NCBI RefSeq assembly: GCF_963576615.1
Contig: NC_088711.1
Coordinates: 40,854,621-40,918,620, forward strand
Length of the DNA: 64,000 nt
Origin: Watersipora subatra
Taxonomy: Eukaryota; Bryozoa; Gymnolaemata; Cheilostomatida; Watersiporidae
Direction: 5' to 3'
The notes beneath the pieces were generated by a model. It searched no databases. It saw only the letters and a list, made by a program, of their open reading frames with translations, and had not been told where the DNA came from. Shown here one piece after another: positions 1 to 64,000 of this stretch (its first letter is position 1; every line of letters begins with the position of its first letter). Made by a program: the position numbers and the translations under genes.

Positions 1-377
1 TACGCATGAATAGCCAAGTGGCCTTGACCTAAAAGCAAATGTCCTTCAACAAGTTTTGTTCTGAGGGATACGTCACAAATCGTCAAAAGATCTACAGCAT
101 AACTCTGAATTGTTGAAAAGGAAAGAGTGTGAATTCGTCAGCCGCGTGCAACTCGGAGCTCATTCGAAGCATGGAAACACAGTGACACACTGAGCATGGA
201 GTGTATTTTTGTCTTTCACAACCAACCATGTCTAGGGATGCTACAAAATACTCAATGTTGATGTTTTTCATCCAGTAGTCACTATTTCATGTACACTGAT
301 GGCATTTCCATTGTACAGTTAGCTGGAGATTTTGCAAGTATTGAAAAGAAAGAATTTAATGCTGCATATATATTGAG

Positions 378-383
378 TTTATT
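378..383 (-). terminator. Candidate polyadenylation signal of the bromodomain gene
   Basis: An AATAAA hexamer on the minus strand lies about 240 bases past the stop codon at 625-627. It is the first canonical hexamer downstream. The assignment rests on position only. Confidence 0.45.
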
Positions 384-624
384 ATTTTTTCTGAACTGCC
401 TTCATGTTCTAAAGGTCTAGAAACCATGCAAGAAAGATGCAACAGCTAGTAAGTTCATGAGTGTTTACAAATTACGATGTAAACTACAGACAAAACTATT
501 TGGTATATAACAACTACCAGTTATATATCGGAAGCAAGAAAGGAAGAGTTCTGGGTATAACAAGCGTGTTATCTATATGTTAATATGACAGGAAACCAAC
601 TTGGCTGCTGCTGTAATTATATCA

Positions 625-3600
625 TCACTTGGCTGCAGCACTGGGCGACTCATCGAGTGGAATGGTGTGACACAAAGCATCAGAATGTAGAATATCCTCG
701 GTGGCTGACTCATCCCTACCTGACACCAGGTCATCTACAACTTGAGCATCAGTCTTCTCGGGAGCAGGGAGCAAACCAACTCCGATAGCCTTCCTCAAGT
801 TTCCCTCATCCATCACATCTCCAGGCGCGGCAAGTTTGGTAAGTGATAAAAGTTGATTACTTACTTTGTCGACAGTTTTTTCCTCTTCGTCTGTGATTTG
901 TTGAGCTTTGTCGTTGCTCGGCACGAGTGAGAGTCGATCACTCTGAAGTTTATTTAGTTCTGTTAAATGCTCGGCAGCATTATCAAGGTTCCGCTGTGCC
1001 TGGTCGTTCACTTTAAAATGCTCCAAGAATGATGTATCGATGCCGAGGTCTGCGATAGTTTTTAGAGATTCAAAGTCAATGGCTTCATTTGCTTGATTGG
1101 TGGTAGAAGCTGATTCTACTGCATCTGTGGTAGAGGCAGAGAGAGAAGTGGGACCATCCTTTGATGTCTCATTTCCATCTGTCTCTTTGTTGGTTTTTTC
1201 ACGGTATTGCTCTAATAGCTTCTGAGCCTGTCATGAGAGGTCAAGATGTATCATAACAGCAAGCCAAGGTGTATCATAACAGCGAGTCAATGTGTATCAT
1301 AACAGCGAATCAAGGTGTATTATAACAGCGAGTCAAGGTGTATTATAACAGCGAGTCAAGGTGTATCATAACAGCGAGTCAAGGTGTATCATAACTTGTC
1401 AAGACGTATCATAACAGCGAGTCAAGGTGTATCATGACAGTGAGTCAAGGTGTATCATGACAGTGAGTCAAGGTGTATCATAACAGCGAGTCAAGGTGTA
1501 TCATGACAGTGAGTCAAGGTGTATCATAACAGCGAGTCAAGGTGTATCATAACAGCGAGTCAAGGTGTATCATAACAGCGAGTCAAGGTGTATCATAACA
1601 GCAAATTAAGATGTATCATAACAAATTTATACATATAATAAGAAAGTTTGTGATTCCATTTACATATGCATATTTATTTATCACTGTCTGCCTTCAGCAC
1701 AAGCGCTTTGCAAGTCACTGAAAATGTTTCCAGTGCCTATACAATTTGGTCTATTGCCTAGATAACATTAGGGCAAATCTGCAACAAAAATCGTCTCATC
1801 TTTGCCGTCTTTCCAAATTTTTCTGCCCATTTCATTCCACTAAAAATTCAGCCAACAATAGCGTAAGCTATATTCTGCACGATCCTGAACATCATTATTT
1901 TCCCGCGAGCAATTGACCAAGAGCACAGATATCACGCTATTGGTCGGCAGAAAGGTGATAAAAGCTCTAACTGCCAGAGCGCTGCGACCCTCCTCTCTAG
2001 CATTAGTATGAAACCTATCGTCACTTGATTGATATCAAAACTTGACAAATTCGTCATTGTGAAAAAAAAATTTTGTCGCGAGGTTTTGTTAAAGATGCAT
2101 CCTATTCTGAACTAGACATATTACGTGTTCCAATGCTTCAATTTCAGCTCTTTAAAGTTTTCTCTTTTATAGCATCCTTTGATGCATGGAAATCGGCAAA
2201 ATCTATGAATGCTTGTCCATTTGATGTAAGATTCACCTATAGCGTTTATGAAGGCTCCTTTGCTAAATGAAAACAGTTATCTTTGAAAATCTTAATTGAA
2301 TTCAGAGATATCAGAGGTTTGAATTCATATCAGTTTGCAGTGAAAAAAACAAGTTATTAATTTTAATTCTAAAACCAAAACTCTAATAAACTTCCAAATA
2401 TGAATGAAATCGAGGGAGAAATTTTAGTCATAGCAAACCAACAGGCACAAAATGGATAAACAGGAATTAAAATAATGATATTTTATTAGCGCATGAAAGT
2501 ACTTTTGCTACGGACAATAATCAACTGGAATTTATATAATTTGCTCTGCTACAACCTTCTTAACTATATAGATCCCGCACTGCAAGTATGGCTGCAAAGG
2601 AATGATGACTCCTTTGGGGAATATCTTTGTAGCACAGAAGGAGGAGTATATAAACTGACACAGTGCAATGTTGGGAGTAACTAGGTTTCAAACAGCTCAA
2701 CAGGGTAACTAACAAGTTGCCAGCATCAACACTGAACCCTGTTGACAACGTCAACCTTGAATCCTGTTGACAGCATCAACCTTGAATCCTGTTGACAGCA
2801 TCAACCTTGAACCATGGCAACCAAATCAACCTTGAACCCGGATGACCTTGAACCCTGTTGACAGCTAACAGATAAGCAAAGGAACTACCTCTGTGTGTTT
2901 GTTGCCTGTCCAGATGTTGGCCAAGTCATCAATTTGCTTAACAAGTGCTGGACTGCTGTCAGCCACAAAGGCTCTCAAGCTCTGTATGTAGTCGAGTCCA
3001 TTCTGGGAGCCGTAGAAGGAAAGAACAAGGTCGGACTCCTTCTTGCTGAGAGTAGAAAAGCTTGAGTCGTAGGTAGGTGCTCCGGTGGCGTAGGAACCAT
3101 AGTTAAGGTAGTGGATAGGCTTTGCGTCTGTGAAGTCATCCTCGACCATCAAACTGTCCATGTATGGCAAACCTGGTAACAGAATGAGTAGATGAGAGCT
3201 TGAAAAGAGTGGACAGTTGGCCAGGAGAACAAATAAACAAACAGATAAGTGAACCAGGCAGGCAATAGAGTTAATGGACATCTAACCTGTGGGACGAGTG
3301 AAGGAACGGGTAACATACAGTAGGAGGACATGATGACAAGATTAAGATTGTTGTTATATGTAAGACTTATTTGTAATTTTATAGTTCACAATTAATATTT
3401 TAGCATTTAGGAGTTGCCTCCTCCCTTAATTACTGATATTCAGTTTTGACCTCCTTTTGATACATCTGTTTGCTAGTGTCGCTTGTACTCTTGTTAGCCA
3501 ATCATATGTTAGTGACTCATCACATGTTATAGTGATACCATCTACTATATAAACGGCAATCGTTGTCTGTCTGTCTATCTGTCTATCTATCTGTCTATCT

Positions 3601-6600
3601 GTCTGTCCGCCTTATAGAGCGGTCTTTTCTTTTATCGTCGTACGAATTTCGGTTGTACGAAGCGAACTGAATTAATATGTGTAGTAATGGTAAATAAATT
3701 ATAGAGCGGTCTTTCTTTTTCCATTCGGTCGAACGAAGCCAACCGAATTAATATGAGTACTAATTATCGTAATTTCGTAATATCGTAATTTCGTAATATG
3801 GACTATTAGCCGCTACTTTTCTCTGACGATTTGAGCCAAGCGGCTTATATAAAGGTGTGGCGATTCTGTTGTTTTTCTTTCACCGCTCGAGCGCATTAAC
3901 CGAAATCCCCTGTTAGCACGCTTTTTAAACGGCAAATTTTCTGCCGTGTTAAAAAGCACCTTTCCTGAGTTCTGTGGCCTATACAAAGGTGTCTATACAG
4001 CTATACAAATGTACTATTCATTAAATAAAATAAATTAATGAGTAGTTATTTACATGCAATTAATATTTACTGCCAACGTGTACCGAGAAGGTCACGTAAA
4101 CGTTTGTTTCTTGGAGCCACTGGAAAAACGCATTTCTCACCTACTAAATTTCCACATCAAAAAGGTAAGTGTTTCTTATACGATGTTGTATTGTCTATGA
4201 ATTGCCACAACTCCACTACTTAATAACGTTAGATTTGCCGCTGTTCGTGATAGTGGGTCATGTTCATTTCCTTCAGCAGCCGAGTTACTAATTTTTTTCC
4301 AGCTCTGAGTAGGCCTACTGTAACTTACTATTACAGAACTTTCACGAGTACTCCGAGGGTTGCGATACGCTATTGTGAAAAGAAAGAGAGCAGCTGCTAT
4401 CGACTTACTGTCACCCTGCATCAGCCATGACCAGCTATACGTCGCCTGCTCAAAAGTAGGCACACGCCGAAAACTGTTTCTTCATACGCCCGACAGAAAA
4501 ACCAAAAATGTTGTCTATCCGCATGTGTTGCGTTGAACTAAGGGAGAGAGAGAGGGAGAGAGAAAGGGAGAGAGGGAGAGCGAGGAGGAGAGGGGAAGAG
4601 AGGGAGAGAGAGAGAGGGAGAGAAGGGGAGAGAGAGGGAGAGCGAGGAGGAGAGGGGGGGAGAGAGAGGGGGAAGAGGGAGGGAGAGAAGGGGAGAGAGA
4701 GGGAGAGCGAGGAGGAGAGGGGGGGAGAGAGAGGGGGAAGAGGGAGGGAGAGAGAGAGGGGAGAGAGGGGAGAGACGGAGAGAGGGAGAGAGGGGAAAGA
4801 GGGAGAGAAGGAGAGAGAGAGGGAGAGCGAGGAGGAGAGGGGGGGGAGAGAGAGAGGGAGAGAAAGAGGGAGGGAGAGAGAGAGGGGAGAGAGGGAGAGG
4901 GGAGAGAGGGGAGAGACGGAGAGAGGGAGATGTAACTGCATAGTTGGCGTTGTTTTACAGTATGAAAGACAACTCTCAATAAACCTCTTGCTGTACAAGA
5001 ATCTGATCCCGTTGACGGGTAATGCAGCTAGTAGATATATAAACCTAGATTGGCCAATAATAGCTATCCCCATTGGTTGCCTTGTCAGACTTAAATAGCA
5101 TGGCATTACGTCATTGTATTGTACCTAATGCTTGGCTGCACTGTTGTTTACAATGGAGCTAATGAGGAGAAGGTGACAAAATCACATTTATTTTCACATA
5201 AAAACCTTCTTGGATACATAATCCAGTAAGCCAAAGCAATTATGTGATAATATCTGATAACCACCATAGATTAAAACTATAAAAGTTATGAAATGTTGCA
5301 CACAAATCATGAGCCATCAGGGCTTTATTTGCCACCCCCTCTCCTATCCCCCTTCTCTCTTTCGCCTTCCCTCTTCTCCCAAGAAAAAGTGGGAAGGGGA
5401 AAAGAGAGAAGAGGAAAAGGAGAGGGGGGCAAATAGCCCATCCACCCAAAGAGCCAGACCCTGGATAGGTAAATAGACTAATATCATGCTGAACTAAACA
5501 TGACTAAATATGATGAGTATGCAAGTATGTCTTAAGTCAAAAATGAGACAGAATGATTATTTTACAACTGGCTATGTATCTTGGTCACTAAAGCTGAAGT
5601 GTAATGATTGTATCACTAGCATCGTGGATGTTACCAACTATGATGTCAACTAAGCAACGAATTCCCTAATCACCGTTAAGAATCGTGATGGTTTGACTTT
5701 GTCTTCGCCTGTGGTGATTGAGGTTTGCAACCACAGTGAGAAAGCGATGAGAGCGTTGCTTAGTAGTGCTGGGTTGGTGACAAACTTTCCCAGGCTAGCA
5801 CTAATTGCCACCATGGAGAGGTTGCTGAGGTTCATTATCATGCTATTGTTTAAGTGTAATCTTCATGCTAGTAGCCTAGCTCCTAAAATCCTAAGATCCT
5901 AGTAGCCTAAAACAAGGTGAGTTCATACTATATTTTTACGTCTGCGACAATAATCTTTGGACTATAGGTTTAACAACGTTTTTCGGCAAGAAATAATCAA
6001 CATGCCGGTGGTCTGGGAGTTCATGAAGAAGCCGGTCAAGAAAGGGAAATACCAAGTTATTTGTACAATATGCGAAAGCAAGTTAAGTTACAAAGAAAAG
6101 TCCACCTCAATACTATTGAGGCATTTACAACGAGGGCATCCTGAGGAACTTAAAAGCGTGTCCATGAACCTGCAATCCAGCAAATTTATTTTATTTTTAG
6201 TTTCTTTCACTAATACCAGAAGTTTTAGGGAAGTGGATTTTTGCTTTCCAATATGCTGGGTTATCCATTTCTATATTTGCAAAGTATTTCTTAACTAATC
6301 TCTTCTTTTTGATTATAATAGCAGTTGGAAATAAAATCTGTAATAAAAACGCTAGCCAAATCATGCCATTAATCTATCACCCATTGAATAGCATTGATCC
6401 ACCAATGTCTAGCCATAAATTGTAGATTACATCTATAAACCATGCTACAAAATATAATGATTGGTGTGATAACGAGTTCTTTTATCTTAGGTTATTGATG
6501 TCACAACATTAGGCTGTAATAGAACTATCTCTTAACCTCAAATAAATAAATAAAAATCACCCGCATGCTGACCCAGTCCGACTCGATCTTGGCCCTCATT

Positions 6601-9600
6601 GCTGACCCTGAGTCTGGCCCGACCCTGCATTCCTTAGTCTCATTCCAGCTCTAGCTAAGAAAACCACTGATTCCTTCTCTCTTCTTCCCTTCCCCCTTAT
6701 CAGGAGAAGAGGAAAAGAGAGAAGGGGGATAGGAGAGGGGGTAGCAAATAAAGCCCTGATGGCTCATGATTTGCGTGCAACATTTCATAACTTGTATAGT
6801 TTTAATCTATGGTGGTTATCAGATAATATCACAGAATCGCTTTGGTTCACTGGATTATGGATCCAAGAAGGTTTTTATGTGAAAATAAATGTGATTTCGT
6901 CACCTTCTCCTCATTAGCTCCATTGTTAACAACAGTGCAGTCAAGCATTAGGCATACAATGACGTAACGTCATTCTATTTAAGTCTGACAGGCTTTTTCC
7001 CTATTGGCCAATCTAGGTTTATATATCTACATGTATGAGTGATACTCATTCACCTTGCGTTCTGTTCTCTACCTGGGTGGTCACAATAAAGCTTGCTTGA
7101 CTAAAAAACTAGTTTTCAAACTCAATCAGAGATATGGTGGGAGGGTGATGTGGGTGTAAGGGAGTAGATAGACTAGACAAGGTGAGTGGGGTGAGAAGAC
7201 AAGATCAGATGAGTTGGGTGCAGGGGACCTAAACAGGGGAAAATGACTAGAATGGGATGGATAGCTATGTGACTCCGCTACATAGACTCCACTATAAACA
7301 TGTAGCTAAGAAGAATGTAAAATGGAGGCAGGTCAATACAAACTCATGGTAGATGACTACTTGTAATCGAGCTGATTAGATATCTGTTATCATACGTAAG
7401 CCACAACCATAGACAGTATTAGTCACCTAAACTGACTGCAAGAGAGAGGGGGAAATGAGTAGGATAAGATGGATTGGGTGAGAGTTGGTTAGGATGAGTA
7501 GGATTACTTGTGTGGAATGCTGTGATCTTCAATTTAGATTAAGTAAAAATGATGGAAGTCCACAAACCAGCTATGAATTAGCAATAACAAACTTCTCTCC
7601 CCGTGTCTAAATATCAGTCACAAATAGTTTTGGAACCAGACATCCTTCAGTTGCAAATGTAATTTGTACAGCCAAGTGGCTCTTCATCGTTGGTGATATG
7701 CAAAGGATAGCCTTAGTTCCAACACCACCAAAACAAAGACTGACTAGCAAGATTCAACTTTTAGCCTAGCGACACTATTGGATAAAGTACGAAGTGTGGC
7801 AACCCAAACCCCCCCCCCTCTTACGTGGGGACAAAAAACAAAGCTTACCGGCCTTCAGCTTGCCTACTTTCTCTCCCAGGGTTATGACTCTCTCCGTATC
7901 ACTAATCTTGCCCTTGTTGTCTGGGTTGAGAATGTTGAAGGTCGTAGTTCCATCCTCACTCATCCGCAGAAACCCCATCTTAGAGTGACGCTGTTTCTTA
8001 GCGAGATGTTCCTCAGCTGCTGCCGCTCTCTCCTGAGGCAGCATAAACATTAATATGAAAATATTTGACAAATGTGATGTTTTTTTAATTGGCCATCTTA
8101 TTGGTTGCTACATTTTGAAATGTACAAGAAATCAGTAAAAGGAGAGTAACTGATGGGCCATAGCTAAGTCAGCAGGTCGATTTTCGATAGTCAGCAACCA
8201 ACCACAGCGACCCTGTCTTAAGTCACCCAAAGAGATACTACTGGCCAGATATAGACCTACACAAGAAGCAAATAAATACTAGCATATTGCCATGGGGTAA
8301 CTAAGCAGGGGTGACAACTCTCAACAATTCATATGGGATTCCAATTCAGAGATTATTAATGTGCTGCAAGCCTTGACTATCCAATGCACAAATGTGTTAG
8401 TTAAACATCCATGTACTAATCTTAGTGAGTCATTATCAGAGCGTTAGCGGTGACCTATCAAACAGCAAGAAATTACTAAAATTGCTAGCCTATGTATCTG
8501 AATTATAGATAGCAGCTGTCAAAAATACTCATATCGAGGCCAACAATCATGTTGCAAAAGGAATTGTAACTTTATCAGCCAAAGAAAAATCTGATATTTG
8601 TAATGAAAAAATTTCACTATTATTGAATTATTCCTCTAATTAGAATTTTTTGCATATCATTAAAAGCAAAACAGTTCAATAAAAAAAACGTGTGATAGAG
8701 ATTGTGTGCAGAAAATGTAATATATTGTAAATGTTAGTCCGTATTAGGCAACTGACAGAGCGATTAGTTTTCCCTATGAACATTAACAGGTGTGTCTATG
8801 TCTATGTAAATAAATGAAATGAATCATTTTTGGAATTTAAGCCATTTGATAATGTGGAAGGGAACCAAAGTATGAAAACACAAGGATCATTACTTCGTAA
8901 CGCCAATAGATACGCCTTTCTTTGTATGCAAGTACTGAACACCCTCCATAGACTACTCGCTACCCATTCATATTTTAGAGTTGAAAGACAAAGTACTGTT
9001 CATTTTATAATGACCTAGTTAGAGTCAATTTAATGAATCATGTCATGGTTGGGGCATAATCGACATCCTATAAGTTCACATTATCGCTATTCACTAGAAG
9101 AACATATACATACAGTGAAACTCGGATAACTCAAACTTCAAGGGACCGAGCAAAAGTGTTCGAATTATCAGAGTGTTCAAGTTATCAGAGCACTGTCACA
9201 AGTCCATGTATTTACTTATTTATTAGTAGATACATGAACGTATACAAATTATAATATAAATCAAAAGCACAAATGGCTTGTTTCAAATTAAATGCTTTTA
9301 ATGTAAAGTTTAAAACGTTTTTATCAAAAAGTATAGAGATTTTTCTATCACTTGAGATTGGTTTGTTGTTTGAGGTGATGTTATTGCCAGGACGTTTTTT
9401 AGATTGACATTGGCAAAACTTGATCGTTGCTGAAATGCTCAAAGAAAAGACATCTTTTTCTTTTGAGCGTTTTACCCACGATCAATTTTGCCAATCTTTC
9501 TTGAAGTTTATGGAAAGATTACCTTACTTTACCTGGGATTCGTTAAGAGCAACACTCCGAGGCAGTTCAATTAAAAGTTTTACGAGGTTTTACGGTACAT

Positions 9601-12600
9601 TGTATATCATTCACGCTTTTTGAATGGATACTTATTGAATGTACACACGTATTTTGTGTTTAGGTCAAACGATGAATAGGTTTTTTAGTTTAGACAACGT
9701 ATACGTTTGACTACAACAATTTTTAAGACGTTTTAAACATTCAACATTCCGACGTTAATTCAACACGGAATCAACATCGGAAAACTATTCATCAAGGGCT
9801 AGCCGGGTCACGCACTCAAGGATTTTCGCCACGCAAATACAAAACAAAAACAACATGCTGTTTTTGTTTTGTATGTGCGTGGCGAAAATCCTTGCGCCCG
9901 TGACCCGGCTAACCCGTGCTATTAATTGTATAGCAGTATAAATCAAATTTCACCAAACCTTTAGAAAAGTCGTTGACAAAAATATTTTGCCGATGGAGGT
10001 AATAACGACGCTTATGAATTACGAAAAGTTGAGGTTTACCTCTATGGCTTGGAATAAAGTGATTTTCTAAAGCGATAGCAACCGTTTCGGTAGCCGTTGG
10101 GCAAAAAACAGTTCGTTATAACAGTGTTGAATTCGAGTTATATAGAGCCATTTATCATTGCATGGGAACGGACCAAGCAAATCCAGTCGAATTAACCATG
10201 TGTTCGCTATATCCGAAGGCGAGTTATCCATGTTTCACTGTATATGTAGTTGTTCTCTATTAGAAGGAAACCAAAACCTTGGCTATGGCGATTATGTCCT
10301 TAGCAGGCAAATGATCCGGAACAGGTTCAAAGGTCAAATAGGAGTTGTTATCTCTCTGTTTCTTCTGAGCCCGAGCAGGGGCTATGTAATCACTGGCATC
10401 AACATCGATATGAAGGGACAACTCGGCGTCTGTCAGTGAAGACATTATTGGCTGGTTTTTCCGTAAAGAGAGAAGACGGTCTTTGCTCAGTGTTCTCATA
10501 GCGTATTCTAGTAACTTCTGGGCAGCCTGCATGAATGAGGAAACAACTCCAACATAAAATAATTCAAGATTTACATTCACAAGGTAGTCTTGTATTAAAC
10601 CTTTTAAAAATTTTATGTGTTATTTGCAGCTTTGTCAAACAATGTATACATCTAATTATTTAGCCTAAATATAGGCAAAACGTTAGATTTACACAATGAA
10701 ATCTATATACATAATTCTCAGTTTGTGTTTGTCCTTCGGTATGTCTAGTTATAATAGTTATTAAAACCTTGGAATGAAGAATCCGTGAAGTTCTGAAGAA
10801 CTCAGAACTTCCGATTACCCGGACGATATGCTAAACCATTGCGCTACCCGAGATTGAGGGATTCAATGGGCGATACATGTCGCTATGTGAGTGAAAATAC
10901 GCTACCGCTCTCCGTTACGGGGCAACATCATTCTATGTATTAGTAGATGACTAGCTTACTTGAGTTATCCATTGGCAATGTGCCAGGCTAATAGCAAGTA
11001 GCATTGTTTATAAGCTGAGCTTATAAGTGGGGCATCGCTATCACTGCTTATAAGCTGATTTTTAATACCCGTGCAACGCAGGACATTCCGCTAGTTAATC
11101 TATAAAATCCAATAAAATCTGTTATAAGTTATTTATGGCATGTATGTATAATATTGCATTGGCAATGATAATCACCGACAAAATGATGTTTTTCGGTACA
11201 TGTCAAAAAAAAATTAAAAAAAAAAGAAATCAGGAATTATTGAGAGAGTTGAACAAACGTGTTTTAAAAGTTGGTAATCTAATAGTGATGTGGGCAAAAA
11301 ACCTGCTTAAAAGCTTTGTGATGTCTTTCTGATTGTAGCCACATTTGTTAAGTTCGCAGGTTGAATATCATGGATTGTGTATATTATGGCTTGTATAATC
11401 CCAATACTGTAGATGCTGTAGGGTTAGTCAGGCTAAATTACATAAGCAAAGGACTCAACAGTAGTTGAAGATAAAATGATGGATAACAGGGTTATTATCA
11501 ATCAATTTTATATTTCTTTATCTATTTGGTAGATCGGGATTGTCATTACCGTCACTTTACCGAGTGAAAACAACTCCAACATCATTTGAGACTTCTGGCG
11601 TTGACTCAACAAATTGATTGAATAATCAGACTAAACCTAGAGCAATGAGTAGAAGCTTAATAATTATTATGAATTTCAATTTAAAATTCCATAGTAATAT
11701 TGCTGTGACCCAGATCTTCTTTCCACATTGTTGAATAGTAAACAAAGGTAAGACAACTAGCGAGAGACTTGAAATCCTCAAACCGTGTGACACAAGTGGC
11801 AAGTATTCTAGCTCTGCGCAACAACATAAAATAGTGTCAATTGGAGAGACTTTACAAAAAAAAACATGAAACAACCAATTACAAAAAATTGACATTTCAC
11901 CACAGGACACCATGAAATAGAAATTTATACATAGTCGTTAACTCTTTCGCTACCAACTTAATTTATTGACCAGGACACAATTATATGTTCGGTAAAACTT
12001 ATTTTTTCACAAGACCGCATATATGTTGTCAATCTACATCTAAAAATATATTTTTTCAAAGTTTGTGTATTTGTAGGATTGATTGTCCGGCTATAACAGA
12101 TCTTAAAACTTTGGAATAAAGTTTCCGTACTGAAGAAGAATCGATCTCAGGCCCTGCCATTCACCAGTCTGACACCCTACCCACTAGACTACAGAAATCG
12201 AATTACTAGCTAGCCAATATAAGTCATTATATGAGATTGAGAGACCCGCGTCATATGCTTTGCATACGATGCGGGTCATAGCATAACGTCATGAGAAGCT
12301 GTTCGCTCACATTATTAAACTGGCTAATAGCAAAAACTCTCACTACTTCTCATTGTTTATAAGACAAAACGCTTTTCTCATGATATGTAGTTTGATAGTT
12401 AGAATGGCAAATGTTGTAATATGTTAAATACAAATCAATTTTTTGTCCAAAGACTTTTCTATTACCCGGGCAACGCCGGGTAGCACAGCTAGTCATTCAA
12501 TATACTTTTGAATCAGATGGTCTATAAAAAATAGCAAAATCGTTGTAAAATTTTACATCAGCTGATGCCTGGAAAACTTTTTCATGATATGGCATTGTTG

Positions 12601-15600
12601 CTATGACCGTGAGAATGTTCGAGTCAGATAAGTTATCAATATCATTACAGCTTACGGCATTATTATTACTGTAAAAATAAAATAATCGCTATTAGTATTA
12701 CTATTGTTCAATAAAAGTCACCCAAAGTCCACAGATCTAAAATTAGTGAAACCTTCGTAGATGTAATGCCTCTGACAGGACTGGTTATTACTAAGAATTG
12801 CGATAAAAAGTGATGTATTTGCAAAGCAAAACTACGATGAGGGTGAGTTGTAAACATACTTTCTATTGGCTCAATGCATGCAAATAATTGTTTCCTTTTG
12901 TTTAAGTAGAGATATGATTGGCTAATTTATTACTTATTCGCTAATAAGAAACATTTTGTACAGAAACTACTAAAGCCACATCACGCGGTTCTTGGTCAGA
13001 TGTAAACACCAAGCCATAAGACGCAGCTCATGGTAGCAAAAGAGTTAATGCAGAGAGAGAAGAAGAGGTAAGGCATATACTTGAAGAGGTAGAATCAAAT
13101 AGATACCTTGTAATATATGGTATCTGGATGATTTTAGCAGTTAATGCAGAGAGAGAGAAGAGGTAAGGCATATACTTGAAGAGGTAGAATAAAATGGATA
13201 CCTTGTAATATATGGTATCTGGATGATTTTAGCAGTTAATGCAGAGAGAGAGAAGAGGTAAGGCATATACTTGAAGAGGTAGAATCAAATGGATACCTTG
13301 TAATATATGGTATCTGGATGATTGTAGTTCATAGCATTGACACATATGAGCTTAACATCTGCCTTGTATTCCATGATATTCGTGTAGACCTTTCTGTCTA
13401 TTTTGTCCTTCATTGTGCTGAAGTCCATTGGGTGCTTTATTACCTGCAGGAGGATGTCAGTAAGTCTAACTGGACTCAGGAATTCTAGATGTTTAGGCTT
13501 GAGCAGACAACTCCATACATATCTAAGATTTCCATGAAAAAACGTGACTTGATACGACACTACAGAAGTTTATGAATGCCGGGTTTAAAACATTCAATGA
13601 TTTGAATCATGATTGAAATCATTAGTTTTTTGGAAAAAAAATCACGATTTTTCGTAATTTTACAAAAATCAGTGCTTCTTGACGAACAATCTTGTTTTGA
13701 TCTATTTGTAACAAATCTGTAAACACGTTTTTGTCATGAATTAGAAAGTGTGATGGAGATAATTGCCTGCATGTGTAGTACGATGCTACAGAAAGACCTT
13801 TAAAGTTATGAGCTACATGTATGAGTTTATTTAGTAAATCTCAAAGGAGGAATAATTGTGAGTACAAACTGTAACAAGTACAGTTTTCCCTCAATACTTT
13901 GTTTATTAAATGACATCAAACTCTTTTACTACAATCAGCTCAAGTGTAAGCAACTTCCAATTTCGGCTTCATTCATTAAAAAATGGGAAACCAGCTAAGT
14001 ATTGAAAAAGCAGGCAAGCTGGTACGTATATTTCCATCATGAACCGCATCAATCATACTAAGGACGAATGTGCTTAAATATTTCACAGCGACTTTTTATG
14101 TCTTTTGGATCTCATTCGTACTTTGTGTGAAACTGCTAGTAGCTCTACTCTACTAACTTACATGTAGTTTGCACATTATAATTTTATATGGCTGTTGAAT
14201 GCAAAAAATATAAGGATTTGTCAAATTGAAGCATGCAACAGTAAAGTGGGGTCAGCAGCATTTGTGCAATGCATGTAAATTGTCCATGAATGTGCAATGC
14301 AATTCATGGACAATTTACATGAACAAAAAATAAGCAAAAAATCAAATTTATTTAAATCAAAAAAATTTAAATTTTTGCGAAAAAAATCCTTATTACCCAA
14401 CCCTGATGCAGAATACTCACACGACTATAGTCTGGAGCGATCAGATCATTGATGGGAAATGCAAAGAAGTGCTGATTGTCTCTTTTCTCTATAAGTCTAT
14501 GCAGATATAGAAGTGTGTCCTGAAGAGCACTGCAGTGCGGTTTAGGGGAGAGGGGGCGGTGCCGATCCCTGAGGTTTCGCTCGGGTGGGACAAAATCTGA
14601 AGCAGTCAGTCTCACAGAACTCTCTAGAATGATAAGCAGGCAGAGATGACGAACACACAGCATGGTAATTATGATTATTAAAGTATCCAATCCATAACCA
14701 TCAATATCATTAATTCATTTCAAATACTCGACTCCACCGAAATATGCCCGAACTTCCTGTACTAAGATACTATAACTAAAATAACACAAACATTTGCATC
14801 ACAAGTCACAATAAGGGTATAAACTGCCTGGTACACAGATCACAACACAACTCCACCAAGCTGTGAATATATAGTTCTTTACACAGGCTATCTTCTGTGA
14901 AGAAAGATGGTGTAATATGATTTTTGGGCAAAACTAACAGGTTAGACAACTCCTTTGTCTTTCATCTACACAAAAAAGATCGTTGGCCCTTCGCCTTTAA
15001 CACTTTAGTTAGTTAGTAAATCATCATCGTCAAGCCATCACCAGCCAATAAGAAGGCTGCATTGTATTTTCATGCAGCAGTCAATGTCTCCACAGTAAAA
15101 AACATCAACTCTATGACTAGCACTGTAATTTGCATGTGTTATTCAAAATCACCGCCCATGATACCTGCTTCAAGATTATTATGATGCTAATACACATGGA
15201 AAATATTTTTATTGAGAGCACAATTCCTTATTTGTAAGGTTTCATCACTCATATAAATACATTCTGAATAAACACGACTTGCGTATAACAAAATACTGTT
15301 GGTTGCAGGCATTCCTGTGCATAATGAATTTCATCCTTGTTGTCTTTAACTGGAAATCATCACTACCTTAGGGGCACAATTAGATATCCTAAAAGTTAAA
15401 TTTTATTCACATCTTCCTAAATTTTATTTTAGCGCAAGAAAGTGACATAAACCTAATAAAAAGATAACTCACCTTTGCGAGTCGGAGGATTAGCAGGAGA
15501 ATGCTGACTATGCGTGGCGTTGCGAGATTTCTTGGCAGCAGGTCGACTGGCATCATCATCAGAACTGACAACCGAAGCGTTCGGACTAGCTGGTTGACTG

Positions 15601-15698
15601 CTGGCATGTTCCTGAGCACTTAGCTTCAGAACCATTTTAAGGGTACTGGAAGAGTCAGCGTGCTCCTTGCGTGATCTCTTTGAACTACGCTTAACCAT
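625..15698 (-). CDS. BRD7: Bromodomain-containing protein of the BRD7/BRD9 family, complete, 7 coding exons
   Basis: Coding exons in transcript order are 15473-15698, 14421-14623, 13297-13443, 10278-10526, 7849-8032, 2889-3172 and 625-1227. All are bounded by AG/GT and the phases agree, giving 631 residues (human BRD7 is 651). The start MVKRSSKR opens a basic Ser-rich region containing the family's MVLKL motif. The bromodomain lies at about residues 108-205: FFAFPINDLIAPDYS in exon 2, then VIKHPMDFSTMKDKI and NAMNYNHPDTIYY in exon 3, with the acetyl-lysine-binding Asn at about 184. The BRD7/9-specific DUF3512 region follows: DGTTTFNILNP, then KPIHYLNYGSYATGAPTYDS, which is closer to BRD7 than BRD9, and near the C-terminus APGDVMDEGNLRKAIGV. 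In known animals these proteins are subunits of SWI/SNF remodelers (BRD7 in PBAF, BRD9 in ncBAF) and read acetylated histones in the nucleus. Invertebrates usually have one BRD7/9 gene, so the choice of symbol is by resemblance. Confidence 0.93.
1237..1620. repeat. 23-bp minisatellite, about 16 copies, beside the last-exon acceptor
   Basis: Tandem copies of a 23-bp unit (core GTGTATCATAACAGCGAGTC) with point variants begin within about 10 bases of the splice acceptor of the last bromodomain-gene exon (1228-1230) and run into the intron. On the transcribed strand the array therefore supplies the sequence where a branch point and polypyrimidine tract are expected. Confidence 0.9.
2700..2870. 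repeat. Short degenerate minisatellite (about 26-bp unit)
   Basis: About five or six imperfect copies of a unit with core CCTGTTGACAGCATCAACCT lie immediately downstream of the donor of exon 6 of the bromodomain gene (2887-2888), in intron 6. The last copies are degenerate. Confidence 0.75.
3540..4000. repeat. Probable dispersed repeat with TCTG/TCTA microsatellite, internal duplication and hairpin
   Basis: In intron 5 of the bromodomain gene. It has a CTATATAAACGGCAATCG leader, a (TCTG/TCTA)n tract at about 3560-3605, a roughly 70-bp segment containing TTATAGAGCGGTCTTT and CCGAATTAATATG present twice (about 3612-3685 and 3700-3765), and an imperfect hairpin at about 3920-3960 with arms around CGGCA/TGCCG. 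The leader and microsatellite resemble non-autonomous Helitron-type elements of invertebrates, but no clear 3' CTRR end was identified, so the class is left open. Confidence 0.4.
4540..4932. repeat. Purine-only GA-rich low-complexity tract
   Basis: About 390 bases of almost pure purine on the plus strand (GGGAGAGAGA-type units with AGCGAGGAGGAGAGGGG islands repeated about four times). Long open frames on both strands are by-products of the low complexity. It lies in intron 5 of the bromodomain gene, just left of an inverted-repeat element. A mirror-repeat purine tract of this kind can form triplex DNA; that is inference. Confidence 0.92.
5031..7030. mobile_element. 2.0-kb element with about 350-bp inverted terminal arms, carrying a BED zinc-finger frame
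   Basis: The left arm (5031 to about 5380) is repeated in reverse complement by the right arm (about 6715-7030) with scattered differences. Both outer ends read GTAGATATATAAACC inward. Arms share a palindromic CRE-like TGACGTAACGTCA in the right copy, an ATTGGCCAAT box and a TATA-like end. The inner edges are C/T-rich (CCCCCTCTCCTATCCCCC). The interior contains a BED finger frame at 6002-6298 and no recognisable catalytic region. No clear target-site duplication was seen just outside the ends. A hAT-type element reduced internally is the favoured reading. A pair of oppositely oriented solo repeats around unrelated DNA is possible. It lies in intron 5 of the bromodomain gene. Confidence 0.65.
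6002..6298 (+). CDS. BED-type zinc-finger open frame, probable transposase fragment
   Basis: The frame starts MPVVWEFMKKP. Residues about 3-48 form a BED finger: VWEFM core, CTIC (Cys-x2-Cys), then LLRHLQRGHPEE with the paired His. BED fingers bind DNA and are typical of hAT transposases and of ZBED genes domesticated from them. About 40 unrelated residues follow before the stop, and no catalytic or dimerisation domain is found downstream, so this is a lone first exon or a remnant. It sits between the two inverted arms at 5031 and 7030, which supports a transposon origin. The frame is also open upstream to about 5957; ATG 6002 is chosen because the finger begins right after it. Confidence 0.6.
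   Translation: MPVVWEFMKKPVKKGKYQVICTICESKLSYKEKSTSILLRHLQRGHPEELKSVSMNLQSSKFILFLVSFTNTRSFREVDFCFPICWVIHFYICKVFLN
9113..10240. mobile_element. Pogo/Tigger-like Tc1-mariner element, non-autonomous, TA-flanked
   Basis: The left end CAGTGAAACTCGGATAACTC is mirrored by GAGTTATCCATGTTTCACTG at the right, and both ends touch TA dinucleotides (9111-9112 and 10241-10242), the expected target duplication. The following AAGGGACCGAG segment is typical of pogo/Tigger termini. At 1.13 kb with no DDE transposase frame, it must depend on an autonomous relative. The interior has two inverted structures: a foldback at about 9401-9498 (arms around TTGGCAAAACTTGATCG) and a nested hairpin at 9801-9910. It lies in intron 4 of the bromodomain gene. 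Confidence 0.8.
9801..9910. repeat. Nearly perfect 110-bp hairpin (foldback MITE-like)
   Basis: Arms of about 53 bases, starting AGCCGGGTCACG and ending CGTGACCCGGCT, pair almost completely around ACATGCTG. The inner part is A/C-rich (ATACAAAACAAAAACA). It is nested in the pogo-like element at 9113-10240. Similarity this high between arms suggests recent formation or gene conversion. Confidence 0.85.
10698..11098 (-). mobile_element. tRNA-related SINE, family A copy 1
   Basis: Read on the minus strand, it starts AACTAGCGGAATGTCCTGCG near 11098 and carries GCACGGGTATTA in place of the family's CCCGGGTAATA. A tRNA-like part with box-A-like GGGTAGCGCAATGG lies around 10810-10855, and it ends near 10700 in an AT-rich TATATAG tail. 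The block TAGCCTGGCACATTGCCAAT is shared with the copy at 47.1 kb. It lies in intron 3 of the bromodomain gene. Confidence 0.7.
12040..12495 (-). mobile_element. tRNA-related SINE, family A copy 2
   Basis: On the minus strand it begins ACTAGCTGTGCTACCCGGCG with the inverted motif CCCGGCGTTGCCCGGG (about 12466-12481), then AAAGTCTTTGG. The tRNA-like part (GTAGTCTAGTGGGTAGGG, with box-B-like GAGATCGATTC) is at about 12130-12200, and the element fades into AT-rich sequence near 12040. It also contains a perfect foldback around 12247-12278 (GACCCGCGTCATATG). It lies in intron 3 of the bromodomain gene. Confidence 0.7.
13075..13325. repeat. 95-bp tandem triplication including the end of bromodomain exon 3 and its donor
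   Basis: The segment ATACCTTGTAATATATGG recurs at about 13103, 13198 and 13293, an exact 95-bp period. The linking sequence is AGAGAGAAGAGGTAAGGCAT and TACTTGAAGAGGTAGAAT. The third copy is the real 3' end of exon 3 (codons for HPDTIYYK) plus the donor AAG/GTATCC. The two others lie downstream in intron 3 and keep the same donor sequence with only isolated substitutions. Confidence 0.9.
13577..14405 (-). mobile_element. hAT-like non-autonomous element, copy 1
   Basis: On the minus strand it starts CAGGGTTGGGTAATAAGG, followed by an A/T-rich terminus. The other end, CCGGGTTTAAAACATTC near 13577, is an imperfect inverted match. An internal palindrome has arms CATGTAAATTGTCCATGAA (about 14272-14318). 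Copies of the same family occur in opposite orientation at 61.0 and 63.0 kb, sharing for example GTACTTTGTGTGAAACTGCT in reverse. There is no transposase frame and no convincing 8-bp target duplication. It fills most of intron 2 of the bromodomain gene and ends only 14 bases from the exon 2 donor. Confidence 0.65.
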
Positions 15699-17821
15699 CT
15701 TGTGTCCTGAAGCTAAATATATATGTAAAACCATAAAATCAGCAGTCCATCACAAAAGTTTGTTTTATTCGCATCAATCATAAACAATCTAAAATTAGTA
15801 ATAATCAAAAAAAGGAAAAAATACATATGTGAGTATTTTATCAATTTAATTAATAAAATTTATTATAATTAGAATTATAATTAATTTATTAATTTAACCT
15901 GGAATATATATGTGCAATATGCATGATATGTGCATGTTGAACCCTTGATCTCTACTCCAAAGACTAAATTACTACGAGTTGATTATCAACAACGCGTAAT
16001 TATTATATGCAAATTATCATTAACAAATAGAGCAACTTTAGTAATGAATTGATGTTTTGTTACCATATACTTGAGTAATGGTAACTGGTAATGGTAATTT
16101 TGAAACCCGTAGAACAAGGCTTTTTACATTACATAGAACATAGGCATGTTTGTTAACCTGCTGTGTATAAATACAATGTCATAGTGTAGAGCATTGCACA
16201 TAAAATATTTGCTCTATTACATGAGCGTTAAAACATGCGAAAGGTAAGTAACAAACAGATTTACTGCACTTTTACATCAAGGTTTGACTGTCTAGTTAGT
16301 TATTGAGCAGTTATCTTACTACTGTGACATATTTAGATCATTAATAGGCGACTCCTATTTAGCCCAGCATCATATTCTAGTAAATTGTCACTACATACAA
16401 GGTGTTACATAAAGATTCACAGACTGCCCAAGCGATTTATCTCACTACTCCCTTTGGCTTGTCAACAGCGTTGGTGCAGCAAGGATGAAAAAATGCCAGC
16501 TCACCCACCTCAGTGGCTGCAAAACTGTTTATCAATCTAGTAACAGCTAAATTTAACATAATATCAATGACTGGCTGCTACTCTCAGCACGTAGTGAGAC
16601 AACCTATCATGAGAGTTTGTGCTTTGGTAACAGCCTGCTAACTGCAGTGCGGTAGATATTTTGCTCTTGAAAAGCGCTTGCTGGTGAGCAGCAACTCCTA
16701 CTTAACTATGCTAGCTGAGCATATTGGGCCTGTCAAGGTATGGCTCAATCAGCCAGCCAAGTGAGCTCTGTTGATAGAGTTAAAACGGAGAATTTTAGAT
16801 TTGCGCAATTTATAGCATGAACTAAAGATATTAATATTCGCGTTCACTCTACTGGCTATACCAATGGTAGCCGTTAGTTTATGCCACCATTGTTATAATA
16901 GAGTACAGATGCTCTCATAAACATAGGCATATATGCTACATAGAACAAATTAAAGTTGGAGAAGTGCTTAAGTGATCACTCTTACTGTCTCGCTATGAAG
17001 CAACAACATGACACAAAGTGCCAGCTCACTAGCCATTCTACTTAATCTTATAAGAACACATCAAAAAAATTTCTGCTAGCTTTAGCATGAGAAACAGAGT
17101 CTCCGCAAATTTGCCACTATATATAGCTAGCATCTTTCCAATTCTCTTAGCATTTTATTAATAGCAACAAACAAATAGCTTGCAAAAACTATATTTATAT
17201 GAAACAAATAGCATGACTTAGTGATAGGAAGGGTAAAACAATGCTGAAAATAGACAGAAGTAAAACAGCAGTGAACAAGAAGAGTTCCTTAAAAAGAAAA
17301 ACGCATTTTGTAGCATTGAGAAACCATAACTATTGCGTAAAAGACTGAAAACCAAATACGACATTAAAATTTTATCCAACCACGATTAACACTCACTACT
17401 AAAAGGCATAGTCTCGACTGCTAACCACCTCCACAAAAAGAAAACAGTATAAGCTCAAACGTTGCTACTGATGATCTATTAAATAAAAGAACAGACGTGA
17501 TATCTCCATAGCAGTAAACGAACAGCTACTAAACCGAGCTCGTAAAGCGAACTGGCGCATTCTTATACACAACTCCCATTAATAGATTTAACTATACTAC
17601 TCGCCTTTAATAAGTATAAAACAGTTGCTTCGTTTTTGTTCAACGTTTGTAGTATATATATGTTAAAAATGCTATTGGCAATGTAAGGGTATTACACGCA
17701 CAACTAATGTAGAATACATAAAAATGTGTTTTTCAATTGGATATTTTCGCACTTACTTCTGAGTAAACAAAGCACGTTGTTTTGTTTTATATTGTTTGTT
17801 TTTAATTTTTTGGGTGTTGAA
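15699..17821. other. Intergenic spacer, promoter side of the bromodomain gene
   Basis: A 2.1-kb AT-rich spacer between the bromodomain start codon and the LINE 3' end. It should contain the 5' UTR and promoter of the minus-strand bromodomain gene. I found no protein-like exon, RNA gene or clear promoter motif, only AT-rich runs around 15835-15900. Confidence 0.6.
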
Positions 17822-20590
17822 GCAATCTATCTATCTATCTCTGTAAAATATTTCAAGTGGCCGCTAGGCCTGTAGAAATAAAATGGTGCATTAGGCATAA
17901 AAATAAGATCACAAATAAGCATAGACTTATTTATCTAAGACTGAAGGATAAAAGTATAAGATCGCTTGGTCTAGTTATAAGAGAATCAGATGTTAAAATT
18001 TCATCGCACGGTTAAAAAAAGAGTGTTCCATCGCACTTGTATTGATTGTGTGTCTGATATTGGAGCCTCGAGTAAAATAGGATGAGTTCTTAATTACAAA
18101 TCTATTAAAATCGACCATTAGGTCTTGGCTTAAAATTTTTTGCAGTGTGCTTTCGTCCTTGATGCGTCTTCTCTCTGCAAGTGTTTGCCATCCCATTTTC
18201 ACCATTTCTGATGATATACTATCAAATTTTCTTAAATTGTTGGCCCACCTAAAAGCTTTTCGGTTAATGGACTCTAAATCTTGTATACTATAATCAAAAT
18301 GTGGACTCCAGATTTCCGAAGCGTACTCTAGCAGTGGACGACACACACTATAGTATGCTGTCCTTTTGACATTAGGAGATGTTTTCTTAAGGGTCCGCAT
18401 AAGCATAAAAAGAGTGCCGTTAGCCTTACGTATGATGCGATTTATGTGTTCATTAAAATTGAGGGTGCTAGAAACAAGTATACCCAAGTATAAAAAGGAT
18501 TGCGAGGATACAAGAGATGTACCGCAATAGTTGTATATATGTGAAAATCTAACTGGTTCCACAGATGTAGATGTGCATTTATTAGCATTAAATCTCAACT
18601 GCCACGACTCAGCCCATGCAGCCACTCTGCACAGTTGGTCCTGTAGCAGAAGGCTGTCGGACGCACATTCTATTGGTCTAAAAAGTATGGCATCATCCGC
18701 AAATAAACGTATGGATGTCTTTGGACAGTTCAGAGACTCTGGAAGGTCATTGATATATAAAAGAAAAAGCAAGGGTCCAAGCACCGACCCCTGGGGCACA
18801 CCTGATGTTACCTGGGTAGGTGGAGATGTTTTACCGTTAACTATGACACAGAATGTGCGGTCCAGGAGCCAGTGCTGTATCCAAGTCACTACATTTGCAT
18901 TTAGGCCATAACTTCTAAGTTTGTGGATCAATTTGTCATGCGAAACTGTATCAAACGCTTTACTAAAATCCAAAACAAGTACATCCACTTGAGTGTTAAG
19001 ATTATTAAAATTTGCCAAGTCTGATATGGTGTGTATAAGTTGAGATTCACAGCTGTGCTTTTTTCTAAAACCATGCTGTGTTTCACTTAGGATGTTATTC
19101 TGATCGAGATAATCTCTTATGTTATGAGCAATAATATGTTCTATAACCTTAGATGATACGCTAGTGAGTGATATTGGCCTATAGTTAAGTGGGGCCTTCT
19201 TGTCACCTTTCTTGAATACAGGGACTACATTGGCATGTTTCCAATCAAGTGGCACACACCCTGTGTTGAGGGAGTGTTTAAAAATCAGCGTTAAAATGGG
19301 AGCAATGTCAACAGCCAAAAACTTGAGCAAGGCAGGACTAAGGTTGTCTGGGCCCATACCCTTACGATGGTTAAGATTATTAAGAAGGGCCAAAACTCCC
19401 TCTTCACTGACAGCAATGTCCATTTGGGGTACATGTTCTGCACTAGATTGAGTGAATGATACTTGTGGGACGTGTCCATCGTCTACAGTAAATACGGACT
19501 TAAAATTGATAGCAAAACTTATGGCCATATCGTTGTCATTCACACAGTTATGTAATTGCATAATGTTTGAACAGTTTCCCCCTTTTGAGGATTTAGATAT
19601 AAGCTGGAAAAGAGGTTTGGAATCGCCATTCTTAAGGCTTTCAGTAATATGGGACTCTAAAAATTTATTATAATCTCTTTTAATAAGGCGTTTAGATAGA
19701 TTACCAATGGACTTTAGTTGTTCTAAATTGTGGCTAGTAGGGTAAGCTTTATAGGTATGAAAAAACCTTCTCTTTTTTCGGCAAACTGTTTTGGCTTCCC
19801 TTGACAACCAGAATTTTTTACCTTTGGGTTTACGTACTGGGATGCATGAGTTAGCTATGTTTAAAATAGTGTACTTGAATGTGTTCCATAAAAAATCTGT
19901 CGTATTTGAAGCTTCAATAAACTGGAGATGTTTGTAAAGGTGGGCTGTCTGTTCGCTTATGTCAGACATCCGAGCCTTACCAAAGTCAAAAAGAGTTTTA
20001 GTAGTGCGAGAAACTGGGGGATCAACCTGTGGAAAAAAACTAAAAAATTCAAAGCACAGTGCTGTGTGATCCGACATTCCAACATCAGCGTTTTTAAAAA
20101 TAGGGCAGGGATCAAAATTTGTAAAAATAAGATCAAGTGTGTTGCCTTTAGAGTGGGTAGGGAAGTTTACATGCTGCGAAAAGTTATTTTTCAAAATAAA
20201 AGACAAAAAGCTCTTAGCAAGTCCACGACCCCCTGGAGAGACGGCCGGCGTGTCAAGGGTCCACTGGATTTCAGGAAAGTTAAAATCTCCAAGTAAGACA
20301 AAATTGCTGACCAGGCTGTCCTCAAAAAAATCAAAAAGTGCACTCATCTTAGCTGAGCTCGGAGGACGGTAGTAAGTTACTACACAAACACGAAACCCGT
20401 GAACAGACAAATTGATCACAAGCATCTCCTCATTAGGATCCACAAAAGAATCAAATATCTGAACCCCTTTCAATGATTTAATAGCGACTAAGATGCCTCC
20501 GCCTTTAGTGGGGCGGTCTCTGCGGAAAATTTCGTAGTTTGGTAGTTTTAGTTCATTGCTCGAAACCTGAGGGTCTAAATGGGTTTTCAT
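17822..20590 (-). mobile_element. CR1/L2-like non-LTR retrotransposon (LINE), 5'-truncated
   Basis: The body is the open frame at 17993-20590, followed on the minus strand by a roughly 170-base 3' UTR ending in a (GATA)n microsatellite with flanks near 17822-17843. Short tandem repeats rather than poly(A) at the 3' end are typical of CR1/L2-clade LINEs. The 5' end is cut inside the endonuclease region, the usual result of incomplete target-primed reverse transcription. There is no ORF1. The uninterrupted frame suggests a young insertion. It lies between two minus-strand genes in the same orientation. Confidence 0.9.
17993..20590 (-). CDS. LINE ORF2: endonuclease plus reverse transcriptase (865 codons, N-terminally truncated)
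   Basis: The frame runs from MKTHLDPQ to NRAMKF with no stop. Residues 1-190 are the apurinic-type endonuclease minus its first strands: FRRDRPTKGGGILVAIK, VVTYYRPP, LLGDFNFPEIQW and the catalytic MSDHTAL. Residues about 440-720 are the reverse transcriptase: VVPVFKKGDKKAPLNYRPIS, LDFSKAFDTVSH, SGVPQGSVLGPLLF and the active-site FADDAIL. A C-terminal region with LLEYASEIWSP follows. The protein nicks target DNA and copies its RNA there. Normally the endonuclease has about 30-50 more residues ahead of THLD. Here the sequence just upstream hits an in-frame stop five codons away, so the ATG is probably fortuitous and the copy cannot make a complete enzyme. Confidence 0.93.
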   Translation of the reverse strand: MKTHLDPQVSSNELKLPNYEIFRRDRPTKGGGILVAIKSLKGVQIFDSFVDPNEEMLVINLSVHGFRVCVVTYYRPPSSAKMSALFDFFEDSLVSNFVLLGDFNFPEIQWTLDTPAVSPGGRGLAKSFLSFILKNNFSQHVNFPTHSKGNTLDLIFTNFDPCPIFKNADVGMSDHTALCFEFFSFFPQVDPPVSRTTKTLFDFGKARMSDISEQTAHLYKHLQFIEASNTTDFLWNTFKYTILNIANSCIPVRKPKGKKFWLSREAKTVCRKKRRFFHTYKAYPTSHNLEQLKSIGNLSKRLIKRDYNKFLESHITESLKNGDSKPLFQLISKSSKGGNCSNIMQLHNCVNDNDMAISFAINFKSVFTVDDGHVPQVSFTQSSAEHVPQMDIAVSEEGVLALLNNLNHRKGMGPDNLSPALLKFLAVDIAPILTLIFKHSLNTGCVPLDWKHANVVPVFKKGDKKAPLNYRPISLTSVSSKVIEHIIAHNIRDYLDQNNILSETQHGFRKKHSCESQLIHTISDLANFNNLNTQVDVLVLDFSKAFDTVSHDKLIHKLRSYGLNANVVTWIQHWLLDRTFCVIVNGKTSPPTQVTSGVPQGSVLGPLLFLLYINDLPESLNCPKTSIRLFADDAILFRPIECASDSLLLQDQLCRVAAWAESWQLRFNANKCTSTSVEPVRFSHIYNYCGTSLVSSQSFLYLGILVSSTLNFNEHINRIIRKANGTLFMLMRTLKKTSPNVKRTAYYSVCRPLLEYASEIWSPHFDYSIQDLESINRKAFRWANNLRKFDSISSEMVKMGWQTLAERRRIKDESTLQKILSQDLMVDFNRFVIKNSSYFTRGSNIRHTINTSAMEHSFFNRAMKF

Positions 20591-21444
20591 TTTAATGAAC
20601 GACTAAAACACCAATATAATAGTCATCAAACCTTTCACCTCCTAGGATGTACGAACAAAGATGAACAAATTGAAACCAATTTTGATCAAAGCCCGTAATC
20701 TATACCATGGCTAGCGCTGAAGTACAAAGGTAAATCTAAGTCTCATTCGACGCTTAGGTAACGCACTATCTGTCACACCGAATCCATTTACACAAAAAGC
20801 GGGAGTTATCATTTCTGTTAAACATACCTGTGATTGCTGGAAAGGGGCAACAACTTCGGTATGAACAAAAGTATTTTGTTTTGTTAATGTATTGTAACAC
20901 AGATTTTTTCTAATTTTTACGTAACTGTTTTTGAAAGAAGACCAGTTCTTATGTAGCAGTAAAGAGACTACACAAGTGTTTTTTTACTTAAATGATATGC
21001 AAAAACATTGTTCTTTTAAGTTGCAGCGCATTTTTGCATTCCTTTGAGGGTTTCACAAATGTTTCCTGATTTGTAAGTTTTGTAGCGCAACTGCTAAACA
21101 TCACAAAGCTTTTTAGCTAATTTTACCGTTTTAAAACTTTAAACAGCAGAAACATGTATTTTAAAACCTAAATAATGCAAGTAAACAAATAAGCAAATAT
21201 AAATATTTACAATATAAAAATATATTATCTTATTTCATCTATATTTTTTAAAAATATAATATTTTAGCACAGCGAATTTCAACATAGATGTAGTAGTGAT
21301 TTTCCCATAACCCATCAATCAAAATAGTATTAGTGTGATAGAAACCTCAGCTCACCATTGAAAATAAAAGGAAGACACTGTCATGGTGAGACAAACAAAA
21401 GATCACACTACCAATATCAGTGGCTTTTTCACAAACTGATTCTG

Positions 21445-23296
21445 TTACAAGACTTCACTAGGAGCAGTAGATGTTGCAGGGGTGCAGGTTTTGACTCTGT
21501 TGCTAGCTGATGGATCTCGTGAGCCTGATGCACTGTGTTTTCTTATCTCCTTCAGTGCCTTCTGGTAGTTACTATTGGAAGACTTGAGGTTGAGTCTCCA
21601 GGCCGGGGATTTCTTGGGTGTATACTTTATAGGAGATTCATGGTAGCCGTACGGTGTGGGGGCAGCATTCTTTTTTTGTTCGACAAGGTATTCTGTTGTT
21701 GGAAGATTTTCAATTGGTTTAAAGTAGTGCGGATGTCTCTTATAATGCTCTGGTGGACGAATGTTTCCTGTAAGCGAGTATGACAATTTTTTAATTTGAG
21801 CTCTTAAACAATACTTGAAATTACAATAAATGCAAATTTTTAAAGCAATGATTAGGAACGCATACAAACCATTTGGTTTCCAAAAACAATTAGCTATATG
21901 CGACAAGAAAGCTACAGCTTTTCTATTGAAGAATGGAGTGACGTAAAATTCCACTTATGATATAATGCCAACGAGTTTCACATCAGACAGATTTGCTAGT
22001 TGAAATTTTTAAAAAAAGGTGTGAAATTAGAACCTTCTCTCATGTAGTTCTTATGGTCTCTGCGGTCAAGAAACCAAACTCTCTAATTTCTTTTCCTCGT
22101 CTTGTTACTCAGTATAGCTATGTCACTAAATGAATGAGCATGTAAAATAGCTCTTTATTTTGTTTAAACAAATAATATACAATAAATTAAAATTATTTAA
22201 AGCTCATGAGTTTAATGCCTATCATATGACTCTAAAACTTTAACTTCTCTGCGCTAAAAACATATGTGTTCACAAAAACAGTTTAGATTACTGTGTCATC
22301 AATTCTTGTGCAGGTGATCTCGGTACTGTCTCAAATCAATAACTGACAGAATAATGCCTGAAAATTAAAAATTTGTTTCCTTCAACTGGTTTAACAAAAT
22401 ACCAAACTCTGAGACTTTGATAAAGATAGTTTGAAAAGCAAAAGGTCATAAGATGACAAAAATTGGTATTGTTGCGTTAATTGATAGCAAAAGTGTTACC
22501 TATTTACCCTGCAACTGTTTATATGCTAATGCACAAAGCTCTTTGTGTCTTTAACCATACGTATAAAAAATTAGAGATGCAGATTATTATTATTAGAGAG
22601 TGTAAGTCCTCAGATTCATATTCCGCACTCACTGATGGTTGTTCACCTGAGCTAATAAAATAAACAGCAATATTATGGCTCAAAATATTTATGCTAGGAC
22701 TTTTTATCTCAACATCTAAAATTTACATAACCATTGGCAAGCATACCTTCTTGGTCGATAGGTGGATATCGTGCATAGCTTCGTATCTTAAGCTGCTCCA
22801 TCGTTTTGCTGTCTATTGTGGTTCTGTTGATGGTAATAGCTCGTAGTTTGTCATCTTTGATAAGCGAAGGTGTTTCTTTGATAAAACGACCAAAGGTGTA
22901 GTCACCAACCTTTGATGGTTTAGGAATGGTGATTGGATAAGCTGCTGCTGCGGATTCTCCGACAGAACGTCCTTTGCTACTTAAATGAAAACTGAAGTTT
23001 CCTTTAAAATTTCTCCAAACGTTGGCATTATAATTCTCATCTTGCAACTCTGGATAAGGAGGCTTGTGTTTGCCTGCTTCAAGCCACAGCTGGTATTCTT
23101 TACTACGATAGCCAGTCGCTGAATCTTCTCTGCTAGTTCTAAGGAAGTGATTGCAGTCAATATTGATCATTGTTTTAGGTGGAGATTGCTTAGTGAGTTT
23201 TTCAATCCGCCGAGGAGTAAAACCTGTTCGCGAAGGTTTAATGTCAGCCAATAGGTTGTTTCTTTCTTGGAGCGTTCTTTTCTCCAAAACCTCCAT
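21445..23296 (-). CDS. Uncharacterised basic 290-aa protein, two exons
   Basis: Exons 22747-23296 and 21445-21767 join at donor GAAG/GTATGC and acceptor TTACAG/GA in phase 1. The product starts MEVLEKRTLQERN and ends APSEVL. It is basic and rich in Pro, Tyr and Lys, with no signal peptide or membrane segment. Distinctive blocks are TGYRSKEYQLWLEAGK, NANVWRNFKGNFSF, ARYPPIDQEG, RPPEHYKRHPHYFKPIENLP and YGYHESPIKYTPKKSPAW. Short Pro/Tyr-rich motifs of this kind are common in sperm and cilium microtubule inner proteins, but I do not recognise the family and claim no function. An alternative donor six codons downstream (AATG/GTTATG) is weaker. The gene is divergent from the coiled-coil gene with about 0.95 kb between start codons. 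Confidence 0.8.
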
Positions 23297-24241
23297 TATT
23301 TAAAAGGCGACGAGATGAAAATCTCAATCAATAGCTTACTGTAAACAGCAATTTGGTAATAAAGTATTGTTTAAAAACGCCTATAATATCAGAAGACTGT
23401 GAACAGCCTTTCCAATTAGTTAAATAATTAGTATTTATGTTATCATGATTGTATATCGATCAAGATGTTAATTTGTAAGAGACCTCTTTCCCTAAACACG
23501 TTCTCGACTGCAAGTCCCTTGATAGTAACCAAGCGACAATGATGTCAAGGCCAAGTAGATTATATGTCGAACCTATTCGACTCAATAAATCGCAAAACTA
23601 CAAAGTATTTGAACATCCTTGACCGAACTTCGTTGCCATAGGCAGTATGTATACAGTCTTTCAGTGATTTAGAGTAACATTTTATTTTTCTTCTCCGCAT
23701 AGATCACGTCAAGCTCAACGTCTTATAATTTAACACGTTCAAGGTACTATTGTAACAAATAATGATGTGCTTTCAATATCAGTTTAGGTTTGAGTCTATA
23801 TTCGAGGGTAAACAGTTGTTTTCTGTACATCCGTCTAATATCGGCATTTGTGAATTTTTTTTTAAATGTGATAAACCGACATACTTTAGCGTTAACGTGG
23901 TTTTTGTTTCGGCAAAGCATCAGATATTAAATAAAAATGTGTGATTGTAAAGTTTGATCAGTTTGGATGTGTTTATGCTTACCTTTGACAGCAATGAGTG
24001 TCACACGACTTATTTGATGAAAAATGCTAGAAATTTGGTTTACACAAAGAGTTCTGCACGCATTCTGTTTGCAATCTCACAGTATAATCTAGTTTTTTAA
24101 AAAGCCAAAGATTGTTGTCAAATAGTATAATGTTGCCTCAGTACCATTACATTTAGTTCCAACTTTTACATTATATAAAAACAAATTGTAATTTGAAAGT
24201 GAAAAACCTACCATAACATTTATCATGGTTTGTTGCAGATC

Positions 24242-27200
24242 ATGAGTGAGCAAACTATAGCATTGACAGAAGATTTTGTGAGTGTTCAAGACAGTTGGGA
24301 CTTGCTAGAAACGCCAAGAACATCACACAGTGAAACTGATGAGTTTATTTCCACACAGCCTGTCGTACAGGTTCAGCGCTGTCGAAAGAATTCATCTGAC
24401 CATTATCATGAGCAAGAAAAAAAAGTTGGTAGAAGAACCCAAAACCACATTAGCGATTTTTCTAGAAAAAAACACTCTAAAGTTAGACATGATGCAAATT
24501 TGCATAAGAAAACCCCAAACTTTATCGATAAGCCAAGTCCATCATATTGCTCAGATATTTTGGTTAGTGACTCCACACCAAGGTTGCGACCGGTTAGTGC
24601 TAGCAGCTTTGGCAGCACTCCTAAAGTTATACCGAAGCAATACAGGAAGTTAGGATTGCGAAATCATGATGACATGCTGAAGGAGCACATTGACAAGCTG
24701 AGGATCCTTCTCGATGATTCAGAGACCATAAATGAAGAGGAGCTGAATCGACAACACAGAGATCAAACTGCAAACATGATAGGTAAAACAAGTTATGCAA
24801 GCTTTTGTCAAAATTTAGCATGTAATATTCATTGCTGAAAATTGATATTTGATATCTTTACCCATAAAAAACCTAAAAATATTATCAGCATTTTAGGTTC
24901 TTGAATGTAAAAAGAATATATGAAATCATCAAGATTTTTTACCTATTCAAACAAAAACCTAAGTATTTTGGCTAGAAATTGCAGTTATTCGGTTCACTTA
25001 TTTCATTATACACAATTTTTAAAAAATTCAACTATGCGTGACAAATAGTTTTTCTTTCTGAGTACAGAACAGTGACAAATAATCGTTTGCCATATTTTAT
25101 TTGCAGCTGTCGATGGACGAGGCAGAGTTCTGCCAGATTACTACGGTATTCAATAAATTTTTCTTTTTATCCTTGACACATTGTGATCACTTTCCAGCAC
25201 TACCAGCTCTACTCTTTGTTATCACGCATTTCCACAATATGACTTCCTCTGCAATGCTTGACTGTTTCCCATGTCTAGCCTGTTTTCCAACATTTCTAAC
25301 TACACAATATTACCAAGATTATCAAGCATTTTCTCCAAGTGATGATTTTATGGCTGAGCAAGTGATTATCTCTCTCTTCTTTAAAGTCAATGACGGGCTG
25401 TCATTTCACTCATTTGTGATTTTTTTCCTATATTTGAATGACAAAAGGTTTTCATATCTTTTTTATTTGCTGACTCATCTGTCAGCAAACATTATGATAA
25501 TGAAGAAGTAAGTTTTACTGCATGTTGTTCCTTTTTTTAAAGAGTTATGGTCTGCCTGTACCTACAGAGCTTTTTTGATTGCTCTACGATGACACATTCA
25601 TTGATCTATGAAGTGGTTCAAAATACACCAAATTTAGGTATACATATATCATCAACAGTTGCAAAGTGAGTTTTGATCAAATTGTTAAATATATTAACAA
25701 TATTATTATTAATATTATATTAATAATAATTATATTATTATTAATAAAATTATTATTAATATATTTATTATATTTTATAAACTATTAGCAAAGTTTTATT
25801 GGAAATTGTTGAGCTGTAAAACTAACAGTTTTGCCAAGGGTGTGACAGGACCTTGTTGTTAAAAGAATGCAAGACAAATGTAAGATTTCACTGTTTTCAG
25901 CTGATTATAAGAAGCTTAATGGTGGAGCACGAACTAAGAGAATAATCATCTCAAGAAGTCTTCCAGAAGCCCTCAGACCCAAGTCACCTAGGTCTACATC
26001 AAGTTCTGCATCTAGTCTGAGATGTTCTAGAGGTATTATTTTGGTGTTTCATATAATCTAATGTTTATGTCTATGCGCGGTATTTGCTCTATTGTACCTA
26101 AATGTTTCAAACTTCAAGTGTTCTATAGATGTATATTTAATAGCATGTCGAGATGATTGTAATTACACACATTTCTGCAAAATAAAAATGGTTAAGCAGA
26201 CATTTTCAAAAACTATTACACATAAATCTTTGCAAAATTCGATTTTGTTATAATTTAGCATGATATGTGTGGCTTAGCTATTTCATGCTAAATTTAAATT
26301 AAAACAGTTACTATAAAATAAGTGATGAATAAAGTCACAAGACATTAGCAAAAGAACAAAAGTGACAATAATAAAACAGAACGTGTTATTCTATATTTTA
26401 TTTTGTGATAAATGTGTAAAAATTTGTTTGAAAAAGTCATGAAAATTGAAGTAATTTTAAGAGGCTTTTAAGTAATAATTAAAAAAAATTTAATTATTGC
26501 TATATAAGGATATTTATTCTTTATATAAATATATATTATTATATAATATATATTTATATATATTATTAAAATATACAGCTCTTTGGCTTCCAGCAAGCAT
26601 TTTAGCAATGGCCCCTTCGCTGAAGTCTTTAAAGCAAATATAACATCATATTTTACAGAAAGCGAACAAAGTGACAACTCCTACCTCCCCTACTCCAGAG
26701 AACAACTTTGCAGCAAGAGAGTTTCCTTTCATGACTCTGCATCCCAAAAAAGCCGCAATAGTGATGTTTCAGTATCACAAGTATCTAAGTTACCATCTAG
26801 CAACAAAACAACTTCAAGAACAAATTCACACCGCTGCACAAAAGAGTCTTCCAACACCCGAGCAAGCTCTTCTTCAGGATCTTCCTATGCAAGTGACGAC
26901 AGTGAAGCAGACGATATTGTAGAGGTTCCTTCTGCGCGGCACATCACAACTAATGAGTCCAACTACGAACGAAACAGTCATATAAAAAATAAATTAGATA
27001 GTCATAAACAGTCAAGCTCGAAACCTGGCAGTAGTGCAAAGAGGCGTGAATCCATGGAATTTCTAGATTTGCGAGCATCTCGAGAGAATGTTAAATATGG
27101 CACGTACGAGGACTTGAATGGTCGGAAGCACAGCGACAACAACCTCAAGCGAACGGCAAACATAGACATTAAACGATGGTTAAAAGCAAAAGAGCGAGAA

Positions 27201-30200
27201 GTTCGAGAAATGAAAAGAGAACAGAAGCTAAAAGAAAAGGAAAGGCAGCTGAGAGAAGAACAAGAAAAACAACAGCGAGAAGAGCGTAAAGTGGAATCTT
27301 CAAAAAAACTAAGAGAATGGCAGGCAGCGAAAAGAAAACAAGCTCGACTGCTACGAAGACAAAATATCGCTAAGCTAAAGCTCGAGTCACAAAAACTGTC
27401 GAACAGCACCAGTGACCTCAAGACTAGCAAAAGACCTAATCTAGAAAACCAAGACCAAAAACAATCGACATCCATGAAACCAACTGCACCAACAAAACAG
27501 AGGCCGATGTCAGCTCCACCGACAAGACGAAGAGTGGTGAAACCGAAGGTAGCTTTAGATGAGGTGATTAAGAACAGCCCAGACTTGCAGGAGCGTCTGA
27601 AGACACTGGAGAAGGAAAAGAAGCTAAAACACAGACAGTCGTATGATGAGTGGTTGAGGGCCAAGGAAAAGGAGAAAAAAGATGTGATGAAGACTGTGAG
27701 AGAACAGCGAGCCAAGTTAGAAAAAGATTTAAGTCAAGAAACAGCAAAGATTATTTCCGAAGCCGCCAAACGAAGAAGTGAAAATATTCGGTAAGTGCTT
27801 CTATGTCTGCAAATGGACAAGTAAAGTGTAAGTAAGTGGTAGAAAATGGTAAAAATACTTTGAGCTTCCAAGTCATTTTGTCATAGCTGACGTAGGCTTG
27901 TAAGAGCATGATCTGATGCCAGAAAGGGTTTAGCAGCTGCTGTCTGCCAGATTCTTTTATTTCCTCCTTTTGACGAGACAAAACTATAGTAGCATATATA
28001 CTTGCCCGGTAGTAAATGAATATTAGTTTTTGAAGAAAGCTGTCGACATTTTACTAAAAAACTCTCGCACGATTTCATCTCTTTACCTAGTCGGCAACAC
28101 CTGTCCACAACTTTCGATCGTGGCCTATTTATTGCACAAGCTGTCTCTGATTATCTAGTTTTTTTTGTCTCATCAGCCTTTTTTGTTGATTTTGACTAAA
28201 CAAGAACTGCATTTGTTTGCTGCAACAAGCCTTATGCATAATAACTTGATAATTTTTGGTAAAATGATACTTTGGGTGTGATTAGAACAAATATCTATGA
28301 GATTTTATAACCATGCAGGGCATGTACTCTCATTTTAATTTGTTTACATTGCCAAACTCGCTACGAAAGAAAAGTCTAAATGCTACGATCAGATTTTTTT
28401 TTTTTAATTTTAAATTAAAATTATAATCCGCATATGCTCAGATGAGTGCGTGATGCTTGGCTACTAACAGTCTAACACAGCACCAAGCTAAAGGCAACAA
28501 GGAAGCGATGCATGTTGCAGGGCCGAACAAATGTACATCATAGTTGAGCAATGGCTAGCCACTGTCCATGAAAGGCGTGATGATCTTAACGCAGGTACAA
28601 AGGCTCAGAGGCTACCCAAGCAGAAAAAGCTCACAAAGAAACTGAAAAACCTCCGAAGACTAAAACAGCAAACAACGCCTCTGCCCAGAGAAAAACCGAT
28701 GCCACAGAAGAAGAAAAAGTTTCACATTCCCCAACTAGACCAGATTCGGCTCCTAGGTCCACCCCGGTGTTCCCTCGAGCAAATAGAGAGTCTACTGGAC
28801 CAAAATCCAGAAAGCCAAAGGTAGAGGAGACAATTCCTGAAACAAAAACCAATCCCTATAGCGATCCTTTTAAACCACCCAAGTTAAGAAGGCCAAAGTC
28901 TAAACTTGAGCAAGGAGGTGTCAATGGACCTGACTTTTCGCGGTTCATTTGGAATTTGGTAAATGAGCAAGGCAATGATACTAGCAGACCTGAGCCCCAG
29001 GTAGGTACAGCCAATGTAGCGTTCCTTCACGTGCAAGCCGCCGCACTCTACACTTGTCTTACAAAACTTTAGTCACACTTACTAACTAGTGTCATTTTAT
29101 AGTGTTTTCACTTGGCATTTCAAATAAACATGCAAAACATGCATTTTTTCTCACCTTTCAAATGAAATGTTGACCAGTGCAGTAGAGGCTCATGCAACGT
29201 AAATAATTCATTACAAGAATGTTTGTTATAGAGATTTTCTGTAATAGAAAGTGTAAAATACATATAAATTGCCTAATCCATTCCACGATTGTTTCAAACT
29301 CACTCCATCAGCCCTTCAAATAGGAATAAAAACTAGACTTGACTTTTTGATTTGATGACTATGCAGTAACTGTCATTTTATTGGTTTGTACTGACAAGTT
29401 TTTGTTTTTATTTACACTTCGTTTATCGACATATCTGACAATCTCCCAGAGCACTCTAGACTACCAGGGTACTAGTATATATACCATAGATACCTGATAC
29501 ACAGTTTTCTCTCAAGGGTGATTAGGAAGAAAATGATTTTTTAAGCTAACTGTAGGACCCTCGTTATGCAAATGGAAATCTAAGAATTTGCACCTTTATG
29601 TTATTTCCACCTGCCAAAACTTAATGTAAATTATTTACATTATGTGGAATTTAAATTAAAGGAGGTTTACATTATTGGAGCATCTACTATACTTGTGTAG
29701 GGAGATGCATCACATTGGTCAACACACCATCACCTGTCCAAATGTTTGATATAGTATTGCCTCATAGAGATTCAGTAAATAAAAGTCGTTGATAACAACA
29801 GTGATACCTCACTGACTCACATAGAGATGAGCTCTGGTGGTATAACAGTTGTGATACCTCACTGACTCACATACAGATGAGCTCTGGTGGTATAACAGCT
29901 GTGATACCACACTGACTCACATAGAGATGAGCTCTGGTGGTATAACAGCTGTGATACCTCACTGACTCACATACATATGAGCTCTGGTGGTATAACAGCT
30001 GTGATACCTCACTGACTCACATACATATGAGCTCTGGTGGTATAACAGCTGTGATACCTCACTGACTCGCATACAGATGAGCTCTGGTGGTATCTGTAGA
30101 CTCAGATCAATCGAGTATTTTCCTTTCCTGTAGAAACGACTTCAACTGAGTAGACCTTCACTAGTTTTACTGTTACGCTATAAGAATGCAGTTTTTGTGC

Positions 30201-31360
30201 AAGCGCCTGACCAAGGCTATAAACCAAAATGTTTCACGTTGGTTGATTAAAAATGTTTTTTTTCTCTAAATAAAATTGTCTAGTTTTGACCGCTTGTAAT
30301 AAAACATCCGTGCAAAATAAACTGGACCCTTTGTTGGAAAACTAAAATTCTCATTTACAACATTGTTACTCAATGTGAATTTAATCAATATCCATAAATT
30401 ATTGATAGATTATCATAGATTATATATTGAAGTAATTTTCAGTTTTTTCTTATTTCAAATATGGAAACCAAACAGCAGTAAAATTATGTTTTTGAATGAC
30501 TATGTAGGCTAAATTCCTACCATTTCATTTTTAACAGTTGAAGACAACGATGTATACTGATATGACCACACCACACACATTTTTACCTGCTTATTTTGAG
30601 TCATATACTCAAAATAGCAGGTAAAAATAGCAGGTATCTTGGCAGCTGTAGGCTTGATGCCTACAGCTGCCAAGATATATAGGGACAAGAATAATGGTCA
30701 TGTGTGAGCAATTCTTCTAAGATTGAGTATGGCGTCTGCTAGCTTACTGCAAGCAGAGGCTGTGCAGTCGTTTAAGAGCGATCTGGCTCTGTGATCCTGG
30801 CTAGATCTGTCTGAGTCCAGTAGCAAGGGTCTCTCAATAGCTGGAGACTGTCAAGTTGCATGGGGCAAATTAAGGTTGGATGTCGTTACTGTCACTACTA
30901 GTGGCTCTTTTTGGGAATTGAACCCAAACCTGTTATGTCAAGGTCTGGCATTCTAGACCATAACGCAATGGCTGCTATAACGGTTAAAACCCGACAGGTA
31001 ACTCAGTCAATCTACAGATGTGGAACTTTCAACTACTTTGCCAGCTTTGTTTCTCCACGGTGCCAACTAAGTTCTATTGAGCAGGCATGATATTGTTGAT
31101 ATGTTAGCAGACCACCTCTTGTTGAGAGACTCACAATTTGCATCAATATTCAGGGCGCTGACTCCCCAGAGAGGTCCCCAGAGGCGAACAAGTCTAAAAG
31201 TGACGATGGATTGAAAGTGCCACCGCCCAAGAAATCGGCTAGCCCGAAGCCACCTGAAAAGACAGACGACTTCAAGCCTAAAAGCTCTCGTGACCTTGAG
31301 GAAGGTGTCCCGATAATTGAGAATGGACGGACGATATTCTCTATGACAAGCATAGAGTGA
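24242..31360 (+). CDS. Charged coiled-coil protein, MAP9/CCDC181-like, multi-exon
   Basis: Supported coding exons are 24242-24782 (the exon begins at 24239), 25107-25145, 25901-26032, 26594-27790 (or from 26579), 28595-29000 and 31154-31360 (stop TGA). Phases agree except between exons 3 and 4, where one leaves one base and the other needs a donor leaving two. A small exon between 26033 and 26578 may be missing, or this may be two genes. The product is about 840 aa: a Ser/Arg-rich N-terminal part (LRPVSASSFGSTPKVIPKQY, VDGRGRVLPDYY), a Ser-rich region, then a long Lys/Glu/Arg helix at about residues 430-640 with repeated Trp segments IKRWLKAKEREV, LREWQAAKRK and YDEWLRAKEKEK. Such W-x-x-K coiled coils occur in MAP9 and CCDC181, which bind microtubules of spindle or flagellum. 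That role is inferred from composition, not a confident orthology. The final residues are GRTIFSMTSIE. Confidence 0.72.
25680..25790. repeat. (ATT/AAT)n-rich palindromic AT tract
   Basis: Over 100 bases of only A and T, mostly TTA/TAA triplets arranged with internal inverted symmetry. It lies in the intron between 25145 and 25901 of the coiled-coil gene. Confidence 0.8.
29180..29690. mobile_element. Possible small mariner-like MITE
   Basis: CAGTAGAGGCTCATGCAACG at the left and, in reverse complement, AGTAGATGCTCCAATAATG at the right form imperfect inverted ends about 510 bp apart, resembling the ends of the element at 40.5 kb. The TA at the right edge fits, but the left flank is not TA. No coding capacity. 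It lies in the last intron of the coiled-coil gene. Confidence 0.38.
29803..30092. repeat. 50-bp minisatellite, about 6 copies
   Basis: GATACCTCACTGACTCACAT recurs at 29803, 29853, 29903, 29953, 30003 and 30053, an exact 50-bp period. Units contain the palindrome GAGCTC and differ at one to three bases. It lies in the last intron of the coiled-coil gene. Confidence 0.92.
30580..30677. repeat. Two adjacent strong hairpins
   Basis: Hairpin 1 has arms 30580-30601 and 30607-30627 (TTTTTACCTGC / GCAGGTAAAAA) with one unpaired base and a short loop. Hairpin 2 has 19-base perfect arms 30635-30653 and 30659-30677 (TATCTTGGCAGCTGTAGGC) with loop TTGAT. They sit at the 3' side of a minus-strand tRNA-derived SINE and may be part of it or a MITE remnant. 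Confidence 0.75.
30690..31005 (-). mobile_element. tRNA-derived SINE (family B)
   Basis: On the minus strand the head at about 31000-30905 is tRNA-like: TAGCAGCCATTGCGTTATGG in the box A region, an anticodon-arm-like TCTAGAATGCCAGA, and box-B-like GGGTTCAATTCCC. A non-tRNA body follows (GACATCCAACCTTAATTTG, GACTCAGACAGATCTAGCC). The head-first layout distinguishes it from family A. The acceptor stem does not pair, so it is not a functional tRNA gene. It ends about 150 bp before the last exon of the coiled-coil gene. Confidence 0.7.
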
Positions 31361-32406
31361 GGATTATACCTTCTCCCACTGCCTTAGAGATTGCCACCAC
31401 AGCTTTTACAGTTTTATACATTTTTGTAAGTAAAACCAATTTTTGAACATTTCGTTTTGATTTATTTTTCTTACAAGAATCCAGATTATCATGCAGACTG
31501 GGCATCAAACTTTTGCAAGATTAAGCTACTATTTGAGGAATAGCGTAATGTTTTATTTTTGATAAAACGAGCATCTTCACCCTGTTATACTGTGATATTT
31601 TCATAAATCATTTTCTACCCTCTTCTGGAGTCTGTGGAAAGCCGTGTCTCAATAATATTGGTATACTTTGCACCACCCACATTTCACATACTTTGCCAAG
31701 AATGCAAAATTGTGTGTCGCAGACAGATTTGCTCATTCCGTTACGAATAATTTTTCCACGACATTAACAGTTTTACAGACTGCTGTCGTATAAGATATTA
31801 ATTATTGATTATAATTTATACTACCTTTGAATGTCTTATCAGCGTTTATAGAAACAGCCTTCACATTATAATTTATTGAAATGTTACTTAGCTACCTTTG
31901 TCAACTCTTTCACACAAACGTTTTCAATTATATCTCTGCATTTATTCTATGCCTTCCAGCCAGTCAATACACTATGTTACTTGGTAACAGTCTCTCTTAT
32001 CATAGCCAGACGACCAATCCAACTTGATTATTCATTTGCTAGAAGCTTACAACTTGAGCTTAATGTTCAAAAGTAGAAGATTAATGACCGTTTATTAAGT
32101 TGAAATATAGTCATAGATGTAAGACCTTGACCCGTGGCAAAGACATAATCAATAGTAAAACGCCACCTTGAGTGTCTGCAGCAACAGCATAAAACTCCAG
32201 ACGAATGGAGTTTCAACTAGATGACAACCTACAGACATGAGCTGCTATAAAAGGAACTTGAAGAATGATCGTTGGTGTCACTAGTTAAATTAAAACATGA
32301 GAGGATATTTTATAGATGAATTTATAGTCAACAAACTGCCACTATTATAGACAATGATATAAAAGTAGTTTGAGGGATGCTGACTACAGCTAGCATCATA
32401 AACTGA
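31361..32406. other. Convergent spacer between the coiled-coil gene and PPAN
   Basis: About 1 kb holding the 3' UTRs of two convergent genes. No canonical AATAAA was seen soon after 31360 on the plus strand. A minus-strand AATAAA for PPAN is at 32091-32096. No other gene is seen. Confidence 0.6.
32091..32096 (-). terminator. Candidate polyadenylation signal of PPAN
   Basis: AATAAA on the minus strand, about 310 bases after the PPAN stop codon at 32407-32409. Position only. Confidence 0.45.
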
Positions 32407-35400
32407 TCACTTGCGCTTTCTCTGTTTGTGAGTGGCACGGCTGCTGCCTGTGTGAGGCTTTCCTGTTCCCCTGGCTCCACCGGTAAAAGGTTTTGCTGAA
32501 TTCTTAGAAAACTTTGAAGGTTTTGCCAACGTCTTTGATTTGAATTTGGCCTTTGAACCTTGAGATGGCTTTTCTTGCATCTTACCAGGAAACTTTCGTT
32601 TAGCAGCAGGACTACCAGATTTATTCTTACTAAAGGGGGCTTTCCTCTTGCCAGACTGTTTTGAGAAGAGACCTAAGGCCAAGACAAACAGATTCAACAT
32701 ACAGACTTGCCAACTGTTCCTCAACTTAGAAGCAAAAGTTGCTGGTAACGAAACATTCTCATTAGGAAAAGACTGACAGGGCTTATGAAAAGTGTCGAAT
32801 CGCAGGTACAATGTTAAATAGTATATCGCACAGTAGTAATTTGCAGACAATTGTCCTAATAACAAACAAGGAATATGGCATTTCTTTGCTGTTGAGAGCG
32901 CATAAAAACTCTATTTCAATCAGGGCTAATCTCTATTACTCGCTAGAGACCTAGCTCTGCCTTCAAGATCATCAAAAGGTGTAATTGTTATAATTTTTTG
33001 ATGAACAATGATTTAAATCTGGTTGTTTTATTTCACTTAAAGCTGCCATCTATGCATATAACACCTCGCCTAGTTGATCATTAATAAATTACAAATGTTG
33101 GTGAGTGATAAATGAAAGTTACTAATGTAGCTTTAATGAGAGAACAAAAATGTATCCTCAAATTGCACAGATTTATCCCTATTTGTCCCTAAAACATGTT
33201 TCCTATCCGCTAACCATACTAAAGCATGTTTTGGAGAAGCAAGAGAGTACAGCGGATAGATGTTGTCTCTCTCTCATCCTTTGCTGTCTCATGCGACTAT
33301 TGCTCAAACTCGAGCTTCTTCTAGTGTAAAGTAAAAGCTGACCAATGAGCACCCACCTTTCTCTGGTTTACTTCCAACTTCCTGTTCATAATACTCGGCA
33401 TCATTCATGTCATCACTGCTCTCATCATCATTGGTTGCAGCAACATAACCATCATCATCAGCTTCTAAACAGACAGTCAGCATAACTGATTCTATAAAAC
33501 ACTTGCTAGTGAATTTATAGAGTACTTGCTAGTGAATTCATAGAGGACTTGCTAATGAATCCATAGAGTACTTCCTAGCGAATCCATAGAGTACTTGCTA
33601 GTGAATTCATAGAGTACTTGCTAGTGAATCCATAGAGTACTTGCTAGTGAATCCATAGATTACTTGCTAATGAATCCATAGAGTACTTGCTAGTGAATCC
33701 ATAGAGTACTTGCTAGTGAATCCATAGAGTACTTGCTAGTGAATTCATAGAGTACTTGCTAGTGAAATCATAGAGTGCTTGCAAATGAATCCATAAAGTA
33801 CTAGCTAGTGAATCCATAGAGGACTTGCTAGTGAATCCATAGAGCACTTGATAGTGAATTCATAGAGTACTTGCTAGTGAATCCATAGATTACTTGCTAA
33901 TGAATCCATAGAGTACTTGCTAGTGAATCCATAGAGTACCTGCTAGTGAATCCATAGAGTACTTGCTAGTGAATTCATAGAGTACTTGCTAGTGAAATCA
34001 TAGAGTGCTTGCAAATGAATGGTATAATTGTCTGTAAACACACAGACAATAGTCAGTGTTTACGTAAAAGTCTGTCCAAAATGCATTGATTTGAGAAAAT
34101 GCAAGTATATACACATATACCATTCATTTACAAGCCCAGCGCCACGACTAACTATGCTATTGCCTATTATGGGCTTCATCACTCTTCCAGCTTTTTTGCT
34201 TAACTAATTTTGTTGATGAAAATAAATCACAAATCACATATGGTCTAGCCTTGACTGGGAATAACAGCCAAGCCTACACTGCAACACTTCAATCCAGCAA
34301 AGAACAAATGCTAAATGTTCTATTGAAATGCTCATAGAAAATTCATAGAAATGTATACCATTTCCAGCTTGACCTTTCATTGACCTCTCCTTATGAGCCA
34401 TCTTATTTGCCTTTTTCAACTTGACGCGCTCATTTTGCTCAGCAGTTCTCTTGGCTTTTAGCTTTCTGAAATACCAAATGTTACGCTAGGAACAAAGGCT
34501 ACGAGGAAGGTAAAAAAGCTTTACTATACTCAGCTGATGCGGAGATGGTGACAAATTTCATAATAGTTTATATATAATTTCATAATAGTTTATATATAAT
34601 TGCATAATAGTTTATAGAAAATTTCATAATGGTTTATATATAATTTCATAAGTTTATATAAAATTTCATAATAGTTTATATATAATTTCATGATAAATTA
34701 TATATAATTTCAAAATAGTTCATATATAAATTCGTAGTAGTTTATACATAATTTCACAATAGTTTATATGTAATTCTAAAACATTGACAACCAATACTAA
34801 TTACAATGTCCAAGCAAGACAGCTGGCAATTAAACTTTCATAACGCTGTCGGTGTATAAAAAAATCCATTAACTGTGATTTTAGTAAATTGAATAATATA
34901 ATATATTGCTTGATATGATCAAGTATCCCTAGGCAAAATACAATTGAAGAAAATTACCATTTTCCAACACTCCACATTAATAATAGCGACAATAATTTAG
35001 TAAAGGCAAATGCATAGGTAACCAAAATGTGAGAACTGTATCACTACAGGCAGCTTTATAGTAAAATAAATCCTTTTCTACTCATCAACAACTTGGGCAC
35101 GAGATGAGAAGGTAAAATTTAAACACTCATCTAATTAATATTGCGCTGCTTCGCTGACTACAGAAAAATATGATAGTCAGCAGACAATACTGTGTTGGGA
35201 GGAATTTTTATTAGGCCAAACGAGGGCTTTGTTTAGTTTGTTCACTGTAATCTATTACAAAGCGTCACTACACATGATCGTCACTACATCTATCACGAGT
35301 AATATCTACAATTGACGGAGTTCTGATCACCTAGCAGCATAATTGAGTTGGAGGCTAGCGAGCATTCTCATTGGATAAAGACTTCATTGTGTGCAGCGAC

Positions 35401-38400
35401 CATAAATATAGTAAACCCTACTATTATACCTATATCTATGAATATATGGATATATGTGTTTACTATATCTATGGCAGCGACTCAAGAATAGGAAGTCCGT
35501 ATCGAAGCATAACTATGCTAAAACGGAAAGAAAAGCGGAACGTACGCACATTGTTCAGTTTTAAAATAATCAAGCCTTAGTAAGTAGCTGTTAGTCAATT
35601 TTCTTGATTAAATCGAACACTAAAAGGACCAGTAAATTTTGTAAGTAGAAACTAACTTTCTTATTTTTATCAAGCTTTGAAATTTATGAAATTTCAAATA
35701 TTATTTGAAATTTATTATAGTTATAACTGTTCTGTCAATTTACATGTATATTCTACTAATATGATGATTAATAAAAGACCAGAACATATATCTTACCATC
35801 TGCTGATTTTTTTGGAAACTTGAAGGGCTTTCAATACAAATGCTAGTCGATGACCCATGTAATACTAGAGCCATATCCATATTAACACATTGTACTTTAG
35901 TTACTGGTTTGATGCGCAAAATTCAAAACTTATGAAACACTTGGATGACCAGTATAACTCATTGGTCAATATTCATTCTCCTGAGAGCATGATGAGAATG
36001 GAAATAAAGTGTGTAATTGTTCACTCAATATCTACGTGCGTACAGCAAACAGATTTCACCCATTCTCTCAGAGGTTTCAATACTTATGCTAACATAACAA
36101 AAAATCATTGTTTTCTGAATAAAAAATCAGTGAGTACATTATAAATTGGGGAAAATGCAAGTAAAACTATTTTCGTTTTTTTTTTGTTCTAACCAGTACA
36201 GTTCTACCAACACATCATATAATAAGAATCATTAGACAACCAGATATTTTATACACATTAAACTGACTGATGAGGAAAGATCATTTTATTACAGTGCAAT
36301 TACAGTCAGACATGTGAGTGGCAGAACAAGTGAGCGATGTCATAATTGAGTGATGCCACTAAAGAGTGATGAATTGGAAGATAATGTACTTAATAGTGAT
36401 GCTGCATTGAAAAAGGTCAAGGGTCACCCTGATCACTTGAATGCTCCTTATGCTTCAGTTTAATACCTCCTCCCCAACTTTTAATACTAAGCATAGCCGT
36501 TGCAAATGTATAAAGTGGTAGGCAGTAAAATAAATGTAATAATAATAGAAAATAATATAACTAGAAATTCCCCTGTCATACAGCCCACGACCAAAGTAAT
36601 ATTGGAAAAAAGAAAGGGTGCTGATGATTGAGAATTGCAATATTAGCAGTCAAATGGCACTGCAGTGCAATAGAATAACTGCAATGGTAGCTGTAATGTA
36701 CTGGGTGTGGGTGTTATTATGTACAACAAACAGCAATAATGAAAGGAAAAGATTATATGTTTATATTTATCCCCCTGCAATAGGAGAAATGCAATATTGG
36801 CCGATAGTAGAAGTAAAATGCACTGATATTATTAGAATAACCAATATTATTAATATAGTAATACAGTAATAATAGAAAACCAATGCACAATTTTGATTAC
36901 ATTTCAAAACGTCATAGCTAACAATATCAAAAAGTTGTGATATTTATATAGATTTTTAGAAAATCTAGTTAAAAAAGTGTTTGGTCATGACAAACAGCAA
37001 TAATGAAAGGAAAAGGTTATATGTTTATATCTCTCCCCCTGCAATAGGAGAAATGCAATATTGGCCAATATTAGAAGTAAAATGCACTGATATTATGAGA
37101 ATAACCAATATTATTAATATAGTAATACAGTAATAATAAAAAACCAATGCACAATTTTGTTTACATTTCAGAACGTCATAGCTAACAATATCAAGAAGTT
37201 GTGATATTTATATAGATTTTTAGAAAATCTATTTAACAAAACTATTTAGAAAAAATAATAACAGTAACATATTGCCCATCATTGATGTTGTTAGTGTGAC
37301 TATTACACTTCAATAGTCATCCAAACTTATAATTAAATATTGTAATAATCTCATCATAATCGTTAGAAAAAAAATATCATCGTCATTTCCTTTACTTTCA
37401 CTGCTTTGGACATCAGTTAGAATACCAAAGTACTCAAAAGTTTCCAAAATGTCAGTTACTTTGAAATCAGCAAAAAAGAAACGATTTCTGTACTTCAACG
37501 TTAACCACAGAAACCTTTGGCAATTCGACAATGCTATAGACTGGTCAAATGTGCACTTATTTTTTCGAAAAATGCGCACGACTTAATGGTTCTATTCTCT
37601 GCCGCTCGGCGTTTTGTTTGCCGGTCTTAATTTTGATAAAAGTAAGGCTTGGCCAGTTTTAATAATGATTTTCGGCCAAATTAATCTGTCTATTTGTGTA
37701 TAATCTGATCAGATGGGTAAGTTTTAAGATACTGTGGACAATTTACAAAGACTTGGTAACATATTTAAATAGGCTTATATGTGTTTTGTATCATTATTAT
37801 ACTTTAATGACTCTACAAAATGATGGTTAAATTTGTTGATGAGATTTCGAAACAAGGGTTTGCGACGTTGTTGATGAATAATTTTCGTAAGTTGTGTGCA
37901 CATGCATTTATCATAAAAACTCTCAAACGTTCGCTCCGCTCGTTTGGTCGTGGCATTAAACTCTAAAACAGGATAATTCCAATGTTTAGTTAACCTACTT
38001 CCTTTCCTCCTTGTTTTTCAAGATCTCTTCCTTCTGCTCATCAGTAAGGGTGTCAAACTTGTGGTAGAGAACATTACCATCACAGAAACCTTCAGTCACC
38101 TTGGTGAGAGCCAGGGACATACGCGGACCAATCTCTTTCAGCCTGTAACAATACCATTGTAGAGACATCTGCAGAAAAGAACTCTTTTCCACATGTTAAA
38201 CAGCAGCAAGTCTTTGGCACTAGGGAATACTGATGATGACTGAAGGTTGTAGTGATGAAGCAGTACTGATGTAGTGATGAAGCAGTACTGATGTAGTGAT
38301 GAAGCAGTACTGATGTAGTGATGAAGCAGTACTGATGTAGTGATAAACCAGTACTGATGTAGTGATAAACCAGTACTGATGTAGTGATGAAGCAGTACTG

Positions 38401-41400
38401 ATGTAGTGATAAACCAGTACTGATGTAGTGATGAAGCAGTACTGATGTAGTGATGAAGCAGTACTGATGTAGTGATAAACCAGTACTGATGTAGTGATGA
38501 AGCAGTACTGATGTAGTGATGAACTAGATGTACAGATGTTGGTGGTGAGCAAGGTCTTGGCCACAGGACTTTGCCAAAATTACTTTTAAAGTCAAGATGA
38601 CCCCTCAGCTAAGTTTAGTAGACTGTCTGCCTACTTTACATTCGCAGCTATAAATTATAATATTTCGAGAATTCTTTGGAATTAAAGTCACAGAAATTTC
38701 ACCAGCCGATGAAAAATGATTACATAGCTTTATTTGCTAGCTGGATTCAAGTAATATGTGTTGATCACATGCATGCTGTGTGTTTCACAAAAATTTTTAG
38801 AAAAGATTTTTCATAATTATTTACTAATACTGATATTCATGTTTTACATATCTCCATACCATAAATCCATTAAAATTCACATATAAATCTTTGTTATTAA
38901 ATTGATAGATTAACATTAGCAAAAAGCAATTACATTGCCAGATGTCCGATTTAGAAATGGCTAATGTTCTCTTCAATTATTCAACACAAGCAAGTTACCT
39001 TCCCTAGCACCAGCTGGTTGACTATTTTAGTACCAGCCCATTATTATCATGGTACTAGCTAGTTACTTCAATTAGTACCAACAAGTGACTATCGTGATAC
39101 CAGCTAGTTCACTCCAATAGTGCCATCCAGTTACTAACTTGGTCCCAGCTAACTAGCTGTCTTATACCAGCAGTTAAATAGGTAAGTTAGTCTTTCTAAC
39201 TGAAACAATCCAAAACTGTTCATTGCCTACCTGATGGCACTCTGCTCATTTTGTGTGTTTCCTGTGCCACTCATTTTTTGAGGTAGCTCCAATGAGTTAT
39301 GCTCTCCATCTAACTCTGCTTCTGACTCCGAGAGGCCCTCAGGACTGTGAGATAGTTGATCACAAAATTGTTAAAATTAAAATCTGAATTGATTACCCCC
39401 ATTAGCCAGCCCCATAATTCTCTTCCATTAAAGATGGATTATATGCTACAAATTGTCTTTGAACATGCATCAAGAACTACATAGGCATACAAATAGTTTT
39501 TTTCCAGCAAAGGTTTTCGCTATTGAAGACTTCATCACTGGAGTCATAAAAAGTAGCTTTATGACTCACCCGAACCCCAAATAAATGCAGACTATCATCC
39601 TGCAGGAAACACAGATACAGTTTTAATTTAAAGTGAAAACACACTCCAGTAATGAAAAAATAATTTTATTGCTTTCAAAGGTCTATTAAAGTTTGACAGA
39701 AGAATTTGAAATTTTTAAAAAGCAGAATAATTCTAGCCCATGATTTTAAGCTAAAATTTAAAACTTGTTTCTTACCATATTCTGTTTTACAGACAACAGC
39801 ATGTTCAACCATAGCTATAAATCGCTACACTGGTCTGTCGTAGGGAAGCCCTATATAGCAAATAAATATTTGAAAATCTTGGCACCTTTAATCTCTAGCT
39901 AAGCTAAGGAGAAAAGCTGACTATTTGGTTCAGATTTATAGTTCACACAAACATATCATGTTTAATTAAAATAAATACGAAAACTTTTTGTAAGTTAGTT
40001 TACTGGCACATACACCTTGTGAATTCAAAACCAAAGGCAACTGAATAAATAGAGCAAACAGCAACAACCAAGGAAGGACAATTCCCATACTTACTTCAAC
40101 AAAAACTGGCTGATGTCATTGTACTGTGAAAGCTTTGGCACATTCTTCTTCTGCAGCTTTTTAACAGACTTGCTGACCCCGAGTGGAACAACACGCAGAT
40201 GGCTGCAATGAAAGGAGATGGAGAATTTATTGGTATGTCTAGATAATATAAACACAGAATAACTCTATACAAAGTTGAAGTATAGAGTAAAACTCAATGG
40301 AAACAATTAAACAAACCTGTCACTGAACCTTTAAATAAAAGCTTCACACTACCTCACGATTGAAGACTAACAATAAGGTCTAGTCCTAGAATCCTACATT
40401 TTAACAACAAAAAACATGTACTCGTCTCCAACTTCACGGACCTCATTTAATGAGCTTCTACTACAGTTTCAAGAAGAATACAGTAGACACTCCTATAACT
40501 TAAACTCACCATAATGTAACAAATTTATGTAAAGCTTGTGCTTCATACCATGTATACAAACTCCATATAACGTAACGTGTTAAGTTAGTACCAGTTCTCA
40601 AATTCGATTTGAATTAACCATAATTAGCCTTAAAACTATCACTTTCGCTCTTGCCATACTTGGGAGAGAAAGTGACGTATAGGGGGTATCTCTATTATAT
40701 ATTATATTATTATAATAATTATTATTAACTATTATTAATCATAATATTACTATACCTATTATACATACTAGTACACTAGCAGTCTTTATGTAGTCGGCAG
40801 TGAGAGATCGTCAGGAGTGCCGATAAAGCACAGAGAATAAGTAGCTGTGCAATCACCTATTCAGTGTTAAAGTATCTATCTGAACATATGTCACAAGTTG
40901 GAGTCGAAAGCTTTTATCATAACCTTGAACCTTCTTCACGCATAGATGGACAGACAGACACGGCTCTTATCGTAGTAAAATTATACATTTTGTTTTACTT
41001 TATTTTGAACACATAAAAAACTTTTATTGTTTTTTCATTGCAAAATAGACCTTGCTGCCTAAAATAAAAACTCAGGGTAAATTGACATCGAAGATGTGCT
41101 CCAAAACTCGTAAAATTATCGCAATCATAAACAGCGAACCGAGTAAAAGTGATAAGAAAAAAGAGAAAAGCTGTCGATACAAACCAATAATACTGCAGTT
41201 ACTGTACAGTTATTAAATTAAAAAATAAGTTTAGTCTTTTTTTCTTTTTGAAGGTCCAAAGAGATGAGTGTGGGAAGATCTTGTAACAGATCAGACAATT
41301 TACATGTATTTTACTGTTCGTATAACCTAAAATCCGTATAACGTAAACGTTTCCGGAATAGATTGTTTATACTGTAGAAGCGTCTACTGTAGTAGCTTCT

Positions 41401-44400
41401 ACAGTATAACATCAATCATTTGTAGCAAAACTTTCAAAAACACAGCAATATGATTTATTTCATGTGATACTTTCAGAGACGGGTTGCGTAGGGTTAAATA
41501 TTGACATTAGAGATGTTCTGAAACCTTCCTACCGGGATTGCCCTGAATGATTTTGTATCATGACTAAGTCTAAAGATGTGTTACATTTTTAAATGAATTA
41601 GAAAATGGGCAAAAACATTTGATTTAAACAGAATGAGAGATTTTTATCATACAAACTTATGAAATAAATCAAGAAATGTCACCACTGCTGGTGGTCTTAT
41701 CTTTTATCTCTACAAAACTGTCAGATGATAGAAAGGATGGCAGGGTGAATATAGGTCTTCTCTTCAACCTACTGAAGTGGCCCGTGTAGAACCTTTGGAT
41801 ATGTAAAGCGGTTATGGACCTCAGCGGCCACTACAATACCACTTGCAATAGCAAGCGATAGAGAGCGAGTCACTTACTAGTGCCTGAAGTCCACCAGTTC
41901 CTTTTCCTCATCGTAGTTGACCAGCACAACCCGTCGAATATTCCTCAGTTTTACCTGCCGCAGCACAACCACAACCATTACTGCATATACAACCAGGCTT
42001 CAACTCATTTACCTAGAAAAACTTGTTAGGTTTTAAACAGCAGAAAAATTGTAAAAATACCATTGCTTATGTTCTACATCGAGCTCTTATGAAACTAAAG
42101 GTGCATTCATAACTCGACCTAGATATCGCCACTGAGATGTGCGACTGAAAACTCTAAGGCCTAATTTTCATGAGCTAATCTACCATTTCACAAAAATTGT
42201 AGTGACTCCAATAAAAAACTGAATTTTCAAAACTATGATGACCGTTGATGAAGAAGCGTTGCTTTGTCTTGCTCTACTTGCTAGCACCAATGTTAATTGT
42301 TTTCATTTCAGCTCCCAATAATCCCATTTCTAACCTATGGACCTCCCCCATAATTTCGTTGGCTATTCACTGCACCGAGAAAACTACAATACCAAGAAAT
42401 TGTCAATCGCTTTAACTTCTTGCTATATCAATATTTGGGCTTATGATCAAAAAAGTTTAGTCCAATTTCTCGCTCTTGTCATGCAGAGAATGATTTCGAG
42501 ATATAAGTGCACCTTAAAAAGAAAACTGATTAAGAGAAGGAAACCTTGTTAATGTTGATGGAAGGGAACATGTTTTGAAACATGCTGGCAGTAAGCTTGA
42601 GGTGCTTGCTATCCTTGCTAAAGTTGTTCATGACAAGCAGAGCGTGTTCCTTGAAATGACTATCATTCACATCGTGTCTCCGTATCTGTGAACATGAGAA
42701 GCGAGTACACTCATCAGTTATAAAACAAATAATCTATAAATCAATTTATAATTTCAAGAGCCACTCTCCCGTGTTCGTTTATTTCAAGTCTTGATCTTTC
42801 AAAGACTTACATGATGAGCGAGGTCAGAAATCGTCGTGTAAGAAGCAATCTTGAATGTCAAGGTCGGGCCTCTCGGCAAACGACAGATCCGCAGATTGAC
42901 AGAAACATCTGATTTAGTAAACATCAACATGTGAGTAACACCAAATGGTCCGGCCATAGAAACAAAGTCTTTCATCACATTGCGCCGGAGAACCTAAACA
43001 ATGTAAAACTAGTACAAGTGTATTTGAGTGCTTTTTAACAGTGATTCTGCAATGACAAGAATAAAGAAAATAAATCATAATGAAAGATTAATTAAACAAA
43101 GAGTATTTATTACCTATTATTTTCAAACTATGATATTTTCAACTTCATTCAAACTGACAATAAGGTGAGATTTTGTTGTAATTATAAACTTAACGTTCAG
43201 TTGATTATTACAACAGTCTTAGTTGAAAATGAGAACTTCCACAAAAATAAAAAGGACTAACAAACAATCTATCCTAAAACAAAATAAAAGAAGTTAAAAG
43301 TTAATATGTACAACCTTCAAATTGCCAGCTGTATAAGGCGACATGACTTTTCTCATATCTCTAATGAGATTTCCTACACTTTTTCCCACTTTCCCACGAG
43401 GTATGATGAAAGAGTGTGGAGCATTTTTCACTTCGTCATCTTCACCCCTCTGGTCTTGTATTTGCTTTGCTTTTTTAGCAGCTCTTCCCTGTCAACAGAA
43501 AATTTATAGATGATGAAGAGAAGTACTGATATAATCTTAAACTTAATGTCTATTAATTTACAAGCAATTTGCTTTTTATTTTGCAAAATGGAACATAAAA
43601 TATTCCACGCACACCATTTTCACAGATATGGTCTATCAAATGTATCATAAACATTGAACGGCTTGCAACAAACAAGAGGAATAACACTTTCACATTGACT
43701 GGATTTCTAAGAGGCTAGTATCTTATTGTTAAGAACAATAAGACAGCTAGGTATGATCAAGCGTGCACTCTATGACGCGCCAGAAAAAGTGCAACTTTTA
43801 GCCTTTAGCCAGTCTTTGATGATCACATGTTGAATAGGCAGCTTCATTATGTGATGCATGCATTAACAAGATAGTCCAAAACATTGAGATATTAGAGCAA
43901 ATGTCACTGCTGCCTGTAAAAAGCTCAAAATTGAGACTTTTTGATAAGCGTAGGAAAACAAGACACACACCCATGTACCATATCCTGGCAGAAAAAAACC
44001 ATAGTGCACTACCGAGTTTATTTGATGAACTAACGCAAATTCGATCGACAAACATGGTTTCCACCAGAGCAACAACCAGGAGAGGGTCACCAACGATATC
44101 AGCCAAAAATTTATCTTCCATAATAGTTTACTTCGACGCTCGGTCAGAGTAATAAGATCCAAAAATTTTCTCCATAACTGCGCAGGCAACATACTAATAT
44201 TTTCAACACATTGCTATTAACTCTAGCCATAATGTACATGCTAATGACACAACTGACAAATGAGGGCTAATAACTGAAATTTACGAGGCACGCTTCTTGA
44301 ACGTGTTCTAGTTTGTACCAAAAAAACAAGGCAGTCACTATAACTACTTGAAATGTTATCTAACCTAAGAAAAACTGTTGATCAGGAAAGTTGTTCTTTA

Positions 44401-44764
44401 CCAAGATAGAGAAAATATGACAATAACAACAAGAAAAGCCTCCAGGGGAAAACTTAACTCTGTAACAACAAACAAAAATATCTACCACAATAGCTTTTTG
44501 CCTCGAACAATTCGAGACATAAGAGGGCACACAACCAAAACTCAATAATCCTAAGCAGCAGTGTGCTGCTTTCCAAATTATACCTTGACTCAAAACAAAC
44601 CCAATAAATAGAGGCTTCCCTTTAGATTTAAATTAAATCGCTAGGAAGTTCTACCTCGTCTGAGATAAGAGTTTGAGGTAAAAAAACGGATGGTTAAATT
44701 TAGACAGAAGCTTGTTAGTTCAACTCAAACAGGCCTTCATGGTAGTTACCTTTTTTCTTCTCAT
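32407..44764 (-). CDS. PPAN: Peter Pan / suppressor of SWI4 homologue, Brix-domain ribosome assembly factor, complete
   Basis: Eleven exons in transcript order: 44750-44764 (MRRKK only), 43315-43488, 42811-42993, 42545-42685, 41878-41954, 40095-40202, 39231-39344, 37999-38142, 34359-34465, 33357-33464 and 32407-32672. All phases agree, giving 478 residues (human 473). The Brix domain covers about residues 27-290: NAPHSFIIPRGKVGKSV, MRKVMSPYTAGNLK, AGPFGVTHMLMFTKSD, CRLPRGPTLTFKI, ASMFQNMFPSINI, VLVNYDEEKELVDFRHY and LKEIGPRMSLALTKV. GLSESEAELDGEHNS matches the human linker almost word for word. The tail is acidic (DDESSDDMNDAEYYEQ) then Lys-rich to RKRK, a likely nucleolar signal. PPAN/Ssf1 acts in the nucleolus in 27S pre-rRNA processing and 60S assembly. 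The 15-base first exon is inferred from frame, donor and the family's basic N-terminus. Confidence 0.95.
33500..34018. repeat. 23-bp minisatellite, about 22 copies, with a 230-bp higher-order repeat
   Basis: The unit is AGAGTACTTGCTAGTGAATCC plus two bases. The variant string GTGAAATCATAGAGTGCTTG occurs about 33760 and again 230 bases later (10 units), showing block duplication inside the array. It lies in a PPAN intron starting about 40 bases upstream of the exon at 33357-33464. Confidence 0.92.
34553..34776. repeat. 22-bp AT-rich minisatellite, about 10 copies
   Basis: The unit is AATTTCATAATAGTTTATAT plus AT, increasingly diverged to the right. It begins about 90 bases upstream of the PPAN exon at 34359-34465, in the 3.5-kb PPAN intron. 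Confidence 0.88.
36726..37245. repeat. 264-bp direct duplication
   Basis: The segment starting ACAAACAGCAATAATG at 36726 recurs at 36990 and stays near-identical to TAGATTTTTAGAAAATCTA (about 36950 and 37214). The copies differ at only about a dozen positions, so the event is recent. There is no coding or transposon signature. The remainder of this PPAN intron (34777-37998) shows only AT-rich sequence. Confidence 0.9.
38249..38530. repeat. 22-bp minisatellite, about 13 copies, two unit types
   Basis: The unit is GTAGTGATGAAGCAGTACTG plus AT, with a second type in which ATGAAGC is replaced by ATAAACC. It lies in the PPAN intron right after the exon at 39231 and about 110 bases before the exon at 37999-38142. 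A 114-codon minus frame across it is a by-product. Confidence 0.92.
38990..39180. repeat. Degenerate tandem repeat (GTACCAGCTAGTTACT-type)
   Basis: Five or six diverged copies of roughly 37-40 bases around TACCAGCTAGTTACT lie just downstream of the PPAN exon at 39231-39344. It looks like an old minisatellite. Confidence 0.6.
40481..41389. mobile_element. Tc1-mariner/pogo-like non-autonomous element, TA-flanked
   Basis: It starts CAGTAGACACTCCTATAAC after TA and ends GTCTACTG before TA, with the subterminal inverted motif CCGTATAACGTAAACG near the right end and CATATAACGTAACG near the left. It is about 0.9 kb with no transposase frame. A hairpin straddles the right end (arms TTATACTGTAGAAGC and GCTTCTACAGTATAA at about 41368-41410). 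It lies in the PPAN intron between exons 41878 and 40202. Confidence 0.65.
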
Positions 44765-46784
44765 CTTTTATCAAAATCGATGATATTAATAATACTTGGT
44801 TGCAGGTCAATATTTAAAAACAATTAGAGAAACGCTAAGAAAATACTATTTGGGAAAATTCTATTTCTCGCTCAATCGGTAATTCAACATATCCAATTCA
44901 CTTTTCACGTGTGTAGACAGCATTTTGGTGGAATTGCTACAAGCTAGAGCTGTTGTACGAAAATATACAAGCTTAGGGAGAACGTATTGCTTTTCTGAAA
45001 CATATTACACGTTTTGTTTTTCTAAGCTTTCGGTTTATTTTGGCGAAGCCATTTCGATAATTAGTTTTAAAATTTTCTCGTTACTGAACCTCAATTACTT
45101 CAGATAAGCTTAGCATCATTTTAAATGTTGATCTTGCAATGACGATAGCTTAACATATGAGATTATGGTTTAGCTTACGGTGTGAGCAATTGTAAATTTT
45201 TAAAGACCCAATTACTATGTCTTTGACTTTTCTCAAAAAGATCAACTGTCATGTTTCAATATATTTTAGCACATTGAACTCGCTTTTTACCCTAGCAAAC
45301 TTATTGTTATTATTTACTAGTTAGATTTTAGTTTTATTATGTTTTAGCTTTGAAATATTCACATTAAATAACTTTTGCTAAAAGCCCACCCCAAGAGACA
45401 GAAGGAGCAAAAGCTTTGTACCAATAAAAAAGATCAGTTTTTCTTTTGCATTGATGGTGTTTTTCTTTTCATATTTATTTTTTTGGTCGTTAGTCGCTTG
45501 TCATTGTTTATTAACGTAGTTATTCTGAACATTCGAAGCTGATGTTTTATTCTTCTCGCACCCTTTGCATACACTCCAGAGGTTTCTGTAGTTTAACTAA
45601 GTAACTAATTGTAGTATACACTATTGAAACTGTACTCTTTTAAAAGTTTGTTTACTTTTGAGGCTTGAACTGTTGTAAAACTTTGAGAGTTTTTATATTT
45701 TTTAAAAACAAATCTTATTTTGCTGCCCTATACCATTCTGTTCATTCTTGGGCATCGTTGCATTTCTAGTTGACAGTGTTTGACTAATTTGCTTTTCTTG
45801 TTAAACATTTGTGAAACGTTTCATTATTTTGATAGGCTGGGAGAATTTTTGTAGCATTGAGACATTTACTTTCATCACCATTTTATTAGTTATGTTAAAG
45901 AGAACTTTATAGTCAGTATACTCATTAGCATTCGTATGGCTCGAGCCAATTAGAATGAGATGATAACGTAAAAGACCTTTCTTTATCTTCTACAACTTGA
46001 CCCCTTATAAAATATAAAAAAGATGTTTGTGATGAATCTCAAACATTTTTTTTATATTTGATTTTAATTAGCGCATTTGTTTCAAAGATTTTACTAAATC
46101 CATATTTTATTCCAAAGGTAGAATTCCGTTCAATAGAAAAATTCCAGAGGATTCTACTATTACTATTCTATTAAGTCACTAGTCACTATGTTACGGGTTG
46201 GTTTTCAAGACATTCAAAAATCCGTGGTTACTGACTCTCCAAGAAATCTTTGTATTAGCATTAAGCAGACTATCTCCAGATACTTCCATATAAATAAATT
46301 AGCCTCAGCTTAATATCCTTTTTTTGTTTTGTAACAAAACAATTGTGTTTTATAGTGTTAGGGCACATTAATCCTTACTGAGGTAACAATCCAGGAATCG
46401 AAGTCAGGCGGCTATGTGATAGCGCCACTTGGTTAAACATCAGTTAATTTGAAGGAAAGCATAGTTACAATTTTAGCACAACTTATAGCCACACAATAAT
46501 ACAAGCATTGCTACTAGTGACTTTTTATCCTTTTTACGGCTTGCCAATTTAGCTGGATAAAAAGTTTACTATTGTAGGAATATCCTTATAGTTTCAACAT
46601 CATACTACACTCCCACGATTTGTGTAAAATATAAGAGCTTTTGTATCGGAGATTATTAATTTTCTCACCCTTTTAGCAATGATAGGGCATAGCCTACTCT
46701 GTATTCTTACTGGTCACTTTACCAGAAGAGTTTGAAAATTTCTTTATAATGAACTCATCTTTTTTATACAAAAGCTGAGACTAA
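44765..46784. other. Divergent promoter spacer between PPAN and PIN4
   Basis: 2.0 kb separate the two start codons. The region is AT-rich and has no protein-like exon. A tRNA-related SINE fragment sits at about 46370-46450. No firm promoter boxes can be assigned by eye. Both genes face outward, so a shared bidirectional promoter is possible but the distance is large. Confidence 0.55.
46370..46450 (-). mobile_element. tRNA-related SINE fragment
   Basis: On the minus strand, AACCAAGTGGCGCTATCACA (box A region) and GACTTCGATTCCTGG (box B region) are about 30 bases apart, followed by an unpaired 3' side. It resembles a decayed tRNA head, not a working gene. Confidence 0.5.
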
Positions 46785-47884
46785 ATGCCACCAAAGAAAG
46801 GAAAAGGTGGAGGCAAAGGCGCTGGAAAAGGAGGTAAGATGTAAGATTATTGGAACTGGGTTGAAGTGCGGGTGAAGTCTGACAGTTGAATATTACATGA
46901 CCCAGTCATATTTTAGATAGCGATGGAGGAGGGAAAAAAGAAGCCAAGGGTGGTACTGCTGTAAAAGTTAGACATATCTTGTGTGAGAAACATGGAAAAG
47001 TAATGGAAGCTATGGAAAAGTTAAAAGCAGGTGAGATTGACATACTGTATTTAAATCTGGCATTATTTTCACCAATTTGGCATACATAAAAGTCTAAAAT
47101 CTTTGTTAACACGATCTGGTTTTTTATATAGAACTAGTCGAATGCCCGGCGTTACACGGACTTATTAAAAAACAGTCTATAAATAGTGGCAGGTAATATA
47201 GTTGCCAGCTACTTGCCATTAGCCTGGCACATTGCCAATAGCTAATTTGAGTAAACTAGTATTGCTAAACTTACTAATAGGAGCAGTGAGAGCAAGCTTT
47301 AGTGACGTTGCATAACGCAGAGTGCTATGCTCTGTGTCATGCATATTTTAACCCAGATAGCGATTCATATCGCCCAATGTATCCATTGCATCTCGGGTAG
47401 CTTAATCGGTTAGTTTATTGCCTGGCGAATAGGAGGTTTCGAGATTTAATCCTCTGCAATACGGGTTTGTCATCGTTAGATACTAATTCCAATAGCTGAA
47501 CAGACCGAACGACAGACGATCACAGATGACAAACTTTGAGATTTATATATATAGATAATTTAAGTTGACAGGTTTTTTGCGATGTTCTGATTAGTTATTC
47601 GATGTTTGTGGAGACCGTGAAAGCCCCACCAGGGTTCATTTCAAGTTACCCTGATAACTCTGCTTGTAGGTCAAAAGTTTGATGAGGTCGCGAGACTGCA
47701 CAGCGAAGATAAAGCGAGACAAGGTGGTGACCTCGGGTGGATGACGCGTGGCTCTATGGTTGGGCCTTTCCAAGATGCAGCATTTGCTCTGCCTAACAGC
47801 ACAACCAACAACCCTAATTATACTGACCCTCCTATTAAGACCAAGTTTGGGTATCATATCATCATGGTCGAAGGAAAAAAATAA
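46785..47884 (+). CDS. PIN4: Parvulin-14 peptidyl-prolyl cis-trans isomerase, complete, 3 exons
   Basis: Exons 46785-46833, 46917-47030 and 47670-47884 join in phase 1 both times, giving 125 residues (human Par14 is 131). The N-terminus [16 protein letters not shown] is the family's basic Gly/Lys-rich DNA- and pre-ribosome-binding arm, here slightly short. The rotamase domain (about 32-125) shows [51 protein letters not shown] and [12 protein letters not shown], nearly identical to the human protein. Parvulin-14 isomerises X-Pro bonds with preference for basic or neutral residues and is found in nucleus, nucleolus and spindle, with reported links to pre-rRNA processing. Intron 2 contains a SINE. 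Its neighbour PPAN is divergent and also a ribosome-assembly gene. Confidence 0.98.
47137..47544 (+). mobile_element. tRNA-related SINE, family A copy 3
   Basis: It begins AACTAGTCGAATGCCCGGCG, has TAGCCTGGCACATTGCCAAT in the middle, a tRNA-like part CTCGGGTAGCTTAATCGGTT with box-B-like GGTTTCGAGATTTAATCC at about 47390-47460, and a TTTATATATATAGAT tail. It fills most of PIN4 intron 2. Confidence 0.75.
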
Positions 47885-48728
47885 AATATGTCTGAACTCA
47901 TACTATGCCTGATTTCATACATCCTTATTCCATTTCATCTACAGAAGTATCAATCAAACCTTTAGACCCATTTGTTAACATAGGTTAACATTTGTTAACA
48001 TAGGCGTGTTGGTTCACATTTAAACATCTTTGTTAGTGTCTTATTGTAGCGTATTCCATCAGGTGTGATTGGAACAACATCAGTATTTTATTCATTCATC
48101 TATACACCCAACAGACCAGACTATTATCTAGCTAATTCTTTGAAATGAGCATCGCACCCTAAACTTTTAGCTGAAATAATTCTCATAATTAAATCTAGAT
48201 AAAAAATATAAACGATCACAGAACATTACACAACATTTCTCACCAAGTCTTCGAAAATATCCAGACAAAATTTCAATAAAGCGAAGTGATAAAAAGAGCA
48301 TAGTCTAAAAATCTGCCATACGTAGGCAAAGTGCTGGTTTGATTTCTAGTGGAAGAAGGAAACTGACAACAGCCAAAGCAAAATGGAAACAGGAAGCGCT
48401 CAATAAAAATAAAACAGGAATAGCTATTGACGTTGAGCTAGCGCCTAGGTACAAAATATTCAAAGAGTAATATTGATATAGCTGAAACAGTTTTTGGAAG
48501 ATATTTTACAGTTACACACATCTAAGCGAACAAAATTCTGTCAGCAATTCATTTACAAACTTGCCCATCTTCATTCAAAGTGACAACTGGAAAATAAGCA
48601 GATAGTAACTGATTCTCAAAATGCTGCTTTTTGATGATAGATAATAAACATACAGACCTTGGCCTTAAGCTGGATGATAATCAGTATACAAAAAATCAAG
48701 TAAAAATGTGTAACTCGATAGTGTACAG
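47885..48728. other. Convergent spacer between PIN4 and MDM1
   Basis: About 0.85 kb with the 3' UTRs of two convergent genes. A plus-strand AATAAA at 48275-48280 is the likely PIN4 signal, about 390 bases after its stop. A second AATAAA overlaps the PIN4 stop codon itself and is probably chance. No other gene is seen. Confidence 0.55.
48275..48280 (+). terminator. Candidate polyadenylation signal of PIN4
   Basis: AATAAA, about 390 bases past the PIN4 stop and before the convergent MDM1 last exon. Position only. Confidence 0.4.
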
Positions 48729-51700
48729 TTATCTGCGGGAAGGCTTACGTCGAGTTGCCCAAAACTCTGTTCGCCGTTTTTCAGCTTTGTCCAAAAGTTC
48801 GTGAGCCAATACACTAGATGAACTGGCTAAACTTTGCATTGAAGAGGACAGAACGCTTCCATGGGACAAATCCTTATCACCTCTACCATTTGTCTTCTTT
48901 ATTCCACCTATGAATATTCACATCAAATCATCTGTATGTCAGATACCAATCAAAACTAGAACAAGATTAATCCGTCAGCATATGTAAGCCAACAGCATTC
49001 AGCCAAAAGATTGCCTGTAGTCTACAGGTTTTCACAAGGCAATTTTGTCCTCTCAGTCATACTATCGCATATAGTAAAGCATTTCTGTCAACAAAGACTA
49101 AATTGCTGAACATGGAAAATTAAGGCTTTTGCTTGCCATAACAAAGGGTATAAAGCAGTTTTTGGACTAAGACTAAAACCATCTAGCTGTCAAACTTGTG
49201 AACAACCACAAGCAGCCCTGACAAGTAGTACAGTCCTTTATATGTACAGCCTTTGACTGCAGAACATCGGATATTTTTTATCTACGCCTATTCTGTCACT
49301 TATATTTATACAAAGACTTGATGAATGCCCAGCATTGCCCGGGTAATAAAAAAGTCTTTGCACAGAAAATTTATTTTTATTTAATATACAACAGTTACCA
49401 TTTTAACTTTCAAACTTTATATCATGAAAAAAATGTTGGGCAGTTCCAATAAATTAAAAGAATAATAAAACAACTGTAAAAGTTTTCAAATTTTTTCAAA
49501 CAACTATAATTTAAATTTCATACCATGAAAAAAGTTTTTTGTGCAATTGAAATAAACTGAGAGAAAAAATAAAACAACTGTAAAGGTTTTTAAATGTAAA
49601 TGTGGAATAATTAGCGAGTGATGGTAAAATAAAATCGGCTTTGTTATGATTACAATGAAAAACTATTCGGTACACAATTATATGATTTTAATTCATTTCA
49701 GTGTTGACATCGTAAGGCGAAAATTTCATATAGAGTGGTATAGAAATCCGTAGCAATTATCTAATGCAAACACTCCCTGGTAAAAATCATCAAAATTTAA
49801 ATACATACATACTGTAGATATTAAAAATTGGGAACTAAAATAACTAAAGTAAAGTAACTAAAGTAACTTTAATATGTATTTTACTAAACTTCAACTTTGT
49901 CATAACCTAAAACTTTATCACCCATCTGTTTTCGGTTTCACGATAACTTATAACGAATAACGCTGAGTTAAGATAGAGAGTAAGTGAGCATCGTATCTCT
50001 TTCAAGCGTTGTGGGAGTGATTTTAGTGAATAGCATATCGGCATTTTTGTTATTACGCCGTAATCAGTACACCGACAGGCAAATTTTAATTTGAAGAGAA
50101 ATTTTGTTAATATATTGTGGGAGAGAAGTCAAAAAAAAATTTCGTCCTTTTGTAACGAGTACAAAAAACCCTTGTTTTTCACTTTTCAAGGCGAAAAAAA
50201 TCTTAGAACATGGGCATTGCAACCCAAGGGCACACTGTATTAAGTAATAATATAGCCTGTCCAAAGGGTATACAGTATATGGTATGAGCAATAAGTGGGA
50301 TAAGAACGGTTTAACCTTGTGGTTACGCATGTTTGTTAGGGTATACAGTATATGGTATGAGCAATAAGTGGGATAAGAACGGTTTAACCTTGTGGTTACG
50401 CATGTTTGTTAGGGTATACAGTATATGGTATGAGCAATAAGTGGGATAAGAACGGTTTAACCTTGTGGTTACGCATGTTTGTTAGGGTGTACAGTATATG
50501 GTATGAGCAATAAGTGGGATACAAACGGTTTAACCTTGTGATTACGCATGTTTGTTAGGGTATACAGTATATGGTATGAGCAATAAGTGGGATACAAACG
50601 GTTTAACCTTGTGATTACGCATGTTTGTTAGGGTATACAGTATATGGTATGAGCAATAACTGGGATAAGAACGGTTTAACCTTGTGGTTACGCATGTTTG
50701 TTAGGGTATACAGTATATGGTATGAGCAATAAGTGGGATAAAAACGGTTTAACCTTGTGATTACGCATGTTTGTTAGGGTATACAGTATATGGTATGAGC
50801 AATAAGTGGGATAAGAACGGTTTAACCTTATGGTTACGCATGTTTGTTAGGGTATACAGTATATGGTATGAGCAATAAGTGGGATAAGAACGGTTTAACC
50901 TTGTGGTTACGCATGTTTGTTAGGGTATACAGTATATGGTATGAGCGATAAGTGGGATAAGAACGGTTTAACCTCGTGGTTACGCATGTTTGTTAGGGTA
51001 TACAGTATATGGTATGAGCGATAAGTGGGATAAGAACGGTTTAACCTTGTGGTTACACATGTTTGTTAGGGTATACAGTATATGGTATGAGCAATAAGTG
51101 GGATAAGAACGGTTTAACCTTGTGGTTTCGCATGTTTGTTAGGGTGTACAGTATATGGTATGAGCGATAAGTGGGATAAGAACGGTTTAACCTTGTGGTT
51201 ACGCATGTTTGTTAGGGTGTACAGTATATGGTATGAGCGATAAGTGGGATAATAACGGTTTAACCTCGTGGTTACGCATGTTTGTTAAGGTATACAGTAT
51301 ATGGTATGAGCGATAAGTGGGATAAGAACGGTTTAACCTCGTGGTTACGCATGTTTGTTAGGGTATACAGTATATGGTATGAGCGATAAGTGGGATAAGA
51401 ACGGTTTAACCTTGTGGTTTCGCATGTTTGTTAGGGTGTACAGTATATGGTATGAGCGATAAGTGGGATAAGAACGGTTTAACCTTGTGGTTACGCATGT
51501 TTGTTAGGGTGTACAGTATATGGTATGAGCGATAAGTGGGATAAGAACGGTTTAACCTCGTGGTTACGCATGTTTGTTAGGGTATACAGTATATGGTATG
51601 AGCGATAAGTGGGATAAGAACGGTTTAACCTCGTGGTTACGCATGTTTGTTAGGGTATACAGTATATGGTATGAGCGATAAGTGGGATAAGAACGGTTTA

Positions 51701-54700
51701 ACCTTGTGGTTTCGCATGTTTGTTAGGGTATACAGTATATGGTATGAGTGATAAGTGGGATAAGAACGGTTTAACCTTGTGGTTTCGCATGTTTGTTAGG
51801 GTGTACAGTATATGGTATGAGCGATAAGTGGGATAAGAACGGTTTAACCTCGTGGTTACGCTTGTTTGTTAGGGTATACAGTATATGGTATGAGCGATAA
51901 GTGGGATAAGAACGGTTTAACCTCGTGGTTACGCATGTTTGTTAGGGTATACAGTATATGGTATGAGCAATAAGTGGGATAAGAACGGTTTAACCTTGTG
52001 GTTACGCATGTTTGTTAGGGTATACAGTATATGGTATGAGCAATAAGTAGGATAAGAACGGTTTAACCTTGTGGTTACGCATGGTTAAAGACGCGCGATT
52101 AGACTGTCACAAGTTCCAATACGAAGGTGACTTTTCGATGGTAAAACTTTATCGCTACCCGACAGACAAACATTAAGATTTATATAGAAGATAACATGAA
52201 AATAGACTCGGAGTCGTCCTCTTATAACAAGTCAATCAATACAAGTCGTTTCTTACATCAGCTTCAATGGCTAAAAAATGTGCACATCTTTACATGCACT
52301 GAAATTCTCACCTGAAGAGTGGAGTTGTCTCATCGGGATATTGTAAGTCTCCGCTGCGCCTTCCATCAATGGTTTCATTCCTATAACAAGTGCAATGAAT
52401 TGATCAATATATAGAGAAGGGTATATAGAGAAGCATAATAAACTATTGTAGAACCAAATTGCTGCCAAATTGTCATCCTACACCATGTAAACTTTAACAG
52501 TAGCATTTATCAGTTAAAAGAGATAACAGCAGCAGTCTACGCATTCAGCAAAAATGGTTTTTGGGGAGACAACTTTACTTTATGAGTAATAATTTCCTCA
52601 TGGAACAATTTTTATTAATCAATAGCATACTAGGTGCAGGAATGCAGTCTATCTGCTATAGCTATTTAGCTGGCTATTCAACAATCTAAACAATTTAATG
52701 TTTTTGGGCAAATCAGTTCTCAGAGGCTTCTGAAGAACTTCATTTCAGATCGCCTATATTCATCTTAAAAATGGTCTTCATTATATTGATGGCGGCATTG
52801 TCATTGCACCCAATGCTTTGAAAATTCAAACCTACTGAGCTAAGTATACGGTGCGCTACATCAATATTTCTATTTACTGACTTATTGAATTGATTATCAT
52901 ATCCATCTCTGATGAAGTATTTATAACAATTCTAATAAAAGGTACACAGGTAGCAATCTCGTTACCTGCTGGTGAGCTCCTCTTCTTGCTTGGGCTACTT
53001 AAGTATTTGGAGAGCAGCACATCGTCATTGTCAGCAGTGTCATCCAGAAGGTCGTGCGTGTCATCTGTTGGTTTTCCAGCCACTGGAGAGATCGAATAGG
53101 ACGAGGTCACTATTGAGCCTTTTTTCGCTGACTCTTCCACTGCCGCCTCATCCTATAATAAAGTTTGTAACGATGGTAAAAGAAAGTTTTATTATAAAAG
53201 ATCACAAAAGTCATATACAAAATCACTGGTTGGGTGTTACCGTTTAAAAAATTTTTTATTTGTTCACCATTATAAATGGTTTGATTAGCTACAAAATTTT
53301 AACTGCTCATTGAGGTGGGTTAGTGAAAGTACCTTCATACAATAATTAAATATTTTCTGCTAGAACCAGGGTTATTTTGACTGGTTCTTAACCCCCCATA
53401 TGATTAGTGTATACACGTTGTGGCCAGTAGTCTGCAGTTGCCTCTTTTCCAGCTCAATTAGAACAACAATTAAACTTCACCAGCAGTACAGATGCACGTA
53501 TCAGTGAAGCAGACAAAAAATAAACCTACTAGATGAGATTTTGCGGAGACGCAGTCGCATCTATCTGAGAGAGGAGTTGGCTTGGTGGTTTGGACAGCAG
53601 GTACATATGATGAAGACCGCATATCTTCATGTTCTGTAGAGTTGCTTTGCTTTTGCTCAACTTGCTCAGATTCGCAATTCTTTGCAACGGAGGGCTCCAG
53701 CGTATTAGTTTCAGAATGCCCAGACCTGATGCTACGCACCCTGCAAGCGTCACTCAAAATCATGCAACAAAGTCAAAAAGGACGTCCAAATTTGGTAATC
53801 AAACAAGGTGGCTGTTATAGAATAGCATGAACTAGATCATCAAAAGTAACACAAATTTTGCGCACGATTAAACGGAATGTAAGAGAACTGGTAGAAAAGA
53901 AGGAAGAGTGAGTGAAAATCGGTGACAAAAAGAAAGATAGAAATAACTGATTCGAATGAGGGCAGTTATCGCAGACTCTGTAATATGAACTTGTTAGCAT
54001 CAAATAATCATTAAAAATCATGCCAATGATGGAATTAGCAGACTTATTAATAATTTCGTTCACGCAAATAAACAAGCAACTGAATTTAGGGCTGCTAAAA
54101 TCATTCACTCCAAATTCATTGGGTAGTAGATGCCTATGACTTGAGTGTAATGTGTCAGAAGCAATTAAGAAGTGACACATGTCAGAATTCAAAAGAGGGT
54201 ACTGTGGCTGAACATTCAGGTAGATGACAAGTATCAAAAAGTTCAAGCAAATGAAAGTCAGAATGTTTACACAAGTGGCAGGTGTCAGCAGGTAGTTGTT
54301 GGCTTCTAACAGCTTACGTGTCAGATTCACTGGTTGATCTGGAACCATCACATGACCACGCTAGCCTGTGGGTGCCTGCTTGCTCAGTGACAGATTCTGG
54401 AGGGCGATGCTGGCTGGCCGATGACAATAAAGTGGACTTTTCAGTTTCCGTGGACTGTTTATCTAGCACTAACTCTGACAGGCTGCTCGCTATGGATGAG
54501 GTATCCCAAAGCTTAGCTTGAGTTGCCAATAACTGGCCCACGTGTTCTCGGCTGAAATGCATTCCCCGTGCACGCTTCCTGTTAATGGACATAAACACGT
54601 ATAAATCTAGAATCACTGATAATAAAAAGTTTTAGTCTTAATATAGGTCAAATTTTTACATAACTTACCGATATTCCTCAGCCTTTTCTCTCAACTCTCT

Positions 54701-57700
54701 CACCTCAGCAAACCAGTTGTTCTCTGCTATCAATCCATTTGCCTTATCATTGCCTACCACCTTTCCAGGTTCATCTTCCTATTAATAAAAAAGTGAATAT
54801 TTTCTCAAAATTTTGACAAAGAAAATATATTTGTAAACTTTATGATTTTTAAAACGTTAAATCATTAAAATGTTGAAATGATAGTTCTAAACTTAAGAGA
54901 ACGTTACTTAGCAGTAATTTTTAAAAAACTGTTTTAAAAAACATATAGATTCATAGAAGCAAAGTTAACAAAAAGAGAATCATTACTTACATCTTTTTTC
55001 TTAGATGAATATTTGGCATTTTGAGATATGCCCCGGTCATAGGATAAATGCGTGAATGGCTGGAACTTTGCCAGATATTCTGATGCCCACTCACTGTAAA
55101 GAGTCAGCCAACATTTCAACTCAGGGCATTCGTTTTTCTCACAACTATGTTACTCTATCCAAGCTAACCTCTAACTTTTTGTATGAAAAGGTAACAATTG
55201 ATAATTAGTAGGCAACAGAAACATTCTACCTGCGTTGAAGTTGAGTAGCTTTGACTGGACTATCAGGTGACTCCGCGATCTGCCTGCTGACTGGCCAAGC
55301 GCAACTTTTTTTAGCCGACTCAGGTAGTGGCTCATGTACAGTTTTCGATGGAAGACCTGCCGGGCGTTGTTTGCTGACATCTGGTGTTGGCTGATCGGCC
55401 GGCTTGGTTGGACATGGCTTAAATGGTGCTTTAAAGTCAGGCTGACGCTAATAAAAAATAAAAAATTAATAAATAGTTTGAGAAAGATTAGAAAACGCAA
55501 ACAGATTTAATAGTAAAACAACTAATTCAACTCTTAAGTCACTTTTATCACAACAAACTATGAGAGAAGCAAGCACATTTACTGCTTGCCTTATTAGAAG
55601 CGCTGCATTTGCTGTCACTCAGTGTCAAGATGAATACATTGTCACTCTATGTCAAGATGAATACATGGTCACTCTATGTCAAGATGCATACATTGTCACT
55701 CAATGTCAAGAGGCATACGCTGTCACTCAATGTCAAAATGCATACATTGTCACTCAATATCAAGATGCATACATTGTCACTCAGTGTCAAGATGCATACA
55801 TTGTCAGTCAGTGTCAAGAAGATGTAAAAACTACAACATTCTTCCAGAAATATTAAAATCGCTCAACATTAGGTTCATTGTTAAAAACATACAAAATGAC
55901 TGAAAAATGAACCCAACGTGAGAGAGATGATGAATATAACCTAAAATTACATACAAATAAATTCTTGCAACCTCAAGCAGTGCTATGGTTCCACAAACTA
56001 ACCATTCCATATTCCATTACTGCCATCTAAGGAGGACTCGAAGCGAAATAAAAACTGTATTTTTCACTAACAAGAAAAACCCCTCACCTCTTTTGCAACC
56101 TCAACTACTGCCAGTTCATCAGAACCTTCCAACATCTCATTGTTATTGTTGTTATTGTTGTTATTGTTGTTGTTATTATTGCTGTTGAGTTGACTATCAG
56201 AAGCTCTGACAGACCCTTTAGACGGGGATAGCCAGCACTTGTACTGGCTTCTATACTCAGTGGATGTGGAAGCGCGGGTGTGATGAACAGTGGGCTGCAT
56301 CTCAGTGTTGCTGTTGTATATCACCTGTGGTCAGTAACGGTATTTTATAGAGAAAGGAGAATGAACTATAAACTTCAAGCATGCAACGAGCGTTACATAG
56401 GGTAAACCTAATGATTGTGCTTTCAGAATTACCGCAAAGATTAAGCGTGAGAGTTCACTAAAAAGAGTTTTAAAAATGAACTTACACAAAATTTTAGTAG
56501 ATTTTATCAGAAAGTGTCGGTGTTTTTTCTAAACTTGATGACTATTTTTTGTTTATGGTGATCTGACTAACAGGATGTTGCAAGATAAAAATTGACAAAA
56601 ACTCAATCACAGTTGAAGGGCTCAAAGGAAAATATGTGAGAAATGATGTCATTAGTTACTATCGCTGCGGTAGTTGATATGAGCTATTGAGCTCAAGTTG
56701 CAGCATTACGATTCTCTATTCTGTCGGTCTCTTTGCAACTACAGACATCATAATCTCACTTTTGCTTGATCAGAGCATTTTAACCGCGATCAGGTTTTGT
56801 TGATTTTCTTCTTGAAACATCTTGCTAGTCAGACAGCCTCAGACATCATAAATGACCGCAAACGATAAAAAAATATCAATACTTTCTAATAAAATCTACT
56901 AAAATTCTGTGCAGATTCATTTTCAAGCGCAATACTATACTTCATAAAGTTTCGATGATGCTAAACAAGAAAATCGTCACACCTATACTCAATATCACAC
57001 TCGGAAAAGCGCTGTCAAGATAAGTAGAACCAGCTTAACACTAACATATGTCAGCGTACGAGCATATTTCATGCTTGACATAGAGATATAAAACATCATA
57101 TTACTATTGTGAGTGGCCAACCTGTTTGGCAGCTAAAACTGGTGTGGGTCTCTCACAGCGCCTCCATTTAAACATCTTCTGGTATTCAGACCTCTTAACA
57201 CTAGCAGACTCTCGTTGAGGCGCCAGACCAGCCCGGTACCTCATGACGTGTTCCAGATTCTATAAACCAGATAGATAATTGTGCTTCGTATCAGGAGACA
57301 TTGATTATATAGCCTACACTACATTCTATAGAGTAGAAAATATTATTGAGAGGGACTATTAATACACGCTCGTAAGATCTGCAGTCACCTGCTGATTTAG
57401 CTATTTATTAATATAGGAAACAATGCTCAAAATAAATTCGTGTCTATCCAAAAGCCTTTTATAATAATTACATTATATATTATATTATATGTTGATATAT
57501 TATGGTGTATTAATTATAACTGTTATCATCATTATTGCTATTGTTATTATTAGGTTGGTCAAACCGGTACACTGCTTTTAAACAAGTTTTCTTGTCGTTA
57601 ACCTCTGTTCATATTGCTTAACTTAGAAGAGCACATCGATACGCTTTATCTTGTATGAACAATTATCAGTGTCAATTGCTTGATGCTGCCAAAAATAGAG

Positions 57701-60700
57701 CAAATTATTATTGTTTAAGGTTCTCATTCAATACAACACAAACTATACCTGTACTCATTCCGACTAATAAATTTTATTTTTTCATGTGTCTGGTAATCGG
57801 CATAAACGCTGCGTGTTTCCACATATGTTGCCTGATTTCATCCAAACATCATCAAACACATGCTCTGTGCATTCTATCAGGTCGCTAAAATATTTGGTTT
57901 TAAAACTCAGTCTGGTTTCTGAAAGCCAGCTTCTTAAACAATCATCTGATCAGACACCCAAAAATCCGTCTTCGCATGTATTTAGGACAATTGACCTCGA
58001 TGAACACATTCATGGATTGTTGTGGTGAAAGTAGTGTAGCAAATCGTATTGAAAATCTACACGCAAGCAATAGGCTATAAGATTGAGAATGAGAGAAATC
58101 TTGGGCAATGCGAGGGTGTCTGTTGTTCGTATGTCCAGTTATGGCGATAAAATTTTAGGAGCAAAAAACCGCTTCGTACTGGAATTGAACTCGAATCCCC
58201 AAATCTGTAGACAGGCCTGTCTATCTGCTACACCACACGGCCCACTTGCCATACTATGAAAAGATTTGTGCACATACTTATTACACCAGTTAAAATATGC
58301 ACACTTGAAGCACTTGTGAAAATATATTACTATTGGTTATATATTACTATAAACTATTGGTTACTATTAACACGCTTGAAGATCATGATAATATAATGAT
58401 TATAAGTAAAATTATAAGCACGGCTCTTATTATAGTAAAGATGCAGACTAGCTTAAGTTACTAGCTTAAGTTACCCAAATTCATCGGGTAAAGAAACTTA
58501 GCCAATGGCTACTACATTACCTGCCACTGTTTATAAACTGTTTATAAGCTGTTTCTAATCTTGAATGAATGTATATGTTGATTCAAAATAAATTTTTTGT
58601 GCAAAAACTTTTTTATTACTCATACAACACTCGGCATTCAGTAGTATTAGGATATTATAAAATTTACAGTTGAAAAATAAAATAAACAAACAAGTTTTGT
58701 TTACCCTATTTTTACATTATACTCCTTGGTCCACATAGAGCCTGGTAGTTAAATTTTGTTTTGTTAAAACTACAGATAATGCTGACTGACCTTGTCAATG
58801 TACGTTTGAGGTTTCCCCTTCTGTACAGACTTATCTTCCCTTCGACACTTCTCATCGTTACCTCTTTGATTATCTTTATTATTATTGTTGACGTTTTCAT
58901 TCTCAACAGGCTTTATGACATTAACCTCTTTCTCGCTCTCATCCGGAGCCGAGAGCTTGGAACTAGGTTTAGGAGCTTTTTTGATTTTCTTTTGACTGCA
59001 CTTCTTGGGTGAAGTACTTTTCCTTGTCTTCTTCGCTAGAGACAGAACAGCAAGTGAACATCAAAAGGCAGCGCATAGTAAAACTATTTATATGTGGTGA
59101 TTATTCTGCAATGCTATTATACAATCAATATTTTCCTACAACAATATTTAAAAAGACTACACGATAAATCAAAACAAAATTAAGAGTTGTCCACTCATAC
59201 GCTCTTAATGATATCATTAAAGGGCTAGGCACAAAACTTGTGAATTTTTTTGCAAATTCTAAAAAGTATGGGTTTATGAACCACTGTGTGCAGTAGAATG
59301 TGCTCCTTCAGAATGTATGCATTGCATTGATAGAATGCTATACAAACTTTATAGAAAAACAATCTTATTGCGACTGATTGCGTACTGATATTTTATATCA
59401 ATTTAAATTAGCAGTCATCAGCAAGAGTGCACTTATATATAGTGGAGTTCATACAAACTTTGTTTTTATCAACTATATATCTTACGGGATGATTTGGCTG
59501 GGGTAAATCTGACTTCTGGAGCAGCGGGTAGAAGCTTGACAGGTTCGTCAATGATAATATTCTCCTAAAAAAGAATGTTATTACCTATACTTATATCCTT
59601 CATAAAATATATATAATATACGGTAAGTGTAAAAGTTTTAATAACAAACAGATACCTAACAAGACTATGATGAAGATGTGACGCTGTTTGCATCCCCTGC
59701 ATAATGGCTAACTTCATACCCTATAATGTGATGAATAGGCATGTAAGGGTGAAGGTCAACCAGTTATGTTGACCTTCACCCTTCCAATCTTATTAAAATG
59801 GAGCAAACAGCCATGTTCATGTGCCCACAGACTAGTCTACTATCGAAGCTGTAGGTACTTCGTTTTATTTAACGATGTACCACAAGACACTCTAATACTG
59901 TTTGAATGATGTAACCCCATCAAACTTGCAGTCATTTAAAGATAAATCCTACCTTCTCAATAGTTGTCTGTTTACTAGGTCTTGAAACAGGCAGCTTATA
60001 GGCAACATTTGCAGAGAACTTGCCCTGCTGACCTAACAATACAAATTCTTTTGCATTGGGGGAAGCGGTAGGAAGAGCAGCAGTTCGCTTTTTCCTGAGG
60101 ATTCGTGGCTCCATCACCTGACCTGCAGTGAGAGCACTTTCTAATAGAATATATTACAATACATTGTATATTTTCTTAAACACTTAACTCCAAACTCTCT
60201 GGTGTTCTTTAAAAAGGTTGTTCAAAGCATCTCAGATTCGACATCAGTTACTATGATATCATACAGTCCTGAACATACAGTTGCAAGTCTAAATACATGA
60301 AAATTGATTCATTTTCAATAGAAGTAGAGCTTTGACAGCACTGGCAGGTCTCGTCAGCAGATACAGTCTTGCTACAACAACCCTAGAATAATCTCTAATT
60401 TCACATGAGACTGATTCTACTTTGATTTTAGATTTTTTAGAATTTTTTGTGGGTTTCTTTAGTTTGATGTATGAAATATATCCTCTGTGTGAGTCTATTA
60501 TTAATTTTTATTAAAGATATTATTTTTTGCTTCACTAATAAGCATCAGGAATTCAAAATGAAAACCACAATGTTACGTCTAATGACATTTTCTTGAATAA
60601 GTGACATATAATAATGAGAGACCAGAAAAATATGTAGACCCTTTGAAATGGTTTCAAAGGGTCTACATATTTTTTAACCCACAACTTGGGTCTTTCAAGT

Positions 60701-62344
60701 TCACGAACTTGTTTAATTAAACTAGTTATTTTCAGAATGGTTCACTTCTCATATTTTAAACAGCCTCTCCAGCCAGCATTTTCTCTTCTATTACCTTTAG
60801 TTTTTGCTGGTCATTCCTAAAAATTTTTTTTTTTTTTTCAAAAATCTTTGTGTCATACACCGCTGTTAATTATAAATAACTAGCATTGTACTACTTTGCT
60901 ATGGAAATACATCGACTTTGGCATATTTTTGACAAGATGGAAATAACAAGTTGGGTGATGCACCCACTGCAAACTTTTTACAGATCATCAGAAAATTGTT
61001 CTTAGTCCCCACTGGCACGAGATTAAAAGAGTTTCTCCATATAGAACACAATTGGGTTCAAACAAATCACAATTTTTCAAAAAATTAAAAAAATTTGTTC
61101 ATTTGATTTGAATCAATTTTTTTGATCTACTGTATATGATTTTTTTAATAAATTTGCTTTTTTCGATCATTTTTGCTCATGTAAATTGTCTGTGTATTGC
61201 ATTACACACAAGACTACTGGTGAACCACTCTGTAATATTAGTGACTAACTTGGGTTAATTTGACAAATTTTTGTATTTCTTGAATTCAACAGCCATATAA
61301 AATTATAATGTACAAACTACATGTGAGTTGGTTGAGAAGAGCTACTAGCAGTTTTACACAAAGTATGAATGAGATCCAAAGACATAAAAAGTCACTGATG
61401 TAGTGAAAGAAATTGTACCAGTTGCAGTTGCCATCAACAACTAATCCTAGTTTGAGATTTACTAAATAAACTCGTAGGTCCTAACTTCAAATGTCTTTCT
61501 GTAGCATTGTACTACACATGCAGTCAGTTATCTCCATCACACTATCTAATTTATGAGAGCGGAGTGTTTACAGATTTGTTACACATAGATCAAAACAATA
61601 TGTTTTGTCAACACGGACTTTTGCAAAATTATGAAAGAAACAGAATCCTGAAGTTTTTCTAAATTTAATAATTTACATCATTTAATCAAAATCCAATGAT
61701 TTAAATCAACGAATTTTAGATTTTTAGATTTTTTGTGCCAACCCTAGAACAAAGCCAAAATACATATGAGCAGAGACTGAACTGCATATGACATCAACGT
61801 TGGACTGGCATCAGCTTTACGTTGATCTCATTCTAATTTGACATCACACGACAGGTGTCTTTAATGACAACAGATTTCAAACTTCAGATGGACATTCAAG
61901 TACTAAGTTGCAAAAACGTTTTTAAATCAGTAACATTTATAACATAACCAGAAACGTTGTACATATTTATTAAATGTTCTTACTATATGCAAAGACTGTA
62001 GTTTCGCTGTCAAAAACATTGTCAAAGATTCGTGTTTTCGTTTGGAAATAAACGAGAAACCTGCATGGTTATGTGTTTAATATTGTTGAGATGTTTGTAG
62101 TACAAAGCATAGAAATACTATATCTTTATGTCTAGTGAGTGACAGCATTAGTCTAAGAATTTAACCTAAACTGCTTGCAATAGATCTTCAAATTAACCTT
62201 TTGATCAAAACAATGCCAAAAGTATAGCCTACCTGTAACCTGTCCGTGCACAGCAGATGTGAGGCCTGCTATGGGCTGAGGAGCTTGCTGTCGAGCAGCA
62301 GGATCAAACATTGCACCATACTCAGTCTTCATCTTTTGCAAATC
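48729..62344 (-). CDS. MDM1: MDM1 nuclear/centriolar protein, 14 exons, extreme N-terminus not found
   Basis: Exons in transcript order: 62233-62344, 59953-60122, 59486-59564, 58791-59035, 57122-57259, 56088-56324, 55230-55447, 54991-55093, 54669-54778, 54318-54578, 53530-53740, 52966-53152, 52312-52380 and 48729-48907. Every junction is AG/GT and in phase, giving 772 residues without the first exon(s) (human 714). MDM1 binds microtubules and restrains centriole duplication. Its repeated S/T-E-Y-x(3)-F modules are seen as KTEYGAMFDPA, RSEYQKMFKWRR, STEYRSQYKCW and SEYLAKFQPF. Diagnostic matches are VRELREKAEEYRKRARGMHF and SREHVGQLL...LWDTSS (human RKRVQGTHFSRDHL...CWDVSS), and the end ELLDKAEKRRTEFWATRRK (human ARAKKRKENFWGKT). 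There is a 15-residue run of nearly pure Asn near 56140-56185. The start is expected to the right of 62344, beyond a hAT-like insertion and possibly outside the window. Confidence 0.93.
49316..49650 (+). mobile_element. SINE family A, 5' part only
   Basis: GAATGCCCAGCATTGCCCGG then GTAATAAAAAAGTCTTTGCA matches the start of the copy at 12.4 kb read on its minus strand, and similarity continues (TTAATATACAACAGTTACCA). An internal stretch ending ATGAAAAAA is duplicated. No tRNA-like part follows. It lies in the last MDM1 intron. Confidence 0.55.
50264..52090. repeat. 73-bp satellite-like array, about 25 copies
   Basis: The unit start GGGTATACAGTATATGGTAT recurs every 73 bases (for example 50341, 50414). 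Each unit contains GGTTTAACC, a perfect 9-base inverted core, and TGTTAGGGT. Units differ at a few fixed sites (GCAATA/GCGATA, GTATAC/GTGTAC, CTTGTGG/CTCGTGG, TTACG/TTTCG). The array occupies half of the 3.4-kb last intron of MDM1 (48908-52311). Confidence 0.97.
55615..55825. repeat. 27-bp minisatellite, about 8 copies
   Basis: The unit is GTCACTCAATGTCAAGATGC plus ATACATT. Because 27 is a multiple of three, all three plus frames stay open and read as a 9-residue repeat (for example IVTQCQDAY). It lies in the MDM1 intron between exons 56088 and 55447, so coding is unlikely. Confidence 0.92.
58078..58648 (-). mobile_element. tRNA-related SINE, family A copy 4
   Basis: On the minus strand it starts ACTGAATGCCGAGTGTTG near 58645, runs through TAATAAAAAAGTTTTTGCAC, carries a tRNA-like part GGCCGTGTGGTGTAGCAGAT with box-B-like GAGTTCAATTCC at about 58170-58250, and ends near 58080. 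It is longer than the other copies because of AT-rich sequence at about 58280-58440. It lies in the MDM1 intron between 58791 and 57259. Confidence 0.68.
59745..59783. repeat. 16-bp perfect hairpin, 7-base loop
   Basis: Arms AAGGGTGAAGGTCAAC and GTTGACCTTCACCCTT in the MDM1 intron between exons 59953 and 59564. No flanking element ends were recognised. Confidence 0.85.
60626..60674. repeat. 23-bp perfect hairpin, 3-base loop
   Basis: The left arm 60626-60648 contains ATGTAGACCCTTTGAAA, the loop is TGG, and the right arm 60652-60674 is its exact complement. It lies in the MDM1 intron between exons 62233 and 60122. At 49 bases it is short for a normal pre-miRNA. Confidence 0.9.
61040..61747 (+). 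mobile_element. hAT-like non-autonomous element, copy 2
   Basis: Homologous to the element at 13.6-14.4 kb in inverse orientation. Shared landmarks are GCTCATGTAAATTGTCTG, CAGCCATATAAAATTATAAT and AGAGCTACTAGCAGTTTTAC, and the end reads TTTTGTGCCAACCCTAG. It lies in the same MDM1 intron as the hairpin at 60.6 kb. No transposase. Confidence 0.65.
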
Positions 62345-62460
62345 CTAAATATATTTTATTATTTAGTCTAAATTTGTGTTGTAGGGAAAATTGAGAAGGC
62401 AAAGTTATGGAGTTACTTTTAAAAATGCTAAATATGAGGCAGTTTGCAGCTAATTGAAAT

Positions 62461-62500
62461 CTATTATATAAATATATAGATGTATATATTTATATAATAG
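62461..62500. repeat. AT-rich palindrome
   Basis: Arms CTATTATATAAATATA and TATATTTATATAATAG pair perfectly around an 8-base loop, just upstream of the first recognised MDM1 exon (62233-62344). Confidence 0.8.
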
Positions 62501-62989
62501 ATTTACATAATATAATAATAAATATAAAAAAAAAATATATATAAAATGTATTCAACCGTAGAACTAAAAAGTTGGCAACATTTTATTACTATTTAGTTTC
62601 GTACAGTTAAAACGACTACACTCATCAGATAAAAATTGCCCATTAAAATATGCTCTATTTAATGTAGGCATAATCAGATGGTTAACATGATTAGAGAGGA
62701 TTATTTAAAATTACAGATGCAGCTTGTACAAATTTAAAACGGATTATTAAGAGTTACAGATATAGCTTGTAAAATTATGATGTTAAAGCTAGGAAAATGT
62801 TGTTAAGTGACATGCCACTTAGAAAGCATTTCGCTTCTTTTCTTAAGAGATGATAAATGTGGTTTGTAAACTATAAAAAACTTTTCCCAAAGGCAAAGCT
62901 CACACCTCCTGGATATATTATCAGTTTGTAAAATTTTCCAATCTATGTGGGGCTGTATATCATTGATGTAAGTTAGTAGAGCCAGTAGG

Positions 62990-63391
62990 CCTATCCGTTA
63001 CACACAAAGTATGAATGAAAGCCAGAGACATAAAAAGCACTATGAAATATTCAACTTTTTCGGTATGATCAATCTTATTGATTATGTTTTTGCAGTACTT
63101 TACCGGTTTCTTATTTTTTAACGTGCAAAACTAAAAGTGAACAATACTTTTCAATGATTGCAATCAAGAGTCTGATATCATAATGTTATCTATTAAAATA
63201 GATTAGCAGCTAATTCATGATAGAGGAGTGTTCGTAGATTTGTTACAAACACATCAAAACAGGATTGTTTGTCAAAAACACTAACACTAATTTTTTTTGC
63301 AAAATTAGAAAGAAATAAAAAGCAAATTAAAATTGTGATTGTTTTCCCGAAAATAACTAAGATTTAATTTTTCCATGTCAATCCTGTCATA
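62990..63391 (+). mobile_element. hAT-like non-autonomous element, copy 3 (partial)
   Basis: Begins inside the family (CACAAAGTATGAATGAAAGC, GACATAAAAAGCACT) and ends TTTCCATGTCAATCCTG near 63389. It is in the same orientation as the 61.0-kb copy and lacks that copy's left third. Confidence 0.55.
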
Positions 63392-64000
63392 AAGATAATA
63401 TTATTGGGCCTCTCTAATAATTTGTTTTAAACATTCCTCTTGAAAAGTTTGCAACAATAGCTACCATGTACATAACTAGTTTAATAATTATACGAATACA
63501 TATAGTTACATCGAATTGCACAATACTGAATGCGTTAACAGCATTTTTACATTAACTATTCCTAAACTTGTCAGAGAGTCAAATAGTAGATTCATCAGCA
63601 ACAATTACCGCTACGACCTTTTAAAAGGTTATGACGGGTTGTCAAAGCGCAGAGAGAAAATTACGATCGAATCCCTAAAAGCGCATTTGTTCCAAAAGGT
63701 CAAACTCTGAAGACGAACATCGATTTCAATTCCTAACACAAAACAATTACTCTCATTGCAACACTCAACTCTAAAAAAAGTTTGCTGTTTTAAAATAAAT
63801 TGTCACTAAAATGTATCAGCAACAAAACAACCAAATTGTGAGCATTTAGCGTGGTCAAACCTTATAATGACGTTCAAATCTATGCGGCGGCGTTCACCAT
63901 CTCTAGCGTTTCCAGTCCATTTGAATTTTGAATGTCAAAGCTGAGAATTGGCATGACAACGGGACGCTATAATAGACCGAGTACCTCACCACCAATGATA
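63392..64000. other. Right edge, no firm feature
   Basis: AT-rich sequence upstream of the known MDM1 exons. A minus-strand stretch at about 63905-63935 reads KFKWTGNARDGERRR, faintly like an MDM1 F-x-W module, but a stop lies immediately before it and no acceptor fits. The N-terminal MDM1 exon may be beyond this edge. Confidence 0.4.

Follow-up and report, generated by a model that had tools for sequence, protein, structure and literature searches.

The 5′ splice site of exon 3 in the BRD7/9-type gene of Watersipora subatra lies inside a 95-bp unit that is present three times in tandem, and the two extra copies carry the exon end and its donor into intron 3. The copies differ at few positions, only the first donor keeps the reading frame, and a like arrangement was found at three other donors; the exon 3 arrangement is not unique in the genome. 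Quite probably it is a minisatellite of recent origin that by chance extends across a donor, with extra donors that would be spliced away and an array that would be nearly neutral.

The gene is located on the minus strand of the window, i.e. the whole stretch of 64,000 nucleotides analysed (NC_088711.1, positions 40,854,621 to 40,918,620), and its seven exons join into an open frame of 630 amino acids, in which the exon 4/5 border was picked with the aid of a human sequence. A bromodomain is followed by DUF3512, the order typical of the BRD7/9 family, and the best solved chains for the bromodomain (PF00439, 4.1e-15) were those of bromodomain-containing protein 9 (7e-18). Genome-wide, PF12024 (DUF3512) produced two matches only, both in exons of this gene, which speaks against a paralogue; this is the only BRD7/9-type gene found in the genome. 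Since the 630-aa frame is intact and DUF3512 occurs in no other gene, the first donor (D1) would have to work often enough. The exons (in the spliced frame), intron 3 and the repeat copies are as follows.

15474..15698, minus strand: exon 1, start codon at 15698
14421..14621, minus strand: exon 2
13297..13443, minus strand: exon 3, 147 nt, part of the bromodomain (PF00439, 4.1e-15), ending in HPDTIYYK, phase 0
13231..13323, minus strand: first copy of the repeat, comprising the 27-nt end of exon 3, donor D1 AAG/GTATCCATTTG and the intron start; first intron base 13296
13136..13230, minus strand: second copy of the repeat, intronic, with donor D2 AAG/GTATCCATTTT; first intron base 13201
13043..13135, minus strand: third copy of the repeat, intronic, with donor D3 AAG/GTATCTATTTG, altered at +6; first intron base 13106
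10527..13296, minus strand: intron 3, 2770 nt
10278..10526, minus strand: exon 4, starting AAQKLLEYAM directly after YYK
7849..8032, minus strand: exon 5
2889..3172, minus strand: exon 6, DUF3512 (PF12024, 1.3e-25)
625..1227, minus strand: exon 7 with the stop codon

Tandem Repeats Finder, run on the window, returned an array at 13043-13327 with period 95, 3.0 copies, 97% matches and a score of 540, in agreement with the threefold unit that the first-pass annotation had read from the sequence. By period and identity the array is a minisatellite (tandem units of about 10-100 bp, high identity). The 95-bp unit takes in the terminal 27 nt of exon 3, the donor and 68 nt of intron; the shared exon end had been given as roughly 28 bases (it covers 13323-13297). 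On the minus strand, AATCATCCAGATACCATATATTACAAG/GTATC plus the next intron bases is the element repeated three times, with copy 1 as the true exon 3 end and copies 2 and 3 in intron 3. The spacing between copies is exactly 95 and 95, as expected from the claim that the extra copies lie 95 and 190 bases deeper in the intron, and the first intron bases are each one position below the donors annotated near 13297, 13202 and 13107. The donor had been described as intact in both extra copies, which holds for D2 (GTATCC, as in D1) and fails for D3, where one base is altered at +6 (GTATCT).

Aligned to copy 1 over 88-89 nt, copy 2 has a single substitution; copy 3 has a single substitution and a 1-bp indel, and also departs at the final aligned position, which coincides with the boundary of the unit. 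Because the copies are near-identical, the array is likely to be young. Copies 1 and 2 have the same indel state and both unit junctions are identical in sequence, and copy 3 may therefore be the oldest and the step to three copies a separate second event. The original exon and intron breaks possibly shared a 4-nt microhomology, CTAC. Expansion would have begun with a tandem duplication with its left break within the final 27 nt of exon 3, its right break in the intron, copying the exon end together with the 5′ splice site, and a second round of duplication would have given three copies.

The array stretch matched once in a whole-genome search of 239 contigs (783,720,542 bases), in which very common words were skipped. 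That the triplication is an assembly artefact, which the first-pass annotation had named as grounds for abandoning its reading, is unlikely, because the copies have private changes and the assembly was built from HiFi reads at about 39-fold coverage with QV 63.2, as given in the section of the assembly report used here (PMC12902671). According to the same section, the published assembly has 783,752,486 bases in 240 scaffolds (longest 79,350,317, N90 46,061,466), and an alternate haplotype (GCA_963576605.1) and an RNA-seq run (ERR11641139) are named for this species (PMC12902671).

Of nine processing outcomes enumerated, a single one, the splice joining D1 to the acceptor at 10527, stays in frame. 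The other eight, seven splice combinations using D2, D3 and the CAGs within copies 2 and 3 plus full retention, add 17, 34, 95, 112, 190 or 2770 nt. No added length is divisible by three, and the products of these eight stop after 194-244 of the 630 residues, upstream of the last exon junction. The stop that had been thought probable after use of a downstream donor is certain, as translation runs YYK-VSI-TGA and ends at the fourth codon past D1. The early stop upstream of an exon junction that marks a poison exon or NMD target is found on these products as enumerated, not as observed.

In the likeliest reading the array is tolerated because the upstream donor wins. The first donor met in transcription would be used in most transcripts, the two further donors would lie inside the intron and be removed with it, and the cost to a nearly neutral array would be some misspliced, degraded mRNA. 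A designed library with copied donor sequences points the same way, although in human K562 cells and not in a bryozoan: in the part of that study drawn on here, identical tandem donors were used mainly at the first site, and acceptors did not follow this rule (PMC6783452). D1 is the site we infer for most transcripts of the BRD7/9-type gene. Against a first-donor rule, older in vitro work reportedly found that SF2 activates proximal (downstream) 5′ splice sites. A duplication straddling a donor leaves a usable first donor, at small cost if the first of equal donors wins, and one straddling an acceptor would place a false acceptor first; short tandem duplications should therefore gather across donors more than across acceptors.

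Arrays spanning the exon end were present at 3 of 64 sampled donors (95% interval 1-13%), with the locus described above uncounted. The sample comprised 27 myosin, 17 ion-channel and 20 kinesin donors, small numbers from three gene families picked for convenience. Two of the arrays were in myosin genes, 43 bp x2.0 at 100% (L038, 356-443) and 31 bp x2.3 at 89% (L050, 1235-1304, minus strand). The third, in a kinesin gene, was 32 bp x13.8 at 90% and included the last 16 exon bases and the donor (L079, 40-481; G000:C2:4345912-4346353); by hand count, its 13 downstream units kept GT in five and had GA instead in eight. In the ion-channel stretch L069, a 30-bp array begins roughly 20 nt past the donor and excludes it; this stretch was not counted as donor-spanning.

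Of 75 myosin matches, 66 were entered and nine lay outside the fetched stretches. Spliced alignment gave 31 myosin intron pairs, from which 27 were kept (three dropped for a margin below 6, one for a misplaced donor); some kept margins are small, and the acceptor paired with the duplicated L038 donor looks doubtful. Four further myosin exons, three of them in the wrong orientation, were left out of the counts. Among the ion-channel stretches 17 of 20 were used, three having too little donor-side sequence, and several of the 17 extend less than 300 nt on the donor side, where copies could be missed. In the ion-channel and kinesin sets the myosin-derived matrix located the donors, a few of them at low scores; those of L069 and L079 were set by hand from the sequence, as automatic placement fell on wrong GTs.

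No acceptor in the myosin sample was spanned by an array (0/27), and the difference from the donors (3/64) is not significant (Fisher p = 0.55). When 20-mers were searched for a downstream copy within 400 nt in the myosin stretches, one was found for 2/27 donors, 235/3323 intron positions (7.1%), 1/305 exon positions (0.3%) and 0/27 acceptors; donors (7%) thus have such copies at the intron rate, not the exon rate. In the BRD7/9-type gene the same search found 1/6 donors, the exon 3 donor itself, and 0/6 acceptors. Arrays of period at least 15 and match at least 80% covered 0.2% of bases at -60 to -30 around the 64 donors, 2.7% at -30 to -10, 4.7% at -10 to +10 and 8-15% from +10 to +400; around the 27 acceptors the share was 8-10% in the bins from -300 to -30, 1.3% at -30 to -10 and 0% from -10 to +60. 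Coverage at donors (4.7%) is about half that deeper in introns, and donor-spanning arrays may therefore be mildly selected against. The predicted asymmetry of donors over acceptors fits these measurements, which come from small samples of three families chosen for convenience.

Repeats are also dense in general: 20 myosin stretches, some of them overlapping, total 155,820 bases, and arrays of period at least 40 and match at least 90% cover 3.1% of these. This density and the arrays across other donors support the neutral, repeat-copying alternative that the first-pass annotation had offered. A search of the literature with the full set of terms minisatellite, exon-intron, splice donor and tandem duplication found no paper joining them, which is not proof of absence from print. 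Further arrays were seen in the BRD7/9-type gene. One of 23 bp and about 17 copies (1240-1623) ends about 12 nt before exon 7, and its unit has CTTGAC, which is branch-site-like; the exon 7 acceptor is therefore preceded by an array of possible branch sites. Another, of 25 bp and 5 copies (2716-2846), begins in the intron, about 40 nt past the exon 6 donor. Elsewhere in the window, 50265-52083 consists of about 25 tandem copies, 97% alike, of a 73-bp unit, and an 869-aa open frame with reverse transcriptase and endonuclease domains (17996-20602, minus strand) is probably a non-LTR retrotransposon.

It is conceivable, but rather improbable, that donor-anchored minisatellites form a recurrent class, at several percent of donors (3/64) and with up to about 14 copies, in which copy number would act as a heritable splicing rheostat tuning the amount of productive mRNA while acceptor-spanning arrays are purged. 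About equally doubtful is a costly segregating allele, i.e. a polymorphic array in which use of D2 and D3 lowers output and which persists by way of normal haplotypes. The few base differences between copies, indicative of a young array, would suit such an allele, and so would k-mer completeness, which at 69.65% for the primary assembly against 98.05% for the two haplotypes together suggests high heterozygosity (PMC12902671, in the same section); however, other genes also have donor-spanning arrays, at a rate only a little below that of introns, and this speaks against generally strong harm.

Still less likely is a poison switch, in which regulated use of the extra donors would yield stop-bearing, degraded transcripts and so tune the level of BRD7/9 protein. 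All eight outcomes other than the D1 splice are predicted to end early, and with DUF3512 found only in this gene the reading gains some appeal; the first-pass annotation was right about this consequence, and regulated use is hypothetical. Against it, the like arrangement occurs in myosin and kinesin genes, unrelated to this one, at a frequency no higher than the intron rate, the near-identical copies mark an array too young for conservation to be shown, and the third donor has drifted.

The notion of U12-type donors in tandem, possibly with 17-nt microexons between CATCCAG and AAG/GTATCC in copies 2 and 3, is very improbable and was largely dropped. Under an approximate U12 matrix, which makes the U12 numbers rough, D1 and D2 both rank in the top 6 when 127,982 positions of the window are scored; TGCATTAACT is present in copies 2 and 3, its branch A 18 nt from the would-be exon, a match as good in 1.6% of 7814 AGs; and minor spliceosome RNAs are found in the genome (U12 112.5, U6atac 100.4 and U11 99.4 bits, all above the cut-off). 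The donor GTATCCATT matches the first six positions of the U12 consensus RTATCCTTT and mismatches at +7, and, given the genome's own donors, the odds are against the type: 8 of 27 myosin donors score below D1, as for an ordinary major-type donor, and calibration on these 27 put the posterior for U12 type at 3-15%. The weak branch site at the true acceptor lowers it further, where the best match to the consensus TTCCTTAAC was TTTCCTCATT (score 1.83; 4.2% of simulated U12 sites are that low). As a major acceptor, the CAG of copies 2 and 3 is no better than the median AG (a fraction of 0.49 of 3654 score as high), which tells against the microexons. Under a major-spliceosome matrix built on the genome's own donors, D3 has a small edge over D1 (7.97 vs 7.58), a point against preferred use of the first donor. 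The exon 4 donor of the BRD7/9-type gene is very weak (GTTTTG; 10278, minus strand), weaker than D1, and six bases on (10271) GTTTCCTTC is a U12-like alternative. The U11-48K zinc finger had two matches in the genome, and this domain occurs in other proteins too. A literature search found no paper pairing BRD7 with 'U12-type intron', which does not prove absence, and the main text of PMC7367187 and of PMC6717393 has no word starting with 'BRD'.

Among known systems, the locus is like a minisatellite or VNTR in its head-to-tail, near-identical and young copies and in the density of such repeats in the introns of this genome, and differs in a unit that bears an exon end and a donor. As in tandem alternative 5′ splice sites, one acceptor faces several donors of almost the same sequence; the present donors are natural, 95 nt apart, out of frame and putative as alternative sites. 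Introns can arise by tandem duplication of an AG/GT sequence, and one study reportedly treats tandem duplication in Drosophila; here too duplication copied splice signals, but no new in-frame intron results and the copied CAG is a poor acceptor. The motifs of the USSE, a U11-binding splicing enhancer, are laid out in tandem a few nt apart. The repeated GTATCC-like motifs recall this enhancer as described, in the part of the source used, for the U11-48K and U11/U12-65K genes (PMC5473595), and the spacing of 95 nt, the different gene and the unsupported U12 identity separate the two.

The locus is probably best filed as a minisatellite that includes a donor; an effect of the extra donors on expression of the gene has a low probability. 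Taken alone it is an ordinary repeat in an awkward place, and its recurrence across donors matters more. Natural, near-identical donor copies allow an in vivo, construct-free test of how the spliceosome chooses between equal donors, and the same set would show whether donors tolerate duplications that acceptors do not. For W. subatra, the arrangement seems to be a by-product of repeat richness that the genome tolerates, not a dedicated switch.
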